Below are positions 1-64,000 of a stretch of DNA of 64,000 nucleotides, in pieces. This stretch comes from Modestobacter roseus. GTDB lineage: Bacteria; Actinomycetota; Actinomycetes; Mycobacteriales; Geodermatophilaceae. Numbering within the stretch: position 1 is the stretch's first letter; each line of letters begins with the position of its first letter. The stretch covers positions 3,720,001 to 3,784,000 of the forward strand of contig NZ_VLKF01000001.1 of the NCBI RefSeq assembly GCF_007994135.1, written 5' to 3'. Both the position numbers and the translations under genes were made by a program. The notes under the pieces were generated by a model. That model worked only from the letters and a program-made list of their open reading frames with translations, did not search any database and was not told the DNA's origin.

Positions 1-1
1 C

Positions 2-1027
2 CTCGACTGGCGCGGGTGGACGCTCGCGAAGGCCGGGCCGTGGTCCCAGGGCCCGGCGCTGCTCCAGGCGCTCGCGATGCTGGACGGCGTCCTCCCGGCA
101 GGGACCGCGACCCGGTCCGCCTCCGTCCCCGACGACGCTGACACCGCCGAGGTGGTGCATGCCAGCGTCGAGGCGACGAAGCTGGCGATGGCCGACCGCG
201 AGGCCTGGTACGGCGACGAGGAGAGCGTGCCGGTGGACGACCTGCTGTCGGCCGCCTACACCAGCGAACGGCGGGCGCTCATCGGCGACCGGGCCAGCAC
301 CGAGCTGAGGCCCGGCTCCCCCGGTGGGCGCCCGCCGCGGCTGCCCCGCTTCGTCACCGACACCTCCCCCGGGGAGCGGCCGTCGGCCGGCACCACCGCC
401 GGGGTCGGGGAGCCCACCGTCGACACCCGCGGCACCACCCGCGGCGACACCTGCCACGTCGACGTCGTCGACCGCTGGGGCAACATCGTGTCGGCCACCC
501 CCTCCGGTGGCTGGCTGCAGAGCTCACCGGTCATCCCCTCGCTGGGCTTCCCGCTGGGCACCCGGGCGCAGATGTTCTGGCTGGAGCCGGGCCTGCCCAA
601 CTCGCTGGTGCCCGGCAAGCGCCCCCGGACCACCCTCACCCCGTCGCTGGCGATGCGCGGCGGTGTGCCGACGCTGGCCTTCGGCACCCCGGGCGGTGAC
701 CAGCAGGAGCAGTGGCAGCTGTGCTTCTGGCTGGCCCACGTGCACGGCGGGCTCGACCTGCAGGCGGCCATCGACGCGCCGGCCTGGCACACCACCAGCT
801 TCCCGTCGTCGTTCTTCCCGCGGGAGATGGTGCCCGGCGAGCTCGTGGTCGAGTCCCGGATCGGCGACGGCGTGCTCGCCGAGCTGCGCCGGCGCGGGCA
901 CGCGGTCACCGTCACCGACCCGTGGTCGCTGGGCCGGCTCTCGGCGGTCTCGATCGACCACGAGACCGGCGTGCTCAAGGCCGCGGCCAACCCGCGTGGC
1001 ATGCAGGGGTACGCGGTCGGCCGCTGA
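2..1027 (+). CDS. gamma-glutamyltransferase, C-terminal part (cut by left edge)
   Basis: The open frame enters from the left edge and ends with TGA. The first residues include GPWSQGP, typical of the gamma-glutamyltranspeptidase fold just before the small subunit. The segment GDTCHVDVVD near base 450 fits the autoprocessing and catalytic Thr site. It is followed by the family-like blocks SATPSGGW and PGKRPRTTLTPS and a glycine-rich GTPGGD. Family members cleave gamma-glutamyl bonds of glutathione and related compounds, usually outside the membrane. The N-terminal large subunit and any signal peptide lie outside the window. The sequence is divergent from textbook GGT, so substrate is uncertain. 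Confidence 0.85.
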   Translation, partial: LDWRGWTLAKAGPWSQGPALLQALAMLDGVLPAGTATRSASVPDDADTAEVVHASVEATKLAMADREAWYGDEESVPVDDLLSAAYTSERRALIGDRASTELRPGSPGGRPPRLPRFVTDTSPGERPSAGTTAGVGEPTVDTRGTTRGDTCHVDVVDRWGNIVSATPSGGWLQSSPVIPSLGFPLGTRAQMFWLEPGLPNSLVPGKRPRTTLTPSLAMRGGVPTLAFGTPGGDQQEQWQLCFWLAHVHGGLDLQAAIDAPAWHTTSFPSSFFPREMVPGELVVESRIGDGVLAELRRRGHAVTVTDPWSLGRLSAVSIDHETGVLKAAANPRGMQGYAVGR

Positions 1028-1030
1028 CGG

Positions 1031-2140
1031 TCAGGCGCCCTGCTGCCGGGCCTCCTGCTCGGCCAGCTCGCGCGGCACGACGGCGGCCAGCGCCCGGCGG
1101 ATGGCGACCACCACGCTGCTGGCGGCGAAGAGGTCCTCGTCGGTGTTCCGCCGGGCGGCGCGCAGGCCGGCGGCCAGCTGGTGCAGCGCGTCGTAGGCCG
1201 CCCGGGTGGTGTCCGGGTCGGCGACGGCGTCCTGGTCAACAGACCGCAGCACGGCGGCCAGCGCGGTCAGCGCCTCGCACGCCGGGGGGCGCAGCGCGGG
1301 GCCGAGCGACACCTGGTCCTGGTCGGCCCGCTCGGTCTCGGCCAGCAGCTGGGTCAGCTCCTCCACCAGCAGCGTCAGCCGTTCCAGCGCCCGCGCCTGC
1401 GTGTACTGGCGTTCCGCGTCCTGCTGGTGGCGGCGGGCGCGCAGGTTGCCCCGGCGGGCGTCGTCGGACTCCTGCACCGCCGCGCGCATCTGGGCGAGCA
1501 CCGGGTCGATGGTGTGCGTGCGCGTCGCCCACTCGTCCCGGGTCGGCGGCAGCTCACCGGACAACCCGTCGGCGAGGTCGTCGAGCTGGTCGGCCAGCAC
1601 GTCGCGCAACCGGGCGAGCTGCTCCTGCGCCGGCGCGAGCGGCAGCTGGGGCAGCAGCGCGGTGACCGCGATGCCGATCAGCGCACCGAACATGATCAGC
1701 CCGACGTACCCGGCGACGTAGTTGATCGGGTCGCGGTTGCCGAAGATGAGCACGAACAGCGCCGCGGTCGGCACCCAGCTCCGGACGCTGCCCAGCCGCC
1801 GCCAGCCCGACAGCAGCACCCCCACCCCGATGACGACCGGGATGCCGACCAGGTTCGGGGCGTCGACCAGGTCGGCGAGCAGTCCGATCGCGGCCCCCAG
1901 GGCGACCGCGCCGACGGTCTGCGCGGACTCGCGGGCGGAGCCGGCCAGGCTCGTCGTGGTGGCCAGCAGCGCACCCAGGGGTGCGTAGTAGGGGTAGTCG
2001 GCGGCCGGACCGGGCAGCAGTTGCACCAGCGCCCAGGCGATGGCCGCGGCGACGGCGGCCTTGAGCGCCAGGCCGACCCGCGGGTGCCGGGCCCAGGTAC
2101 GGGTGAGCCAGCCGGGCCGGGGACGGCTGGGGAGTTCCAC
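1031..2140 (-). CDS. FUSC / aromatic-acid-exporter-like membrane protein
   Basis: This 369-residue protein has about six hydrophobic segments in its first 185 residues, starting near residue 28. A long charged, coiled-coil-prone cytoplasmic tail rich in Glu, Arg and Gln follows. That layout, with the block TTTSLAGSARESAQT and a second half repeating the membrane pattern, fits the FUSC/ArAE family of putative aromatic-acid efflux proteins. It ends 3 bases from the convergent gamma-glutamyltransferase. The gene upstream on the same strand is an ATPase 51 bases away, so the two may be cotranscribed. No substrate can be read from the sequence. Confidence 0.75.
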   Translation of the reverse strand: MELPSRPRPGWLTRTWARHPRVGLALKAAVAAAIAWALVQLLPGPAADYPYYAPLGALLATTTSLAGSARESAQTVGAVALGAAIGLLADLVDAPNLVGIPVVIGVGVLLSGWRRLGSVRSWVPTAALFVLIFGNRDPINYVAGYVGLIMFGALIGIAVTALLPQLPLAPAQEQLARLRDVLADQLDDLADGLSGELPPTRDEWATRTHTIDPVLAQMRAAVQESDDARRGNLRARRHQQDAERQYTQARALERLTLLVEELTQLLAETERADQDQVSLGPALRPPACEALTALAAVLRSVDQDAVADPDTTRAAYDALHQLAAGLRAARRNTDEDLFAASSVVVAIRRALAAVVPRELAEQEARQQGA

Positions 2141-2191
2141 CCTCGTCCCCTTGCCCCGCGCGCACCGCCGTGAACCGGGGGACCTGCCGGG

Positions 2192-2647
2192 TCAGCAGCG
2201 GGGGAGCAGGGCCCAGACGCTCTTCTGGCCGTCGGCCAGGTACCAGCCGTGGTCGTCGGCCATCTCGGCGATGAGGTAGAGCCCCAGGCCGCCCTGACTG
2301 GGGTCGCGGCCGACGGCCGGCTGTGGCGGGCGGGTGGCCGCGGAGTCGCGCACCTCGATCAGCCAGGCGCCCGGGGTCTGCTGCACCCGGGCGCGCACCC
2401 CGCCGCCGCCGTGCCGCAGCGCGTTGGAGGCCATCTCGTCGAAGGCGAGGACGACGGCCTCGTCGAGCTCCTCGGCGTGCTCGTCCCCGTTCGACCGGGC
2501 GGCCAGCCCGCGGCGGAGTTCGGCCCGCACCCGGGGCAGCTCGGCGACCGTGGTGAGCTCCCACGACCAGCCGTCGACGGCCGGTGGGGGTGGCGACGAG
2601 GGCCACGCCAGGCGCGCCGGCTCGCCGCTCACTCGGTCTCCTCGCAC
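2192..2647 (-). CDS. RsbW-like ATP-binding protein (HATPase_c, anti-sigma factor type)
   Basis: A 151-residue single-domain GHKL ATPase. The N-box DEMASNALRHG lies near residues 70-80 and the G-box with SQGGLGLYLI near residues 118-130. There is no histidine-kinase dimerisation domain, so it resembles the RsbW/SpoIIAB serine-kinase anti-sigma factors common in actinobacteria. These bind and phosphorylate STAS antagonists or hold sigma factors. No sigma factor or STAS gene is adjacent; a STAS gene lies 48 kb away in the window. The start is uncertain because residues before about 24 are poorly constrained. Confidence 0.8.
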   Translation of the reverse strand: MRGDRVSGEPARLAWPSSPPPPAVDGWSWELTTVAELPRVRAELRRGLAARSNGDEHAEELDEAVVLAFDEMASNALRHGGGGVRARVQQTPGAWLIEVRDSAATRPPQPAVGRDPSQGGLGLYLIAEMADDHGWYLADGQKSVWALLPRC

Positions 2648-2715
2648 TACGTCCGTCGGCTGCTCGACGGCGACCTACTGTCTTGGCTCGGTGAGCGCCG
2701 CCCAAACATCCAGTC

Positions 2716-2730
2716 GATGTGAAGCACATC
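2716..2730. promoter_or_regulatory. 15-bp palindrome upstream of the RsbW-like gene
   Basis: GATGTG-AAG-CACATC is a perfect 6-bp inverted repeat. It lies about 70 bases upstream of the ATPase start, in the only relatively AT-rich stretch of the 202-base gap between the ATPase and the SMR gene, and could be an operator. No regulator is recognised for it, and the rest of the gap shows nothing clear. Confidence 0.3.
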
Positions 2731-2849
2731 TCATCGTGGTGGTGGGTCGCGCCCGATCCGGTCCCGGACGACGTCAGGGCACCCGGTCGACGGCGGGCGC
2801 CGGCGCCGTCGGGCGGACACGTTCCGTGGTCACACCTGCCGCACCCGTG

Positions 2850-3179
2850 TCAGTGCAGGCTGCCACCGAGGTTGAGCAGCACCACCCCGACGACCACCAG
2901 CACCAGCCCCATCACCTGCCACCCCGACAGCGACTGGCCGAGGAACGTCGCGCCGATCGCGGCGACCGCGGCGGTGCCCGCCCCCGACCAGATGGCGTAG
3001 GCGACGGCCACCGGCACGGTCTGCACCACCTTGGCCAGCAGGACGAAGGACACCGCGTACCCGGCCAGCACGGCCACCGTGGGCACCGGCACGGTGAACC
3101 CGGCGGTGCGAGGGAGCAGCGACGTCGCCGCCACCTCGCTGGCGATGGCGCAGGCGAGCATCAGGTAGGCCACGGGCAC
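2850..3179 (-). CDS. SMR-family multidrug exporter
   Basis: The GTG at 3179 is chosen because a GGGGAGG ribosome site lies four bases upstream and it gives 109 residues, the usual SMR length. A longer reading from an ATG at 3209 adds ten polar residues. Four hydrophobic helices are visible. The conserved membrane-embedded Glu (SEVAATSLL, Glu15) matches Glu14 of EmrE, the proton/drug-coupling residue. The late blocks AYAIWSGAGTA and VGVVLLNLGG are typical of the family. SMR proteins export quaternary ammonium or guanidinium compounds by proton antiport. It lies downstream of the thiamine operon, separated by a strong hairpin, so it is probably transcribed separately. Confidence 0.85.
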   Translation of the reverse strand: MPVAYLMLACAIASEVAATSLLPRTAGFTVPVPTVAVLAGYAVSFVLLAKVVQTVPVAVAYAIWSGAGTAAVAAIGATFLGQSLSGWQVMGLVLVVVGVVLLNLGGSLH

Positions 3180-3227
3180 CGATCCTCCCCGCGCCGGCCG
3201 CCCACTCATCTGGGCCCCCTTCCCGTG

Positions 3228-3301
3228 CGGGTCAACTCGCATGAGCAGGGGTTGAGCCGCGTGCGCACGCGGCTCAGCCCCGCCCGGACCGGGTTGACCC
3301 G
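3228..3301 (-). terminator. nested inverted repeat, terminator of the thiamine operon
   Basis: An inner hairpin of about 16 bp (GGGGTTGAGCCGCGTG paired with its near-complement, one G-T mismatch) is enclosed by a perfect outer pair, CGGGTCAAC and GTTGACCCG. It begins 18 bases after the stop of the last thiamine gene and precedes the SMR gene. There is no clear T-run, as is usual in high-GC actinobacteria. Confidence 0.6.
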
Positions 3302-3318
3302 GGGCTGGGAGGCGCTGA

Positions 3319-6032
<2,714 letters not shown>

Positions 6033-6036
<4 letters not shown>

Positions 6037-6665
6037 CCCCGCTCCAGGGCGGCGAGCAGCTCGCGGGTGGCGGCGGCCGGGTCGGCGGCGGCGGAGACGG
6101 CGCCCACGACGGCGACCCCGGCCGCACCGGCGGCCAGCAGCGCGGGCACCCGCGCGGCGGTCACCCCGCCGATCGCGATCACCGGGACGTCGACGGCGGC
6201 GGCGACCGCGGCGATGCCCGACGGGCCCAGCGCGTCGGGCAGCCCGGTCTTCGTGGTGGTCGGCCAGGCGGGGCCGACGCCGAGGTAGTCGGCGCCCTCG
6301 GCGACCAGCTGCCGCGCCAGCTCCGGGTCGCGGCAGGTGCCGCCGAGCAGGTGCGCGGGGCCGGCGACCCGGCGGGCGGCGGCCAGCGGCAGGTCACCGG
6401 CGCCCAGGTGGGTGCCGTCGGCGCCGACGGCCAGGGCGACGTCGACCCGGTCGTTGACCAGGCAGGTCGCCCCGGCGGGGGCGCAGATCGCCACCACCGC
6501 GGCGGCGAAGTCGTGCAGCTCCCGGTCGGTGCCGCCCTTGGCGCGCACCTGCACCACCGGTGCCCCGGCGTCGACCGCGGCCTCGACCGCGGCCAGCGCC
6601 GCCGCCCCGCCGCGGGCGTCGGTGAGCACGTGCAGCCGCCCCATGGGCATGACCGGCAGGGTCAC
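6033..6665 (-). CDS. thiE: thiamine phosphate synthase ThiE
   Basis: About 210 residues of the ThiE barrel. QVRAKG, the pyrophosphate-Mg motif LVNDRVDVALAVGADGTHLG, the phosphate loop GVGPAWPTTTKTG and AIGGV are all present, so this is the canonical enzyme joining HMP-pyrophosphate and thiazole phosphate. The GTG at 6665 is chosen because it overlaps the cytX stop as GTGA, the pattern seen at the thiO, thiS and ThiE/TenI-like starts in this operon. ATG codons at 6650 and 6644 are alternatives. It lies between cytX and thiO in the riboswitch-controlled operon. Confidence 0.95.
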
Positions 6666-7996
6666 GACCGGCGCCCCCGCACCAGCGCCGGGGCCCGCAC
6701 CACCAGGGTGAGCAGCACCGCCACCGCCAGGCTGACCAGCGACGCCGACCAGCCGTTCGCCGGGTCGATGCCCAGGTCGGTCTGCCGCTCGGTCCACCAC
6801 GACGTCCAGCCGGCGCCCGGGCCGGCGAAGTACGTGGGCAGGGTGAGCTGGTAGGCGACGAAGCCGGCCACCCAGGGCAGCAGCAGCTCCAGCCGGGCCG
6901 GCGCGGTGTCGGACGTGTCCCAGGTGCCGCGGGGCAGCAGCCAGTAGGCCACCAGGAACACCCCGGCCAGCGGCACGAACACCGCGCCGATCAGGAAGAG
7001 GAACGGCTCGTAGGCGGCGATGTCGAACGTCAGCGCCAGCAGGGTGGCCACCGCGCCGACGACCAGCACGAGCACCCGCCGGTCGGCCCGCGCGACGACG
7101 TTCTGCGCCGACACCGCGGTGGAGTAGAGGTTGGCGAACGCCTCGTCCAGCTCGACGACCACCAGCAGCAGCACCGCCAGCGCGCCCAGCGGCACGACCA
7201 GCAGCGCGTCGATGACGTCCAGCCCGGCGCTGCCGTAGGCGGCCAGCGCCAGCACACCGAGGGTGAACATCACGACCGTGGCGACGCCGTACCCGACGCT
7301 CGCGCCGACGCCGGCGGCCCGGCTGCTGCGCACGTGCCGGCTGTAGTCGGCGGCCAGCGGGATCCAGGAGACCGGGAGCGCGATCACGATGTCCGCGGCG
7401 GTCCAGAAGGAGCTGGCGCTGCCCTCGGTGAGCTCGGGCAGCGGCTCGCGCAGCACCTGCACGTACAGGTAGACCAGCGCGGCCAGCGCCGCCCACACCG
7501 CGTAGCGGGCCAGCACCCGGACGACGCCGAGCGGCCGCAGCGCCATCGCGGTGGCCAGCACCCCGGCGCCGAGGACGAAGGGCCAGCGCGGGGCGTCGAG
7601 CACCCGGGAGGCGGCCTCGGCGATGATCACGATCTCGAAGGTGGCCCAGCCGACGCACTGCACGAGGTTCAGCGCCGTCGGCAGGTAGGAGCTGTGCCGG
7701 CCGAGCAGGCCGCGCAGCAGCACCATCGCCGGCACCTGCTCGCGGGCGCCGGCCGCGGCGGTGGCGCCCAGCAGCGCCGCGCCGATGACGGCGCCGACGA
7801 CGATGGCGCCGATGGTCACCCACAGCGAGCGGCCGGGCATGACCACGTAGACCGCGGCGACCGGCAGCAGCAGGCTGATCCCGAGGTTGCCCCACAGGCC
7901 CAGCGAGTCGCGCAGGCCGAGGGTGCGTGGGGGCGCCTCGGTGAGGGTGAGGGGGGCGTCCGCGGCCACGGGGGACGGACGGGTGGGGGTGCTCAT
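6662..7996 (-). CDS. cytX: CytX-type NCS1 transporter, likely hydroxymethylpyrimidine importer
   Basis: A 444-residue membrane protein with about 12 hydrophobic helices. The N-terminal signature APPRTLGLRDSLGLWGN is characteristic of the CytX branch of NCS1 permeases, which is linked to thiamine genes and predicted to import HMP. It is the first gene after the TPP riboswitch. The AGGGAG ribosome site before its ATG is part of the closing helix of that riboswitch, so TPP binding probably blocks translation of cytX and, through the coupled overlaps, of the whole operon. The substrate is inferred from context and family, not from residues. Confidence 0.92.
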   Translation of the reverse strand: MSTPTRPSPVAADAPLTLTEAPPRTLGLRDSLGLWGNLGISLLLPVAAVYVVMPGRSLWVTIGAIVVGAVIGAALLGATAAAGAREQVPAMVLLRGLLGRHSSYLPTALNLVQCVGWATFEIVIIAEAASRVLDAPRWPFVLGAGVLATAMALRPLGVVRVLARYAVWAALAALVYLYVQVLREPLPELTEGSASSFWTAADIVIALPVSWIPLAADYSRHVRSSRAAGVGASVGYGVATVVMFTLGVLALAAYGSAGLDVIDALLVVPLGALAVLLLVVVELDEAFANLYSTAVSAQNVVARADRRVLVLVVGAVATLLALTFDIAAYEPFLFLIGAVFVPLAGVFLVAYWLLPRGTWDTSDTAPARLELLLPWVAGFVAYQLTLPTYFAGPGAGWTSWWTERQTDLGIDPANGWSASLVSLAVAVLLTLVVRAPALVRGRRS

Positions 7997-8005
7997 CAGG
8001 TGTCG

Positions 8006-8090
8006 CTCCCTACGCCGGCATTACCCGGTCAGGTTCCAGCGGTCGGCGACGCTCGGTCGCCCTCTCAGCCCGGTTCCGCCCGAGCTCCCG
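8006..8090 (-). ncRNA. TPP riboswitch (THI element)
   Basis: Read on the minus strand, the leader contains GGGCTGAGAGGGCGACC and, further on, AACCTGACCGGGTAATGCC followed by GGCGTAGGGAG. These match the conserved halves of the thiamine-pyrophosphate riboswitch (CUGAGA, ACCUGA, GGAUAAUGCCAGCGUAGGGA). The final AGGGAG is both the 3' strand of the closing helix and the ribosome site of cytX eight bases further on, so the mechanism is likely sequestration of translation initiation. The downstream operon is entirely thiamine genes. Confidence 0.95.
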
Positions 8091-8197
8091 CACATGGCAT
8101 CGGCCATGACGCCCGACACAGTAGGCCACCGGCGGACGGCGGCCCACCGCCGGGGAACCGCGACGTCCGGAACCCGGCTGCGGCGGACCGGCCTGGC

Positions 8198-8203
8198 TAG
8201 AGT
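8198..8203 (+). promoter_or_regulatory. -10 element for a leaderless tenA mRNA
   Basis: TAGAGT is followed by seven bases and then the GTG start of the first TenA gene. This is the geometry of leaderless transcripts in actinobacteria, and no ribosome site is present. The rest of the divergent gap shows no second TPP riboswitch facing right. Confidence 0.5.
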
Positions 8204-8210
8204 CCCGGCC

Positions 8211-8807
8211 GTGCCGGTCGACGAGCTCCTCTCCCGATCCCCCGACGCCTGGCGGGAAGCCACCGCCCACCCGTTCCTGACCGGGGTGCGCGAGGGCACC
8301 GTGCCGGTCGCGGCGTTCGACACCTGGCTGGTGCAGGACGCCCGGTTCGTCGCCGACCTGCTGCGCTTCCAGGCCCGGCTGCTGGCCCGGGCGCCCCGGC
8401 CGGCGCAGGCGGTGCTGGCCGGTGGCCTGGTCGCGCTGGTCGAGGAGCTGGCCTGGTTCGAGCAGCTGGCCGCCGCCCGCGGCCTGGACCTCGCCGCGCC
8501 CGCGCTGCCGGCCACCACCGGGTACGCCGAGCTGCTGGCCCGGTTGGACGACGCCGACGTCCCGACCGGGCTCACCGCGCTGTGGACGATCGAGCGCACC
8601 TACCTGGACGCCTGGTCGGGCGCGCTGCCCGGGGCGCCGCAGTACCGGGAGTTCGTCGAGCACTGGACCGTGCCGGGCTTCGCCGGGTACGTGGCCGGGC
8701 TCGCCGCGGCCGCCGACGCGTTCCCGCCCGCCGACCCGGACGCCGTCTTCGCCGAGGTGGTCGCGGCGGAGATCGTCTTCTGGGACATGGCGATGGGCGC
8801 CGCGTGA
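8211..8807 (+). CDS. TenA-family protein, Cys-less (TenA_E-like)
   Basis: A 198-residue all-helical TenA/thiaminase II-like protein. The conserved Asp block LVQDARFVADLL, YREFVEHW and the terminal Glu in AAEIVFWDMA are present. Where classical TenA has a catalytic Cys, this protein has TIERTYLDAW, with Glu in the aligned place. That is the hallmark of the TenA_E class, linked to salvage of pyrimidine breakdown products of thiamine. The GTG start has a leaderless-type promoter. The stop overlaps the next TenA gene as GTGA, so the two forms are made together. The reaction is inferred. Confidence 0.85.
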   Translation: MPVDELLSRSPDAWREATAHPFLTGVREGTVPVAAFDTWLVQDARFVADLLRFQARLLARAPRPAQAVLAGGLVALVEELAWFEQLAAARGLDLAAPALPATTGYAELLARLDDADVPTGLTALWTIERTYLDAWSGALPGAPQYREFVEHWTVPGFAGYVAGLAAAADAFPPADPDAVFAEVVAAEIVFWDMAMGAA

Positions 8808-9436
8808 GCGTCTCCAGCGACCTGTGGGCCGCCGACGCCGACCTCGTCGCGGCCGCGCTGGCGCACCCGTTCGTGCAGGGCATCGCCGACGGCACGCTGC
8901 CCCGGGAGCGGTTCGCCGGGTACGTCGCCCAGGACGCGTTCTTCCTCGACGCCTTCGCCCGGGCCTACCGGCTGGGCGCGGAGAGCAGCGGCGACGACGG
9001 GCTGCGGGCGGTGTTCACCGACCTGCGGGCGGGCGTGCAGGAGGAGCTGCGGCTGCACACCGGCTACGCGCAGCAGTGGGGGATCGACCTCGCCGACGTC
9101 CAGCCGCTACCGGCGACGACGGCCTACACCGGCTTCCTGCTCGACGCCGCCGGCCGGGGCGACGCCGCGCTGACCTGCGCGGCGATGACCCCGTGCATGC
9201 GGCTGTACGCCCACCTGGGCCAGCAGCTGGCCGGCCGGGCAGCCGGGCCGTACCGGGAGTGGGTGGACACCTACGCCGCCCCCGAGTTCGAGGAGCTGGC
9301 CGCCCGCCTGGAGCGGCTGCTCGACCAGCTGTGCGCCGACACGTCCGACCAACGGCTCGCCGCCGTGCGGTCCGCCTACTCGCGGGCGATGCAGCTGGAG
9401 GTCGGCTTCTTCGACGCGGCCTGGGCCGGTGCCTGA
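8804..9436 (+). CDS. tenA: TenA-family aminopyrimidine aminohydrolase / thiaminase II
   Basis: A 210-residue TenA with the expected residues: Asp in YVAQDAFFLDAF, the catalytic Cys in MTPCMRLYAHLG, YREWVDTYAAPEF and the late Glu in QLEVGFFDAAW. The Cys-type enzyme converts aminomethyl-aminopyrimidine from degraded thiamine to HMP, and can cleave thiamine. It starts at a GTG overlapping the Cys-less TenA and overlaps the ABC ATPase by eight bases. Its neighbour cytX could import the same pyrimidines, so the divergent block looks like salvage plus synthesis. Confidence 0.92.
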   Translation: MSVSSDLWAADADLVAAALAHPFVQGIADGTLPRERFAGYVAQDAFFLDAFARAYRLGAESSGDDGLRAVFTDLRAGVQEELRLHTGYAQQWGIDLADVQPLPATTAYTGFLLDAAGRGDAALTCAAMTPCMRLYAHLGQQLAGRAAGPYREWVDTYAAPEFEELAARLERLLDQLCADTSDQRLAAVRSAYSRAMQLEVGFFDAAWAGA

Positions 9437-10118
9437 CCCGGTCCTCCTCGAGGCGCACGACCTGCTGGTCGGCTACGCCACCGGGGAGCCGGTCTGCGCG
9501 CCGGTGAGCGTGGCGGTGGCGCCGGGCACCGCGCTGGGCCTGGTCGGGCCGAACGGGGCGGGCAAGTCGACGGTGCTGCAGACCCTGGTCGGGCTCCTCC
9601 CCGCGCTCGGCGGGACGGTGCGCTACGCCGGGCAGCCGGTCGACGAGCGCTCGGCGACCTTCCGCGCCGAGGTGGCGACCGTGCTCGACGAGGACGCGTT
9701 CTTCCCGGCGCTGACCGGCGTGGAGCACCTGCTGCTGGCCGCCCGCGGGCACGGGGTGGCCGAGGCCGAGGCCGTCGTCGCCCGGGAGGTCGAGGCATTC
9801 GGGCTGGCCGGGCGGGCCGAGGCGCTGCCCTCGGCGGTCTCCTCCGGTCAGCGGCGGCGGCTCGCACTGGCCGCGGCGCTCGTCCGGCCGGCCCGGATGC
9901 TGGTGCTCGACGAGCCCGAGCGGCGGCTGGACACCGGTATGCGCCGCCACCTGGCCGCCCGGCTGGCCGCCGAGGTCGAGGCCGGGGTCACGGTGGTCTT
10001 CGCCAGCCACGACCCGGAGTTCCTCCGGACGCTGGCCGACGCCGTGCTGGTCGTCGACGACGCCGACTGCCCGCTGGTCTCCCCGGACGACGCCGTCGCC
10101 GCGCTCTCCGAGGGCTGA
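9429..10118 (+). CDS. ABC transporter ATP-binding protein
   Basis: A 229-residue nucleotide-binding domain. Walker A GPNGAGKST lies near residue 40, the signature SSGQRRRLALAAAL near 140, Walker B MLVLDEPE follows, and the switch His is in SHDPEF. The Q-loop position reads VLDEDAFF, with Asp where Gln is usual. The small size and the overlap with tenA suggest cotranslation. The next gene encodes its likely membrane partner. It resembles ATPases of exporter-type systems rather than the thiamine importer ThiZ, so a thiamine role is suggested only by position. Confidence 0.88.
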   Translation: MPDPVLLEAHDLLVGYATGEPVCAPVSVAVAPGTALGLVGPNGAGKSTVLQTLVGLLPALGGTVRYAGQPVDERSATFRAEVATVLDEDAFFPALTGVEHLLLAARGHGVAEAEAVVAREVEAFGLAGRAEALPSAVSSGQRRRLALAAALVRPARMLVLDEPERRLDTGMRRHLAARLAAEVEAGVTVVFASHDPEFLRTLADAVLVVDDADCPLVSPDDAVAALSEG

Positions 10119-10121
10119 GCA

Positions 10122-11675
10122 CTGACCGTCGTCGCGGAGGGGCCCGCGCTGAGCGGGGCCGCCGTCCGCCGGGTCACCCGCCGGGCGACCGCCGCGCGGG
10201 CCGACACCAGCTGGGTCACCCTCGTCGGCGACGTCGTCGGCTGGCTGACCTCCCTCGGCATCCTCGTGGCGGTGGTCGGCGGCACCGTCTCCAGCCTGCG
10301 GGAGCAGATCGCCGCCCGGCCGGCGACCGGGACGGCGGTGCTGCCCGGTGCGGTCACCTCGCTGGTCGCCGCGGTGCTGGTGGTCGCCGGGCTGGCCTGG
10401 GTGCTGGCCCGGCTCGGCCCGGTGAGCGCGACCCCGGCGGCGGCCGCGTGGTGGCTGCCGCTGCCCGCCGACCGGCGCGGGCTGCTGCGCGGCGAGCTGG
10501 TCCGGGTGGTGCTGGTGTCGGCGACGGCGGCCGCGCTGGTCGTCGTCCCGGTGCTGCTCGCCGTGCCGGTCACCCCCGCGGCGGTGGACGTGCTGGTCGG
10601 GGTGGCGACCGCCGCCCTGCTCACCGCCGCCGGTGCCGGGCTGCTGGTGGTGCTCCAGGCGGCCGGGCGCGGACACCGGCTGCCGACCGTGGCGGGTGCG
10701 CTGGCGTGCGTCGCCGTGGTGGGCGCCGCGCTGACCGGGGCGGTGCTGGCCGCCGTCGACGCGGCGCCGGTCACCGGGTGGGCGGTGCAGCCGGCCGGGA
10801 CGCCGCTGGTGGGAGCCGCCGTCGTCGCCGCCGTGCTGGCCGTGCTCGCGGTGGTCGCCGCGGACCGCCGGCTGGACCGGCTGCGCGCCGGTGACCTGCG
10901 GGCCCGCGGGGAGATCGTGCAGTACGCGACCGCCTCGACGTTCTCCATGGACACCCGCGAGCTGGGCCGGGCGCTGGCCAGCTCCCCGCGGCCACCCCGG
11001 CGCGCGCGCCGGTGGCGGCGGGTGTCCGGTGCCCCGACCGCTGTGCTCGCCGCCGACCTCGCGGTGCTCACCCGCTCGCCGTGGCGCTGGGGGCAGCTGG
11101 CGGTGGGCGCGGCGCTGCCGGTGCTGGCCGCCCGCACGTCCGGACTGGGCGACCTGCCCGCGTTGGTCGCCGTGGCCGCCGTGCTGGGGTGGGCGCTGGC
11201 GGCGGTGGCGCTGGGCGAGCCCAGCCGGCGCGCGCAGGCCTCCCCGGCGCTGGACCGGGTGCTGCCGCTCTCGGCCGACGTCGTCGTCCGGCTGCGGGTG
11301 GTGGTGCCGCTGGTGGTGCTCGTCGGGGTGTGCGGGGTGTCCGGCGCGCTGATCGGCCAGGGCACCGGGGCGACGGCGGTGTGGGCCGGGCTGGGCGTCG
11401 CCGTCGCCCCGGCGTGGGCCGGTGCCGCGGTGCGCGGCGGGTACCGGCCGGAGCTGGACTGGTCGGGGCCGGTGGTGGCCACACCGATGGGCGCGGTGCC
11501 CACCGGGGTGGGGCAGACGCTGGTGCGCGGGCTCGACCTGGGCGTCGTCGGCACGGTGCCGTTCGGCCTCGCGCTGCTGGTCGGCACGCCGTCGGCGCTG
11601 TGGGTGCCGGCTCAGCTGGCCTGGGCGCTGGCGGTCGGCGCGCTCGCCGTCGGCACCGCCCGCCCGCGCGACTGA
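10122..11675 (+). CDS. ABC transporter permease, DUF6297-like
   Basis: A large membrane protein with about ten hydrophobic segments and a soluble arginine-rich loop in the middle (GRALASSPRPPRRARRWRR). The open frame begins just after the ATPase stop, but no ATG or GTG occurs until GTG 10266. The CTG at 10122, with GAGGG upstream, would include a coherent N-terminal amphipathic and membrane segment (VTLVGDVVGWLTSLGILVAV). I use it with low certainty; 10266 is the conservative start, giving 469 residues. It resembles actinobacterial permeases paired with a single small ATPase. The substrate is unknown. Confidence 0.72.
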   Translation: MTVVAEGPALSGAAVRRVTRRATAARADTSWVTLVGDVVGWLTSLGILVAVVGGTVSSLREQIAARPATGTAVLPGAVTSLVAAVLVVAGLAWVLARLGPVSATPAAAAWWLPLPADRRGLLRGELVRVVLVSATAAALVVVPVLLAVPVTPAAVDVLVGVATAALLTAAGAGLLVVLQAAGRGHRLPTVAGALACVAVVGAALTGAVLAAVDAAPVTGWAVQPAGTPLVGAAVVAAVLAVLAVVAADRRLDRLRAGDLRARGEIVQYATASTFSMDTRELGRALASSPRPPRRARRWRRVSGAPTAVLAADLAVLTRSPWRWGQLAVGAALPVLAARTSGLGDLPALVAVAAVLGWALAAVALGEPSRRAQASPALDRVLPLSADVVVRLRVVVPLVVLVGVCGVSGALIGQGTGATAVWAGLGVAVAPAWAGAAVRGGYRPELDWSGPVVATPMGAVPTGVGQTLVRGLDLGVVGTVPFGLALLVGTPSALWVPAQLAWALAVGALAVGTARPRD

Positions 11676-11731
11676 CGGCCACCCGGGTGTATGCACAGGA
11701 GGAACACCACCCGACTCGACGAGGAGATGCA

Positions 11732-12487
11732 GTGGCAGAGCAGCGGACGGCGATCATCACCGGAGCGGCGCGCGGGATCGGCGCGGCCATCGCGACACGG
11801 TTCGCGGCGGACGGCATGGCGGTGGCCGTGCTCGACCTGGACGAGGGCGCCTGCGCCGGCACGGTGGAGGCGATCACCTCCGCCGGGGGCCGGGCGCTCG
11901 CCGTCGGCGCGAACGTCGCCGACGAGGACTCGGTCACCGCTGCGGTCGACCGGGTGGCCGCCGAGCTGGGCGCCCCGACCGTGCTGGTGAACAACGCCGG
12001 GATCACCCGGGACAACCTGCTGTTCAAGATGAGCGTCGGCGACTGGGACGCGGTGCTCGGCGTGCACCTGCGCGGGGCGTTCCTGATGAGCCGCGCGGCG
12101 CAGAAGCACATGGTCGAGGCTCAGTGGGGCCGGATCGTGAACCTCTCCAGCGTCTCGGCGCTGGGCAACCGCGGGCAGGTCAACTACTCGGCCGCCAAGG
12201 CCGGCATGCAGGGGCTCACCAAGACCCTCGCGCTCGAGCTGGGCCGCTACAACGTCACCGCGAACGCGATCGCGCCCGGGTTCATCGAGACCGAGATGAC
12301 CGCGCAGACGGCCGAGCGGATCGGGGTGCCGTTCGAGGACTTCAAGGCGGGCGCGGCGAAGCAGATCCCGGTGCAGCGCGTCGGCCAGCCCGAGGACATC
12401 GCGCACACCGCCGCGTTCCTGGTCAGCGAGGGGGCGGGCTTCGTCTCCGGCCAGGTCATCTACGTCGCCGGTGGCCCCAAGGACTGA
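11732..12487 (+). CDS. fabG: 3-oxoacyl-ACP reductase-like SDR (FabG)
   Basis: A 251-residue classical short-chain dehydrogenase. TGAARGIG lies at residues 9-16, NNAGITRDN near 88, and the catalytic Ser-Tyr-Lys in LSSVSALGNRGQVNYSAAKAG. The wording NNAGITRDNLLFKM, NYSAAKAGMQGLTKTLALE and the C-terminal GQVIYVAGGP fit FabG of fatty-acid or polyester metabolism. The GTG start has a GAGGAG ribosome site six bases upstream. A large inverted repeat follows the gene. It stands alone, so its pathway is not set by context. Confidence 0.88.
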   Translation: MAEQRTAIITGAARGIGAAIATRFAADGMAVAVLDLDEGACAGTVEAITSAGGRALAVGANVADEDSVTAAVDRVAAELGAPTVLVNNAGITRDNLLFKMSVGDWDAVLGVHLRGAFLMSRAAQKHMVEAQWGRIVNLSSVSALGNRGQVNYSAAKAGMQGLTKTLALELGRYNVTANAIAPGFIETEMTAQTAERIGVPFEDFKAGAAKQIPVQRVGQPEDIAHTAAFLVSEGAGFVSGQVIYVAGGPKD

Positions 12488-12496
12488 CGCCGCCCG

Positions 12497-12593
12497 TGGG
12501 GTTTCGATCAGGTTCCCTGATCACCGGGCGTCCCCCTGCACCAACGTTCGTGCAGGGGGACGCCTTTCGATCAGGGCACCTGATCAAACCCGG
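12497..12593. terminator. long nested inverted repeat between convergent SDR genes
   Basis: Two arms of about 48 bases pair almost completely. The core is a perfect 14-bp stem (GCGTCCCCCTGCAC and its complement) around CAACGTTC. Each outer arm also carries its own small palindrome, GATCAGG-NNN-CCTGATC, so two alternative folds (one long cruciform or three hairpins) are possible. It fills nearly all of the gap between fabG and the convergent SDR and would end transcription from both sides. Confidence 0.7.
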
Positions 12594-12598
12594 GGGGC

Positions 12599-13378
12599 TC
12601 ACCCCGCGCGGCGGCCCGGACCGCCGTCGAGGCCGCGGCGGGCCATCGCGGCGGTCAACGACGTCCAGGCGCGGGTGGGCACCAGCCGGGCCGCCTTCAT
12701 CAGCACCGCCATCGGCAGCGGGAAGGCGATCTCGGCCCTGTCCCGGGCGATGCCGTCGGCGATGGTCCGCGCGGCGTCGTCGGCCTCGACCTTGAACGGC
12801 ATCGGGAACCGGTTCCGTTCGGTCATCCGGGTGGTGACGAACCCGGGGTTGACCGTCTGGACGACGACGCCGCGCGGGGCGAGCGACCCGCGCAGGCTCT
12901 CCAGCAGGCTGATCAGCGCGGCCTTGCCGGCGTTGTAGGCCTCCGAGCCGGGCACCCCGCGGTAGCCGGCCAGCGAGGCGACGCCGACGAGCCGGCCGCG
13001 CCCCTCGGCGAGCATCTGCGGGACGACGGCCTCGAAGGTGTGCACCGCGCCCATCACGTTGATCTGCAGGTGCTCGGCGAAGCGGTCGGACTCCCACGGT
13101 TCCACGTGGAACCCCGACCAGGTGCCGGCGTTGGCGACGACGACGTCGATGCCGCCCAGGGCCGCGCGCACTGCGGCGCCGGCGGCGACGGTGGCCGCCC
13201 GGTCGGTGACGTCGACCGGGACGACGGTCATCCGGCCCCCGGCAACCTCGGCCAGCTGATCGGCGTTGCGGGCGCTGATCGCCACCCGGGCGCCGCGGTC
13301 GGCCAGCTCCCGGGCGAGCGCCGCGCCGATGCCGGCCGATGCGCCGGTGACCCAGATCCGTGCTCCGTCGATCTCCAT
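12599..13378 (-). CDS. short-chain dehydrogenase/reductase
   Basis: A 259-residue SDR. It has the NAD(P) motif VTGASAGIGAA near residue 10, NAG in VVVANAGTWS, and the active site Ser in VASLAGYRGVPGSEAYNAGKAAL. The C-terminal region (FPMPFKVEADDAARTIADG, then PLPMAVLMKAARLVPTRAW) contains a hydrophobic helix. That is typical of SDRs acting on lipidic substrates at the membrane. The ATG start is clear. It is transcribed towards fabG and separated from it by the long inverted repeat. The substrate is unknown. Confidence 0.85.
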   Translation of the reverse strand: MEIDGARIWVTGASAGIGAALARELADRGARVAISARNADQLAEVAGGRMTVVPVDVTDRAATVAAGAAVRAALGGIDVVVANAGTWSGFHVEPWESDRFAEHLQINVMGAVHTFEAVVPQMLAEGRGRLVGVASLAGYRGVPGSEAYNAGKAALISLLESLRGSLAPRGVVVQTVNPGFVTTRMTERNRFPMPFKVEADDAARTIADGIARDRAEIAFPLPMAVLMKAARLVPTRAWTSLTAAMARRGLDGGPGRRAG

Positions 13379-13386
13379 GGCTCAGA

Positions 13387-14040
13387 TCATCCGGCGGCGG
13401 TCGTGACGGCGCGCGGCACCGGGACCGACCGGCCCGCGGTGGAGGCGAAGCCCAGCCAGGTGTGCCGGTTGCCGGCCCAGCACCAGCCGACCTTCGGGGC
13501 GTGCCGCCGTTCTCGCCCGTCCCGGCCGGTGCCGTTGCTCAGCCACAGCGCCGGGGTGCGGGTGTCCAGGCGGCCGTCGGGGCGGCGCAGCCGCGAACCG
13601 ATCGTCATGAAGCACCGGTTCCGTTCCAGCGCCGCGGGCTGCTGCAGCACCCAGTGCAGCCCCTCGGTCAGGGTGAGCGGGCTGCTGCCCCGCCCGGTGA
13701 TCGCCGGCAGCGCCTCGTCCGGGCTCCGGTTGGCCAGCTCGTCCCCCCGGTCGGGGGCGTGCACCAGGTGGATCGGTGCGTCCGGCACGGCGGCGGCGTC
13801 GATGGGCGTGAAGTCGTCGACGTCGGTCATGTCCGCGACCACGAACGCCGGACGGCCTTCACGCTGGACCAGCGGCACGAGCCGGGACGGCGGCAGCAGC
13901 TCGGGGTGGACGACGAGCAGGGCGCCGGCGGGGCCGTCGGCGGCGGCCGTGAGCGCGGCCGCGGACAGGCCGGTGAGCTCGGGCACGCCGAGGGCGATCA
14001 GCCGGGCGGCCTGGTCGGGGAGGGAGGGCAGGGGCAGCAC
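13387..14040 (-). CDS. DUF5701-family protein
   Basis: A 217-residue soluble protein beginning with GTG at 14040, which has an AGGAGG site four bases upstream. Longer readings have no such support. The start VLPLPSLPDQAARLIALGVPEL, the middle FVVADMTDVDDFTPIDAAAV, and the C-terminal part rich in Trp and aromatic residues (KVGWCWAGNRHTWLGFAS) match what I recall of DUF5701, an actinobacterial family without known function. It lies 8 bases upstream of the SDR on the same strand and may be its operon partner. Confidence 0.75.
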   Translation of the reverse strand: MLPLPSLPDQAARLIALGVPELTGLSAAALTAAADGPAGALLVVHPELLPPSRLVPLVQREGRPAFVVADMTDVDDFTPIDAAAVPDAPIHLVHAPDRGDELANRSPDEALPAITGRGSSPLTLTEGLHWVLQQPAALERNRCFMTIGSRLRRPDGRLDTRTPALWLSNGTGRDGRERRHAPKVGWCWAGNRHTWLGFASTAGRSVPVPRAVTTAAG

Positions 14041-14113
14041 GGGACCTCCTGGGACGAGCGGGGGTCCGGGGGCAACGAGCGCCGGCCCCGTGCGGTTCCG
14101 GGATGATCGCGGC

Positions 14114-14593
14114 ATGGCCCGCAAGCAGCAGCCCCGCCGGTCCGCCCCGCCGTCCCCGGGGGTCGGGCACGGCGAGTTCGTGATGTACCCGGGCACCCGC
14201 GCCGAGGTCTACGACCTGCTGGAGCGGCTGTCCGCGGCCGCGGGCGACTCACCGGACGCCGGGACACCGGGGCTGAGCCTGGACCGCACCCGGCTGGTGG
14301 TCCGCTGGTTCGGCGAGGTGCCGGCCGCCGTCCAGCGGGTGGTCGACTCCGCGGGTGAGGGGCTGACGGTCACCGTCGTCCCGACCGAGTTCCGCCCCGG
14401 TGACCTGCGGGCCGAGGCGGCGCGGATCGCGGCCGAGCACGCCCCCGTCGTCCAGGCGGCCATTGCGCGTCCGGAAGCCGACGGCGTCGAGGTGCTGGTC
14501 GCGCCGGACGCGGGCGACCCGGCCGCCGTGGTCGCCGCGGCCGGGGTCACCAGTGCGTTCCCGCTCTTCGCCGAGGTGGGCGAGGCCGGCTGA
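14114..14593 (+). CDS. hypothetical protein, paralogue of the lipoprotein at 14907
   Basis: A 159-residue protein with a basic N-terminus and no signal peptide. Its body (VYDLLERLSAAAGDSPD, RTRLVVRWFGEVPAAVQ, FRPGDLRAEAARI and the end GVTSAFPLFAEVGEAG) repeats, block by block, the body of the lipoprotein two genes on. So one is a cytoplasmic and the other an exported version of the same domain. A GATGAT hexamer six bases before the ATG, with no ribosome site, suggests a leaderless message. I do not recognise the family. Confidence 0.75.
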   Translation: MARKQQPRRSAPPSPGVGHGEFVMYPGTRAEVYDLLERLSAAAGDSPDAGTPGLSLDRTRLVVRWFGEVPAAVQRVVDSAGEGLTVTVVPTEFRPGDLRAEAARIAAEHAPVVQAAIARPEADGVEVLVAPDAGDPAAVVAAAGVTSAFPLFAEVGEAG

Positions 14594-14595
14594 CC

Positions 14596-14820
14596 TCAGC
14601 GCTTCGGGTGGTTGCGCCGGCTCCAGCTGCTCCAGCTGACGTCCTGGTTGTACGGGTTGCCCAGGATCTCGGCGTCCCGCCGGCTCTCCCGCGCCTGCCA
14701 GGCGACGTCGGCGCCGGAGCTGATCCGCGCGCCGCGGCGCCGGCCGGCCCGGTCCATCAGCCAGGCCACCAGCAGCAGCCCGGCCAGCACGAGCCCCATG
14801 ACCAGCCAGAAGACGCCCAT
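14596..14820 (-). CDS. small single-span membrane protein
   Basis: A 74-residue protein from the ATG at 14820. One hydrophobic helix (VFWLVMGLVLAGLLLVAWLM) at residues 3-22 is followed by a basic segment DRAGRRRG and a polar tail with three Trp residues. The tail ends in SWSSWSRRNHPKR. It lies on the opposite strand between the two paralogous genes and ends two bases from the first of them. No function can be assigned. Its codon use and the conserved-looking tail make it likely to be real. Confidence 0.65.
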   Translation of the reverse strand: MGVFWLVMGLVLAGLLLVAWLMDRAGRRRGARISSGADVAWQARESRRDAEILGNPYNQDVSWSSWSRRNHPKR

Positions 14821-14906
14821 GGCGCATCGTGGCACATCCGGACGATCGGGTCCGGTCTACGGCGCGAGGTCTGGACCGAGAGTGTCCGGATCGCCATGAT
14901 CACGGC

Positions 14907-15578
14907 ATGCCACCTCGCCGTCCCCGGCCGGTCGCCATGTCCCTGGCCGTCGCGGCGATGGCGCTGGCCGGGTGCGCGGACGCCCCGGGGACGCCGCAGT
15001 CGCCCGGTGACCCGTCCGTGCCACCGGGCCTGGTGTTGGTCGAGCCGATGCCGGAGGAGCCGCCCGCCCTCCCCGAGACGCTGCCGCCGGAGCTGCTGGA
15101 GGAGCTGGCCCTACCGCCGGTGTCGATGGACGTGTACGGGCTCATCGAGCGGGTGCGCGCCGCGGCCGGGAACTCCCCGGACTTCGGGGACGTGGAGATC
15201 GGCCGGGACCGCACCCAGCTGATCGTCCGGTGGCACGGCCGGCTCCCGGCAGCGGTGCAGGCCGTGGTCGACGACCCCGGTGTCCCGGAGATCGAGGTCG
15301 TGGTCGAGCAGACGCGCTTCCCGGTCGGTGAGCTGCGCGCCGAGGCCAGCAGGCTGATCGGCGCGCACCCCGACCTGATCGCCGGCATCGGCGCACGCCC
15401 GGCCGGGGACGGTCTCGACGTCCTGGTCCGCACCTCGGCGGTCGACGCCGCCGGCGGCGCGGACGAGGCCCTGGCGCGCGGGGGCGTGACCAGTCGCTTC
15501 CCGCTGTTCGCCGAGGCCGGGGAGATCGTCCCCGGCCTGACGCCCCTGCGGGGACGTCAGGCGGCCGCGGGGCCGTAG
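14907..15578 (+). CDS. lipoprotein, paralogue of the protein at 14114
   Basis: A 223-residue predicted lipoprotein. A basic start (PPRRPRP), the hydrophobic stretch [14 protein letters not shown] with lipobox Cys near residue 22, then a Pro-rich linker and a domain homologous to the upstream paralogue ([65 protein letters not shown]). The sequence just before its ATG (ATGATCACGGCATG) nearly repeats that before the paralogue. The 3' end overlaps the convergent reductase gene by 22 bases. Function unknown. Confidence 0.78.
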
Positions 15579-16108
15579 GTCAGGTGGACGACGCCGTTGC
15601 TCAGCGGTTCAGCTCCCAGCAGGGCCAGCGGCTGCGCGGTGCCCTCGGCGAAGAGCCGGATGCCGGTACCGACGGCGAGCGGGTAGACGTAGAGGTGCAG
15701 CTCGTCGACCAGCCCGTCGGCGAGCAGTGCGCGTACCAGGGTGGCGCTGCCGCTGACGTACAGGTCGCCGACCTCGTCCTTGAGCGCGCAGACCCGGTCG
15801 GCGTCGTAGCCGCCCAGCACGGTCGAGTTCCGCCAGACCGACCCGGTGTCGGTCAGCGTCGAGGTCACCACGTACTTGGTGGTGTCGTTGAAGAAGGGGG
15901 CGCCTTCGTCGTCCTCGACGGTGCGGGTGGACCAGGCGGGCGCGAACATCTCGAAGGTGGTGCGGCCGAGCAGGATGCCCCGCGCCGGGGCGGTCAGCGC
16001 ACCGATGGAGGCGGCCAGGTCGTCGGGGAACCCGTAGTCCATCGTCCACATCGGTGCGTCGACGACGCCGTCGACGGTGGTGAACTCGTGCACGCGCAGT
16101 GCGCCCAT
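15557..16108 (-). CDS. dihydrofolate reductase-family protein (RibD C-terminal-like)
   Basis: A 183-residue protein starting at ATG 16108 with GAGGGG about eight bases upstream. It has the fold signatures of the RibD/DHFR-like NADPH reductases seen widely in actinobacteria. These are an early [35 protein letters not shown], the nucleotide-binding [15 protein letters not shown] and [15 protein letters not shown]. Such stand-alone proteins are usually annotated as deaminase/reductase family; the true substrate is unknown. It is convergent with the lipoprotein gene. Confidence 0.85.
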
Positions 16109-16426
16109 GGTGCTGCCCCTCGCTCGTCGCCCGGTCGGTCGCCGGATGCTGTCACGGGGAGGACGCCGCCACGCCACCGAACTCATCGGTGCCAGCCAGC
16201 GCGAGGCCGACCAGCGTCAGGGGTCGACAAGGCGGCCGCGCCGTGCGGTGGCCCACCTTTCCTCTTCGGACGGGGACGACACGCAACCCGGTTGGGCGCG
16301 ACGCGGATCCGTGCTCCGCATGCTCTCCCTGCAGATCCGGCACGGCCTTCCCCGCCCCCGCTCCGCCCATCACCGACGAGTCGGCACCGGGCGGAGGTGC
16401 CGACCCCCGACAGGAGAACCAGGTCC
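16109..16426. other. intergenic region upstream of the first chemoreceptor
   Basis: This 318-base divergent gap has no convincing reading frame. An AGGAGA ribosome site sits ten bases before the receptor ATG. I see no clear sigma-28-type promoter, palindrome or RNA element. Short pyrimidine-rich patches (ACCTTTCCTCTTC near 16255) are the only compositional change. Confidence 0.5.
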
Positions 16427-18022
16427 ATGCGATCCGCCGCCACACCCGTCACCCGTCGCTGGTTCGCCGATCGCTCGGTCCGGGGGAAGATCCTCCTCGC
16501 GGTCGGTCTGGCGGCGTTGACCGCAGCGCTGGTCGGCGTTCTGGCCGTCAGCCGTCTCGGTGAACTCCGGGACGCGCGCGAGGCGGAGCTCAGCACGTCG
16601 CTGCCGTACATGAACGCGCTGGACGACATCGGCCTGACCGCGAAGGCCACCGCGAACGACGAACGTGGCTACCTGCTCACCGGGGACGAGGAGTTCCGCG
16701 CGGAGGTCCAGGAGCGGCTGGAGAAGATCGGCGGCCTCTTCGACGTCGCGCGAGGTGCCGCGGCCACGTCCGACGAGCTCGCCACCCTCGGTGAGCTGCA
16801 GGACGGCGTCGACGCGTGGTCGGCCAGCATCGAGGCCGAGTTCGCGCTGCTGGCCACCGATCGCGGCGCCGCCGTCACGCTGGCGATGGGGGAGACCCGG
16901 GACCTCCGGAAGTCCTACGAGGAGGCTCTGGCCGTCGCCAAGGACGAGGCGGAGGCCGTGCTGACCGAGGGGGCGGGCTACGGCGAGGTCGTCTCCTCGG
17001 CGACCCGCACCCTGGTCGTCGTCTGCGTGATCGGTGTGCTCCTCGCCTGCCTGGCCGGACTGGTCGTCGCGGGTGCGGTCACCCGTGGGCTCCAGCAGCT
17101 GCGGCGGGTCGCTGCAGCGATGGCCGCCGGCGACCTGACCGCCCAGACGGGCATCACCCAGCGCGACGAGGTCGGTGCCACGGCAGCCGCCGTCGACGGG
17201 GCGGTGCTCAGCCTGCGCACGCTGGTGACGTCCGTGGCCGGTTCGGCCGGTGCGGTGGCGGCGTCGTCGGAGGAGCTGAGCGCGTCGTCGGCGCAGATCT
17301 CGGCGTCGGCGGAGGAGACCTCGGCGCAGTCGGGTGTGGTGTCGGGGGCGGCGGAGGAGGTCTCCCGGAGCGTGGCGACCGTGGCTGCGGGTGCGGATGA
17401 GATGGGTTCGGCGATCCGGGAGATCAGCCAGAACGTCAACGACGCCACCCGGGTGGCGGCGCAGGCGGTGAGCGAGGCGCGGTCGACGACGGAGACGATC
17501 GAGAAGCTGGGCGCGAGCTCGCAGGAGATCGGTGCGGTGGTGAAGGCCATCACGAGCATCGCGGAGCAGACGAATCTGCTGGCGCTGAACGCGACGATCG
17601 AGGCGGCGCGGGCCGGTGAGGCGGGCAAGGGCTTCGCGGTGGTGGCGAACGAGGTGAAGGAGCTGGCGCAGGAGACGGCCCGGGCGACGGAGGACATCGC
17701 GCGTCGGGTGGAGGCGATCCAGGGCGACACCTCGGGTGCGGTGGCGGCGATCGGCCGGATCAGCGAGGTCATCGGCAGCATCAACGACTTCCAGCTGACG
17801 ATCGCCAGCGCGGTGGAGGAGCAGACGGCCACCACCAACGAGATGTCGCGGTCGATCCAGGAGGCTGCCGGCGGGAGCACCGAGATCGCCCGGAACATCA
17901 CCGGGGTGTCCGCGGCGGCGGGCTCGACGAACCAGGCGCTGGGGCAGACCCGGCAGGCGGTCGACGAGCTGTCCCGGATGGCCAGCGACCTGCGCGCCAC
18001 GGTGGGCCGCTTCACCTGGTGA
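16427..18022 (+). CDS. methyl-accepting chemotaxis protein, four-helix-bundle sensor
   Basis: A 531-residue receptor. The first membrane helix lies near residues 21-42 ([20 protein letters not shown]). An all-helical periplasmic domain of about 150 residues follows, with [14 protein letters not shown] typical of CHASE3-like or four-helix-bundle sensors. Then come a second helix near 193-220, a HAMP domain (GDLTAQTG), and the signalling hairpin with [24 protein letters not shown] at its tip. It has no C-terminal CheR-tether pentapeptide and ends in GRFTW. No che genes are nearby. Its tip region is nearly identical in DNA to two other receptors in the window. Confidence 0.95.
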
Positions 18023-18029
18023 CGACGGT

Positions 18030-18063
18030 CCTCGGCCGGCCTGCACTCGCGGGCCGGCCGAGG
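18030..18063. terminator. hairpin terminator after the chemoreceptor
   Basis: CCTCGGCCGGCC and GGCCGGCCGAGG form a perfect 12-bp stem with a 10-base loop. They fill the gap between the receptor stop and the convergent mntH stop, so the hairpin can serve both. Confidence 0.7.
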
Positions 18064-18065
18064 CG

Positions 18066-19355
18066 TCACCCGAGGACGAGGTCGACGAGCAGGTAGCCGT
18101 TGAGGCTGATGATCAGCGTGGCGACGACCGAGCCCACCAGCGTGGTGCGCCGGCGGTTGACCCAGGCGCCCATCAGGTCGCGTCGGCTGGTCAGCCACAG
18201 CAACGGCACCAGCGCGAACGGGATCCCGAAGCAGAGCACCACCTGCGACCACACCAGCGCCGTCGTCGGGTCGCCGCCCAGGCCCAGCACCAGCAGGGCG
18301 GGGGCGAGGGTGATCAGCCGGCGGAGCAGGACGGGGATGTGCTTGCGCAGGAACCCGGCCATCACGACCTGCCCGGCGTGCGTACCGACCGAGGAGCTGG
18401 CGAACCCGGCGGCGAGCAGGGCGACGGCGAAGGCCAGCGCCGCCCCGCCACCGAGCTGGTCGCCCAGGCCGGCGTGCACGCTCTCCAGGGACTCGATGCC
18501 GTCGCCGGCGGTGAACAGCTGGGCCGCGATGATCAGCATCGCGGCGTTGACCAGCCCGGCCAGGCCCATGGCGACCAGGACGTCGATCCGCTGCGCGCGC
18601 AGCAGCCGCCCGCGGCCACGCTGGGTGCGCCCCTCGGTGACGACGTCGCCGTAGCGGCCCGGGGTGAGCGCGGAGTGCACGTAGATGACGTGCGGCATGA
18701 CGGTGGCGCCGAGGATGCCGGTGGCCAGCAGCAGGCTCTCGCTGCCGGAGAAGCTGGGCACCAGGCCGGAGGCGACGCCGGCGGGGTCGACCCCGGAGCC
18801 GATCAGCGTGTAGGCGAAGCCGCCACCGATCACCAGCAGCAGCCCGGCGATCACCCGCTCGAAGGGCCGGTAGCCGCGGGACTGGGCGGCCAGCAGCACG
18901 AAGGCGACGACGGCGGTGATCAGCCCGCCGACGGGCAGCGGCACCCCGAACAGCAGGTTCAGCGCGACCGCGCCGCCGACGATCTCGGCGAGGTCGGTGG
19001 CGATGGCCACGGCCTCGGCCTGCGCCCACAGCCCCCAGGTGACCGGCCGGGGCAGCCGCTCGCGGCAGTTGGTGGCCAGGTCGCGGCCGGTCGCCAGGCC
19101 CAGCTTCGCGGTGAGCGCCTGGATGAGCATCGCCATCAGGTTCGCGGCGACGATCACCCACAGCAGCGTGTAGCCGAACGAGGCGCCGCCGGTGAAGTTC
19201 GTGGCGAAGTTGCCGGGGTCGACGTAGGCGACGGCGGCCACGAACGCCGGGCCGAGCATCGGCCACAGCCGGCGCTTGGTCTGCGGCGGCGCCGGGGGCC
19301 GGGCGTGCGGCAGCGTGCTGGTGAGGACGGCGGCCTCGGTCTTCGACAGGAACAC
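18066..19355 (-). CDS. mntH: Nramp-family divalent metal transporter (MntH)
   Basis: A 429-residue transporter with about 11 membrane helices. The metal-binding motif DPGN is at residues 46-49, and the second motif MPH is in GATVMPHVIYVHSAL near 225. The transport signature region GGEIV is seen as AEIVGGAVALN. Nramp proteins import Mn or Fe with protons. The GTG start has GAGG five bases upstream. No metal-regulator gene is adjacent. A set of three 24-bp palindromic repeats lies between it and the upstream GNAT gene on the same strand. Confidence 0.93.
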   Translation of the reverse strand: MFLSKTEAAVLTSTLPHARPPAPPQTKRRLWPMLGPAFVAAVAYVDPGNFATNFTGGASFGYTLLWVIVAANLMAMLIQALTAKLGLATGRDLATNCRERLPRPVTWGLWAQAEAVAIATDLAEIVGGAVALNLLFGVPLPVGGLITAVVAFVLLAAQSRGYRPFERVIAGLLLVIGGGFAYTLIGSGVDPAGVASGLVPSFSGSESLLLATGILGATVMPHVIYVHSALTPGRYGDVVTEGRTQRGRGRLLRAQRIDVLVAMGLAGLVNAAMLIIAAQLFTAGDGIESLESVHAGLGDQLGGGAALAFAVALLAAGFASSSVGTHAGQVVMAGFLRKHIPVLLRRLITLAPALLVLGLGGDPTTALVWSQVVLCFGIPFALVPLLWLTSRRDLMGAWVNRRRTTLVGSVVATLIISLNGYLLVDLVLG

Positions 19356-19488
19356 GGGGACCTCACGAGGGCGGTGGGGCGGGGCGGTCTCTCCTGCTCT
19401 GCCCGACCTGTGGGGGCCATGCGGGCCGACCTGTGGCCCCCGGGGGTCAGGTCAGCCTTGCCTGCCCGTCGTCCCCACGCACCCGCCC

Positions 19489-19556
19489 AGGTTTCGGCGC
19501 CGAAACCCGGCCAGGTTTCGGCGCCGAAACCCGCCCAGGTTTCGGCGCCGAAACCT
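19489..19556. repeat. three tandem 24-bp repeats with a GGTTTCGGCGCCGAAACC palindrome
   Basis: AGGTTTCGGCGCCGAAACC begins at 19489, 19513 and 19537, exactly 24 bases apart. The 18-base core is identical each time, and the 4-5-base spacers differ (CGGCC, CGCCC, TGGAG). Each core is a perfect palindrome, so several hairpins can form. The repeats sit 10 bases beyond the GNAT gene stop and upstream of mntH. The same core occurs twice more at 62967-63010. Confidence 0.85.
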
Positions 19557-19565
19557 GGAGAGGGG

Positions 19566-20174
19566 TCAGGCGCGGAGGGGCTGGCGGACCAGCGTCCAGA
19601 TCGGCAGCTCGTGGTCGACCGCCGTGCGGGTCGAGTGCGTGACGGCGAACCCGGACCGCTGCAGCCAGCGGACGACGGTGGAGGTGTAGACCGTCGCCGC
19701 GGCCGGCACCCCGTCGGCGTCGCAGCGGTCGAGCACCGGCTGCAGCACGGCCGCGCCCAGCCCCTGGTGCCGGGCGGCCGGGCGGGTGCCGACGGCGTGC
19801 AGCCACCAGTGCGGCTCGTCCGGCCGGCCCAGCGCACCGAGCCGCTCGCTGGCCAGCACCACCGGCTGGCGGGCGCCGAACACCCGGGGCAGGTCGCGGT
19901 CGATGACCGCCTGCAGATCAGCGGCGTGCGGCGGCGCGTCCGGGGCGACCCAGGCGGCGGCCGCGGCGACGTCGTCGGTGACCCAGGCGGTCTCGGCCAG
20001 CACCGGCACCAGCGCGCCCCACAGCTCGGCCCAGCGGGACAGCCGCTGGGTGCGGCCGTCCTCGGGCAGCGCCCAGGAGGTCCACCGGTAGTCGGGGTAG
20101 GCCATGGCCAGGGTCGCCGCCAGCCGCGGGACGTCGGAACGGGTCGCGCGCCGGACGACGGGGGGAGTGCTCAC
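19566..20174 (-). CDS. GNAT-family N-acetyltransferase
   Basis: A 202-residue protein from the GTG at 20174. It opens with VVRRATRSDVPRLAATLAMAYPDY, a usual GNAT first strand and helix. The acetyl-CoA loop is visible as VGTRPAARHQGLGAAVLQPVL near residues 128-148, followed by YTSTVVRWLQRSGFAVT. The arrangement is that of single-domain small-molecule acetyltransferases. The ribosome site is weak. Substrate unknown. The palindromic repeat cluster that follows may act as its terminator. Confidence 0.85.
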   Translation of the reverse strand: MSTPPVVRRATRSDVPRLAATLAMAYPDYRWTSWALPEDGRTQRLSRWAELWGALVPVLAETAWVTDDVAAAAAWVAPDAPPHAADLQAVIDRDLPRVFGARQPVVLASERLGALGRPDEPHWWLHAVGTRPAARHQGLGAAVLQPVLDRCDADGVPAAATVYTSTVVRWLQRSGFAVTHSTRTAVDHELPIWTLVRQPLRA

Positions 20175-20250
20175 CGGTCGATCAGACCACGGGCCCGTCC
20201 CGGCGACCCCCGCGCACGTCACGTCCCATTCGCGCACAGCACAAGAAATG

Positions 20251-20261
20251 CGCTGACCGCG
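20251..20261. promoter_or_regulatory. possible ClgR-type operator upstream of clpP
   Basis: CGCTGACCGCG matches ten of eleven positions of the CGCYNANRGCG pattern I recall for ClgR, the actinobacterial activator of clp genes. It lies 85 bases before the clpP ATG in an unusually AT-rich stretch (20220-20345). The match is short, and no clgR gene is visible here. Confidence 0.3.
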
Positions 20262-20345
20262 CAATGCGCCATTTCCGCGGGTCGCACGGTGTGCATTCCT
20301 GCTTGGCTCGAGTCATTTCCCGCCGAACGCTCGAGAGGAATTCCG

Positions 20346-20963
20346 ATGACCATTCCCGGCACGCCCTTCCCGATCACGATGAGCACCGCCGCCCCGACCG
20401 CGACGACGCTCGGCGACGCCGTCTACGAGCGGCTGATGCGCGAGCGCATCGTGTTCCTCGGCCGCGAGGTGGACGACGTGATCGCCAACGAGCTGTGCGC
20501 GCAGATGCTGCTGCTCTCGGCCGAGGACCCGACCCGCGACATCCACCTGTACGTGAACTCACCGGGTGGCTCGGTGATGGCCGGGCTGGCCGTCTACGCC
20601 ACCATGCGGTTCGTCGACTGCGACGTCGCCACGTACGCGATGGGCATGGCCGCCTCGATGGGCCAGTTCCTGGTCACCGCCGGGACTGCAGGCAAGCGCT
20701 ACACCTTGCCGCACACCCGGATCCTCATGCACCAGCCGAGCGCCGGGCTGCGGGGGACCGCCGCGGACATCACCATCCAGGCCGAGATGCTCCGCCAGCT
20801 CAAGCAGCAGGTGAACGAGCTGCAGGCGGAGCACTCGGGGCAGGACGTCGAGCAGATCGCCCGGGACTCCGAGCGCGACCGCTGGTTCTCCCCGGCCGAG
20901 GCCCAGGCCTACGGCCTGGTCGACCACGTCCTCCCGGACGAGAGCGCGCTGCCACCCCGCTGA
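20346..20963 (+). CDS. clpP: ATP-dependent Clp protease proteolytic subunit
   Basis: A 205-residue ClpP. The catalytic Ser104 is in GMAASMGQFL, His129 in ILMHQPSAG and Asp178 in SERDRWFSPAEA. NSPGGSV forms the oxyanion loop region, so the protease is intact. The ATG is preceded by GAGAGGAA. It is a single gene with no clpX or second clpP adjacent. Actinobacteria usually have a clpP1-clpP2 pair next to clpX, so this is probably an additional paralogue. A leader of about 125 bases, relatively AT-rich, precedes it. Confidence 0.95.
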   Translation: MTIPGTPFPITMSTAAPTATTLGDAVYERLMRERIVFLGREVDDVIANELCAQMLLLSAEDPTRDIHLYVNSPGGSVMAGLAVYATMRFVDCDVATYAMGMAASMGQFLVTAGTAGKRYTLPHTRILMHQPSAGLRGTAADITIQAEMLRQLKQQVNELQAEHSGQDVEQIARDSERDRWFSPAEAQAYGLVDHVLPDESALPPR

Positions 20964-21064
20964 CCGGGCCGTCCGGCGGCGAGTGTGCAGTCCTGGTCGC
21001 CCGCCGCGGCGCGTCGCGCCGTGTCGACGACCGCACATGACCAGTCGGCGCGACGGCGGCCCGG

Positions 21065-21535
21065 TCAGGCCGCGGCTGTCCAGGTGAACAGCGTGTCCCC
21101 GACGGCCACCGGCGTCCCGGCGGCGACCTCGGGCACCGTCTCCGCGGGGGCGTCCATCACCACGACCGGGGTGACCGGTGACAGCCCCGCCGCCCGCACG
21201 GCGGCGACGTCCATCGTGGTCACCCGGTCGCCGGCGGCGACGTCGTCGCCCTCGGTGACGTGCACGGTGAACGGCGCCCCGGCCAGCTTCACCGTGTCGA
21301 TCCCCAGGTGCACCAGCACGCCCTGACCCGCGGGGGTCAGCACGATGAAGGCGTGCGGGTGCACCTTGAGCAGCCGACCGGAGACCGGTGCGACGGCGTC
21401 GACGAGGCCGGCGTCCGGTGCCGGGTCGACCGCCACCCCGGCGCCGACCAGCGAGCCGGCGAAGACCGGGTCGGGGACCTGGTCGATCGGCAGCAGCCGG
21501 CCGGGCAGCGGGGCGGTGACGACGAGGGAGCTCAC
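21065..21535 (-). CDS. PTS system glucose/GlcNAc-type EIIA
   Basis: A 156-residue EIIA of the glucose class. The active-site His76 in VLVHLGIDTV accepts phosphate from HPr, and the supporting His61 lies in KVHPHAFIVLTP. SPVTPVVVMD and the terminal VAVGDTLFTW are normal for Crr. The GTG start overlaps the EIIB stop as GTGA. Together with EIIB and the divergent EIIC it forms the GlcNAc uptake system. Confidence 0.93.
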   Translation of the reverse strand: MSSLVVTAPLPGRLLPIDQVPDPVFAGSLVGAGVAVDPAPDAGLVDAVAPVSGRLLKVHPHAFIVLTPAGQGVLVHLGIDTVKLAGAPFTVHVTEGDDVAAGDRVTTMDVAAVRAAGLSPVTPVVVMDAPAETVPEVAAGTPVAVGDTLFTWTAAA

Positions 21536-21762
21536 AACAGGTCGTTGACGTCGTCGGCCAGCGAGTCGGCCTCCGGGCCGACGACCACCTGGACGACGCT
21601 GCCGGCCACCACGACCCCGTGCGCGCCGGCGGCCTTCAGTGCGGCCTGGTCGACCAGCGACGGGTCCTTGACCTCGGTGCGCAGCCGGGTGATGCAGCCC
21701 TCGACCTCGTCGATGTTGGCCGCGCCGCCCAGCCCGGCGACGATCTGCTCCGCCTTGCCCAC
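21532..21762 (-). CDS. PTS system GlcNAc-type EIIB
   Basis: A 76-residue EIIB domain as a separate protein. The phospho-acceptor Cys23 is in EGCITRLR, preceded by GLGGAANI and followed by KAAGAHGVVVAGSVVQVVVG, the standard EIIB-glucose pattern. It starts at GTG 21762 with GGGGAGGAG as ribosome site. It is transcribed away from EIIC, with which it must act, and is coupled to EIIA. The split of IIA-IIB and IIC onto opposite strands around one operator is notable. Confidence 0.93.
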   Translation of the reverse strand: MGKAEQIVAGLGGAANIDEVEGCITRLRTEVKDPSLVDQAALKAAGAHGVVVAGSVVQVVVGPEADSLADDVNDLL

Positions 21763-21849
21763 GTGTGCTCCTCCCCGCGGCCCGCAGGCCGCGCTGGTGC
21801 CGGTCCGGATCGGTCAGCCAAGCGGCCACGTGACGCGCTGTCCAGGGTG

Positions 21850-21878
21850 TTGACAGCTCTCCGCGGCGCCCGCCATCC
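21850..21878 (+). promoter_or_regulatory. promoter of the EIIC-nagA-nagB operon
   Basis: TTGACA at 21850-21855 is followed after 17 bases by CATCCT, a weak -10. The DasR-like operator begins 11 bases later, across the expected transcription start, so the promoter would be blocked by a bound repressor. Confidence 0.5.
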
Positions 21879-21888
21879 TCCCCGGGCA

Positions 21889-21904
21889 ACTGGTCATGAC
21901 CGGA
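21889..21904. promoter_or_regulatory. DasR-type operator (dre)
   Basis: ACTGGTCATGACCGGA differs at four positions from the DasR palindrome ACTGGTCTAGACCAGT and keeps the ACTGGTC half intact. It stands between the divergent EIIB-EIIA and EIIC genes, and a DasR/NagR-like GntR regulator is encoded in the same island. DasR-type repressors release DNA on binding glucosamine 6-phosphate or GlcNAc 6-phosphate. Confidence 0.75.
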
Positions 21905-21974
21905 CGGTACCGGCAACCCGGCACCCGAGGGAACGACCGGTGAACGGACCCGCCCGCGCCCCGGAGACGAGCTG

Positions 21975-23279
<1,305 letters not shown>

Positions 23280-23302
23280 CCGCCACCGAGCCGGTCGGCC
23301 CC

Positions 23303-24457
23303 GTGCTGCGGGGCCGGCTGGTCACCGGGGCGACGGTGGTCGAGGACGGCGTCGTCGCCGTCGCCGGGGACCGGATCGACTTCGCCGGCCCGGCCGCCGA
23401 CTTCCCCGGTCAGCTGCCCCCGCCCGCGCCGGGCCGGGTGCTGCTGCCCGGCCTGGTCGACGTGCACTGCCACGGCGCCGCCGGGCACGGCTTCCCGGAC
23501 GGCGACGCCGCAGGTGCCCGCGCCGCGGCCGCCCACCACCGGGCCCACGGGACGACGACGCTGCTGGCCAGCCTGGTCTCGGCCCCACTGCCCGTGCTGC
23601 GCGACCGGCTGGCCACCCTGGCGCCACTGGTCGCCGCCGGGGAAGTGGCCGGGGTGCACCTGGAGGGGCCGTTCCTCTCCACCGCCCGCTGCGGCGCCCA
23701 GGACCCGGCGGCCCTGGTGCCCGGGAACCCGGCCGCGCTGCGCGAGCTGCTCGCGGGCAGCCCGGGCACCGTGGCCGCGATGACCCTGGCCCCGGAGACC
23801 CCGCACGCCGCCGAGCTCGTCGCCGTCCTGCGCGAGCACGGCGCCCTGCCGAGCTTCGGGCACACCGACGCCGACGCGGCCACCGTGACGGCCGCGGTCC
23901 GGGACGCTGCCCGTACCGGGCGGGTGTCGGCCACCCACCTGTTCAACGGCATGCCGCCGCTGCTGTCCCGCGCCCCCGGACCGGTCGGCGCCTGCCTCGC
24001 CGCCGCCGCCCGCGGCGAGCTGGTGCTCGAGGTGATCGCCGACGGCGTGCACCTGGCCCCGGAGACCGTCGCGATGCTGTTTGACCTCGTCGGGCCGGAC
24101 GCGATCGCGCTGGTCACCGACGCGATGGCCGCCGCCGGGATGGCCGACGGCAGCTACCACCTCGGCTCGCTGCCGGTGGCGGTGCGCGACGGCGTGGCCC
24201 GGCTGGCGGGCGGCTCCGGCGCGATCGCCGGCGGGACGGCGCGGCTGGTGGACGTCGTCCGGCGCACCGTGGCCGCCGGCGTCCCCCTGGCCGACGCCGT
24301 CCGTTCCGCTGCCGTCACCCCGGCCCGGCTGCTCGGCCGGGAGGATGTCGGCGAGCTGGCCGCCGGCCGGCGGGCCGACGTGCTCGTCACCGACCTGGAC
24401 CTGATCCCCACCGCCGTCCTGCGGGCCGGCGCGTGGGTGACCCGAGAGGAGCGCTGA
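23303..24457 (+). CDS. nagA: N-acetylglucosamine-6-phosphate deacetylase
   Basis: A 384-residue amidohydrolase. The metal site HCHGAAGHGFPDG, the block GVHLEGPFL, FGHTDADA, THLFNGMPPL and the catalytic Asp in LVTDAMAAAG follow in the order expected for NagA. It removes acetate from GlcNAc-6-P after PTS uptake. The start is uncertain. GTG 23303 has no strong ribosome site, while a CTG at 23276, overlapping the EIIC stop and following GGAGGAG, would add nine residues. nagB follows after three bases. Confidence 0.94.
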   Translation: MLRGRLVTGATVVEDGVVAVAGDRIDFAGPAADFPGQLPPPAPGRVLLPGLVDVHCHGAAGHGFPDGDAAGARAAAAHHRAHGTTTLLASLVSAPLPVLRDRLATLAPLVAAGEVAGVHLEGPFLSTARCGAQDPAALVPGNPAALRELLAGSPGTVAAMTLAPETPHAAELVAVLREHGALPSFGHTDADAATVTAAVRDAARTGRVSATHLFNGMPPLLSRAPGPVGACLAAAARGELVLEVIADGVHLAPETVAMLFDLVGPDAIALVTDAMAAAGMADGSYHLGSLPVAVRDGVARLAGGSGAIAGGTARLVDVVRRTVAAGVPLADAVRSAAVTPARLLGREDVGELAAGRRADVLVTDLDLIPTAVLRAGAWVTREER

Positions 24458-24460
24458 GCC

Positions 24461-25258
24461 GTGGAGGTCGTGCTGCTGCCCACCCCCGAGGACTGCGGGC
24501 GGGTGGTCGCCGACGCCGTCGCCGGGTCGGTGCTCGCCGCGCTGGCCCGGGGCGGGCCCGTGGTGCTGGGGCTGGCCACCGGCTCGTCCCCGCTGCTGGC
24601 CTACCGGGAGCTGCTGCGCCGGCACGCCGAGGAGGGTCTGGACCTCACCGGGGTGCAGGCGTTCCTGCTCGACGAGTACGTCGGCCTGCCCGCCGGGCAC
24701 CCGGAGTCCTACCGCGAGGTGATCCGCCGGGAGCTCACCGACGCCCTGGGGCTGGACCCGGCCGTGGTGCACGGCCCGGACGGCGCGGCGCCGGACCCGC
24801 TGCGGGCGGCGCGGGAGTACGAGGCGCAGCTGCGGGCGGCCGGCTCGGTGGCGGTGCAGGTGCTGGGCATCGGCGCCAACGGGCACCTCGGCTTCAACGA
24901 GCCCGGGTCGTCCCTGGCCAGCCGCACCCGGCTGAAGACGCTGACCGAGCAGACCCGGCAGGACAACGCCCGGTTCTTCGGCGACGACGTCGCCGCCGTG
25001 CCCCGGCACGTGATCACCCAGGGGCTGGGCACCATCCTCGACGCCGACCACCTGGTGCTGGTGGCGACCGGCGAGCACAAGGCCGACGCGGTCGCCGCGG
25101 CGGTCGAGGGGCCGGTGACCGCGTCGTGCCCGGGGTCGGTGCTCCAGCTGCACCCGCACGTCACCGTCGTCGTCGACGAGGCAGCCGGGTCCCGGCTGAG
25201 CCGGGCGGACTACTACCGGTACGTGCTGGGGCACAAGCTGCCGCAGCAGGGCTGGTGA
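24461..25258 (+). CDS. nagB: glucosamine-6-phosphate deaminase
   Basis: A 265-residue deaminase converting glucosamine-6-P to fructose-6-P and ammonia. LGLATGSSPLLAYRELL forms the phosphate loop, and FLLDEYVGLPAGHPESY carries the catalytic Asp. GIGANGHLGFNEPG contains the active-site His. RHVITQGLGTIL and VLVATGEHKADAV are normal NagB blocks. It starts with GTG three bases after nagA and completes the GlcNAc pathway of this island. Confidence 0.96.
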   Translation: MEVVLLPTPEDCGRVVADAVAGSVLAALARGGPVVLGLATGSSPLLAYRELLRRHAEEGLDLTGVQAFLLDEYVGLPAGHPESYREVIRRELTDALGLDPAVVHGPDGAAPDPLRAAREYEAQLRAAGSVAVQVLGIGANGHLGFNEPGSSLASRTRLKTLTEQTRQDNARFFGDDVAAVPRHVITQGLGTILDADHLVLVATGEHKADAVAAAVEGPVTASCPGSVLQLHPHVTVVVDEAAGSRLSRADYYRYVLGHKLPQQGW

Positions 25259-25280
25259 CCGGGCTGGGAGCATCGCGGCC

Positions 25281-26051
25281 GTGACGGACCTGACCACTGA
25301 CGGCCGCACCGCCGAGGGCCACGTCATCCACGGCCACATCACGCACGGCGTCGTCCCCAAGCACGAGCAGCTGCGTGCCCGGCTCACCGAGCTCGCCGCC
25401 CGGCTGCCGGCCGGGGCGCCGCTGCCCGGTGAACGGCAGTTGTGCATCGAGCACGGGGTCAGCCGGATCACCGTGCGTGAGGCGATCGGTCAGCTGGTCA
25501 GCGAGGGCGTGCTGGTGCGGGTGCGCGGCAAGGGCACGTTCGTGGCCGAGCGGACGGCGCGGTCGCGGCTGCACCTGGCGTCCTTCCACGAGGACATGCG
25601 CCGGCTCGGCCTGCGTCCCGGCACCGCGGTGCTGGAGCTGGCGCGCACCGTCCCGCCGCCGGCGACCCGCCGGGCACTGGAGCTGGCGCCGGGGGAGCCC
25701 GCGTGGCACCTGCGGCGGCTGCGGCTGGCCGACGAGCAGCCCATGTCGATCGACGACGCCTGGTACGCCGCCTCGCTCGCCCCGGACCTGGACGTCCAGG
25801 ACCTGACCGGCTCGGTCTACACCCTGCTGGCCGAGCGCTACGGCTGCACGATCGACAGCGCCGAGCAGACGGTGCGGGCCGACGAGGCCGGCCGGGCGGA
25901 CGCCGTGCTGCTCGGGCTGCCGGCGGGGCGACCGGTGCTGGTCTTCGACCGGATCTCCTACAGCGCCGGGCGGCCGGTCGAGCACGCGCTGTCGACCTAC
26001 CGCGGCGACCGGTACGAGGTGGCGATGACCGTGCAGCTGGGCGCGGGCTGA
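25281..26051 (+). CDS. dasR: GntR-family regulator, DasR/NagR type (HutC subfamily)
   Basis: A 256-residue regulator. The N-terminal winged helix (PLPGERQLCIEHGVSRITV, EAIGQLVSEGVLVRVRGKGTF) spans about residues 45-95. A UTRA effector domain follows, with LELAPGEPAWHLRRLRLADEQPM and the late FDRISYSAGRPVEHALSTYRGDRY. The closest known type is DasR/NagR, sensing GlcNAc-6-P or GlcN-6-P. It is the last gene of the nag operon, 22 bases after nagB, and a DasR-type operator lies in front of that operon. Autoregulation is therefore likely. Confidence 0.9.
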   Translation: MTDLTTDGRTAEGHVIHGHITHGVVPKHEQLRARLTELAARLPAGAPLPGERQLCIEHGVSRITVREAIGQLVSEGVLVRVRGKGTFVAERTARSRLHLASFHEDMRRLGLRPGTAVLELARTVPPPATRRALELAPGEPAWHLRRLRLADEQPMSIDDAWYAASLAPDLDVQDLTGSVYTLLAERYGCTIDSAEQTVRADEAGRADAVLLGLPAGRPVLVFDRISYSAGRPVEHALSTYRGDRYEVAMTVQLGAG

Positions 26052-26069
26052 GCGGTCCCCGGCGCGGCG

Positions 26070-26094
26070 CTGAGCCGGGAGCGGCCCAGCTCAG
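26070..26094. terminator. hairpin between dasR and azoreductase genes
   Basis: CTGAGCCGGG and CCCAGCTCAG pair at nine of ten positions around a 5-base loop between the two convergent stops. The right arm overlaps the azoreductase stop codon. Confidence 0.5.
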
Positions 26095-26744
26095 GCGGCG
26101 GCGCGGGCGCTGCTGAGCAGCCGGCCGTGCTCGGCGGCCTCGTGCTCGGCGGTCGCCTTCAGCTCGGCGGCCAGGTCGGTGAAGGCGTCCAGGGCGGGAT
26201 TGACCCCCACCAGGGTGAACTCCCGCTCCACCACCCGGAGGTCCAGCTGCCAGACGTCGGCCAGGATCCGCCGGAGCCACGCGGTGGCGTGGTCCCAGCC
26301 CTCACGCGGGGTGCCGGCGCTGTAGTTGCCGCCGCGGACGACGGCGAGCACGGCGGGCTTCCCGGCCAGCGGCGGCTCGGCCCGCGGGCCCATCCGGGGG
26401 TCGGTGATGACCAGGTCGACCCAGGTCTTGACGTGCTGGGAGACCCCGAAGTTGTACAGCGGGACGGCCAGCAGGAGGGCCTCGGCGTCGACGAGCTCGT
26501 CGGTGAGCGTCGCGGCCAGGGCCAGGGCGTCGGCCTGCTCGGGGGTCCGCTGGTCGGCGGGGAGGTAGGAGCCGGCGACTGCGGCGCCCCAGGCGCTGGC
26601 AGGCAGCGGTTCGGTGCCGACGTGCCGGCGGGTGACGGGGGCGTCGGGGTTCCCGGCCCGCCACTCGCGCTCGACGATGTCCGCGATCGCGCGACTGGCC
26701 GACCCCTCGACCCGGATGCTGGCGTCCAGACGGAACAGAGACAT
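26091..26744 (-). CDS. FMN-dependent NADH-azoreductase (AzoR-like)
   Basis: A 217-residue flavodoxin-fold quinone/azo reductase. The N-terminal LDASIRVEGSASRAIADIV is the phosphate-binding strand and loop. LLLAVPLYNFGVSQHVKTWVDLVI is the strong AzoR block binding FMN, and VRGGNYSAGTPREGWDHA follows. Such enzymes reduce quinones and azo compounds with two electrons and protect against electrophiles. The divergent neighbour is an HxlR regulator, and the gap between them holds AT-rich repeats, so control by that regulator is likely. Confidence 0.92.
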   Translation of the reverse strand: MSLFRLDASIRVEGSASRAIADIVEREWRAGNPDAPVTRRHVGTEPLPASAWGAAVAGSYLPADQRTPEQADALALAATLTDELVDAEALLLAVPLYNFGVSQHVKTWVDLVITDPRMGPRAEPPLAGKPAVLAVVRGGNYSAGTPREGWDHATAWLRRILADVWQLDLRVVEREFTLVGVNPALDAFTDLAAELKATAEHEAAEHGRLLSSARAAA

Positions 26745-26757
26745 GGCACTCCCCTAT

Positions 26758-26822
26758 GGCTAGTAGCTAGCCGATTGCTAGCACTTCGGGAAAGCTAGCA
26801 CTTCGATTTGAGAAGTGCCTAG
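26758..26822. promoter_or_regulatory. repeat-rich operator between azoreductase and HxlR regulator
   Basis: This AT-rich stretch holds GGCTAG-TAG-CTAGCC (a 6-bp palindrome at 26758-26772) and CTAGCACTTC twice as a direct repeat (26778-26787, 26795-26804). The same motif returns inverted as GAAGTGCCTAG (26812-26822). The inverted pair 26795-26822 fits a dimeric winged-helix protein, and the whole covers both promoters. Confidence 0.75.
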
Positions 26823-26847
26823 TGGTGTGCCGGACTACGCTGCACCC

Positions 26848-27201
26848 GTGACCGAGGACGCGCTGCACGAGCCGGAGGCGTGTGATCGCGCCCTCGCTCG
26901 CGCGTTCGGCTTCCTCGGCAAGCGCTGGAACGGTCTGATCATCGGCGTGCTGGCCGGCGGCCCGGCGACCTTCAGCGGCCTCCGCCGCGCGGTGGGCGGG
27001 ATCAGCGACTCGGTGCTGTCCGACCGGCTGACCGAGCTGGCCGGCGCGGGGCTGGTGCAGCGCAACGTCGACGAGGGGCCGCCGGTCGCGGTCAGCTACC
27101 AGCTCACCGAGGCCGGGACTGCCCTGCGGCCGGTGCTCGAGCAGTTGACCACCTGGGCGCGGGAGAGCCTCCCCGAGCGCGAGTGCACCGGGAACTGCTG
27201 A
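26848..27201 (+). CDS. HxlR-family transcriptional regulator
   Basis: A 117-residue MarR-like HxlR protein. CDRALARAFGFLGKRW leads into the winged helix (FSGLRRAVGGISDSVLSDRLTEL, then YQLTEAGTALRPVLEQL). Cys12 stands where redox-sensing HxlR proteins such as HypR carry their reactive cysteine. The tail ECTGNC adds two more. GTG 26848 is chosen because TACGCT lies six bases upstream (leaderless geometry) and because earlier GTG codons fall in or directly against the operator. Likely represses the divergent azoreductase until oxidised or bound by quinones. That function is inferred. Confidence 0.88.
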   Translation: MTEDALHEPEACDRALARAFGFLGKRWNGLIIGVLAGGPATFSGLRRAVGGISDSVLSDRLTELAGAGLVQRNVDEGPPVAVSYQLTEAGTALRPVLEQLTTWARESLPERECTGNC

Positions 27202-27204
27202 GCG

Positions 27205-27642
27205 TCAGCAGCCGCAGCTGATCCCAGCCGGCGCGGTCAACGGGTCGATCGCCGGGCGGGCCACCCCGTCGGCGGTCTCGACCGGCAGGCCCTCGCGGGC
27301 CCAGTACTCGAACCCGCCGATCATCTCCCGCACCCGGAAGCCGAGGGTGGCCAACGTCAGGGCGGCCCGGGTGGCGCCGTTGCAGCCCGGGCCCCAGCAG
27401 TAGGTCACCACCGGGACGGACCGGTCCAGCTCGGCTGCGCGGTCGGCGATCTCCCGGCCGGGCACGTGCACCGCTCCCGGCACGCGCCCCTGGGCCCACG
27501 ACTCGGCGCTGCGGCTGTCCAGCAGCACGAACCCGGGCCGGCCGGACTCCAGCGCGGCGTGGACGTCGGAGACGTCGGTCTCCACGGCCAACCGGTGGGC
27601 GAAGTGGGCGGCGGCGTCCGCGGGCGGGGTCGTCCAGTCCAT
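27205..27642 (-). CDS. rhodanese-domain protein
   Basis: A 145-residue single rhodanese domain. FVLLDSRSAESWAQGRVPGAVHVPG is the CH2A-type lead. The active loop YCWGPGCNGATRAAL has Cys82 at the first loop position and a second Cys87. The C-terminus ends in SCGC. The long CWGPGCNGAT loop is of the type found in the rhodanese-like sulfurtransferase/phosphatase group with extra cysteines. It ends three bases from the HxlR gene. Role unknown, perhaps thiol or sulfane-sulfur handling. Confidence 0.85.
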   Translation of the reverse strand: MDWTTPPADAAAHFAHRLAVETDVSDVHAALESGRPGFVLLDSRSAESWAQGRVPGAVHVPGREIADRAAELDRSVPVVTYCWGPGCNGATRAALTLATLGFRVREMIGGFEYWAREGLPVETADGVARPAIDPLTAPAGISCGC

Positions 27643-27714
27643 GTCCTCGATGCTGGCGTCGGCCGGCCCGGCCGCCCAGACCCTGGACTGCCGGGTAGCG
27701 CAGCGATCCAGCCC

Positions 27715-27743
27715 TTGACACGACGGGCAACTGAAATGTCAGA
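27715..27743 (+). promoter_or_regulatory. promoter of the GntR-acdS operon
   Basis: TTGACA, 17 bases, GTCAGA ending at the first base of the ATG. The stretch ATGTCAGATGTCAG is a direct repeat across the likely start and could be part of an operator for the encoded GntR protein. Confidence 0.4.
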
Positions 27744-28405
27744 TGTCAGGCGTGTCGATCGGTCCGGTGCCCCGCCTGCTGCTGCGCGACCAGGCGGCCA
27801 CGCTGATCCGGGCCGCGATCGTCAGCGGCGAGCTCCCGCCCGGCGCCGTCGTCAAGGACGCCGAGCTCGCCACCCGGCTGGGGCTGTCGGTCGCCCCGGT
27901 GCGCACCGCGCTGGCCCGGCTGGCCGACGAGGGCCTGATCGAGGCCAAACCGCAGAGCCACACCCGGGTCACCCCGCTGGACGCCGGGCAGGTGCGCGAC
28001 GCCGCCGTCGTCGTCCGGGCCATGCACGAGCTCGCCACCCGCGAGGCCGCCGGTCGCACGACGGCCGACGACGTCGCCGCGATGCGCACCGCCAACGCCC
28101 GGTTCGCCGCGGCCGTGGCCGCCGGCGACCTCCCCGCCGCGCTGGCCGCTGACGACGAGCTGCACCGGGTGCTGCTGACCCGGTGCGGCAACGGCGCCGT
28201 GCAGGCGACGGTCGACCGGTTCACCCCGGCGGTGCGGCGGCTGGAGCGGCAGCGGTTCGCCGCGGCCCACGGCCGGGAGTCGGTCGCCCTGCACGACCGC
28301 CTGATCGCCGCCTGCGCGGCCGGGGACGTCGCCGGCGCCGTCACCACCACCACCGAGATCTGGACGGCGCTGCTGTCCGAACTGGAGGACGACGATGTTG
28401 AGTGA
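27743..28405 (+). CDS. GntR-family regulator with FCD domain
   Basis: A 220-residue FadR-subfamily regulator. The winged helix ([45 protein letters not shown]) covers residues 14-72. The C-terminal helical FCD domain follows, with [17 protein letters not shown] and [17 protein letters not shown] carrying the His residues that usually bind a metal. Its end overlaps the ACC deaminase start by 11 bases, so it is the obvious controller of that gene. GntR-type regulators next to acdS are known from actinobacteria. The effector is not evident. Confidence 0.9.
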
Positions 28406-29411
28406 CTTCCCCCGCTTCCCGCTGCTGTTCGGGCCCTCGCCGGTGCACCGGCTGGACCGGCTGACCGCGCACCTGGGTGGTGCGGCCGTCTGGGCGAAGC
28501 GGGAGGACGTGAACTCCGGCATCGCGTTCGGCGGGAACAAGACCCGCAAGCTGGAGTACCTGGTCGCCGACGCCCTCGCCCAGGGCTGCGACACGCTCGT
28601 CTCCATCGGCGGGGTGCAGAGCAACCACACCCGTCAGGTCGCCGCGGTCGCGGCCCGGGTCGGCCTGCGGTGCGTGCTGGTGCAGGAGAGCTGGGTCGAC
28701 TGGCCGGACGCCGTCTACGACAAGGTCGGCAACATCCTCATCTCCCGGCTGGCCGGCGCCGACGTGCGGCTGGTGAAGGCCGGGTTCGGCATCGGGTTCA
28801 AGGAGAGCTGGGAGGCGGCGCTCGCCGAGATCGAGGCGCGCGGCGGGAAGCCCTACCCGATCCCGGCCGGGGCGTCGGACCACCCGCTCGGCGGGCACGG
28901 CTTCGCGAACTGGGCGCACGAGGTGGCCGCGCAGGAGGCCGAGCTCGGGGTCTTCTTCGACACCGTCGTCGTCTGCTCGGTGACCGGCTCCACCCAGGCC
29001 GGGATGGTCGCCGGGTTCGCCCAGCTGGAGGAGCAGGGTGCCCGGCCGCGCCGGGTGCTCGGCATCGACGCCTCGGCCAAGCCGGCCGAGACGCGGGACC
29101 AGGTGCTGCGCATCGCCCAGCGGACGGCGCGGGCCATCGGCGTGCAGCGGGACCTCTCCCTCGACGACGTCGAGCTCGACGAGCGGTACCACGCGGGCAC
29201 CTACGGCATCCCGGACGCCACGACGATCGCCGCGATGGAGCTGGCCGCCCGCACCGAGGGCATGGTCACCGACCCGGTCTACGAGGGGAAGTCGATGGCC
29301 GCGACGATCGACCTGGTCGGCCGCCGCGAGATCGATCCCTCGTCGACCGTGCTCTACGCCCACCTCGGCGGCCAGCCGGCGCTGAACGGCTACAGCGCGC
29401 TGTTCTCCTGA
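28395..29411 (+). CDS. acdS: 1-aminocyclopropane-1-carboxylate deaminase
   Basis: A 338-residue PLP enzyme, exactly the size of characterised ACC deaminases. The PLP lysine is in [12 protein letters not shown] (Lys49), with [15 protein letters not shown] after it. The residues that separate ACC deaminase from D-cysteine desulfhydrase are present: Glu about 297 in DPVYEGKS and Leu about 324 in YAHLGGQP. It cleaves the ethylene precursor ACC to 2-oxobutyrate and ammonia, a trait of plant-associated soil bacteria. It is coupled to the upstream GntR/FCD gene. Confidence 0.95.
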
Positions 29412-29433
29412 CTTCGCCGGCGCGGGTCCATCT

Positions 29434-29453
29434 GGTAGCACAAGTGCTACCGT
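29434..29453 (+). promoter_or_regulatory. VapB-type palindromic operator overlapping a leaderless -10
   Basis: GGTAGCAC-AA-GTGCTACC is a perfect 8-bp inverted repeat. Its last bases begin the hexamer TACCGT, which lies seven bases before the antitoxin GTG, so the operator covers the promoter of a leaderless message. This is the usual self-repression layout of VapBC modules. Confidence 0.8.
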
Positions 29454-29460
29454 CGTCGAC

Positions 29461-29709
29461 GTGACGACCGTCGGCCTCCGTGAACTCCGCCAGCAGGCCT
29501 CCGACCTGATCCGGCGCGTCGAGGCGGGGGAGGAGGTCACCGTCACGGTGGCCGGCCGGCCGAGCGTTCGGCTGGTACCCGCCCAGGCCCGGTCCTGGCG
29601 GTCCTGGGCGGAGATCGACGAGCTGTTCACCGGACCCGCCGACCCGACCTGGGAACGCGACCGTGACCTCGTCGACCCGGACCTCGTGGACCCGTGGGCG
29701 CCGCGGTGA
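29461..29709 (+). CDS. type II antitoxin, Phd/YefM (VapB) type
   Basis: An 82-residue antitoxin. VGLRELRQQASDLIRRVEAGEEVTV is the Phd/YefM DNA-binding domain, followed by VAGRPSVRLVPA. The acidic, Trp- and Pro-rich tail (FTGPADPTWERDRDLVDPDL) would wrap the toxin. It starts with a leaderless GTG beneath a palindromic operator. The toxin gene overlaps its end. Confidence 0.92.
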   Translation: MTTVGLRELRQQASDLIRRVEAGEEVTVTVAGRPSVRLVPAQARSWRSWAEIDELFTGPADPTWERDRDLVDPDLVDPWAPR

Positions 29710-30086
29710 GGGGTGTTCTGGACACCAGCGTCGTCATCGCCGGCGACGTCGGCCCGCTGCCCGGCGAGTTGGCCGTCAGCGCCGTCACGGTGGCCGAGCT
29801 GCACTTCGGCGTGCTCGTCACCGCCGATCCTGCCGTTCGTGCCGAGCGGCTGCGGCGGCTGTCTGTCCTGCAGCGGAGCTTCGACGCCCTGCCCGTCGAC
29901 GACGCCGTCACGGCCAGCTACGGGCAGCTGGCCGCCGTGGTCGTCGCTGCCGGCCGTCCGCCTCGTGCCCGGGCGATGGACCTGCTGATCGCCGCGACCG
30001 CCCACGCCCACGGCGCCAGGCTGTACACCCGCAACCCGGCCGACCTGCAGGGAGCGGACGAGCTCGTCGAGGTGGTCACGGTCTGA
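29706..30086 (+). CDS. VapC-type PIN-domain toxin
   Basis: About 126 residues with the four acidic PIN positions: LDTSVVIAGD, VAELHFGVL, AMDLLIAATAHAHG and TRNPADL. VapC toxins are Mg-dependent endoribonucleases, often of tRNA. GTG 29706 overlaps the antitoxin stop as GTGA. A GTG at 29694 would add four residues. The complete acidic set suggests an active enzyme. Confidence 0.9.
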   Translation: MRGVLDTSVVIAGDVGPLPGELAVSAVTVAELHFGVLVTADPAVRAERLRRLSVLQRSFDALPVDDAVTASYGQLAAVVVAAGRPPRARAMDLLIAATAHAHGARLYTRNPADLQGADELVEVVTV

Positions 30087-30118
30087 CCGGCCTGCGCCCT
30101 CAGACCGGTCCGGTGCTC

Positions 30119-30847
30119 TCAGAGCGGGACGGCGAGGCCCTCCGGGCTGGGCTGGGCCAGGGCGTGCGCGATCGCCTCGGGCATCGGCTCGAGGCCGGCG
30201 CCGGCCAGGACGACGTCGCGGGCGAAGGTGTGCCAGCGGTGCGACCTGCGGACCATGCCGTGGCCGCCGGCGATGGTGAACCGGGCCACCCGCGCCTTCG
30301 CCCGGCGGGCGCGCACGGCGAACTCCGCGGACAGCCGGGCGGGCACCCAGCGGTCGCCCCGGCCGTGCAGGATCACCACCGTCTGGCCGCCCAGGTGCAT
30401 GACCGGCTCGCCCGGTGGCGTCCACGGGGCGAGCGCGCAGACCGCGGTCACCGAGGGCTCACCGCCGGCCCGGAGCACGGCCCGGCCGCCCATCGAGTGC
30501 CCGACCAGCACGATCGGCACGTCGCTGCCGTGCTCCTCGCGCAGCTGCCCGATCGCCCAGCGGACGTCGGCGAACGCGTCGGCGGCCTCGCCGTTCCAGC
30601 CGGCCACCCGGTAGCGGAGCAGCGCGCTGGCGATGCCGCGCTCGGCGGTGCTGCGGTGCACGAACGACTGGAACGCCCGCATCCGCACCAGCGAGAGGGC
30701 GCGCTCCTTGGGCGGCTCCAGGCTGGCGACGGTGCCGCCGTGGCAGAACAGCGCGATCCCGCGGGTCTCCCCGGTGGCGGGCAGCTGCTCCAGGGCCGGG
30801 GAGCGCGGGTCGGGGCGGGCGGCGTCCGGGATCTCGGGGGTGCTCAC
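30119..30847 (-). CDS. alpha/beta-hydrolase fold protein
   Basis: A 242-residue hydrolase from GTG 30847, which has GGAGG five bases upstream. ALFCHGG is the oxyanion loop, LVGHSMGGRAV the nucleophile elbow, GRGDRWVPA carries the acid and AGGHGMVRRSHRW the His. The middle has little lid. It is the last gene of a leftward run that starts at the binding-protein gene at 36130, but the relation to sugar uptake is unclear. Substrate unknown. Confidence 0.82.
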   Translation of the reverse strand: MSTPEIPDAARPDPRSPALEQLPATGETRGIALFCHGGTVASLEPPKERALSLVRMRAFQSFVHRSTAERGIASALLRYRVAGWNGEAADAFADVRWAIGQLREEHGSDVPIVLVGHSMGGRAVLRAGGEPSVTAVCALAPWTPPGEPVMHLGGQTVVILHGRGDRWVPARLSAEFAVRARRAKARVARFTIAGGHGMVRRSHRWHTFARDVVLAGAGLEPMPEAIAHALAQPSPEGLAVPL

Positions 30848-30863
30848 GAGGTCCTCCGGATCG

Positions 30864-31067
30864 TCAGCGGCGACGGCGCTTGCCACCCAGCTTCAGCCGC
30901 GCCTTCTCGCCGAGGTCACCGGCCTTGAGCAGGCCGTTGCTGACGGCGTTCGGGCCGTTGCGCCGCTGCAGGGTCTCGCCGAGGCCGCGCAGCACCTTGG
31001 TGGCCAGCGGGGCGAGGACGGTCAGGATGACCCACATGCGGAATCGGCGGGTGAGGAAGAGCCACAT
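30864..31067 (-). CDS. small membrane-associated protein
   Basis: A 67-residue protein from ATG 31067. One hydrophobic helix ([16 protein letters not shown]) after a short basic start is followed by a basic C-terminal half ending in LGGKRRRR. Its first 46 bases overlap the end of the Gfo/Idh/MocA gene in another frame, and the next gene follows after 16 bases. The coding frame has the expected G/C third positions. Function unknown. Confidence 0.55.
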   Translation of the reverse strand: MWLFLTRRFRMWVILTVLAPLATKVLRGLGETLQRRNGPNAVSNGLLKAGDLGEKARLKLGGKRRRR

Positions 31068-32242
31068 GATCCGGAGTCTGCCCTGATCCGGCGGTCGCCA
31101 ACCGGCCGGACCCAGCCGGCGCCGGCCGCGAGGGCCTCGCGGACCGATGACCACCCGCCCAGGGCCGCGCGGACGCCGGGATGCGCCTCCTCGGCCAGCG
31201 CCTGGACGTGCGCCCGGGCCAGCAGGTCGTCCAGCTGCACGGGTCGCCCGGTCGCGGCGGACTCCACGGCGGCCTCCACCATGGCCAGGCTCAGCACGTT
31301 CTCGTGCACCTCGCCCATCGGCGTCTCCCCGGTGCGGAGCGCAGCGCAGAACACCTCGAGCGCGCCGCCGATGTCGCTGTGCGGCGAGCGTGGGCGGTCG
31401 GTGGCGACCAGCCCCTCGGCGTCCAGCACCGGTTCGGTCTCGCCGTCCCACCGCGCCGTCCCGCGCTCGGCGCTGACCCGCCAGGCGCCGTTCCAGGACG
31501 TCTCCGCGCCGGGGGCGCACCACGAGCCGGTGTAGGAGAACCGCGACCCGTCGGCCATGGTGAACAGCGCGGTGGCGTTCGCGTCCCCGGCGTACCAGCT
31601 CCACGACGGGTTCCACGACGAGCACCAGGCCGACACCGGCTCGGCGCCCAGCAGGTACCGGGCGGTGTCGAAGGCGTGGATCGCCATGTCCACCAGCAGT
31701 GGCTGCGCCATCGCGTCCCGGAACCCGCCGAACCGCGGCGCGCGGAAGAACTCCGTGGTCAGCGTGCCGACCGCGCCGAGGTCCTGCACCAGGCCGCGCA
31801 GCGCCGCGACCTGCGGGTTCCACCGCCGCGACTGGCTGACCATGAACAGCTCGCCGCTGACCTCGGCCGCCGCGGCCAGCGACAGGGCCCGGGGCAGGGT
31901 GTCGGCGGCGGGCTTCTCGCCGAGCACCGGCAGGCCGGCCAGGAGCGCCGCGGTGGTGACCGGGTGGTGGGCGACCGGGACGGTCACGTCCACCACCGCG
32001 GCCGCACCGGTCCGGGCGGCGAGGGTGACGGCGTCGGTGCCGATCGGCAGGTCGGGCCGGCCCAGCTCGGCGGCGGCCCGGCCGGCGGCGTCGGTGTCCA
32101 GGTCGACGATCCCGACCAGCTCGACCTCGGGGGACGCCTGCAGCGTCCGCAGCCAGGCCCGGCCCATCGCCCCTGCCCCGACGGCGAGGACCGGCAGCGG
32201 CGCGTGCTCCCCGCAGTCGACCCGGCGGTGGCTCCCGCTCAC
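31022..32242 (-). CDS. Gfo/Idh/MocA-family oxidoreductase
   Basis: A 406-residue NAD(P)-dependent sugar oxidoreductase. The Rossmann motif [13 protein letters not shown] lies near residues 18-30, the conserved [13 protein letters not shown] near 107, and the C-terminal domain with [19 protein letters not shown] carries the catalytic His. [15 protein letters not shown] is typical of sugar-specific members. GTG overlaps the ThuA-like stop as GTGA. With ThuA, a sugar ABC importer and a GH31 glycosidase in the regulon, it probably oxidises or epimerises an imported sugar. Confidence 0.9.
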
Positions 32243-33009
32243 GCGCCGCCGTACCCGTGGCCGGTGAAGAAGTCCTCGGTGTCGTAGCGCAGCAGGGTCG
32301 GGTACGCCCGCTCCGGGCGGTCGGTGCGCGCCCACTCGACGGCGTTGGAGATGACCCGGCGTACGCCCTCGTGGTGGTAGACCGGGTAGTCCTGGTCGCC
32401 GGGGCGGAAGTAGAAGATCTTCCCGTGCCCGCGCCGGAAGGTGCACCCGGAGCGGAACACCTCGCCGCCGGAGAAGGTCGACAGGAACACCAGCTCGTCG
32501 GGGGCGGGGATGTCGAAGAACTCCCCGTACATCTCGTCCTCGTCGATGACCATGGGGTGCGGGATGCCGCGCGCGATGGGGTGCGTCGGGTCGACCGTCC
32601 AGACCAGCTCGCGGTCGTGCGCGCTCCGCCAGCGCAGCGTGCACGTCGTCCCCATCAGCTTCGTGAAGATCTTCGACCAGTGCCCGGAGTGCAGCACGAC
32701 CAGGCCCATCCCCGACAGCACGTGCCGGTGCACCCGCTCGACCACCTCGTCGGCGACGTCGGCGTGCGCGGCGTGCCCCCACCAGGTGAGGACGTCGGTG
32801 CCGGCCAGCACCTCCTCGGTCAGCCCGTGCTCCGGGTCGCCGAGGGTCGCGGTGCGCACCACGACCCGCTCGCCGAGGTTGGCCTCGATGCCCTCGGCGA
32901 TCGCGCCGTGCATGCCGCGCGGGTAGCGGGCGGTCACCTCCGGCTCGCGCTGCTCGTGCACGTTCTCGCCCCACACGGTCACGCGCAGGGGCTGGGCGGG
33001 GACGGTCAC
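32239..33009 (-). CDS. ThuA-like protein
   Basis: A 256-residue class I glutamine-amidotransferase-like fold protein of the ThuA family. [26 protein letters not shown] near the start, [25 protein letters not shown] and the late [21 protein letters not shown] are family blocks. ThuA was first found in trehalose/sucrose use in rhizobia, where ThuA/ThuB make 3-keto sugars. Here it is coupled to a Gfo/Idh/MocA dehydrogenase, as ThuB is. The GTG has AGGAG five bases upstream. Confidence 0.88.
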
Positions 33010-33035
33010 GGGGGCTCCTGACTGCTGGACGCCGG

Positions 33036-33911
33036 TCACTTGACCGCGCCGCCGGTGACGCCCGCGGCGATGTAGCGCTGGGCGAGGACGAGCAGGACGA
33101 CCGCCGGCAGGGAGGACAGCACGGCGGTGGCCATGACGGTGCTCCAGTCGCTGACGTAGGTCCCGATGTACTGGTAGAGCCCGAGCGTGATCGGGCGGAC
33201 CTCGGCGTTCGTGGTCAGCGTCAGGGCGAAGAGGAAGTCGCCCCAGGTGAACAGGAAGGTGAACATCCCGGCGGTGATCAGGGCGTTCCGGCTGATCGGC
33301 AGGATGATGAAGAAGAAGGCCCGGATCGGCCCGGCGCCGTCCATCCGGGCCGCCTCGGTCAGCGAGGGCGGGATGCTGCCCATGAACGACCGCATGATCA
33401 GGATGCCGAACGGGATGCCGGCGCTGGAGTCGGCCAGGATCAGCCCGGGGATCGAGTTGAGCAGGCCCAGGTCGTTGTAGGCGCTGTACAGGGCGTTGGC
33501 CACGACGATCCCGGGGATCATCTGGCTGATCAGGATCCCGAACAGCACGATCCCGGCCCCGCGCACCTTGAAGTGGGCCAGCGCGTAGGCCGCCGGGGCG
33601 GCGATGAGCAGGCTCAGCACGACGCTGCCGAGGGAGACCAGCAGGCTGGTCATCAGGTTGCCGCCCTGGTCGGCGATCGCGGTGGAGTACCCGTCGAAGC
33701 TCAGCGCGAAGGGGAACCACGAGGTGCTCGCGGCCGACCCCGCCGGCTGCAGCGAGACGTTGAGCATCCAGTACAGCGGGAAGAGCAGCACCGCGAGGAT
33801 GGCGATCCCGGCGACGGTGTAGGTCCAGGGGCCGCGGGTGCCCGCGGTCCGTCGCCGCTTCTTCCGGGCCGGGGCGGTGTCGGGCAGGGGGAGGGTGGCG
33901 CTCAGCGACAC
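33036..33911 (-). CDS. carbohydrate ABC transporter permease (MalG/UgpE type)
   Basis: A 291-residue inner-membrane permease with six helices. The cytoplasmic EAA loop reads [20 protein letters not shown], the site that docks the ATPase. Start GTG 33911 has GAGG five bases upstream. The N-terminus carries a basic patch RKKRRR before the first helix. It pairs with the MalF-type permease seven bases upstream. No ATPase gene is in the operon. Actinobacteria often share one MsiK ATPase among sugar importers. Confidence 0.93.
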
Positions 33912-33918
33912 GGGGACC

Positions 33919-34896
33919 TCACTCGTCCAGGGCGCGGCGGTTGGCGCGCAGGTAGAGGACCGCGAACACCAGCGAGACGACGATGAGGATGTTGCCGGCA
34001 GCGGCACCCTGGCCGAAGTCGAACTGCTGGAAGCTCAGGTTGTAGGACTGCGTGGCGATGGTCTGCGTGGAGTTGGCCGGTCCGCCCTCGGTGAGCCCCA
34101 GGATGATGTCCAGCGCCTTGAGCGTGTAGACGACGCCGAGCACCAGCACGACGGTGACGACCGGCCGCAGCAGCGGCCAGGTGACGTACCGGAAGGCCCG
34201 CCAGCGGGTGGCGCCGTCCAGGGCGGCGGCCTCGTAGAGGTCCTCGGGGATGTCCTGCAGGCCGCCGTAGAGAATCGTGGTGTTGAACGGGATGCCGATC
34301 CAGATGTTGATCGCGATCACCGTGACCAGCGCCAGCGAGGTGCTGGTCAGCCAGCCCGGGTTGCTGTCGGTGATCCCCAGGCCGCCGAGCACCTGGTTGA
34401 GCACGCCGGTGTCCTTGTCCAGGATCCAGCGCCACACCGCGCTCGCCGCGATGAGCGGGATGAGCCACGGCAGGAGCAGCAGCGAGCGCAGCAGCCCGCC
34501 GAGCGGGAACCGCTTGCGGAAGAACAGGGCGATGGCCAGCCCGAGCACGAACTGGCCGGCGATGGACCCGACGGTGAACAGCACCGTGTTCAGCGCGGCC
34601 TTGCTGAACACCGACGAGCCGATGACCTCGCGGTAGTTCTCCAGGCCGACCCAGGGCGCCTCGCCGGTGACGAAGGTGCGGGTCGTGTACTCCTGGAAGC
34701 CCATCAGGGCGTTCTGCACCACGGGGTAGCCGAAGAACAGCAGCATGTAGACCACGGCCGGGACCAGGAACCCCAGCTGCAGCAGCCGCTCCCGGGACCA
34801 GGTCCGGCGCGGACGCCGGTCCTCGACCTCGACCTCCGGCCCCGCTGGGCGGGCGGCGCTGGTCGCGCCGCCCGCCCGTTGCCGGGTGTCAGCCAT
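33919..34896 (-). CDS. carbohydrate ABC transporter permease (MalF/UgpA type)
   Basis: A 325-residue permease. After a polar, Arg-rich N-terminus of about 35 residues the six helices begin with LGFLVPAVVYMLLFFGYPV. The EAA loop is YEAAALDGATRWRAFRYVTWP. It forms the membrane pore together with the MalG-type protein downstream. Its start overlaps the binding-protein gene by eight bases. Confidence 0.93.
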   Translation of the reverse strand: MADTRQRAGGATSAARPAGPEVEVEDRRPRRTWSRERLLQLGFLVPAVVYMLLFFGYPVVQNALMGFQEYTTRTFVTGEAPWVGLENYREVIGSSVFSKAALNTVLFTVGSIAGQFVLGLAIALFFRKRFPLGGLLRSLLLLPWLIPLIAASAVWRWILDKDTGVLNQVLGGLGITDSNPGWLTSTSLALVTVIAINIWIGIPFNTTILYGGLQDIPEDLYEAAALDGATRWRAFRYVTWPLLRPVVTVVLVLGVVYTLKALDIILGLTEGGPANSTQTIATQSYNLSFQQFDFGQGAAAGNILIVVSLVFAVLYLRANRRALDE

Positions 34897-36130
34897 TCTG
34901 GGCCTGCTCCAGCGCCTCCTCCGGCGAGGCGCCGCCGGTGAGCGCGGTCTGCACCGCGGTGTAGATCGCGGTGGCGGCCGTCGGCCACTCGTCCTGCAGC
35001 TTCGCCGTGCGCGAGCGCAGGTCCGGGACGACGTCGACGAAGGCCTGCATGCGCGGGTCCTCGGCCACGACCTGCTCGCCCAGCTCGGCCTTGGTGGGCA
35101 CCGAGCTGTTGGTCAGGGCGTTGTCGACCATGTTCTCGTCCGAGTTGACGCACTCGACGACCGCGGCGGCCTTGGCCTTGCGGGCGTCGTCGCCGGTCTC
35201 GGGGACCGTCCACGTTGCCCCGCCCAGCGGGGCGACGACGGTGCCGCCGGCCTCGGGGGCGGGCAGCGGCGCGACCTGGTAGGTGACGTCGGGGTTCTCG
35301 GCCAGCACCGGGAACTGCCACGGGCCGTTGATCATCATCGCCGCGTTGCCGGCGATGAACTGGTCGTTGACGTCCTCCTGGCCCCAGTTCAGCACCGACT
35401 CCGACGTCGACCCGCTGGAGACCAGGTCGACCCACAGCTGCAGCGCCTCGGCCGTCTCGGGGGTGGCGATGTCGGTCTCGTCGCCGCCGTTGGACCACAT
35501 GAACGGCAGGAACTGCCAGGTGCCCTCGTAGGTCGGCGGGGCGGAGAAGGCGATGCCGTAGCGGTCGCCCTGCGTGAGCGCGGCCGCCGCGGTCTCCAGC
35601 TCCTCCCAGGTGGTGGGCGGCTGGATGCCGGCCTCGGCGAGGAGGTCCTCGTTGTAGAACAGCGCCAGGCTCTGCGTCGTGGGCTGGAGGCCGTACAGCT
35701 CGTCCTCGAACGTGTTCGCATCGACGACGCCCTGGCTGATGCCCTCGGCGCTGACGCCCAGCTCGCCCAGCGGCGCCAGCGCCCCGGCCGCGGCGAGCTG
35801 CCCGACGTCGGGGTTGTCGATGCTCAGGATGTCCGGCAGCGTCTGGGACGACGCCTGCTGCAGCGTCCGGGCGATGATGTCGCCACCGGGCACGGAGTTG
35901 CGCTCGATGGTCACGCCGTTCTCCTGCCCGCAGGCGTCCAGGAGCTCGCCGTAGTAGCTCGCGCCCGGTTCCGTGACGAAGGTGTCCTGCACGGTCAGGC
36001 TGGTCACCTCACCGTCGGAGCCACCGGCGCCGTCGGAGTCGCCCCCGCCGCAGGCCGCGAGCGCCAACGGCGCCGTCAGTGCCAGTACCGCCGCGCCGAC
36101 GGTGCGGTTCTTCGCTCCACGTTGAGCCAT
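34889..36130 (-). CDS. extracellular sugar-binding lipoprotein of an ABC importer
   Basis: A 413-residue family 1 solute-binding protein. The signal stretch TVGAAVLALTAPLALAAC ends in a lipobox, with Cys27 as lipid anchor. The mature part starts with an acidic Gly/Ser linker, then TSLTVQDTF. The binding fold has PDILSIDNPDVGQLA, SLALFYNEDLLAEAGI with PTTWEEL, and AAMMINGPWQFPVL. A GGAAGGA ribosome site precedes the ATG. It is first in the leftward operon and has a LacI-type operator about 85 bases upstream. Confidence 0.94.
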   Translation of the reverse strand: MAQRGAKNRTVGAAVLALTAPLALAACGGGDSDGAGGSDGEVTSLTVQDTFVTEPGASYYGELLDACGQENGVTIERNSVPGGDIIARTLQQASSQTLPDILSIDNPDVGQLAAAGALAPLGELGVSAEGISQGVVDANTFEDELYGLQPTTQSLALFYNEDLLAEAGIQPPTTWEELETAAAALTQGDRYGIAFSAPPTYEGTWQFLPFMWSNGGDETDIATPETAEALQLWVDLVSSGSTSESVLNWGQEDVNDQFIAGNAAMMINGPWQFPVLAENPDVTYQVAPLPAPEAGGTVVAPLGGATWTVPETGDDARKAKAAAVVECVNSDENMVDNALTNSSVPTKAELGEQVVAEDPRMQAFVDVVPDLRSRTAKLQDEWPTAATAIYTAVQTALTGGASPEEALEQAQNG

Positions 36131-36213
36131 TGCCGGTCCTTCCGGGGAGTGCCGGCACCATCGCCGGTCACGCGGGCTGTGGCGACGGCGCCGCCACAGG
36201 TGGTGCGAGACGA

Positions 36214-36231
36214 CGTCGATGCGTATCGACG
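36214..36231. promoter_or_regulatory. LacI-type operator 1 (binding-protein operon)
   Basis: CGTCGATGCGTATCGACG is a perfect 7-bp inverted repeat around GCGT, upstream of the sugar-binding-protein gene. It matches the copy at 37485 at 17 of 18 positions. Confidence 0.85.
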
Positions 36232-36288
36232 CCGATCGTGCTCAGGCCCGGACGGGCCTGCGTCGGGCGGCCGGGGAGCCGCCGGAGG

Positions 36289-37317
36289 TCAGGGTGGGGT
36301 GAGGGTGGTCTCCCGCCGGGTCAGCCGCGGGGCCACCAGCTCGACCCCACCGGGAGGGGTCTCGCGGTCGCGCTCGAGGAGCCGGAACAGGGTCTGCATG
36401 GCCCGGGCGGAGACGTCCCGCGGCTCGGTGGACACGTTGGTCACCGGAGGGACCGTCGCCATGGCCGCCGCGTCGGTGCACAACGCCACGACCGTGACGT
36501 CGCGGCCGGGCACGACGCCGCGCTCGGTCAGTGCCTGGACCACCCACGGCACCGCGGAGGACGCCGGCACCAGCAGCGCCGGACGCGGCCCGCCGATCCG
36601 CAGCGCCTCGGCCACCGCGGCCCGGGCGCCCTCGCGGGAGACCTCCACCGGGCTCACCGCCAGGTGCTCCAGCCCGGCGGCGGCCGCCGCCTCGACCGCG
36701 GCCCGCTCGAAGCGCCCGACGTAGTTGGCGCCCCGGGCGACCTCCTCGGCGGACCAGCCCAGGACGACGACGCGGTCGTGTCCGGCCGCCGCGGCCTCGG
36801 CCACCGACAGCCGAGCGGCCTCCGGGTAGTCGAGGTCGACGCAGGGCAGGCCCAGCGGGTCGTCGGGGATGCCGATGAGGATGACCGGGATGCGGCTGGC
36901 CGCCGCCACGGGGAGCCGGGTGTCGGCGGCGGCGATGTTCATCAGCACGATGGCGTCGCACAGCGACCGCCCGGCCAGCCGGGTCAACGCCGCGGTGCCC
37001 TCGTCGGCGGTGACCAGCAGGACGTCGTAGTCGTTGTCCCGCGCGCAGCTGGCGATGGTCTCGATGAAGGGCAGCAGCGCGGTGGTGTCCCCGGCCGGCC
37101 CGAACGGGACGACCAGGCCGACGACCTGGGTGCGCTGGCTGGCCAGCGCGCGGGCGCCGGCGTTGGGCTGGTAGGTCAGCTGGTCGATCGCCGCCTGGAC
37201 CCGCTTGCGCGTGTCGGCCGAGATGGGCCGGCGCCCGCTCATGACGTAGGAGACGGTGCTCTGCGAGACGCCCGCGAGCCGGGCGACGTCACGGCTGGTG
37301 AACCCGGCCATCACCAC
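36289..37317 (-). CDS. LacI-family transcriptional repressor
   Basis: A 342-residue regulator. The N-terminal HTH reads TSRDVARLAGVSQSTVSYVMSG, followed by the hinge helix NAGARALASQRT. The periplasmic-binding-protein-like effector domain begins with VVGLVVPFGP. Two or three residues may precede the real start, since MVMAGF has two Met. It sits between the importer operon and the divergent GH31 gene. All three promoters carry the same 18-bp operator, including its own, so local control and autoregulation are very likely. The inducer is probably the imported sugar. Confidence 0.94.
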   Translation of the reverse strand: MVMAGFTSRDVARLAGVSQSTVSYVMSGRRPISADTRKRVQAAIDQLTYQPNAGARALASQRTQVVGLVVPFGPAGDTTALLPFIETIASCARDNDYDVLLVTADEGTAALTRLAGRSLCDAIVLMNIAAADTRLPVAAASRIPVILIGIPDDPLGLPCVDLDYPEAARLSVAEAAAAGHDRVVVLGWSAEEVARGANYVGRFERAAVEAAAAAGLEHLAVSPVEVSREGARAAVAEALRIGGPRPALLVPASSAVPWVVQALTERGVVPGRDVTVVALCTDAAAMATVPPVTNVSTEPRDVSARAMQTLFRLLERDRETPPGGVELVAPRLTRRETTLTPP

Positions 37318-37330
37318 CCCCTCCGATCAT

Positions 37331-37348
37331 CATCGATACGGATCGACT
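37331..37348. promoter_or_regulatory. LacI-type operator 2 (in front of the lacI gene)
   Basis: CATCGATACGGATCGACT keeps the core TCGATACG and the right half ATCGAC of the operators at 36214 and 37485 (read on the minus strand). It begins 13 bases upstream of the lacI start. Confidence 0.75.
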
Positions 37349-37440
37349 GCGAAATCGGACGTTAGCAACGTCACCCTCGGCGGCGCAAGGGCGTCCGGAC
37401 CGGACGGTCGGCTGACCAGGGCACTCCTCCCGAGGACGGC

Positions 37441-37502
37441 TTGCCGATGCGCGGGACGGTGGCCTAGCGTCCTTCCGCAGCAGCCGTCGAAGCGTATCGA
37501 CG
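37441..37502 (+). promoter_or_regulatory. promoter and LacI-type operator 3 of the GH31 gene
   Basis: TTGCCG (37441-37446), 18 bases, and TAGCGT (37465-37470) form a promoter. CGTCGAAGCGTATCGACG at 37485-37502 lies at about +8 relative to the expected start, a classic repressor position. Confidence 0.75.
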
Positions 37503-37534
37503 GCACCACTCGACGACGAGGCGGGCGTGCGCGC

Positions 37535-39817
37535 ATGAAGTTCACCGACGGCTACTGGCAGGACCGTGCGGGGTACTCCGTGCTCCGCCCCCGCGACGTC
37601 CGTTCGATCACCGCGGCCGGTGACCGGATGACCGTGCTGGCCCCGACCGCGGTGGTCCGCGAGCGCGGGAACACGCTCAACCAGCCGACCGTCACGGTCA
37701 CCTACAGCTCGCCGGCGCCCGACGTCGTCCGGGTGCGGATCGAGCACTGGGCAGGCGGCGTCCCGCGGCGGCCGGAGTTCGCGGTGACCGAGGACCCGGC
37801 CACGCACGTGACGGTCGAGGTCGACGACGAGGCGGGCGTGCTGACCTCCGGCGGGCTGTCGGTGCGGGTGCCGCGCGGGCCGGGCTGGCTGGCGGAGTTC
37901 GTCGCCGACGGCCGGGTGCTGACCTCCAGCGGGGCAAAGAGCATCGGGATCGTGACCACCGACGCCGGCGAGCACCACGTGCACGAGCAGCTCGCCCTCG
38001 CCGTCGACGAGCACGTGTACGGGCTGGGGGAGCGGTTCACGCCGTTCGTGCGCAACGGGCAGGTGGTCGACGTCTGGAACGCCGACGGCGGCACGTCCAG
38101 CGAGCAGGCCTACAAGAACGTGCCGTTCTTCCTCTCCGACCGCGGCTACGGGGTGTTCGTCGCCCACCCCGAGCACGTCTCGTTCGAGGTCGCCTCGGAG
38201 GTGGTCTCCCGCACCCAGTTCAGCGTGCCGGGGCAGGTGCTCGAGTACTACCTGGTCAACGGCCCGACGCCCAAGGACGTGCTCCGCCGGTACACCGCGC
38301 TCACCGGCCGCCCGCCCCGGGTGCCGGCGTGGTCGTTCGGCCTGTGGCTGTCCACGTCGTTCACCACCGACTACGACGAGGCCACCGTCACCTCGTTCAT
38401 CGAGGGGATGGCCGAGCGGGAGATCCCGCTGAGCGTCTTCCACTTCGACTGCTTCTGGATGCGCGAGTTCCGCTGGTGCGACTTCGAGTGGGACCCGGAG
38501 GTCTTCCCCGAGCCCGAGGCGATGCTGGCCCGGCTCAAGGCACGTGGTCTGCGGGTCTGCCTGTGGATCAACCCCTACATCGCCCAGGCCTCACCGCTGT
38601 TCGCCGAGGCCGCCGACCAGGGGTTCCTGGTGCGGCGCGCCGACGGCAGCGTGTGGCAGTGGGACATGTGGCAGGCCGGCATGGGGCTGGTCGACTTCGC
38701 GCACCCCGGGGCGGTCGCCTGGTACCAGGGCAAGCTCCGCGGCCTGCTGGACATGGGCGTGGACGCCTTCAAGACCGACTTCGGCGAGCGCATCCCGACC
38801 GACGTCGTCTGGCACGACGGCTCGGACCCGCAGCGGATGCACAACTACTACGCGCAGGCCTACAACGCCGCCGTCTTCGACCTGCTGCGCGAGGAGCGTG
38901 GCGAGGGCGAGGCCGTGCTGTTCGCCCGCTCGGCGACCGCCGGTGGCCAGCAGTTCCCGGTGCACTGGGGTGGCGACTGCTTCTCCACCTTCGAGGCCAT
39001 GGCCGAGACCCTGCGCGGCGGGCTGAGCCTGGGGCTGTCCGGCTTCGGCTACTGGAGCCACGACATCGGCGGCTTCGAGGGCACCCCCGACCCGGAGGTG
39101 TTCAAGCGCTGGGTCGCCTTCGGGCTGCTGTCCTCGCACAGCCGGCTGCACGGGTCGAGCTCCTACCGGGTGCCGTGGGCCTTCGACGAGGAGGCCGTCG
39201 ACGTGCTGCGCTCCTTCACCCGGCTGAAGGCGTCGCTGATGCCCTACCTGGGCGCGACGGCCCGGCAGGCCAGCGACGAGGGGCTGCCGATGGCCCGCGC
39301 GATGCTGCTGGAGCACCCCGACGACCCCACAGCCGCGTTCCTCGACCGGCAGTACCACCTGGGCGAGGCGCTGCTGGTGGCGCCGGTGTTCTCCGCCGAC
39401 GGCGACGTCCGGTTCTACGTCCCGGAGGGCGAGTGGACCTCCCTGCTGTCGGGGGACGTCGTCGTCGGCCCGCGCTGGGTGACCGAACGGCACGACGCGC
39501 TCAGCCTGCCGCTGCTGGTGCGCCCGGACACCGTGCTGCCGGTCGGCGCACGCAGCGACCGGCCGGACTACGACTGGGCGGACGGGGTGGTCCTGCGCCT
39601 GTACCGCCTGCGCGACGGGCACCGGTCGCAGGTCGTCGTCCCCGGCGACGGCGGTGGTGGGCCGGACGCCGTCTTCACCGTCGAGCGCACCGGCGACGTC
39701 GTCACCGTGACCGCCGAGCAGGCGCCGGGGGAGTGGCGCGTGCAGGTCGCCGGTGACGCCGCGACCGCGGTGTCCGCGGCCGTCGGGACATCGGCGGCGC
39801 AGCTGCGCCTCCGCTAG
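37535..39817 (+). CDS. yicI: GH31 alpha-xylosidase (YicI-like)
   Basis: A 760-residue glycoside hydrolase close to E. coli YicI (772 aa). Its start MKFTDGYWQDRAGYSV and the N-terminal beta-sandwich (HVYGLGERFTPFVRNG) lead to the catalytic barrel with GLWLSTSF and WINPYIAQ. The nucleophile Asp415 is in FKTDFGERIPT and the acid/base Asp481 in HWGGDCFSTF. These subsites fit alpha-xylosidases, which release xylose from isoprimeverose and xyloglucan fragments. No signal peptide is seen, so it acts on imported sugar in the cytoplasm. It is divergent from the LacI gene and under its operator. Confidence 0.93.
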   Translation: MKFTDGYWQDRAGYSVLRPRDVRSITAAGDRMTVLAPTAVVRERGNTLNQPTVTVTYSSPAPDVVRVRIEHWAGGVPRRPEFAVTEDPATHVTVEVDDEAGVLTSGGLSVRVPRGPGWLAEFVADGRVLTSSGAKSIGIVTTDAGEHHVHEQLALAVDEHVYGLGERFTPFVRNGQVVDVWNADGGTSSEQAYKNVPFFLSDRGYGVFVAHPEHVSFEVASEVVSRTQFSVPGQVLEYYLVNGPTPKDVLRRYTALTGRPPRVPAWSFGLWLSTSFTTDYDEATVTSFIEGMAEREIPLSVFHFDCFWMREFRWCDFEWDPEVFPEPEAMLARLKARGLRVCLWINPYIAQASPLFAEAADQGFLVRRADGSVWQWDMWQAGMGLVDFAHPGAVAWYQGKLRGLLDMGVDAFKTDFGERIPTDVVWHDGSDPQRMHNYYAQAYNAAVFDLLREERGEGEAVLFARSATAGGQQFPVHWGGDCFSTFEAMAETLRGGLSLGLSGFGYWSHDIGGFEGTPDPEVFKRWVAFGLLSSHSRLHGSSSYRVPWAFDEEAVDVLRSFTRLKASLMPYLGATARQASDEGLPMARAMLLEHPDDPTAAFLDRQYHLGEALLVAPVFSADGDVRFYVPEGEWTSLLSGDVVVGPRWVTERHDALSLPLLVRPDTVLPVGARSDRPDYDWADGVVLRLYRLRDGHRSQVVVPGDGGGGPDAVFTVERTGDVVTVTAEQAPGEWRVQVAGDAATAVSAAVGTSAAQLRLR

Positions 39818-39820
39818 CGT
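39815..39820 (+). promoter_or_regulatory. -10 element of the haloalkane dehalogenase gene
   Basis: TAGCGT overlaps the stop codon of the GH31 gene, 35 bases before the dehalogenase ATG. A GAGGAGG ribosome site follows in the leader. It suggests a separate transcript. Confidence 0.4.
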
Positions 39821-39854
39821 CGGGCGTCGTCCCGACCAGTCGAGGAGGCCTGCG

Positions 39855-40769
39855 ATGGACGTGCTGCGCACACCCGAGGACCGGTTCGCCGACCTGCCGG
39901 GGTTCCCCTGGCAGCCGCGGTACGTCGAGGTGGACGACGGGGACGGCGGCCGGCTGCGGGTCGCCGTGCTGGTCGAGGGCCCGGACGACGGCGAGCCGGT
40001 GCTGCTCATGCACGGCGAGCCGTCCTGGTCGTTCCTGTACCGCCGGGTGGTCCCGGTGCTGACCGCGGCCGGGCTGCGCGTCGTCGTCCCCGACCTGGTG
40101 GGTTTCGGTCGCTCCGACAAGCCCACCGAGCCGACCGACCACAGCTACGCCCGGCACGTCGAGTGGATGCGGCAGGCGCTGCTGGACGAGCTGGGGCTCA
40201 CCGGTCTGACCCTGGTGGCGCAGGACTGGGGCGGGCTGATCGGGCTGCGCCTGGTGGCGGAGAACCCCGACCGGTTCGCCCGGGTCGTCGTCGCCAACAC
40301 CGGCCTGCCCACCGGCGACCACCCGATGAGCGAGGCGTTCCTGGCCTGGCAGCGGGCCGCGGCCGGCATGACGGACATGCAGGTGGGCCGGATCGTCGCG
40401 CGCGGCACGGCGACCGAGCTGGCGCCCGAGGTGGTCGCGGCCTACGACGCCCCGTTCCCCGACAGCCGGTACCAGGCCGGCGCCCGGGTGTTCCCCTCGC
40501 TGGTGCCCACCGGCCCCGACGACCCGGCGGCCGAGGCGAACCGGGCCGCCTGGGCGGTGCTGCGCACCTGGGAGAAGCCCTTCCTCACCGCCTTCTCCGA
40601 CTCGGACCCGATCACCGGCGGGGGCGACGCGGTCTTCCAGAGGCTGGTGCCCGGGGCGCAGGGCATGCCGCACACGACGCTGACCGGCGGCGGGCACTTC
40701 CTCCAGGAGGACGTCGGCCCGCAGCTCGCCCAGGTGGTCGCTGACCTGATCGCCGCCACACCCCGATAG
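39855..40769 (+). CDS. haloalkane dehalogenase
   Basis: A 304-residue alpha/beta hydrolase with haloalkane-dehalogenase features. The halide-region motif HGEPSWSFLYRR is followed by PDLVGFGRSDKP. The nucleophile Asp124 is in AQDWGGLIGLRL, where the Trp next to it binds halide. The acid Asp251 is in SDSDPITGG and His281 in GGGHFLQED. An Asp nucleophile rather than Ser excludes an esterase. Layout and numbering follow the DhlA-like subfamily. It hydrolyses haloalkanes to alcohols, though the natural substrate is unknown. It starts 38 bases after the GH31 stop. Confidence 0.92.
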   Translation: MDVLRTPEDRFADLPGFPWQPRYVEVDDGDGGRLRVAVLVEGPDDGEPVLLMHGEPSWSFLYRRVVPVLTAAGLRVVVPDLVGFGRSDKPTEPTDHSYARHVEWMRQALLDELGLTGLTLVAQDWGGLIGLRLVAENPDRFARVVVANTGLPTGDHPMSEAFLAWQRAAAGMTDMQVGRIVARGTATELAPEVVAAYDAPFPDSRYQAGARVFPSLVPTGPDDPAAEANRAAWAVLRTWEKPFLTAFSDSDPITGGGDAVFQRLVPGAQGMPHTTLTGGGHFLQEDVGPQLAQVVADLIAATPR

Positions 40770-40788
40770 CGACGTGGCGGCGCCAGCC

Positions 40789-41664
40789 TCACTCGGCGAC
40801 CGGGGCCCGGCCGTCGCCGACGCCCGCTGACGAGCGGACGGACCGCTCGGCGGCCGCGATGAACGCGTGGACGACCGGCCGGTCGTCGTCCGCGCGACGG
40901 CCGATCGCGAGACGGCTCGGTTCGGCGTCGACGACGGGGACGGTGGCGATGCCCCGGAGCTCGCCGGCGATGAGGGAACGAGGCAGGACCGTGACCGCTC
41001 GACCCAACCGGACCAGTGAGATCAGCTCCCCGAGGTCGGCGACCTCGGGTCCGGTGCCGTCGGGGTCCCGGCCGCTCCAGCGGGCCATGGGCAGCCCGTG
41101 CAGATCAGCCTCGGTGAGGTGTTCGCGGCCGGCCAGGGCATCACCCTCCGACACCACGGCCAGGCGGTCCTCCACCACGAGCGTGCGCACCTCGAGGCCG
41201 GTGGTGTCATCAGAGGGGACGTAGAGCAGGGCCACGTCTGCACGGTCCTCGACGAGGTGGCGGTGCCGGTCGGTACCCGCACTGAAGAGCACGTCGACCG
41301 GACGCGCGAAAGGGGTCTGCGCGAAGGCGGCCAGCAGCCCGGACAGCAGGTTCCCGTCCCCGCCGGGCTTGATCACGAGGCGGAGGTGCTCCGACCGGGC
41401 CGCGTCACGGGCGCGGTCGACCGCCGCGGTGACGGCGGTCAGTGCGATCCGGCCGTGTTCCAGCAGGGCCCGGCCGGCCGGCGTCAGCGAGACCGAGCGG
41501 CTGGTGCGGACGAACAACTGCACACCCAGCCGGCTCTCGATCCGCCGGATCGACTTGGTCAGCGCCGGCTGGGCGATGTGGAGCTCTGCCGCAGCCCGGC
41601 TGAAGTGCAGGTTCTCCGCGACCGCGATGACGTGGCGCAGCTCCCGCGTCTCCAGGTCATCCAT
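40789..41664 (-). CDS. LysR-family transcriptional regulator
   Basis: A 291-residue LysR protein. The N-terminal winged helix is typical (LRHVIAVAENLHFSRAAAEL, then QPALTKSIRRIESRLGVQLF). The effector domain (RLVIKPGGDGNLLSGLLAAF) follows. It faces a small gene plus an SDR across 69 bases, the classic LysR arrangement for controlling a divergent target. No clear T-N11-A box was found in the gap. Confidence 0.92.
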   Translation of the reverse strand: MDDLETRELRHVIAVAENLHFSRAAAELHIAQPALTKSIRRIESRLGVQLFVRTSRSVSLTPAGRALLEHGRIALTAVTAAVDRARDAARSEHLRLVIKPGGDGNLLSGLLAAFAQTPFARPVDVLFSAGTDRHRHLVEDRADVALLYVPSDDTTGLEVRTLVVEDRLAVVSEGDALAGREHLTEADLHGLPMARWSGRDPDGTGPEVADLGELISLVRLGRAVTVLPRSLIAGELRGIATVPVVDAEPSRLAIGRRADDDRPVVHAFIAAAERSVRSSAGVGDGRAPVAE

Positions 41665-41733
41665 TCCACCAGGTTATCGGTCAGGGGTGAATGAGTATTG
41701 GACGCCGGGCTCTGCCGGAGCTGCACTGTGTGC

Positions 41734-42051
41734 ATGATCCAGCAGACGTTGTTCATCTCCTTCGACGAGCCACTGGCCGGCGACGAGGCCGTGGCGGCCC
41801 TGGCCGGCATCGAGGCCGCGATCGAGCGGAGTGGCCTGACCCGGTCCCTGGTGATCCGCCCCCACCTGGCGGTTCCCGGCGAGGAGGACATCCCGGCGTT
41901 CATCGGGTCGGTGGTCCTCCAGGTGGGCCTCCCCGACCTGGAGGCGCTCGGTCAGCTCTTCGCCGCGACCGACGTCACCGCGTCGTTCGACGAGCTGAGG
42001 GAGGTGCACCCGTACACCACGGCGTGGGTCAACCACGAGACCCTCTCGTGA
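41734..42051 (+). CDS. hypothetical protein coupled to an SDR
   Basis: A 105-residue protein from ATG 41734. It reads as a small alpha/beta protein: TLFISFDEPL, a helix DEAVAALAGIEAAIERSG, LTRSLVIRPHL, VVLQVGLPDLEALGQLF and a terminal VHPYTTAWVNHE. The pattern could be a ferredoxin-like or dimeric barrel fold, but I do not recognise the family. Its stop overlaps the GTG start of the SDR as GTGA. It is divergent from the LysR gene, so the two probably form its target operon. Confidence 0.7.
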   Translation: MIQQTLFISFDEPLAGDEAVAALAGIEAAIERSGLTRSLVIRPHLAVPGEEDIPAFIGSVVLQVGLPDLEALGQLFAATDVTASFDELREVHPYTTAWVNHETLS

Positions 42052-42800
42052 TCGACCTCGGCGGCAAGGTCGCCCTGGTCACCGGGGCCGGCAGTGGGAT
42101 CGGCCGGGCGATCGCCCTCGGGCTCAGCCGGCAGGGAGCCGCCGTGGCGGTCAGCGACCTCGTGCTCGACTCCGCGGAGGCGACGGTGGGGGCGATCCAG
42201 GCCGCGGGCGGCACGGCCCGCGCGCATGCCGTGGACGTGGCCGACGAGGACGCCGTCCAGCGGGCGGTCGAGGGCATCGTCGAGGCGTGGGGTGGGCTGC
42301 ACGTCGCCGTGAACAACGCCGGCGTGCCGTCCAGTGCGCAGAGTCTCGTCGAGATGAGCGCGCAGGCCTGGGAGCGGGTGCTGCGGGTCGACCTCACGGG
42401 GACGTTCTTCTCGATGAAGCACGAGCTGCCGGCGATCCGGGACAGCGGTGGCGGAGCCGTGGTGAACATGGCCTCCGCCGCCGGGCTCTTCGCGATCCCG
42501 CGGTCTCCTGCCTACGTGGCCAGCAAGCACGGTGTCATCGGGTTGACCAAGGCCGCGGCGGTGGACCACGCCGCGGACGGAATCCGGGTCAACGCGCTCG
42601 CGCCGGGCATGACGCGCACGGCCACGCTGGAGGAGGTCGCCGCCGGTACGCCGATGATCGCCGCGCACGAGGCGCTCACGCCGCTCCGCCGTCTCGGGAC
42701 GGCGGAGGAGATCGCCGATGCAGCCATCTGGCTGTGCTCGGACGAGGCCTCCTACGTGACCGGGACCGTCCTGAGCGTCGACGGCGGACGTCGAGCCTGA
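42048..42800 (+). CDS. short-chain dehydrogenase/reductase
   Basis: A 250-residue classical SDR. GAGSGIGRAIALGL is the cofactor loop and SDLVLDS at the second strand suggests NAD preference. Further blocks are NNAGVPSS, the active site MASAAGLFAIPRSPAYVASKHG, and the C-terminal GTVLSVDGG. The GTG start is coupled to the small gene upstream. The LysR-linked operon suggests a role in catabolism of an unknown compound. Confidence 0.9.
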   Translation: MIDLGGKVALVTGAGSGIGRAIALGLSRQGAAVAVSDLVLDSAEATVGAIQAAGGTARAHAVDVADEDAVQRAVEGIVEAWGGLHVAVNNAGVPSSAQSLVEMSAQAWERVLRVDLTGTFFSMKHELPAIRDSGGGAVVNMASAAGLFAIPRSPAYVASKHGVIGLTKAAAVDHAADGIRVNALAPGMTRTATLEEVAAGTPMIAAHEALTPLRRLGTAEEIADAAIWLCSDEASYVTGTVLSVDGGRRA

Positions 42801-42823
42801 TCACGCCCGGGCGGTGGCCGGCC

Positions 42824-44416
42824 TCACCAGGTGAAGCGGGCCACCGCTCCGCGCAGGCCGGTCGCCATCCGGGACAGCTCGGCCACCGCCGTCGTCGTCT
42901 GGGTCAGCGCCTGCGTGGTCGAGTCGGCGGCCTGGGAGACGCCGGTGATGTTCGCGGCGATCTCGCCTGCGCCGCCGGCCGCCTCGGTGACCGATCGGGC
43001 CATCTCCGCGGTGGTCGCGGTCTGCTCCTCCACTGCGCTGGCGATGGTGGTCTGGTGGTCGCTGATCTGACCGATGACGCCGCTGATCCGGTCGATGACC
43101 GTGACGGCACCCGTGGAGTCGGTCTGGATCGCCTCCACCCGGCGGACGATCTCCTCCGTGGCCCGGGCGGTCTGCTCGGCCAGCTCCTTGACCTCCCCGG
43201 CCACGACGGCGAAGCCCTTGCCGGCCTCCCCGGCCCGGGCGGCCTCGATGGTGGCGTTCAGCGCCAGCAGGTTGGTCTGCTCGGCGATCGAGGTGATCAG
43301 CTTGACCACGGCGGTCACCTCCCGGCTGGACGCGCCGAGGGCGGTGACGGTCGCGGTCGCCTCCTGCGCCTGGGCCACCGCCTGGGCGGCGACGCCGGCC
43401 GCGGCGTTGGCGCTCAGCGAGATCTCCCGGATCGAGGCGCCCATCTCCTCGGCGCCGGCGGAGACGGTGCTGACGCTGCGGGACACCTCCTCGGCGGCCG
43501 AGCTCACCACCAGCGACTGGGCGCTGGCCTCCTCAGCGGCGGCGGCGATCTGCGTGGTGGAGGCGGACAGCTCCTCCGCTGCGGAGGCGACCGCGTCGGC
43601 GGACGAGCCGACCTCGGCCAGCACGCCGCGCATGGCCCCGGTCGCCTCGTCCAGCGCGGCGCTCATCCGGCCGAGCTCGTCCTTGCTGGTCAGCCCGGTG
43701 GTCCGGGTCAGGTCACCCTGGGCCAGCCCCTCGGCCACGTGCTGGACCGACCGGATGCCGCGGGTGATCACCGCGGCCACCAGCAGGCCGATGCCCGCCG
43801 CGGCCGCCAGCCCCACCCCCAGCACGACCAGGGCGACGGTGCGGTGGTGCTCGTAGGAGGCCCGGGCGCTGGCCGCCGCGGCCGCTGCCTCCCGGGTGTC
43901 GATGGCGCGCAGCTCGTCGAGGTCGGCGATCACCTCGGTGAGCAGCGGGTCGACGTCCTCGGCGCCGGGCGGCACCGCGGTGGTCACGCCCGCCGACGCG
44001 GCCGGCATGAGCACGGTGCTGGTCAGGGTGTCGATCTGCGCGAGGTCGTCGGTCGCCTCGGCGACCAGGTCGTGCTCGTGGCCGGACGGGTGGGCGGCCG
44101 CGTAGGCGCTCACCTGGTCCTGGTAGTCGGCGACGAGGGTGTGGACCTCCGACAGCGGCGGGGCGTGCGTGTCCACGGCGGTCGCCGCCCCGATCGACAG
44201 CCGGATCTGCTCGACGTCGTCGATCATCAGGCCGATCTCCTCGATGCTGAGGACGTTGTCGGCGTAGATCGCCTCGCTGGTCGCCGCCGAGTCGGCCAGG
44301 GCGGTCAGCCCCAGGGCCCCGATCACGGCCGCGACCACGCCGGCGGCGGCCGTGGAAGCCAGGACCTTGATCCGGACGGGGCGGTCGGCGAACCACTGGG
44401 CGCCGGGCAAGGTCAT
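42824..44416 (-). CDS. methyl-accepting chemotaxis protein
   Basis: A 530-residue receptor starting at ATG 44416. The first membrane helix lies near residues 18-42. An all-helical sensor of about 150 residues follows, with [18 protein letters not shown] and HPSGHEHDL, then a second helix near 192-215, HAMP (GDLTRTTG) and the signalling hairpin ([24 protein letters not shown]). It ends in ARFTW without a CheR tether. Unlike the other three receptors, its tip region uses mainly C-ending codons. The ligand is unknown. Confidence 0.94.
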
Positions 44417-44569
44417 GTCGGTCTCCGGGTGCTGGGTCCGCTGCCGCCGTGGGACCACGGCGGGCACGACCCACATCGGCACGAACCGTTGTTCTCCGAA
44501 ACGAATTCACCCGATCAGGCGTACGGGGCCGGTCGCGCCAGACGGGGCCGGGCGGGGCAGAGTGGACGC

Positions 44570-45691
44570 ATGGACCCGGCCGAACTCTTCGCCCAGCTGC
44601 GCCGGGACCCCGACGTGGACGCCCCCGACCTGGTCGCCGTCGACGCCACCGACCGGCTGCTGCTGGACGAGGCCGCGGCCGATCTCCGCGAGCACCCTGA
44701 GGGCGTCGCCGTCCTCGACGACGCGTACGGCGCCCTGACCCTCGGTGCCGTCGCGCTGCACGGGGTGACCCGGCCGCGGGTGCACCAGGACGCGCTGGTG
44801 GGCGAGCTGGCACTGGCGCGCAACGCCGAGCGGGTCGGGCTCGCCGACTCCTACGACGGCCTGCCGCTCGGTCCCGAGCTGGTGCGCGGCACGCGGGTGG
44901 TGCTGGCCCGGGCCCCGAAGAGCCTGCACGCGCTCCGGGAGCTCGCCGAGGTCGTCGCCGCCGACGCAGCCCCCGACGCCACCCTGTACGTCGGCGCCCG
45001 GGTCAAGCACATGACCCACGCCATGAACGACGTCCTGGGGTTGGCCTTCACCGACGTCTCCGCCACCCTCGCGCGGCAGAAGTCGCGGGTGCTGGTGGCC
45101 CGCGGGCCCCGGCCGGTCGAGCACACCTTCCCCCGTTGCCGGGAGGACGACGACCTGGGCCTCGTCGTCTGCGCGCACGGCGCCGCCTTCGCCGGCGCCA
45201 AGGTCGACCGCGGCACCCGCGCGCTCCTCGGGGTGCTGCCCAAGGCCGTTCCGGAGGCCGCCGTGGCGCTGGACCTGGGCTGCGGCACCGGCGTCCTCGC
45301 CGGGGAGCTGGCCCGTGCACGGCCGGGTCTCACGGTGTTCGCGTCCGACCAGTCGGCCGCCGCCTGCGCGTCGGCCCGGGCCACGGCGGCCGCCAACGAG
45401 CTCGCCGACCGGGTCGAGGTCCGCCGCGACGACGCCGCCGGGAGCCTGCCGGAGGGCAGCGTGGACCTGGTGGTGTGCAACCCGCCGTTCCACGTGGGCA
45501 CGACGGTGGCCGAGAACGCCGCCGAGCGGCTCTTCGCCGGAGCCGCGCGGGTGCTGCGGCCGGGCGGGGAGCTGTGGTGCGTCTGGAACTCGCACCTGTC
45601 CCACCGCCCGGCGCTGCAGCGGATCGTCGGTCCCACGCGTCAGGTGAGCCGCGACCGGACGTTCACGGTCACGGCCAGCACCCGGCGCTAG
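44570..45691 (+). CDS. rRNA (guanine-N2)-methyltransferase, RsmC/RlmG-like
   Basis: A 373-residue two-domain methyltransferase. The N-terminal degenerate half (LLLDEAAADLREHPEGVAVLDD, DSYDGLPLGPELVRG) is followed by the catalytic half. That half has the AdoMet motif ALDLGCGTGVLAGELAR near residue 225 and the target motif VVCNPPFHVGTTV, which marks N2-guanine methylation. This architecture is that of RsmC and RlmG. It overlaps the convergent phosphoribosyltransferase gene by four bases. Confidence 0.88.
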   Translation: MDPAELFAQLRRDPDVDAPDLVAVDATDRLLLDEAAADLREHPEGVAVLDDAYGALTLGAVALHGVTRPRVHQDALVGELALARNAERVGLADSYDGLPLGPELVRGTRVVLARAPKSLHALRELAEVVAADAAPDATLYVGARVKHMTHAMNDVLGLAFTDVSATLARQKSRVLVARGPRPVEHTFPRCREDDDLGLVVCAHGAAFAGAKVDRGTRALLGVLPKAVPEAAVALDLGCGTGVLAGELARARPGLTVFASDQSAAACASARATAAANELADRVEVRRDDAAGSLPEGSVDLVVCNPPFHVGTTVAENAAERLFAGAARVLRPGGELWCVWNSHLSHRPALQRIVGPTRQVSRDRTFTVTASTRR

Positions 45692-46179
45692 TGGCCGGCG
45701 CCGCCGCGGCTGACCACGGGAGGCAGCGTCGACCAGGGGAAGTCGATCCAGTCGTCGGTCCGCTTCCACACGTAGTCGCAGCGGACGACGGATCGCGGCT
45801 TCTCGTAGACCACCGCCGTCCGGACCGCGGCGACGTGGCCGGCGCAGAACTGCTCGACCAGCTCGAGCGTCTTCCCGGTGTCGGCGACGTCGTCGGCGAT
45901 CAGCACCCGCGCGCCGGTCAGGTCGACGACGTCGAGGGTCGGCGGGAGCACCACCGGCAGTTCCAGCCGCTCGTCGACGCCGGTGTAGAACTCCACGTTC
46001 ATCACGAAGAGGTTCTTCACGTCGAGGGCGTAGCCCAGTGCCCCGCCGAGGAAGAGGCCGCCCCGGGCGATGGACAGGATGATGTCCGGCTCGAACCCGT
46101 CGTCGGCCACCTGCTGGGCCAGTTCGCGGGCCGCCCGGCCGAAGTCCTCGTAGGTCAGCGTCTCGCGCCGGTCGCTCAC
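45688..46179 (-). CDS. phosphoribosyltransferase (purine type)
   Basis: A 163-residue type I phosphoribosyltransferase. The PRPP motif is VLIADDVADTGKTLEL. ILSIARGGLFLGGAL forms the earlier PPi loop, and VWKRTDDWIDFPWS the C-terminal base-binding part, as in xanthine-guanine or hypoxanthine enzymes of archaeal and actinobacterial type. The GTG start at 46179 follows GATCAT at six bases, so a leaderless mRNA is possible. It would salvage a purine base. Confidence 0.88.
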   Translation of the reverse strand: MSDRRETLTYEDFGRAARELAQQVADDGFEPDIILSIARGGLFLGGALGYALDVKNLFVMNVEFYTGVDERLELPVVLPPTLDVVDLTGARVLIADDVADTGKTLELVEQFCAGHVAAVRTAVVYEKPRSVVRCDYVWKRTDDWIDFPWSTLPPVVSRGGAGH

Positions 46180-46419
46180 CTGGCCATGATCCCAGCCCGG
46201 TCCCGGCGCCCTGCAAGCCGGCGGGGGACCGTAGCTGTGCCGGAACCCCGCGGGCCTCCGACCTGCGGTTTCGCGGTGCACGACCGGGTTGCGTACCGCC
46301 GAGACCTGGGTCACAACTCGGCTTGATTCCGTCCGATGCCGGTCGAGATCGTCGGTGAGCGGGTCCACCGGGCCCGGCTGCGGCAGGGGCGCGGGTGCGC
46401 CGGAGGACGGGAGCGGGAC

Positions 46420-48003
46420 ATGGGTGCACGCCTGCGTGCGGTGCGGGTCAGTACGCGGCTGTGGGCACTGGTCGTGGTCACGGTGGTCGGCATGGCCACC
46501 ATCGCGGTCATCGGTGCGCTGCAGGTGCGGACGACGATCGAGGACGAGCAGCGCAACAAGGCGCAGGCCGCCGTGGAGTCGGTGCTCGGCGTGCTCGCCC
46601 ACTTCGGCGAGCAGGAGGCCTCCGGGGCGATGACCCGCGAGGCCGCCCAGCAGGCGGCCGCCGACACCGTCCGCGGGCTGCGCTACTCCGGCCAGGAGTA
46701 CTTCTGGGTCCAGGACGGCAGCCCGGCGATGATCATGCACCCGATCAAGCCGGAGCTCGACGGCACCGACCTGTCGGCGTCGGAGGACCCGACCGGCAAG
46801 AAGCTCTTCGTCGAGATGGCCGACGTCGTCGAGCGGGACGGCAGCGGCTTCGTCGAGTACCTGTGGCCCAAGCCGGGTGAGGACAACCCGCAGCCGAAGA
46901 TCTCCTACGTCGCCGGCTACGAGCGCTGGGGCTGGATCGTCGGGTCGGGCATCTACGTCGCCGACCTCAACGGCGCCTTCGCGAGCGAGCTGGCGCACAT
47001 GGCCCTGTGGGCGGCCCCGGTGCTGCTGGTCATCGCCCTGCTCTCCCTGGTGATCTCCCGCAGCATCACCAGCCCGCTGCGCCGGATGACCGACGTGCTC
47101 GCCACCGGCGACCTCGCCCGGCGGCTGGACTGCGGCGACGGGCGCAACGAGCTCGACCAGCTCTCCGAGGCGCTGAACACCACGCTGGGCCGGGTCGCCG
47201 AGGTGGTGACCGAGGTGGGCAACGCCTCGACGCGCCTGGAGGAGTCCGCGCGCACGCTGTCGGAGACCGGCGAGGGCATCGCCGGGGCCGCGACGCGCTC
47301 CACCGGTCAGGCCGAGAGCGTCACCGCCGCCGCCCGGGAGGTCAGCACGGCGATCGACGCCGTCGCCGCCGGGGCCGAGGAGATGGGCGCCTCGATCCGC
47401 GAGATCGCGCAGAACGCCGCCCAGGCCGCTCGGGTCGCGGAGGAGGCCGTGCAGGCGGCGGAGAGCGCCAACGGCACGGTGAGCAAGCTGGGCGACAGCT
47501 CCAAGGAGATCGGCGACGTCGTCAAGGTGATCACCAGCATCGCGGAGCAGACGAACCTGCTGGCGCTGAACGCGACCATCGAGGCGGCCCGGGCCGGTGA
47601 GGCGGGCAAGGGCTTCGCGGTGGTGGCGAACGAGGTGAAGGAGCTGGCGCAGGAGACGGCGAAGGCGACCGAGGACATCGCGCGCCGGGTGGAGGCCATC
47701 CAGGGCGACACCAGCGGCGCGGTGGCCGCGATCGGCCGCATCGGCGAGGTCATCGCCGCGATCAACGACTACCAGACGACGATCGCCAGCGCCGTGGAGG
47801 AGCAGACGGCGACGACGAACGAGATGACCCGGGCGATCGGGGACGCCGCCCAGGGCGGCCGGCACATCGCCGCCACCGTGGGCGAGGTCGCCCACGGGGC
47901 ACAGGAGACCTCCGCCGGCGTCGGCGGGATGCAGGTGGCCACCGAGGACCTGGTCCGGATGTCCCGGGAGCTGATGCAGTCGATCGACGGCTTCCGGCGA
48001 TGA
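46420..48003 (+). CDS. methyl-accepting chemotaxis protein with single Cache domain
   Basis: A 527-residue receptor. After a membrane helix near residues 16-36, the periplasmic part is an sCache_2 domain. It contains [33 protein letters not shown] and [18 protein letters not shown]. Such domains bind small organic acids, amines or related ligands. A second helix lies near 188-208, then HAMP (DLARRLD), and the conserved tip [24 protein letters not shown]. The C-terminal end SIDGFRR lacks a tether. It is the only receptor here with a Cache sensor. Confidence 0.95.
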
Positions 48004-48225
48004 GTCGCCGCCCCCGTCGCGTCCATCCGACACGCCGGTGGGGCGCACACGCTCGGTGACCGGCGCGGCCCGGACCCAGGTGGGAGGCGGGTCACCCGAT
48101 CGTGGGGCTCCGGTTGCCGGGGGTGCTTGCCGAGAACTGGGGTGGGTGTTTGAGAATGCCACCAAGTTCTCTGAGCCCCCGAGTCCCGCTGTGCCCCTGA
48201 GTCCCCGCTCGTCCGGAGAGGTGCG

Positions 48226-49260
48226 ATGACCACGATCGGCGGTCACCCCGCGCGCACGACGCTGCGCGCACAGGTGGACGCCGGGGGTCTCGGCACCGGC
48301 GGACGACCCGGGAGAGGGCGCTCCGGCCGGGTCGGGCACATGGCCGTGGTGCTGCACTCCCGGGAGGAGATGCTCGCCGCCGCCCTGCCGTGGCTGGACG
48401 CCGGCCTGGCCGCCGGCGACCTGGTCGTGCTCACCTGCCCGGAGGAGACCGCCCAGCTGCTCGTCGACGAGCTGGGCGGCGCGGCGGCGGCCGTCGTCCG
48501 CGAACCCCGGGTCTCGCTCCGTGGCGCCCGGGGCCCGGATGCGATCACCACCACCCGGCGGCTCCTGGACCGCGCCGCGGGGGCCGGCTCCGGCCGGCTG
48601 CGGGTCTTCGGCCACCCCGAGTTCGGGCCCGCTCCGCGCGACTGGCGGGAGACCCAGCGCTACGAGTCGGTGGTCAACGAGCTGCTGGCCGGCGCCCGGA
48701 TGTCGGCGTTGTGCCCCTACGACGCGGAGGCGCTGCCGGCCACTGCGGTCGAGAGCGCCCGCGCCACCCACCCGTTCCTGCTGGTCGACGGCGTCGCCAC
48801 GGCCAACCCGGACTACCGGGCGCCCGCCGCCTACGTGGCGGAGCTGCCCCTGCCGCGCGAGGCGATGGAGGCCGGGCCGCCGGTCTTCGCCGTCGACGGC
48901 GCACCGACGCTGGCCTGGCTGCGACACCAGCTGGCCGGCGTGCTCGCGGAGCACGTCCCCGACCGCGACCGCTGCGAGGACATGCACCTGGCGGTGAGCG
49001 AGATCGCCGCCAACGCCTTCCGGCACGGCACCCCGCCGGTCTCCGCCCGGGTCTGGGCCGAGCCCGGCTGGGTGGTCTGCACCATCGCCGACCGCGGCAC
49101 GGGCTTCGCCGACCCGCTGGCCGGGTTCGTGCCCGCCCACGGTGACGACCTGTCCCAGGGCGGCATGGGGCTGTGGCTGGCCCGCAAGCTCTGGGAGCAC
49201 GTCGACCTGATCGGCGGTCCGCACGGCCTCACCGTCCGGTTGAGCGCACCCACCCGCTGA
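48226..49260 (+). CDS. anti-sigma factor RsbA-like protein (MEDS domain plus HATPase)
   Basis: A 344-residue two-domain protein. The MEDS sensor domain (residues about 35-210) starts with HMAVVLHSREEMLAAALPWLDAGL, with HPEFGPAPRDW and SALCPYDAEALP further on. A GHKL ATPase follows, with N-box AVSEIAANAFRHGTP and G-box SQGGMGLWLARKL. This is the architecture annotated in actinobacteria as RsbA-family anti-sigma regulator. The MEDS part is thought to sense a small molecule or redox cofactor. GGAGAGG precedes the ATG. A STAS protein gene lies 1.5 kb downstream, a possible partner. Confidence 0.88.
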   Translation: MTTIGGHPARTTLRAQVDAGGLGTGGRPGRGRSGRVGHMAVVLHSREEMLAAALPWLDAGLAAGDLVVLTCPEETAQLLVDELGGAAAAVVREPRVSLRGARGPDAITTTRRLLDRAAGAGSGRLRVFGHPEFGPAPRDWRETQRYESVVNELLAGARMSALCPYDAEALPATAVESARATHPFLLVDGVATANPDYRAPAAYVAELPLPREAMEAGPPVFAVDGAPTLAWLRHQLAGVLAEHVPDRDRCEDMHLAVSEIAANAFRHGTPPVSARVWAEPGWVVCTIADRGTGFADPLAGFVPAHGDDLSQGGMGLWLARKLWEHVDLIGGPHGLTVRLSAPTR

Positions 49261-49301
49261 GCCGGCCGCCCGTCGAACCGGACGACCCGGTCTCTCAGTC
49301 C

Positions 49302-49307
49302 TAAGGT
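49302..49307 (+). promoter_or_regulatory. -10 element for a leaderless NmrA-gene mRNA
   Basis: TAAGGT is followed by exactly seven bases and then GTG 49315. This favours that codon over the GTG at 49306, which lies inside the promoter. Confidence 0.5.
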
Positions 49308-49314
49308 GTCGGGT

Positions 49315-50178
49315 GTGATCGTGGTGACCGCCGCCGGCGGACGGACGGGGCTCGCGGTGGTGCGCGCCCTCCGCGAGCGGGGCGAGGACGTGCGGGCCGT
49401 GGTGTCCCGCCGGGGCCCCCGCCCGGAGCTGACCGAGCTGGGCGCCGAGGTGGTGCGGGCCGAGCTGACCCAGCCGCTGCCCTGGTCGGAGGTGCTCGCC
49501 GGCGCCGACGCGATGTACCTGATCTGGCCGAACTTCGACCCGGACGAGGCCGAGGGGGCGCCTGCGCTGTTCCGCGAGGCCCGCCGCGCCGAACTGCCCC
49601 GGCTGGTCTACCACTCCGTGCTCCGCCCGCAGCTGCGGGCGATGCCGCACCACGCGGCCAAGGACGTCGCGGAGGAGGCGCTGGACGCCAGTGGGCTGCC
49701 CTCCTGGCGCGTGCTCCAGCCCTGCGCCTACGCCGACAACCTCGACGACGAGCTGCCCGAGGTCGTCGCCCGGGGCGAGCTGCGCAGCCTGTGGGGCGTG
49801 CGGACGGCGCAGTCGCTGGTCGACGTGCGGGACGTGGCGCAGGCCGCGGTCGCGCTGCTCACCGAGGACGGCCTGGACGGGGGCACCTTCGAGGCGGCCG
49901 GGCCCGAGCCGCTCACCGCACCCCGGATCGCCGAGCTGATCAGCGCACGGGTGGGCCGGGAGATCGTGGCCGAGGACGTCGTCCCCGGTGGGGAGGTGCC
50001 CACCGCCTACGCCGCACGCTGCCGGCGCACCATGTTCGACCACTACCGGGTGCACGGCTTCACCGGCAGCCCGCGGGTGCTCACCGACCTGCTGGGCCGC
50101 CCGCCGCGCAGCTACGCCGAGCACCTCGCCGACCTCGACCTGCCGGTCGAGGTCCTGCCGGACGACGAGCCGGCGTGA
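49315..50178 (+). CDS. NmrA-family NAD(P)-binding protein
   Basis: A 287-residue atypical SDR. VIVVTAAGGRTGLAVVRALRERG is the dinucleotide site. It lacks the SDR Ser-Tyr-Lys triad and has YHSVLRPQLRAMPHHAAKDVAEEAL and WRVLQPCAYADNLDDEL, as in NmrA/YwnB-like redox-sensing or quinone-reductase-like proteins. The MarR gene starts within its stop (GTGA), so the two form an operon that probably reports on or responds to redox or phenolic compounds. Confidence 0.85.
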   Translation: MIVVTAAGGRTGLAVVRALRERGEDVRAVVSRRGPRPELTELGAEVVRAELTQPLPWSEVLAGADAMYLIWPNFDPDEAEGAPALFREARRAELPRLVYHSVLRPQLRAMPHHAAKDVAEEALDASGLPSWRVLQPCAYADNLDDELPEVVARGELRSLWGVRTAQSLVDVRDVAQAAVALLTEDGLDGGTFEAAGPEPLTAPRIAELISARVGREIVAEDVVPGGEVPTAYAARCRRTMFDHYRVHGFTGSPRVLTDLLGRPPRSYAEHLADLDLPVEVLPDDEPA

Positions 50179-50732
50179 CGGCGCCCGACCGGACGGCTCC
50201 GGAGACGGGGACGGTCGCCGGGGACGCGATGGACGTGATCCTCGCCCAGTGGGCGCGGGAGCGGCCGGACCTGGACTGCTCGCCGATGGGCGTCGTCGGC
50301 CGGGTCACCCAGCTGCAGCGGGAGGTGTTCCTCGCCCAGCGGGCCACCTTCGCCCGGCACGGTCTCGACGCCCCGTCCTTCGACGTGCTGGCCGCCCTGC
50401 GCCGCGCCGGAGAGCCCTACCAGCTCACGCCGACGGCGCTGATGCGCACCGCCCTGGTCACCTCCGGGGCGATCACCCAGCGCCTGGACCGGCTCGAGGA
50501 ACGCGGCCTCATCACCCGCGGGCGCAGCGAGGCCGACGGGCGCGCCGTCGTCGTCACCCTGACCGAGGCCGGCCGGACGGCGCTGGACGGCGCCCTGCCC
50601 GACCACCTGGAGACCGAGCGCGGCATGCTCGCCGGGCTCTCGGCCGAGGAGGTCGCGCAGCTGGCCGGTCTGCTGCGCCGCTGGCTGGTGTCGTTGGGCC
50701 GGGTGCCGGGAGCGACCCCCGACGCCAGCTGA
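50175..50732 (+). CDS. MarR-family transcriptional regulator
   Basis: A 185-residue MarR protein. The winged helix includes FDVLAALRRAG, TPTALMRTALVTSGAITQRLD, and the wing RGRSEADGRAVVVTLTEAG. An N-terminal extension (LAQWARERPDLDCSPMGVVGRV) is typical of a common actinobacterial MarR group. It is coupled to the NmrA-type gene by GTGA and may regulate that operon. The ligand is not evident. Confidence 0.9.
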   Translation: MTAPDRTAPETGTVAGDAMDVILAQWARERPDLDCSPMGVVGRVTQLQREVFLAQRATFARHGLDAPSFDVLAALRRAGEPYQLTPTALMRTALVTSGAITQRLDRLEERGLITRGRSEADGRAVVVTLTEAGRTALDGALPDHLETERGMLAGLSAEEVAQLAGLLRRWLVSLGRVPGATPDAS

Positions 50733-50738
50733 CGGGGC

Positions 50739-51188
50739 CTACCGGTGGTCGGTGCCGGGGTTCATGCCCTCGTGCGTGGTCGGGGGTGAGCCCTCGCGCC
50801 GGTCGATGATGGTGAACCGGCGCCAGAGGCCGGACACCTGCAGCGGCCGGGCCACCGTGCCGGAGTCGAGCACCAGCGGCACCTGGATGCCGCGTGGCTC
50901 GGCCATCCGCTCCAGCTGGACCAGGATCGACATGCCCGCGGAGTTCATGAACGTGACGTCGCAGAGCTCCAGCTCGACCCGCTCGAGCCCCGGGGAGTTC
51001 AGCATCAGGTCGGTCATCGCGCGGATCAGGGGGCGGCGGCTGTCCTCGGTGAGCTCGCCGGCCACCCGGATCTGGGCCCGTGACTCGTCCGGCTGGGCGG
51101 TGGTGACGTGCACGTCGGCTTCGGACAGCGGGGTGCCGTCGGCGGTCTCGGGGCTCGGGGCGGCGGTGCCGGGAGCGGTGTCGTCCAT
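50739..51188 (-). CDS. STAS-domain anti-sigma-factor antagonist
   Basis: A 149-residue protein. About 35 acidic, disordered residues are followed by a STAS domain. It contains AQIRVAGELTEDSRRPLIRAM, LERVELELCDVTFMNSAGMSILV and GLWRRFTIIDR. The Ser in NSAGMS is the site that RsbW/SpoIIAB-type kinases phosphorylate. A dephosphorylated antagonist binds the kinase and frees a sigma factor. The RsbA-like ATPase gene at 48226 and the ATPase gene at 2192 are candidate partners. It is convergent with the MarR gene, six bases apart. Confidence 0.9.
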   Translation of the reverse strand: MDDTAPGTAAPSPETADGTPLSEADVHVTTAQPDESRAQIRVAGELTEDSRRPLIRAMTDLMLNSPGLERVELELCDVTFMNSAGMSILVQLERMAEPRGIQVPLVLDSGTVARPLQVSGLWRRFTIIDRREGSPPTTHEGMNPGTDHR

Positions 51189-51271
51189 GTCCGGGCCATG
51201 CCCGGCTCCGCACCGCTTCATGCCCGGCCCGGCTCGTATCGTCGGATGCGCGCGGGAGCGGAGGAGGGCGA

Positions 51272-51757
51272 GTGACCGAGCGGAAACCCGACGGGATGTC
51301 GTTCGACACCTGGGTGGAGCGGCAGATCGACCGGGCCCGGGCCGAGGGCGCCTTCGACGACCTGGCACCGGCCGGGAAGCCGCTGCCCCGCCGGGACCGG
51401 GAGGAGACCGCCTACGACTGGGCGCTGGCCTGGGCCCGTCGCGAGGACGGCGACGCCGGGACGCTCGTCGCCGGCATGCTGCCGACCGGGTTCGGCCTGC
51501 GCAAGGAGCGGGAGCAGCTGCCCGCCCTGGTGGCCCGGCAACCCACGGAGGCCGCGGCCCGCGCCGTCGTCGAGGCGCACAACGCCCGGGTCGACCAGTA
51601 CTACCGCCGTCCCGTCGAGGGCGTCTGGGTGCCGGTCGGGATGGCCGACGTGGACGCGGAGCTGGCCGCATGGCGGCGGAACCGGCCACCGGCGCCCTCT
51701 CCCGAGCCACCGGTGGCGCCGGCGCGCCGCGGCTGGTGGCGCCGCCGCGCCGGCTGA
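51272..51757 (+). CDS. DUF1992 (DnaJ-homologue subfamily C member 28-like) protein
   Basis: A 161-residue cytoplasmic protein. SFDTWVERQIDRARAEGAFDDLAPAGKPLP is the DUF1992 signature, found in bacteria and in the DNAJC28 tail of eukaryotes. A helical part (LRKEREQLPALV) and a Pro/Arg-rich end (ARRGWWRRRAG) follow. GTG 51272 has GGAGGAGGG upstream and TATCGT about 30 bases before it as a -10. Function unknown. Confidence 0.85.
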   Translation: MTERKPDGMSFDTWVERQIDRARAEGAFDDLAPAGKPLPRRDREETAYDWALAWARREDGDAGTLVAGMLPTGFGLRKEREQLPALVARQPTEAAARAVVEAHNARVDQYYRRPVEGVWVPVGMADVDAELAAWRRNRPPAPSPEPPVAPARRGWWRRRAG

Positions 51758-51764
51758 CAACCGG

Positions 51765-51896
51765 TCAGTCGTCGTCTTCCGAGTCCTCCTCCGCCTGGTG
51801 CGCGGCGAGCTCGCGGGTGGCCATGCCGCCGTGCCCGCCCTCGTCGTACTGCCCCGGGCGGAGGTTGACCTGCTCGTGCTCGTCCGGCTCGCTCAT
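51765..51896 (-). CDS. small acidic protein
   Basis: A 43-residue protein from ATG 51896: MSEPDEHEQVNLRPGQYDEG at the start, then GGHGG and an acidic end EEDSEDDD. It is highly polar without cysteines or hydrophobic segments, probably disordered. The compact, sensible composition and its own Met start make it plausible. It is transcribed on the same strand as the lipoprotein gene 53 bases upstream. No function can be given. Confidence 0.55.
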   Translation of the reverse strand: MSEPDEHEQVNLRPGQYDEGGHGGMATRELAAHQAEEDSEDDD

Positions 51897-51949
51897 GCCT
51901 GCAGCCTGCCCCGGCCGGCCTGCCGCGGCCAGCCGGGGTCGGCCGGGGG

Positions 51950-52498
51950 TCACTCGTCCTCGATCGGCACCGAGGTGTCGACGCTGTCCGCGACGAGGTA
52001 CACGTCGCCCTGGAAGTCCAGGAACGCGTCGTCGGTCAGCTCGATCCCCAGGTCGCCTTCGGCGGTCGCCTCGTTGAACGGGTCCTCGACCGTGCCGGAG
52101 ACCTGCACGACCTGCCCGGACTCCAGGCCGCTGGCCGAGTCCTCCCCGATGACCAGCAGCGCCGGGACGGACGTGTTCGCGGTGCCCGCGATGGTGAAGG
52201 CGTTGGGGCCGATCAGCTCGTTGACGGTCGCCGAGACGGTCACCGTCTGGCCGACGTACTGGTTGGGGTCCGCGCCGAAGCCGTCGTCGTAGGTGCCGGT
52301 GTAACCGAACGCCGGCGGCACGTCGGTGACGTCTGCCCCGGTGTCGGCGCCGGCGTCGGCCTCGTCCTCCTCCTGGATGTCGCCCACGCTCACCCCCTCC
52401 TCCGGGCCGGCGGTGTCGTCCCCGCAGGCGGTGAGGGCCAGCGGGGAGAGCGCGAGGGTGCCTGCGACGGCGACGGTGGCGAAACGGTGGGTGCGCAT
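51950..52498 (-). CDS. lipoprotein, possible OB-fold
   Basis: A 182-residue predicted lipoprotein from ATG 52498. The signal ATVAVAGTLALSPLALTAC is followed by the anchor Cys and a strongly acidic linker (EEDEADAGADTGADV). The body has repeated beta-like strands (QTVTVSATVNELIGPNAFTIAG, GQVVQVSGTVEDPFNEA, FLDFQGDVYLVADSV). These recall OB-fold proteins of the NigD/YgiW type, though this is only pattern-based. Function unknown. Confidence 0.75.
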   Translation of the reverse strand: MRTHRFATVAVAGTLALSPLALTACGDDTAGPEEGVSVGDIQEEDEADAGADTGADVTDVPPAFGYTGTYDDGFGADPNQYVGQTVTVSATVNELIGPNAFTIAGTANTSVPALLVIGEDSASGLESGQVVQVSGTVEDPFNEATAEGDLGIELTDDAFLDFQGDVYLVADSVDTSVPIEDE

Positions 52499-52611
52499 GT
52501 GCCGGTCCTCTCGTGGACGCGGCCCCGGAGGGCCCGCGTGTCGGTCGGTCACGAGAGGGGTTGCCTGGTGAGAGCCGTCGATGCGCGAGCGCCACCGGGC
52601 GTCACGAAGCC

Positions 52612-52636
52612 GTCATCCGCGACCTGCGCGGATGAC
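52612..52636 (-). terminator. hairpin after the hyuA-hyuB operon
   Basis: GTCATCCGCG and CGCGGATGAC pair perfectly over 10 bp around ACCTG, 20 bases past the hyuB stop. Confidence 0.6.
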
Positions 52637-52656
52637 AGAACGGTTGACAGAGGCCG

Positions 52657-54543
52657 TCAGAGCAGGTCGAACTCGTTGTGGGTGGCCCCGCCGGCGAGCA
52701 GCGCGTAGCCAGGGCCCCGGTCGAAGAACGGCTCGACCTCCGGGCGCCCGGCCCGCAGCGTCGCCCGCAGCTCGACGGTGGCCGCCTCGTCGGCGGTGCC
52801 GTCGTCCCGGACGACGACGCCGTAGTCCTCGCGTGCGCCGGCGACGCTCACCTTGTGCCACGCGATGTCGCGCAGCACCTCGGCGACCGGCCGGTCCAGC
52901 GGGTCGCCCCAGCCGCCGCCGCCCGTCGTCCGCACCCGCACGACGGTGCCGGCCTTCAACGGCTCGGCGTCGGCCAGCGCGTCGACCTCGTGCTCGTCGG
53001 GCCCGCCGGGGTCGACGGTGATGGAGAACGGCCGCCCGGCCTTGCCGCCCTTCACCCCCCAGCAGGACAGGATCGAGCGGTCGGCGATGGACATGAAGTG
53101 CGCGTCGCGGAGCACCCGGATGTCCTTCTCGTAGCCGCAGCCGCCGCGGTACCGCCCGGGCCCGCCGGAGTCCACCGCCAGCGCCAGCCGCTCGATCCGC
53201 AGCGGGAACCGGGACTCGGTGAACTCCGTCGGCAGGTTCCGGGAGTCCGGGACGACGTGGATGGTGTCCTCGCCGTCGGCGTAGTACCGCCCGCCCGAGC
53301 CGCCACCGAGCACCTCGCGCATCAGGTACGGCTCGCCGTTGGCGTCGGTGCCGTAGACGCCGGTGTAGCGGATCGTCTCCTGGTCGGCGGGCATCCTCCC
53401 CCCGGTGGCCTTGGCCAGCACCCCGGCCAGCACGCCGAGCAGCCGCAGGATCACGAAGGTCCGGGCGTTGGTGGGCGCCGGGAAGATCGGGGTCAGCAGG
53501 GTGCCCTTCTCCGGGAACCGCATCTCGATCAGCGGCACGACGCCCTCGTTGACGTCCAGCTGGGCCATCCGCTCCGGCGTCTCGGCCAGGTTGCGCAGGA
53601 TCGGCGCCAGCCACTTCTTCAGGAAGTTGCCGTCGGCGTAGTCGCCGCAGTGGTTGATCGGGCCCTTGGCCTGCGGGCCGGTGCCGGTGAAGTCGATGAC
53701 CAGCGGGACGTCCTTGCTGGAGTCCATGGTCAGCGTGATGCGCTGCCGGTGCAGCTGCGGCTCCTCGACGCCGTCGTGCTCGGCGTAGTCCTCCCAGACG
53801 TAGGAGCCGTCGGGGATCTGGGACAGGATCTCCCGCCGGTACACCTCGGTGGAGCTGCTCAGGATCGCCTCGAAGCAGGCCTCCACCGCAGCGACCCCGT
53901 ACCGGTCGAAGAGCTCACCCAGCCGTCGCGCGCCCGCCAGGCAGGCCGAGCACTCGGCGTCCAGGTCGGCGGCGAGCGAGTCGGGCATCCGCGAGTTGCG
54001 GGTCATGATCGTCAGGGCCGCGTCGTTGCGGACTCCGCGGTCCCACAGCTTGATCGGGGGGACCATCAGGCCCTCCTCGAACACGCTGGTCGCCGCGCTC
54101 GGCATGGAGCCGGGCACCGCGCCGCCGATGTCGTCGTGGTGGCCGAACGCCTGCACGAAGGCGACGACGGTCGGGGACCCGTCGACGTCGGCGAACACCG
54201 GCACCGTCACGCACAGGTCGGGCAGGTGGCCGATCCCGCCCTCGGACAGGTAGACGTCGTTGTGGAAGAAGACGTCGCCGGGGTGCATCGTCGCGATCGG
54301 GTGGTCGCGGACCACCGGCTGCACCAGCGCCGAGTACGAGCGGCCGGTGAGCTTGCGCAGCTGCCGGTCGTGGATGCCGGCCCGGAAGTCGTGCGCGTCC
54401 CGGATCATCGGCGAGCGGGAGGTGCGCCCGATGGACGTCTCGACTTCCTTCTCGATCGCGGCCAGCGTGCCGGCGACGATCTCGACCAGCACCGGGTCGG
54501 CGTCCCCGACCGGGCGGCAATGGCCATTTCTGCCCTCGGTCAT
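52657..54543 (-). CDS. hyuB: hydantoinase B/oxoprolinase-family protein
   Basis: A 628-residue HyuB-type subunit from ATG 54543, overlapping the hyuA stop as ATGA. ADPVLVEIVAGTLAAIEKE at the start, SPMIRDAHDF, GDVFFHNDVYLSEGGIGHLPD, FGHHDDIGGAVPGSMP and the C-terminal TTGGGGWGDPLDRP are the family hallmarks. With HyuA it forms ATP-dependent enzymes cleaving hydantoins or 5-oxoproline, or carboxylating acetone. Residues here do not settle which. No other catabolic gene is adjacent. The protein is slightly longer than usual at the C-terminus. Confidence 0.9.
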   Translation of the reverse strand: MTEGRNGHCRPVGDADPVLVEIVAGTLAAIEKEVETSIGRTSRSPMIRDAHDFRAGIHDRQLRKLTGRSYSALVQPVVRDHPIATMHPGDVFFHNDVYLSEGGIGHLPDLCVTVPVFADVDGSPTVVAFVQAFGHHDDIGGAVPGSMPSAATSVFEEGLMVPPIKLWDRGVRNDAALTIMTRNSRMPDSLAADLDAECSACLAGARRLGELFDRYGVAAVEACFEAILSSSTEVYRREILSQIPDGSYVWEDYAEHDGVEEPQLHRQRITLTMDSSKDVPLVIDFTGTGPQAKGPINHCGDYADGNFLKKWLAPILRNLAETPERMAQLDVNEGVVPLIEMRFPEKGTLLTPIFPAPTNARTFVILRLLGVLAGVLAKATGGRMPADQETIRYTGVYGTDANGEPYLMREVLGGGSGGRYYADGEDTIHVVPDSRNLPTEFTESRFPLRIERLALAVDSGGPGRYRGGCGYEKDIRVLRDAHFMSIADRSILSCWGVKGGKAGRPFSITVDPGGPDEHEVDALADAEPLKAGTVVRVRTTGGGGWGDPLDRPVAEVLRDIAWHKVSVAGAREDYGVVVRDDGTADEAATVELRATLRAGRPEVEPFFDRGPGYALLAGGATHNEFDLL

Positions 54544-56603
54544 CGGGTGGTCTCCTTCGTGAGCAGCAGGTTCCCGAAGCGGTCGACGGTCGCGGCGAAG
54601 CCCGGGTGCACCGGGACGGTGGAGCCGAACTCCTCGACGATCCCCGGGCCGGTCACGACGTCGCCCGGGGAGAGGTCGGGTCGCCAGTACAGCGGCGCCT
54701 CGACCCACTCGTCGAAGTAGACCGGGCGCGACCCGCGGCGCGCGTCCCGGCCGGAGGAGCTGAGCTCGACGATCTCCGGACGGCGGATCGGCCCGATCCC
54801 GCTCACCCGCAGGTTCACCCACTCCACCGCCTGTCGCGGGTCGGTGGCGAAGTCGTAGCCGTAGAGCTGGCGGTGCGCGGCGTGGAAGGCGGTGGCGACG
54901 GCGTCGATCGCGGCGTCGTCCAGCGCGCCGTCGGCGACCGGGACCCGCACCTCGAACGCCTGGCCGACGTAGCGCAGGTCGGCGGTGCGCTGCATCCGCT
55001 GCTGGTCGCGGGCGAAGCCCTCGCCGTCCAGGGCGACCCCGGCCTGCCCCTCCAGGTCGGCGAAGGCGGTGGCCAGCGAGGCGGGGGAGACCTCGGCGTG
55101 CCGGGCGACCATCGTCTGCACGTAGTCGTTGCGGACGTCGACGGTGAGCAGCCCGAAGGCGCTGACGTTGCCGGGGTTCGGCGGCACCAGCGTGCGGGGC
55201 AGGCCGAGCACGTCCATCAGCCGGCAGGCCAGCAGCGAGCCGGAGCCACCGAAGGTGGTGAGGGTGAAGTCGCGGACGTCGAGCCCGCGGGCGACGGTGA
55301 CCTGGCGCAGCGCGTTGGCCTGGTTCCAGGCGGAGATCTCCAGGATCCCGGTGGCCAGCGCCTCGACCGTCAACCCGAGCTTCCCGCCGAGCTGCTCCAG
55401 CCCGGCCCGGGCCGCGTCGACCGACAGCGGGATCTCGCCACCCAGCAGGTGCGGGGGGATCCGGCCGAGGACCACGTGCGCGTCGGTGACCGTGGGCTGC
55501 TCGCCGCCGTTGGCGTAGCAGATCGGTCCGGGGTCGGCCCCGGCCGACGTCGGCCCGACCTTGAGCGTGCCCTCGGGCGACAGCCAGGCGATCGAGCCGC
55601 CGCCGGCGCCGACGGTGACCACGTCGATCATCGGGATCTTGGACGGGTAGTCGCCGACCGAGCCCTCGGTGGTCAGCGTCGGCTCGCCGTCGATGACCAC
55701 GGTGACGTCGGTGGAGGTGCCGCCGCCGTCGCAGGTGAGCACCCGGTCGAACCCGGCGGTGCCGGCGATCAGCGCGGCGCCCAGGGCGCCGGCGGCCGGG
55801 CCGGAGAGCATCGTGGTGATCGGCTGGTGCACCACCTCCGACGCGCTGAGCACCCCGCCGTTGCTCTTCATCACGTAGAACGGCACGCCGGGGGCGATCT
55901 CGTCCAGCCGGCGGCGGATGTTGCTGACGTACGCGCCGACCTTCGGCTTCACCGCGGCGTCGACCAGCGTGGTCACCGAGCGCTCGTACTCGCGGTACTC
56001 GCGCAGCACCTGGGAGCTGATCGACACCACGGCGCCCGGATGTTCCACGTGGAGCACGTCGAGCATCGCCCGCTCGTGCGCGTCGTCCGCGTAGGAGTGC
56101 AGGAAGCAGACGCCGATGGTGGTGATCCCGGCGTCCCGGAAGAACCGCGCGGCCGCGACGGCGTCCTCGCGGGAGAAGGGCCGCACCTCGGCGCCCGAGA
56201 CGTCGAGCCGCCCGCCCACCGTGCGGACCAGGTCGGCCGGCACGATCCGCGGCGGCTTGACCCAGAAGTAGCTGTTGCCGTAGCCGTCGGGCACAGACTG
56301 CCGGGCGATCTCCAGCACCGACCCGTAGCCCTCGGTGGTGATGAAGCCGATCTGGTCCAGCTTGCCCTCGAGCAGCTGGTTGGTGGCCACCGTCGTCCCG
56401 TGGCTGACCGCGGTGACCGCGGCGCCGTCCAGGCCGAGCTGGCCCAGCACCTTCCGCACGCCGGCGAGGAAACCCTCGGCCGGGTCACTGGGTGTGGACG
56501 GCGTCTTGGTCGTGGCGACCTCGCCGGTCTCCTCGTCGACGGCGACGACGTCGGTGAACGTGCCCCCGGTGTCGATCCCGATGCGTACCCGGCGCCCGCT
56601 CAT
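54540..56603 (-). CDS. hyuA: hydantoinase A/oxoprolinase-family protein
   Basis: A 687-residue ASKHA-fold ATPase subunit. The phosphate-1 motif IGIDTGGTFTDVVAVD is at residues 8-23. VSHGTTVATNQLLEGK, LSGPAAGALGAA, CDGGGTSTDVTVV, TVGAGGGSIAW, GPTSAGADPGP and FGGSGSLLACRL follow in family order. The size fits N-methylhydantoinase/acetone-carboxylase beta-type subunits rather than the fused oxoprolinase. It activates the substrate by phosphorylation for HyuB. Coupled to hyuB downstream. Regulation is not visible. Confidence 0.9.
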   Translation of the reverse strand: MSGRRVRIGIDTGGTFTDVVAVDEETGEVATTKTPSTPSDPAEGFLAGVRKVLGQLGLDGAAVTAVSHGTTVATNQLLEGKLDQIGFITTEGYGSVLEIARQSVPDGYGNSYFWVKPPRIVPADLVRTVGGRLDVSGAEVRPFSREDAVAAARFFRDAGITTIGVCFLHSYADDAHERAMLDVLHVEHPGAVVSISSQVLREYREYERSVTTLVDAAVKPKVGAYVSNIRRRLDEIAPGVPFYVMKSNGGVLSASEVVHQPITTMLSGPAAGALGAALIAGTAGFDRVLTCDGGGTSTDVTVVIDGEPTLTTEGSVGDYPSKIPMIDVVTVGAGGGSIAWLSPEGTLKVGPTSAGADPGPICYANGGEQPTVTDAHVVLGRIPPHLLGGEIPLSVDAARAGLEQLGGKLGLTVEALATGILEISAWNQANALRQVTVARGLDVRDFTLTTFGGSGSLLACRLMDVLGLPRTLVPPNPGNVSAFGLLTVDVRNDYVQTMVARHAEVSPASLATAFADLEGQAGVALDGEGFARDQQRMQRTADLRYVGQAFEVRVPVADGALDDAAIDAVATAFHAAHRQLYGYDFATDPRQAVEWVNLRVSGIGPIRRPEIVELSSSGRDARRGSRPVYFDEWVEAPLYWRPDLSPGDVVTGPGIVEEFGSTVPVHPGFAATVDRFGNLLLTKETTR

Positions 56604-56726
56604 GCCGGGAAACCTTAGCGGTGAGATACCTGCCCGGGAAGCCTCTCGGGGCCCGCTGTCCGCTCATCGGTGAACTGCCGGGGGAGACGGTGCATCGCGA
56701 CTGGTCCCGTGGGGCAACGAACGTGC

Positions 56727-57236
56727 ATGGACATCACCGAGATCATCCTCCACCAGCACGACGAGCAGCGGCGCATGTTCGCCTACCTCGACGAGATGCC
56801 CCGCGGCGACAACGAGGCGCTCCGCGCCATGTGGGACCGGCTCGCGGCCTTCCTCGAGGTGCACGCCGAGGGCGAGGAGAAGTACTTCTACCCGCAGGTG
56901 CTGAAGCTCGGGAAGGGCAACCCCGACGGCGGCGTGCACGACGAGGTCGAGGACGCGGTCTCCGACCACAACGAGATCCGGGACGCCGTCCGGAAGACGC
57001 AGGACCACCAGGTGGGCACCGACGAGTGGTGGACGGCGGTGTGGGAGGCGCGCAAGGCCAACGACGACCACATGGCCGAGGAGGAGCGGGAGGACCTGCT
57101 GGACTTCCGGCACCACGCCGACCTGCAGACCCGGCACGACATCGCGGTGCAGTTCCTGACCTACGAGGCGCAGCACGCCGCCGGCATCCCGATCCGGGAC
57201 AAGGACCCGGAGGAGTACATCGATGCCCACAGCTGA
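56727..57236 (+). CDS. hemerythrin/HHE domain protein
   Basis: A 169-residue four-helix protein. His and acidic ligands expected for a di-iron site are seen in ILHQHDEQRRMF, HAEGEEKYFYP, VSDHNEIRDAV and NDDHMAEEEREDL. Bacterial HHE proteins bind oxygen or protect against oxidative and nitrosative stress. The N-terminus (MDITEIILHQHDEQ) fits the ATG used. It overlaps the VOC-family gene by 14 bases. Confidence 0.9.
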   Translation: MDITEIILHQHDEQRRMFAYLDEMPRGDNEALRAMWDRLAAFLEVHAEGEEKYFYPQVLKLGKGNPDGGVHDEVEDAVSDHNEIRDAVRKTQDHQVGTDEWWTAVWEARKANDDHMAEEEREDLLDFRHHADLQTRHDIAVQFLTYEAQHAAGIPIRDKDPEEYIDAHS

Positions 57237-57612
57237 GGTGCCCGGCCGGCCGCGGGCGACGCTGACCGCCACCGTGCTCGACACCCCGGATCCGCGCGGG
57301 CTGGCCCGGTTCTACGCCGCGCTGCTCGACTGGCCGATCGGCACCGACGACCCGGAGTGGGTCACGCTGGCACCGGGTGGGCCGGGGCTGTCGTTCCAGC
57401 TGGAGCCGGACCACGTGCCGCCGGTCTGGCCGGCCGGCAACGGCGACCCGCGGATGCAGGCGCACCTGGACATCGCTGTCGACGACCTGGCGGCCGCGAG
57501 CGCCCGTGCGCAGTCGCTCGGCGCGACGGAGGCCGCCTTCCAGCCGCAGGAGCACGTCCGGGTGCACCTCGACCCCGCCGGTCACCCGTTCTGCCTGTAC
57601 CTGCCGGAGTGA
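57223..57612 (+). CDS. VOC/glyoxalase-family protein
   Basis: A 129-residue protein with the two beta-alpha-beta-beta-beta halves of the VOC fold. The first half has TVLDTPDPRGLARFYAALLDWPIG. The second begins AHLDIAVDDLAAASARAQSLGA and ends PAGHPFCLYLP. The His of AHLDI and a late acidic residue could bind metal. It is a common actinobacterial glyoxalase-like group with unknown substrate. It starts inside the hemerythrin gene and is probably cotranslated. Confidence 0.87.
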   Translation: MPTAEVPGRPRATLTATVLDTPDPRGLARFYAALLDWPIGTDDPEWVTLAPGGPGLSFQLEPDHVPPVWPAGNGDPRMQAHLDIAVDDLAAASARAQSLGATEAAFQPQEHVRVHLDPAGHPFCLYLPE

Positions 57613-57615
57613 GCG

Positions 57616-57651
57616 GGTCGGGCCTCGGGAAACGGTCCCGAGGCCCCGACC
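57616..57651. terminator. bidirectional hairpin terminator
   Basis: GGTCGGGCCTCGGGA pairs with TCCCGAGGCCCCGACC with a single bulged base and a 5-base loop. It fills the gap between the VOC gene and the convergent lipoprotein gene. Confidence 0.75.
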
Positions 57652-57659
57652 GCGGCGAC

Positions 57660-58250
57660 TCAGTCGTTGTCGAGGTCCTCGTCCGGGTCGGGGAAGCTGT
57701 AGGTCTCGCTCGGCTCGTCGCCCGGGGCCGCCACCATCGCCTCGACGGTGATCTCGCGGGCGTCCTCGAAGACCAGGGTCACCGGGATCGACTGCGACGA
57801 CCGCAGCGACTCGGTCAGCTCCAGGAGCGTGACCGACGGCGAGCCCTCGGCGCCCACGTACACGTTGGCGTTCGGCGGTACCTCGATGGCCAGCGCGTCC
57901 TCACCGGCGGCCTCCCCGCCGGAGCTGACCGCGTCGGCGAAGTCCTCCCCGGTGACGTCGACGAGCGTGACCGGGTCGGTGCCGGTGTTGGTGATCGCGA
58001 AGAACAGGCTGGCGTCCTCGCCCACCTCGTACTGGCCGTCCACGGGGAACTCGAGGTGGACGCCGACCACCTCGACGTCGCTGTCCACCTGCTCATTGGG
58101 GCCGACGGCCCCGCCCTCCACCGTGGGGACGTCGTCCTGGGTGGGCAGCTCGTCCTCGTTGCCGCACCCGGCCAGGGCGATCGGGACGGCGGCGGCGGCG
58201 GCGAACCAGGCTCGGCTGCGGTGGCGGCGGACGGGTGTGCTGGTGGACAT
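57660..58250 (-). CDS. lipoprotein, LpqE/PCuAC-like
   Basis: A 196-residue predicted lipoprotein. A basic start and [15 protein letters not shown] give the lipobox with Cys29. The mature part has an immunoglobulin-like pattern ([39 protein letters not shown], then [19 protein letters not shown]), like mycobacterial LpqE and the PCuAC copper chaperones. The Met/His copper ligands of true PCuAC are not seen. It ends in an acidic tail. GGAGAG precedes the ATG. Function unknown. Confidence 0.8.
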
Positions 58251-58590
58251 GCGCTCTCCTCTGCGGGCATCCCCCGGTCGACCACCTGGAGCGTGGTCCG
58301 ACCGATGCCCGCCGGCGCGCGGCCGGCGGTGCCAAGGCTCAGGGACCCGGCGATCTGCCGGTTTCCGAGCCCCTACCCGCCGGCCGCGCTCGTCCGACAG
58401 ATGTCACAAGACTGTGATGTGCCGGTGCCGGTGCCGGTGCCGTGGATCGGGGCCGCCCTTTCCGGAACCGCTTGATCCGGGTGGTCATGTCGCCGGCCGG
58501 GGCGACCGATGTCCCGGGCGGCCGCAGACCGCCGCCGGCCGAGGAGCGCCGGCGGGCCACCGATCCCGCCCGTTCCCGGAGGAACCCCGC
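58251..58590. other. divergent regulatory region upstream of the fourth chemoreceptor
   Basis: This 340-base gap contains no supported gene. It holds a 14-base palindrome TCACA-AGAC-TGTGA (58404-58417), four copies of GTGCCG (58419-58442) and, at the right end, a GGAGGA ribosome site nine bases before the receptor ATG. The palindrome is the best candidate operator. The left part serves as leader of the lipoprotein gene. Confidence 0.45.
58419..58442. repeat. GTGCCG hexamer, four tandem copies
   Basis: Four perfect GTGCCG units follow the palindrome in the receptor upstream region. Such a simple repeat can vary in copy number by slippage. Confidence 0.8.
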
Positions 58591-60237
58591 ATGACCACCG
58601 ACCACGACACCGAAACCGGATCACCCGGTCCCCGCCCCGGGCCCGGGCTGAGGTGGGGGGACCTGAGCGTCCGGATCAAGGTGCTCACGGCGGTGGTGGC
58701 CGCGGTGACCGTGGCGGCCCTCGTCGGAGTCATGGGGATCGCGGCCCAGCAGTCGAGCGCGGACCGGACCCAGCGGCTCTACGAGCAGAACCTGGTCGAG
58801 GGGGTGACCCTGGCCACCGGCATGCGCGGGATCCTCAAGGACACCCAGATCGCCAACCGCAACGCGATCCTCGAAGCCACGCCGGCGGAGACGACGGAGG
58901 AGCTGGAGCGGCTGACCGGGCTGCTGGACTCGTTCGAGACGACGGTGGCGTCCTACACCGAGTCGAACATGACGCCGGAGAAGCAGGCGCTGGCCGACGA
59001 GGCGCTGGAGCAGTACCGCGCCTACCAGCAGGGCATCAGCACCCTGCTGGCGCCCCTGGCGCTGGCCGACGACGTCGCGGGCTGGCGCCTCGTCAACGAG
59101 ACCCAGGTCGGGCAGTTCAGTGACGCGACGCTCGTCAGCCTCAACGCCATCGTGGCGGCCGAGACCGAGGAGGCCCAGGCGGCCGCCGAGGCAGCGGCCG
59201 CGGACGCCGCGCAGCAGCGGACGATCTCCCTCGTGCTGTTGGCGCTCGGTGCCGCAGGAGCCCTGGCCCTCGGGCTGGTCGTGGCCAACGGCATCGCACG
59301 CGCGGCCTCGCGGGTGCAGGAGGTGGCAGCTGCGCTGGCCGCCGGTGACCTCACCCGGTCCAGCGGCCTCACCACCCGCGACGAGCTCGGCCGGATGGGC
59401 GCCTCGCTGGACACGGCCGTGGCCGACCTCCGTGGGCTGATGGCCTCGGTCGTCGCCTCGGCCGACGCCGTGGCGGCCTCGTCGGAGGAGCTGTCGGCGT
59501 CCTCGGCGCAGATCTCTGCATCCGCCGAGGAGACGTCGGCGCAGTCCGGTGTCGTGTCCACGGCCGCCGAGGAGGTGTCCCGCAGCGTCGCCACCGTCGC
59601 GGCGGGCGCCGAGCAGATGGGCGCCTCCATCCGGGAGATCTCGCAGAACGCCAACGAGGCGGCCCGGGTGGCCTCCGGCGCGGTGTCCGAGGCCGAGTCG
59701 ACCAACGCGACCATCACCAAGCTCGGGGAGTCGTCGAAGGAGATCGGTGACGTCATCCGGGTGATCACCTCGATCGCGGAGCAGACGAACCTGCTGGCGC
59801 TGAACGCGACGATCGAGGCGGCGCGGGCCGGTGAGGCGGGCAAGGGCTTCGCGGTGGTCGCCACCGAGGTCAAGGACCTCGCGCAGGAGACCGCCAAGGC
59901 GACCGAGGACATCGCCCGCCGGGTCGAGGCCATCCAGGGCGACACGACAGGAGCCGTGGACGCCATCGGCCGGATCAGCGAGATCATCGGGCGGATCAAC
60001 GACTTCCAGCTCACCATCGCCAGCGCCGTCGAGGAGCAGACCGCCACCACCCAGGAGATGTCCCGGTCGGTGCAGGAGGCCGCCGCCGGGTCGACGGAGA
60101 TCGCGGCCAACATCACCGGCGTCTCCACCGCCGCGGAGTCCACCACCCAGGCCCTCGGCCAGACCCGGGTCGCGGTGGAGGAGCTGTCCCGGATGGCCAC
60201 CGACCTGCGGAGCACGGTCGGCCGGTTCACCTACTGA
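58591..60237 (+). CDS. methyl-accepting chemotaxis protein, four-helix-bundle sensor
   Basis: A 548-residue receptor. The N-terminal cytoplasmic stretch is Gly/Pro-rich, and the first membrane helix is near residues 30-52. A helical sensor follows with [34 protein letters not shown], typical of 4HB_MCP domains. A second helix lies near 212-232, then HAMP (GDLTRSSG) and the signalling tip [24 protein letters not shown]. It ends in GRFTY. Its ribosome site GGAGGA is strong, and an 18-bp hairpin follows the stop. It is most like the receptor at 16427. Confidence 0.95.
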
Positions 60238-60260
60238 GGGAGCGGACCCGGCTCGTCGCA

Positions 60261-60300
60261 ACGGACCCCCGGGTCACCGCATGGTGACCCGGGGGTCCGT
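60261..60300. terminator. strong hairpin terminator after the fourth chemoreceptor
   Basis: ACGGACCCCCGGGTCACC and its perfect 18-base complement enclose the loop GCAT. It lies 23 bases after the receptor stop and in front of the convergent hydrolase stop. Confidence 0.85.
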
Positions 60301-60324
60301 CGTCCGGCCGGGAAGCCGCCCCGC

Positions 60325-61200
60325 TCAGCCGATCGCCCGCTCCTGCCCCGGGGGGTCGAGGGGTGCGTTGCGCAGCGCGCCGCCGGTGTGCACCGCTGTG
60401 CCGGCACCGGTGAGCCGGTCGCGCAGGAAGGCCACCACCTCGGCCCGCGCGTCGTGGGTCGGGTGGCCGGGGGTGTCGGCGTCGGGGTGGGTGAGCACGC
60501 TGTGTGCTCCGGTGCCGATGCCGGCGGGGTTGCCGGCGCGGGAGCTGATCACGATCGGCAGCCACCCGTCGCCGAAGGCGGCCCGCAGCGAACGGAACCG
60601 GTCAGGTGGGGACAACCGGTCCTCGCTGAACCGCAGACCCAGCAGGCACAGCCCCTCGCTGCGCACCCGCTCGGCCACCGTGTCGCGCTCCTCGTCGGAC
60701 ATCCCGAGGTCACCGCGTCGTCCGGGGGTGACCCCGAACGGCACCGCCGGCTGGCTGGCCACGGGGGCCAGCACCACCGGCTCGACGGCGGCGGCGAGGG
60801 CGAACCCGCCGCTGAAGCACATGCCGATCACCCCGACGCCGGGGCCACCCGTCCGGTCGTGCAGCCGGCGGGCGACCGCACGGACGTAGCCGGCGACCGG
60901 CCGGTCGGCGCGGGTGGCCAGGGCACGGAACTCCCGGGTGATGCAGGCCCGCGCCGTCGAGGCCAGTGCGTAGCCGGGGGAGAGCGGGCGGCCGGGGTCG
61001 CCGAACAGCGAGATCACGGTGACGGTGAAGCCGGACTCGACCAGGTGGTCGGCCAGCCCCATCACCTCGGGCGTCATGCCCGGGATCTCCGGCAGCAGCA
61101 CCACCCCCGGGCCGGAGCCGCGCGTGAACAGCTGGTGGGTGATGCCGGCGTCGGTGAAGTCCTCGGACGTCCAGCCTGCCAGGGATGACGACTCTGTCAT
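60325..61200 (-). CDS. dienelactone hydrolase-family protein
   Basis: A 291-residue alpha/beta hydrolase from ATG 61200. VVLLPEIPGMTPEVMGLADHL carries the Glu of the dienelactone-hydrolase switch (Glu38). The nucleophile is Cys128 in VIGMCFSGGFAL, and a late His lies in GAHSVLTHPDA. A Cys nucleophile rather than Ser marks the DLH family, which opens dienelactones from chlorocatechol breakdown or acts on related lactones. No aromatic pathway genes are adjacent. It faces the molybdoenzyme gene divergently. Confidence 0.88.
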   Translation of the reverse strand: MTESSSLAGWTSEDFTDAGITHQLFTRGSGPGVVLLPEIPGMTPEVMGLADHLVESGFTVTVISLFGDPGRPLSPGYALASTARACITREFRALATRADRPVAGYVRAVARRLHDRTGGPGVGVIGMCFSGGFALAAAVEPVVLAPVASQPAVPFGVTPGRRGDLGMSDEERDTVAERVRSEGLCLLGLRFSEDRLSPPDRFRSLRAAFGDGWLPIVISSRAGNPAGIGTGAHSVLTHPDADTPGHPTHDARAEVVAFLRDRLTGAGTAVHTGGALRNAPLDPPGQERAIG

Positions 61201-61325
61201 CGGTCGATCGTGGAGCACGCGGACCCGTTCGGTCGAGCCCGGTCCGCACGAGCCGTCGCATGACGATCCCGAGTCGTTTCCGGTCCGGTTGTGTCCCACC
61301 GGCCGCGGCGGGTCAGCCTCGGGGC

Positions 61326-62915
61326 ATGAGTGCATCAGCGGAGCTGGGCGAGCAGCACCCGGCCGGCGGGGTCGGGCATCGGGTGCCGGCGGGGCGGGCG
61401 GCGCTGTCCGGCCTGCTGGCCACCGCGCTGGGGATCGGCGTGGTCGAGCTGGCCGCCGGCGCCCTGGGCGCCATGCCGTCCCTGGTCATCTCCGTGGGCG
61501 ACACCGTCATCGACAGCGTGCCCGGCTGGCTGGAGCGCGCGGCGATCGCCGCACTGGGCACCAACGACAAGCCGGTGCTGCTGGCCTCGATCGCGCTGGT
61601 CGCCGCGCTGCTGGGGGTCGGCACCGGCGTGCTGGCGGCGCGGCGGTTCCCGCTGGGCGCCGCGGCGTTCGTGCTGTTCACCGCGGTCGGGGTCGCCGCG
61701 GGCCTCGCCGCGCCGGACGCCTCCGCCGTGCTGACCGTGCTGGTCGGGCTGGTGGGCGCCGCCGTGGGGGTGCTGGCCCTGCACCTGCTGCTCCGCACGG
61801 CCCGGCAGGAGGTGGCGCGGCGCGAGGCGGTGCCGGACGCGTCCCCGACGGCCGACCGGCGGGGGTTCCTCCTGCTGGCCGGCGCGACCGCCGCGGCCGC
61901 CGTCACCACCGGCGTCGGCGGCTGGCTGCTGACCGGACGCGAGCGGCTGACCGCGGTGCGCGCGGCCATCCGGCTGCCGCGGCCGTTCCGGCAGGCCGGC
62001 CCGGTCCCGGCGGGCGCCGACCTGGAGATCCCCGGCCTGACCCCGCTGTTCATCCCGAACTCCGAGTTCTACCGGATCGACACCGCCCTCCGGGTGCCGA
62101 CGATCGACCCGGCCGGATGGCAGCTGGAGGTCCGCGGGATGGTCGACCGGCCCTTCACGCTCACCTACGACGAGCTCATGGAGCTGCCGCAGATCGAGGC
62201 CGACGTCACCCTGACCTGCGTCTCCAACGAGGTCGGCGGGGACCTGGTCGGCAACGCGCGCTGGCAGGGGGTGCCGCTGCGGGCGCTGCTCGAGCGCGCC
62301 GGGGTGCAGCAGGGCGCCACCCAGCTGCTGGGCCGCTCGGTCGACGGGTTCACCGCGGGCTTCCCCACGATCACCGCGCTCGACCTGGAGGAGGCGATGG
62401 TGGCGGTCGGGATGAACGGTGAGCCGCTGCCGGCCGCGCACGGGTTCCCGGCCCGGCTCGTCGTCCCCGGGCTCTACGGCTACGTGTCGGCGACCAAGTG
62501 GCTGTCCGCCATCGAGCTCACCGACTGGGACGTCGACGGCTACTGGATCCCGCGCGGCTGGGCCAAGGAGGGGCCGATCAAGACGGCGTCGCGGATCGAC
62601 GTGCCCCGCCCCGGGAGCGCCGTGGCCGCCGGGCGGCAGGTGATCGCCGGCGTCGCCTGGGCGCCCACCCGGGGGATCGAGGGCGTGGAGGTCCGCGTCG
62701 ACGACGGCCCGTGGCAGCAGGCCGAACTGGCCGAGCGGCTCGACGTCGACTGCTGGCGGCAGTGGTACCTGCCGTGGGACGCGACCCCGGGCCGGCACGT
62801 CATCGCCGCCCGGGCCACCGACGGCGCCGGTGAGGTGCAGACCGACGAGCGCACCCCGGTGGCCCCGGACGGCGCCTCGGGGTACCCGGTCATCGAGGTC
62901 GTCGTCGCCGACTGA
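61326..62915 (+). CDS. membrane-anchored sulfite-oxidase-fold molybdopterin oxidoreductase
   Basis: A 529-residue protein. Four membrane helices occupy about residues 26-155. A twin-arginine-like DRRGFLLLAG near residue 176 and a further hydrophobic segment lead to the molybdopterin domain. It has FYRIDTALRVPTIDPAGWQL, the cofactor-ligating Cys298 in LTCVSNEVGG, GVPLRALLERAGV and AHGFPARLVVPGLYGY. A C-terminal Mo-co dimerisation-like domain follows (PTRGIEGVEVRVDDGPWQQAEL). The catalytic part likely faces outward. The family includes YedY-like and sulfite oxidases. The electron partner and substrate are unknown. Confidence 0.9.
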   Translation: MSASAELGEQHPAGGVGHRVPAGRAALSGLLATALGIGVVELAAGALGAMPSLVISVGDTVIDSVPGWLERAAIAALGTNDKPVLLASIALVAALLGVGTGVLAARRFPLGAAAFVLFTAVGVAAGLAAPDASAVLTVLVGLVGAAVGVLALHLLLRTARQEVARREAVPDASPTADRRGFLLLAGATAAAAVTTGVGGWLLTGRERLTAVRAAIRLPRPFRQAGPVPAGADLEIPGLTPLFIPNSEFYRIDTALRVPTIDPAGWQLEVRGMVDRPFTLTYDELMELPQIEADVTLTCVSNEVGGDLVGNARWQGVPLRALLERAGVQQGATQLLGRSVDGFTAGFPTITALDLEEAMVAVGMNGEPLPAAHGFPARLVVPGLYGYVSATKWLSAIELTDWDVDGYWIPRGWAKEGPIKTASRIDVPRPGSAVAAGRQVIAGVAWAPTRGIEGVEVRVDDGPWQQAELAERLDVDCWRQWYLPWDATPGRHVIAARATDGAGEVQTDERTPVAPDGASGYPVIEVVVAD

Positions 62916-62966
62916 CCCTGCCGCGCCCGGCTCAGCCCTGCGGTCGCTGTACCGGCCGGGCCCCTC

Positions 62967-63010
62967 AGCTCTCGGCGCCGAAACCTGGACAGGTTTCGGC
63001 GCCGAGAGCT
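62967..63010. terminator. perfect 20-bp hairpin sharing the GGTTTCGGCGCCGAAACC half-sites
   Basis: AGCTCTCGGCGCCGAAACCT and its exact complement flank GGAC, between convergent stops. Each arm contains TCGGCGCCGA and half of the palindrome repeated at 19489-19556 (AGGTTTCGGCGCCGA), so the element belongs to the same repeat family and probably terminates transcription. Confidence 0.8.
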
Positions 63011-63023
63011 GCGAACGGAGGGG

Positions 63024-64000
63024 TCAGCCGGGGCTGTTGCGCTCCACCCGGTCCAGCAGGTCGCCCAGCGCCGCGTTCACCTCGTCGGCGTGCGTCGTGT
63101 TCACCATGTGCCCGGCGCCGTCCACCAGGACCAGCCGGGCCTGCTCACCGATCTGCTCCGCCATCCGCGGCGCGGAGTGGGTGGGGATCGTGCGGTCCTC
63201 GCGGCCGGCCAGGACCAGGACCGGCACGGAGCGCAGCACGCCGATCGCGGGCCGCTGGTCGTAGGAAGCCAGGCTGCGCACATAGGCCGACACGACCCCC
63301 ACCGGGGTCTCCTGCCACATCTCGGACGACGCCCGCACCGCCGACTCGGGCGGGTCGCCGGCGAAGAGCTGCCAGCGGAGGACGCGCTGGCCGAGGCGGG
63401 TGCGGACCGGGCGCAGCGAGCCGACCAGCGGAGCCGCGGACCACAGCAGCCAGGCACCCGCGGTGGACAGGCCGGTGCGAGCCCGTGCGGTGACCGGGGT
63501 GCTGGCCCGCTCGGCGCCGTCGAGCGGTGCGGCGCGGGTGCTCAGCAGCGCGACGCCGGTGATCCGGGTGCCGAACAGCTCGGGCCGCTCGGCGGCCAGC
63601 GCGAGCACGGCCATGCCGCCCATCGAGTGTCCGGCGACCACGACGGGACCGTCGCCGCCCAGCTGGTCGACGAGCTGGCCCAGGTCGTGGCCCAGCTCCG
63701 CCACGGTCGCCCCGCGCCCGCCGGCCCAGCCGCTGGAGCCGTGACCTCGCTGGTCGTAGCGGACGACGCGGGCACGGCGGCGCAGCGCGGTCCACTGGGG
63801 CTCGTACATCTCCCCCGAGACGCCGATGCCGTGCACGAGCACCACCGTGGGCGCGGCGACGTCGTCGGCGACCTCGACGTGCAGCCGCACCCCGTCGTCG
63901 GTCCGGACGGCCGGCGGCGACCCGTTCCGCCGACGGGCCACCCGCCGGGCGTGCGCCCGGCGGGTGGCCAGGCCGACGGCGATCCCGGCGGTGGACAGCG
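63024..64000 (-). CDS. alpha/beta hydrolase, N-terminus beyond right edge
   Basis: The main body is an alpha/beta hydrolase. VVLVHGIGVSGEMYEPQW holds the oxyanion loop, DQRGHGSSGWAG follows, and VVAGHSMGGMAVLAL the Ser elbow. LAGREDRTIPTHSA carries the acid and DGAGHMVNTTHADEV the His. A GTG at 63941 would give 305 residues. However, the frame stays open to the window edge and encodes LSTAGIAVGLATRRAHARR, which looks like a membrane helix and basic linker. The real start probably lies outside. Substrate unknown. Confidence 0.85.
   Translation of the reverse strand, partial: LSTAGIAVGLATRRAHARRVARRRNGSPPAVRTDDGVRLHVEVADDVAAPTVVLVHGIGVSGEMYEPQWTALRRRARVVRYDQRGHGSSGWAGGRGATVAELGHDLGQLVDQLGGDGPVVVAGHSMGGMAVLALAAERPELFGTRITGVALLSTRAAPLDGAERASTPVTARARTGLSTAGAWLLWSAAPLVGSLRPVRTRLGQRVLRWQLFAGDPPESAVRASSEMWQETPVGVVSAYVRSLASYDQRPAIGVLRSVPVLVLAGREDRTIPTHSAPRMAEQIGEQARLVLVDGAGHMVNTTHADEVNAALGDLLDRVERNSPG

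Follow-up and report, generated by a model that had tools for sequence, protein, structure and literature searches.

Proteins of the TenA family include the TenA_C class, to which Bacillus subtilis TenA (thiaminase II / aminopyrimidine aminohydrolase) belongs, and the TenA_E class, which is defined by a hallmark glutamate found at Glu129 in the P. furiosus protein and at Glu140 in the A. thaliana protein (PMC5635689). In Bacillus, base-degraded thiamine is salvaged by ThiXYZ, YlmB, TenA and ThiD along the route FAMP to AmMP to HMP to HMP-PP. The presence of CytX in ThiC-less genomes was noted earlier (PMC5874261), and a marine bacterium with both TenA classes grows on AmMP and shows no growth on FAMP (PMC10470507). 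Both classes have also been described together in one actinobacterium. In the ecology of vitamin B1 it is an open question which bacteria recycle the breakdown products of thiamine and which importers they use; the identity of the FAMP and AmMP importers is likewise described as open (PMC10470507).

Here we analyse a 64,000-nucleotide stretch of DNA from the soil bacterium Modestobacter roseus (the window), in which two TenA genes are followed by an ABC transporter and lie divergently to a thiamine operon.

The locus and its genes

The two tenA genes share the bases GTGA at positions 8804–8807, and the 3′ end of tenA_C overlaps the ATPase gene by 8 bases (Table 1). Both overlaps had been described in a sequence-only reading of this DNA, which also named the ATPase and the DUF6297-like permease behind it; the family matches to TENA_THI-4 (PF03070), ABC_tran and PF19814 bear out these identities. 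The whole 4.5 Mb genome holds only these two TenA genes and this one DUF6297 gene. In the permease frame, the first common start codon lies at 10266, and residues conserved in 19 relatives (G12 to A27) precede it, so translation probably begins at the CTG at 10122.

On the minus strand, a TPP riboswitch heads the order cytX-thiE-thiO-thiS-thiG, with the ThiG match at genome positions 3723909–3724637. The best NCBIfam match of the cytX-like protein is TIGR02358, at 214 bits, below the curated cut-off of 309.85 bits; the gene has RF00059 just upstream and thi genes downstream, and this context marks it as a putative functional partner of the TenA pair. The second ThiE-like gene keeps its position after thiG in relatives.

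Table 1 Features of the TenA locus (positions within the window)
Feature	Position	Strand	Evidence or remark
tenA_E (TenA-1)	8211..8807	+	PF03070, 51 bits; without active-site Cys
tenA_C (TenA-2)	8804..9436	+	PF03070, 134 bits; with active-site Cys
ABC ATPase	9429..10118	+	PF00005 (ABC_tran), 94 bits; partner of DUF6297
DUF6297 membrane protein, probable ABC-2-like permease	10122..11675	+	PF19814, 105 bits
TAGAGT, likely -10 element of tenA_E	8198..8203	+	Comparison between species
TPP riboswitch heading the divergent cytX-thi operon	7990..8101	-	RF00059, 59.5 bits (gathering score 54.3)
cytX-like NCS1 permease, putative hydroxymethylpyrimidine importer	6662..7996	-	TIGR02358, E 2.9e-63 (below cut-off); PF02133
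thiE-thiO-(thiS)-thiG, genes for the thiazole branch and the coupling step	3885..6665	-	Gene order shared with homologues in relatives
Second ThiE-like gene	3319-3888	-	After thiG; ~41% identity to the first ThiE

Classes and conservation of the TenA pair

We aligned 51 TenA-1-like and 52 TenA-2-like proteins with the solved structures 1rtw, 2f2g and 1to9. The column of B. subtilis Cys135 holds Cys in 52/52 TenA-2-like proteins, and Ile, Val, Leu, Ala or Met in 51/51 TenA-1-like proteins, the residue in TenA-1 of the window being Ile127. A catalytic Cys in the second TenA only, as had been proposed, is thus what the alignment gives. The glutamate of TenA-1 had, however, been placed at the Cys site, and here the register differs: Glu128, invariant among the 51 TenA-1-like proteins, falls one residue after the Cys135 column, and a profile-profile alignment returns the same register. 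Glu as a one-for-one substitute for Cys was rejected on this ground. The Glu128 column does coincide with P. furiosus Glu129 and A. thaliana Glu140, and TenA-1 also carries Glu187.

Aligned to B. subtilis TenA, TenA-2 has the active-site Cys131 together with Asp44, Tyr108, Tyr135 and Glu199; the equivalents of B. subtilis Cys135, Asp44, Tyr112 and Glu205 are all present, and that of Tyr163 is Tyr157. Against the NCBIfam model TIGR04306 (salvage_TenA), it scores 125.4 bits over positions 8–206 of 208, narrowly under the cut-off of 130. Pyrimidine-site residues are kept in both proteins. The predicted structure of TenA-1 (pLDDT 97.3) is closest to 2f2g (Z 28.6) and 1rtw (Z 27.8), both TenA_E. 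In the tree, one branch splits the TenA_E rows from the TenA_C rows with support of 100/100, while the attachment of 1rtw and the distant E rows is less certain. Hallmark Glu128, Cys131 and the tree agree and, on these sequence criteria, TenA-1 is a TenA_E protein and TenA-2 a TenA_C protein, as the sequence-only reading had assigned them.

The TenA_E-TenA_C pair is translationally coupled and strongly conserved. A full TenA_E occurs in 55 of 112 Geodermatophilaceae genomes and is adjoined by TenA_C in all 55. In a collection of 84,980 species, the tandem is found in 64 of 80 named loci, with cases in Asanoa, Virgisporangium, Nocardioides, Frankiales and Rubrobacter, the last of which belongs to another class. 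Of 106 pairs, among which some genomes appear twice, 88 share the 4-base overlap, and the reverse order, TenA_C first, appears at two loci (L153 and L161). Most solitary TenA_E cases among the 80 loci are from Mycobacterium; at 12 such loci in Mycobacterium and Mycolicibacterium, no thi gene was recognised nearby. At two loci from other families (L154 and L156), a different TenA_E clade is paired with a canonical TenA_C, which suggests that such pairs may have more than one origin.

Downstream of the pair, many Blastococcus and Geodermatophilus genomes carry ThiM-ThiE-ThiD, or ThiD, and Rubrobacter has either an NMT1/THI5-type ABC importer with ThiD and ThiM, or an SSF symporter. Three Rubrobacter loci (L148, L149, L160) have, close to the TenA_E locus, an extra TenA_C that resembles the B. 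subtilis type (PCYWIY) and is distinct from the tandem PCMRLY type. Two Rubrobacteraceae loci (L152, at 7653–10715, and L159) have, immediately after the TenA pair, genes for E1 alpha, E1 beta and E2 subunits like those of pyruvate/acetoin dehydrogenase; these dehydrogenase-like enzymes are thiamine diphosphate users, and L152 has a TPP riboswitch just before tenA_E.

Thiamine genes, promoter and proposed role

One family model found no ThiC match in the window genome; the same model matched 13 of 14 control genomes. ThiC is present in only 10 of the 112 Geodermatophilaceae genomes. YkoE, the thiamine S-component of YkoEDC (PMC5037267), was not found in the window genome either, and sister species do have it. 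The genome has ThiG, ThiO, ThiE, ThiM, ThiD and the divergent CytX, with ThiM-ThiE-ThiD lying ~120 kb from the locus. Since the thiazole genes are present, and ThiC and YkoE are absent, the cell is able to make thiazole but, it seems, not HMP, and the strain is a probable pyrimidine auxotroph, although HMP may be reached through an alternative, THI5-like enzyme. Four other Modestobacter genomes (G085, G087, G088, G092) are without TenA, ThiC and a strong ThiG match and so, unlike the window genome, are probably full thiamine auxotrophs. The link between TenA and ThiC is one of pathway logic, not of co-variation, because the presence of ThiC does not differ between genomes that have TenA (4/55) and those that lack it (6/57).

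This gene content, lacking ThiC and YkoE and retaining ThiG, ThiO, ThiE, ThiM, ThiD and CytX, points to pyrimidine salvage as the likely role of the pair. We hold it to be highly probable that TenA_E and TenA_C form a conserved two-enzyme unit for salvage of the pyrimidine half of thiamine, from which the ATPase-DUF6297 transporter is separate. We infer substrates and reaction order from the genes at hand: TenA_E would deformylate FAMP to AmMP, TenA_C would turn AmMP into HMP, CytX would probably import HMP or related pyrimidines, HMP would be phosphorylated by ThiD, and ThiE would join the pyrimidine to thiazole phosphate, which would come from ThiO/ThiS/ThiG or from ThiM-dependent salvage. 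With ThiC missing, TenA salvage would probably be the only pyrimidine source short of whole-thiamine import. The division of work between the two enzymes may not be clean, as plant TenA_E reportedly also hydrolyses AmMP. Growth of the marine bacterium with both TenA classes on AmMP and not on FAMP (PMC10470507) likewise counts against the proposed role. A bolder extension, that the pair has co-evolved to hand aminopyrimidine between its active sites and that the importers swapped between loci (CytX, the NMT1/THI5-type ABC system, the SSF symporter) carry FAMP and AmMP, is in our judgement rather doubtful.

The rightward operon had been described as lacking a riboswitch, and none was found on the plus strand of the window, even with permissive filters. 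A sigma-70 consensus scan returned nothing; the likely -10 element emerged when loci of different species were compared. TAGAGT stands 13 nt before the GTG start of tenA_E, all the divergently arranged loci of Geodermatophilaceae that were read have TAnnnT at -12 to -14, and 29 of 37 loci overall have one at -10 to -16. Because the element lies only 12–14 nt from the start codon, there is no space for a leader RNA, and the tenA transcript is likely to be leaderless. Elsewhere, the pair sits directly behind a TPP riboswitch in three Rubrobacteraceae loci (L145, L147, L152) and inside an operon headed by one in M. lapidis and a Nocardioides. TPP riboswitches normally turn genes off when thiamine is plentiful. 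The earlier suggestion that the operon is expressed under plentiful thiamine thus finds no support, and expression opposite to that of the riboswitch operon was rejected, given that TPP riboswitches control the pair in relatives. For the pair in the window, the best reading is expression that does not depend on thiamine, as opposed to induction by its plenty.

Alternative readings and known systems

The sequence-only reading had joined all four genes in a fixed order, as a dedicated pathway for thiamine breakdown products with an exporter-like ABC transporter. Gene context upholds the part of this that concerns the TenA pair. The transporter is another matter: across genomes only the order of the two TenA genes is constant, and a fixed four-gene order was rejected, since ATPase-DUF6297 directly follows tenA_C in only seven genomes, that of the window and six more from Modestobacter. 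In these seven, the ATPase gene overlaps or abuts tenA_C, so that the two may be cotranscribed, and in the TenA-less Modestobacter loci that were read, DUF6297 stands at the same locus beside YkoCDE, FabG or thiG-thiO; both facts would suit a pathway in which the transporter exports or imports a breakdown product handled by the TenA pair. Against it, DUF6297 occurs in 26 of 55 family genomes with TenA and in 22 of 57 without (Fisher p 0.45). The genus tells the same story, with 11 genomes holding both, five TenA only and seven DUF6297 only; four near-complete genomes with the TenA pair gave no DUF6297 match, and in two further ones the thi operon separates the transporter from the pair. DUF6297 and TenA are also apart in Geodermatophilus, in Blastococcus and in other families; elsewhere in the class, DUF6297 comes with its own ATPase, and the flanks that were read contain no TenA. 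That ATPase adjoins DUF6297 in most loci of the class. We therefore give a single four-gene pathway little credence: ATPase-DUF6297 is probably a separate transporter that neighbours the pair in some Modestobacter. Overlapping adjacent genes in one species can mislead, and here comparison with relatives removes the transporter from the unit. An exporter-like nature of the DUF6297 permease is possible, as its model is of middling confidence (mean pLDDT 71) and its likeness to ABC-2 exporters is loose, the scores against Pdr5 (Z 12.1 at 7.9 Å) and a mycobacterial efflux pump (Z 8.4) being no higher than the noise expected for helical bundles. No Foldseek match had an E value below 0.1, and a literature search on DUF6297 returned no paper. 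In sister Modestobacter, TPP riboswitches precede ykoEDC, convergent with or near ATPase-DUF6297 (L125 4303–4405, L044 1951–2053, L128 10832–10934, L139 4229–4331).

Two further readings concern the pair itself. It might serve mainly to detoxify what thiamine breaks down into and recycle only incidentally, a role that has reportedly been proposed for plant TenA_E and would fit the thiamine-independent look of the promoter in the window. According to PMC5635689, TenA_E is also more frequent where thiamine degrades quickly. This is improbable in our view, given a genome without ThiC, a pair that sits with genes for HMP use and import, and the TPP riboswitches that control it in relatives. Nor do we think it likely that TenA_E and TenA_C build a mixed oligomer in which one subunit is structural or regulatory. 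Tight coupling and strict pairing of the genes would agree with such an assembly, as would the separate clade that the tandem TenA_C (PCMRLY) forms among TenA_C proteins, a split seen even inside one Rubrobacter genome; pyrimidine-site residues conserved in both proteins and a TenA_E that stands alone in Mycobacterium and others speak against it. A salvage unit of two enzymes remains our preferred reading. With no ThiC match in 102 of its 112 genomes and the two-TenA unit in about half of them, the family offers a clean test system for such recycling, along with candidate importers.

Compared with described systems, the locus is a gene cluster of a familiar kind, and both of its TenA enzyme classes are known. 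TenA-1 shares the fold of Arabidopsis At3g16990 (2f2g) and P. furiosus PF1337 (1rtw) at 27–31% identity and, like them, has the hallmark Glu and no Cys; what differs is that the Geodermatophilaceae TenA_E is always partnered by TenA_C. TenA-2 shares its active-site residues with B. subtilis TenA, but the latter has PCYWLY where the tandem protein has PCMRLY and belongs to a separate clade. With the Bacillus salvage of base-degraded thiamine, the locus would share the logic of the pathway, whereas TenA_E takes the place of YlmB and CytX is the likely importer; Rubrobacter relatives of the pair do have a ThiXYZ-like importer. As in the CytX-thiamine clusters of ThiC-less bacteria (PMC5874261), CytX lies beside thi genes in a genome with no ThiC, and the window adds the divergent TenA_E-TenA_C pair. 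The literature describes one actinobacterium with both TenA classes; other Rubrobacter loci read here carry the two genes as a tandem.
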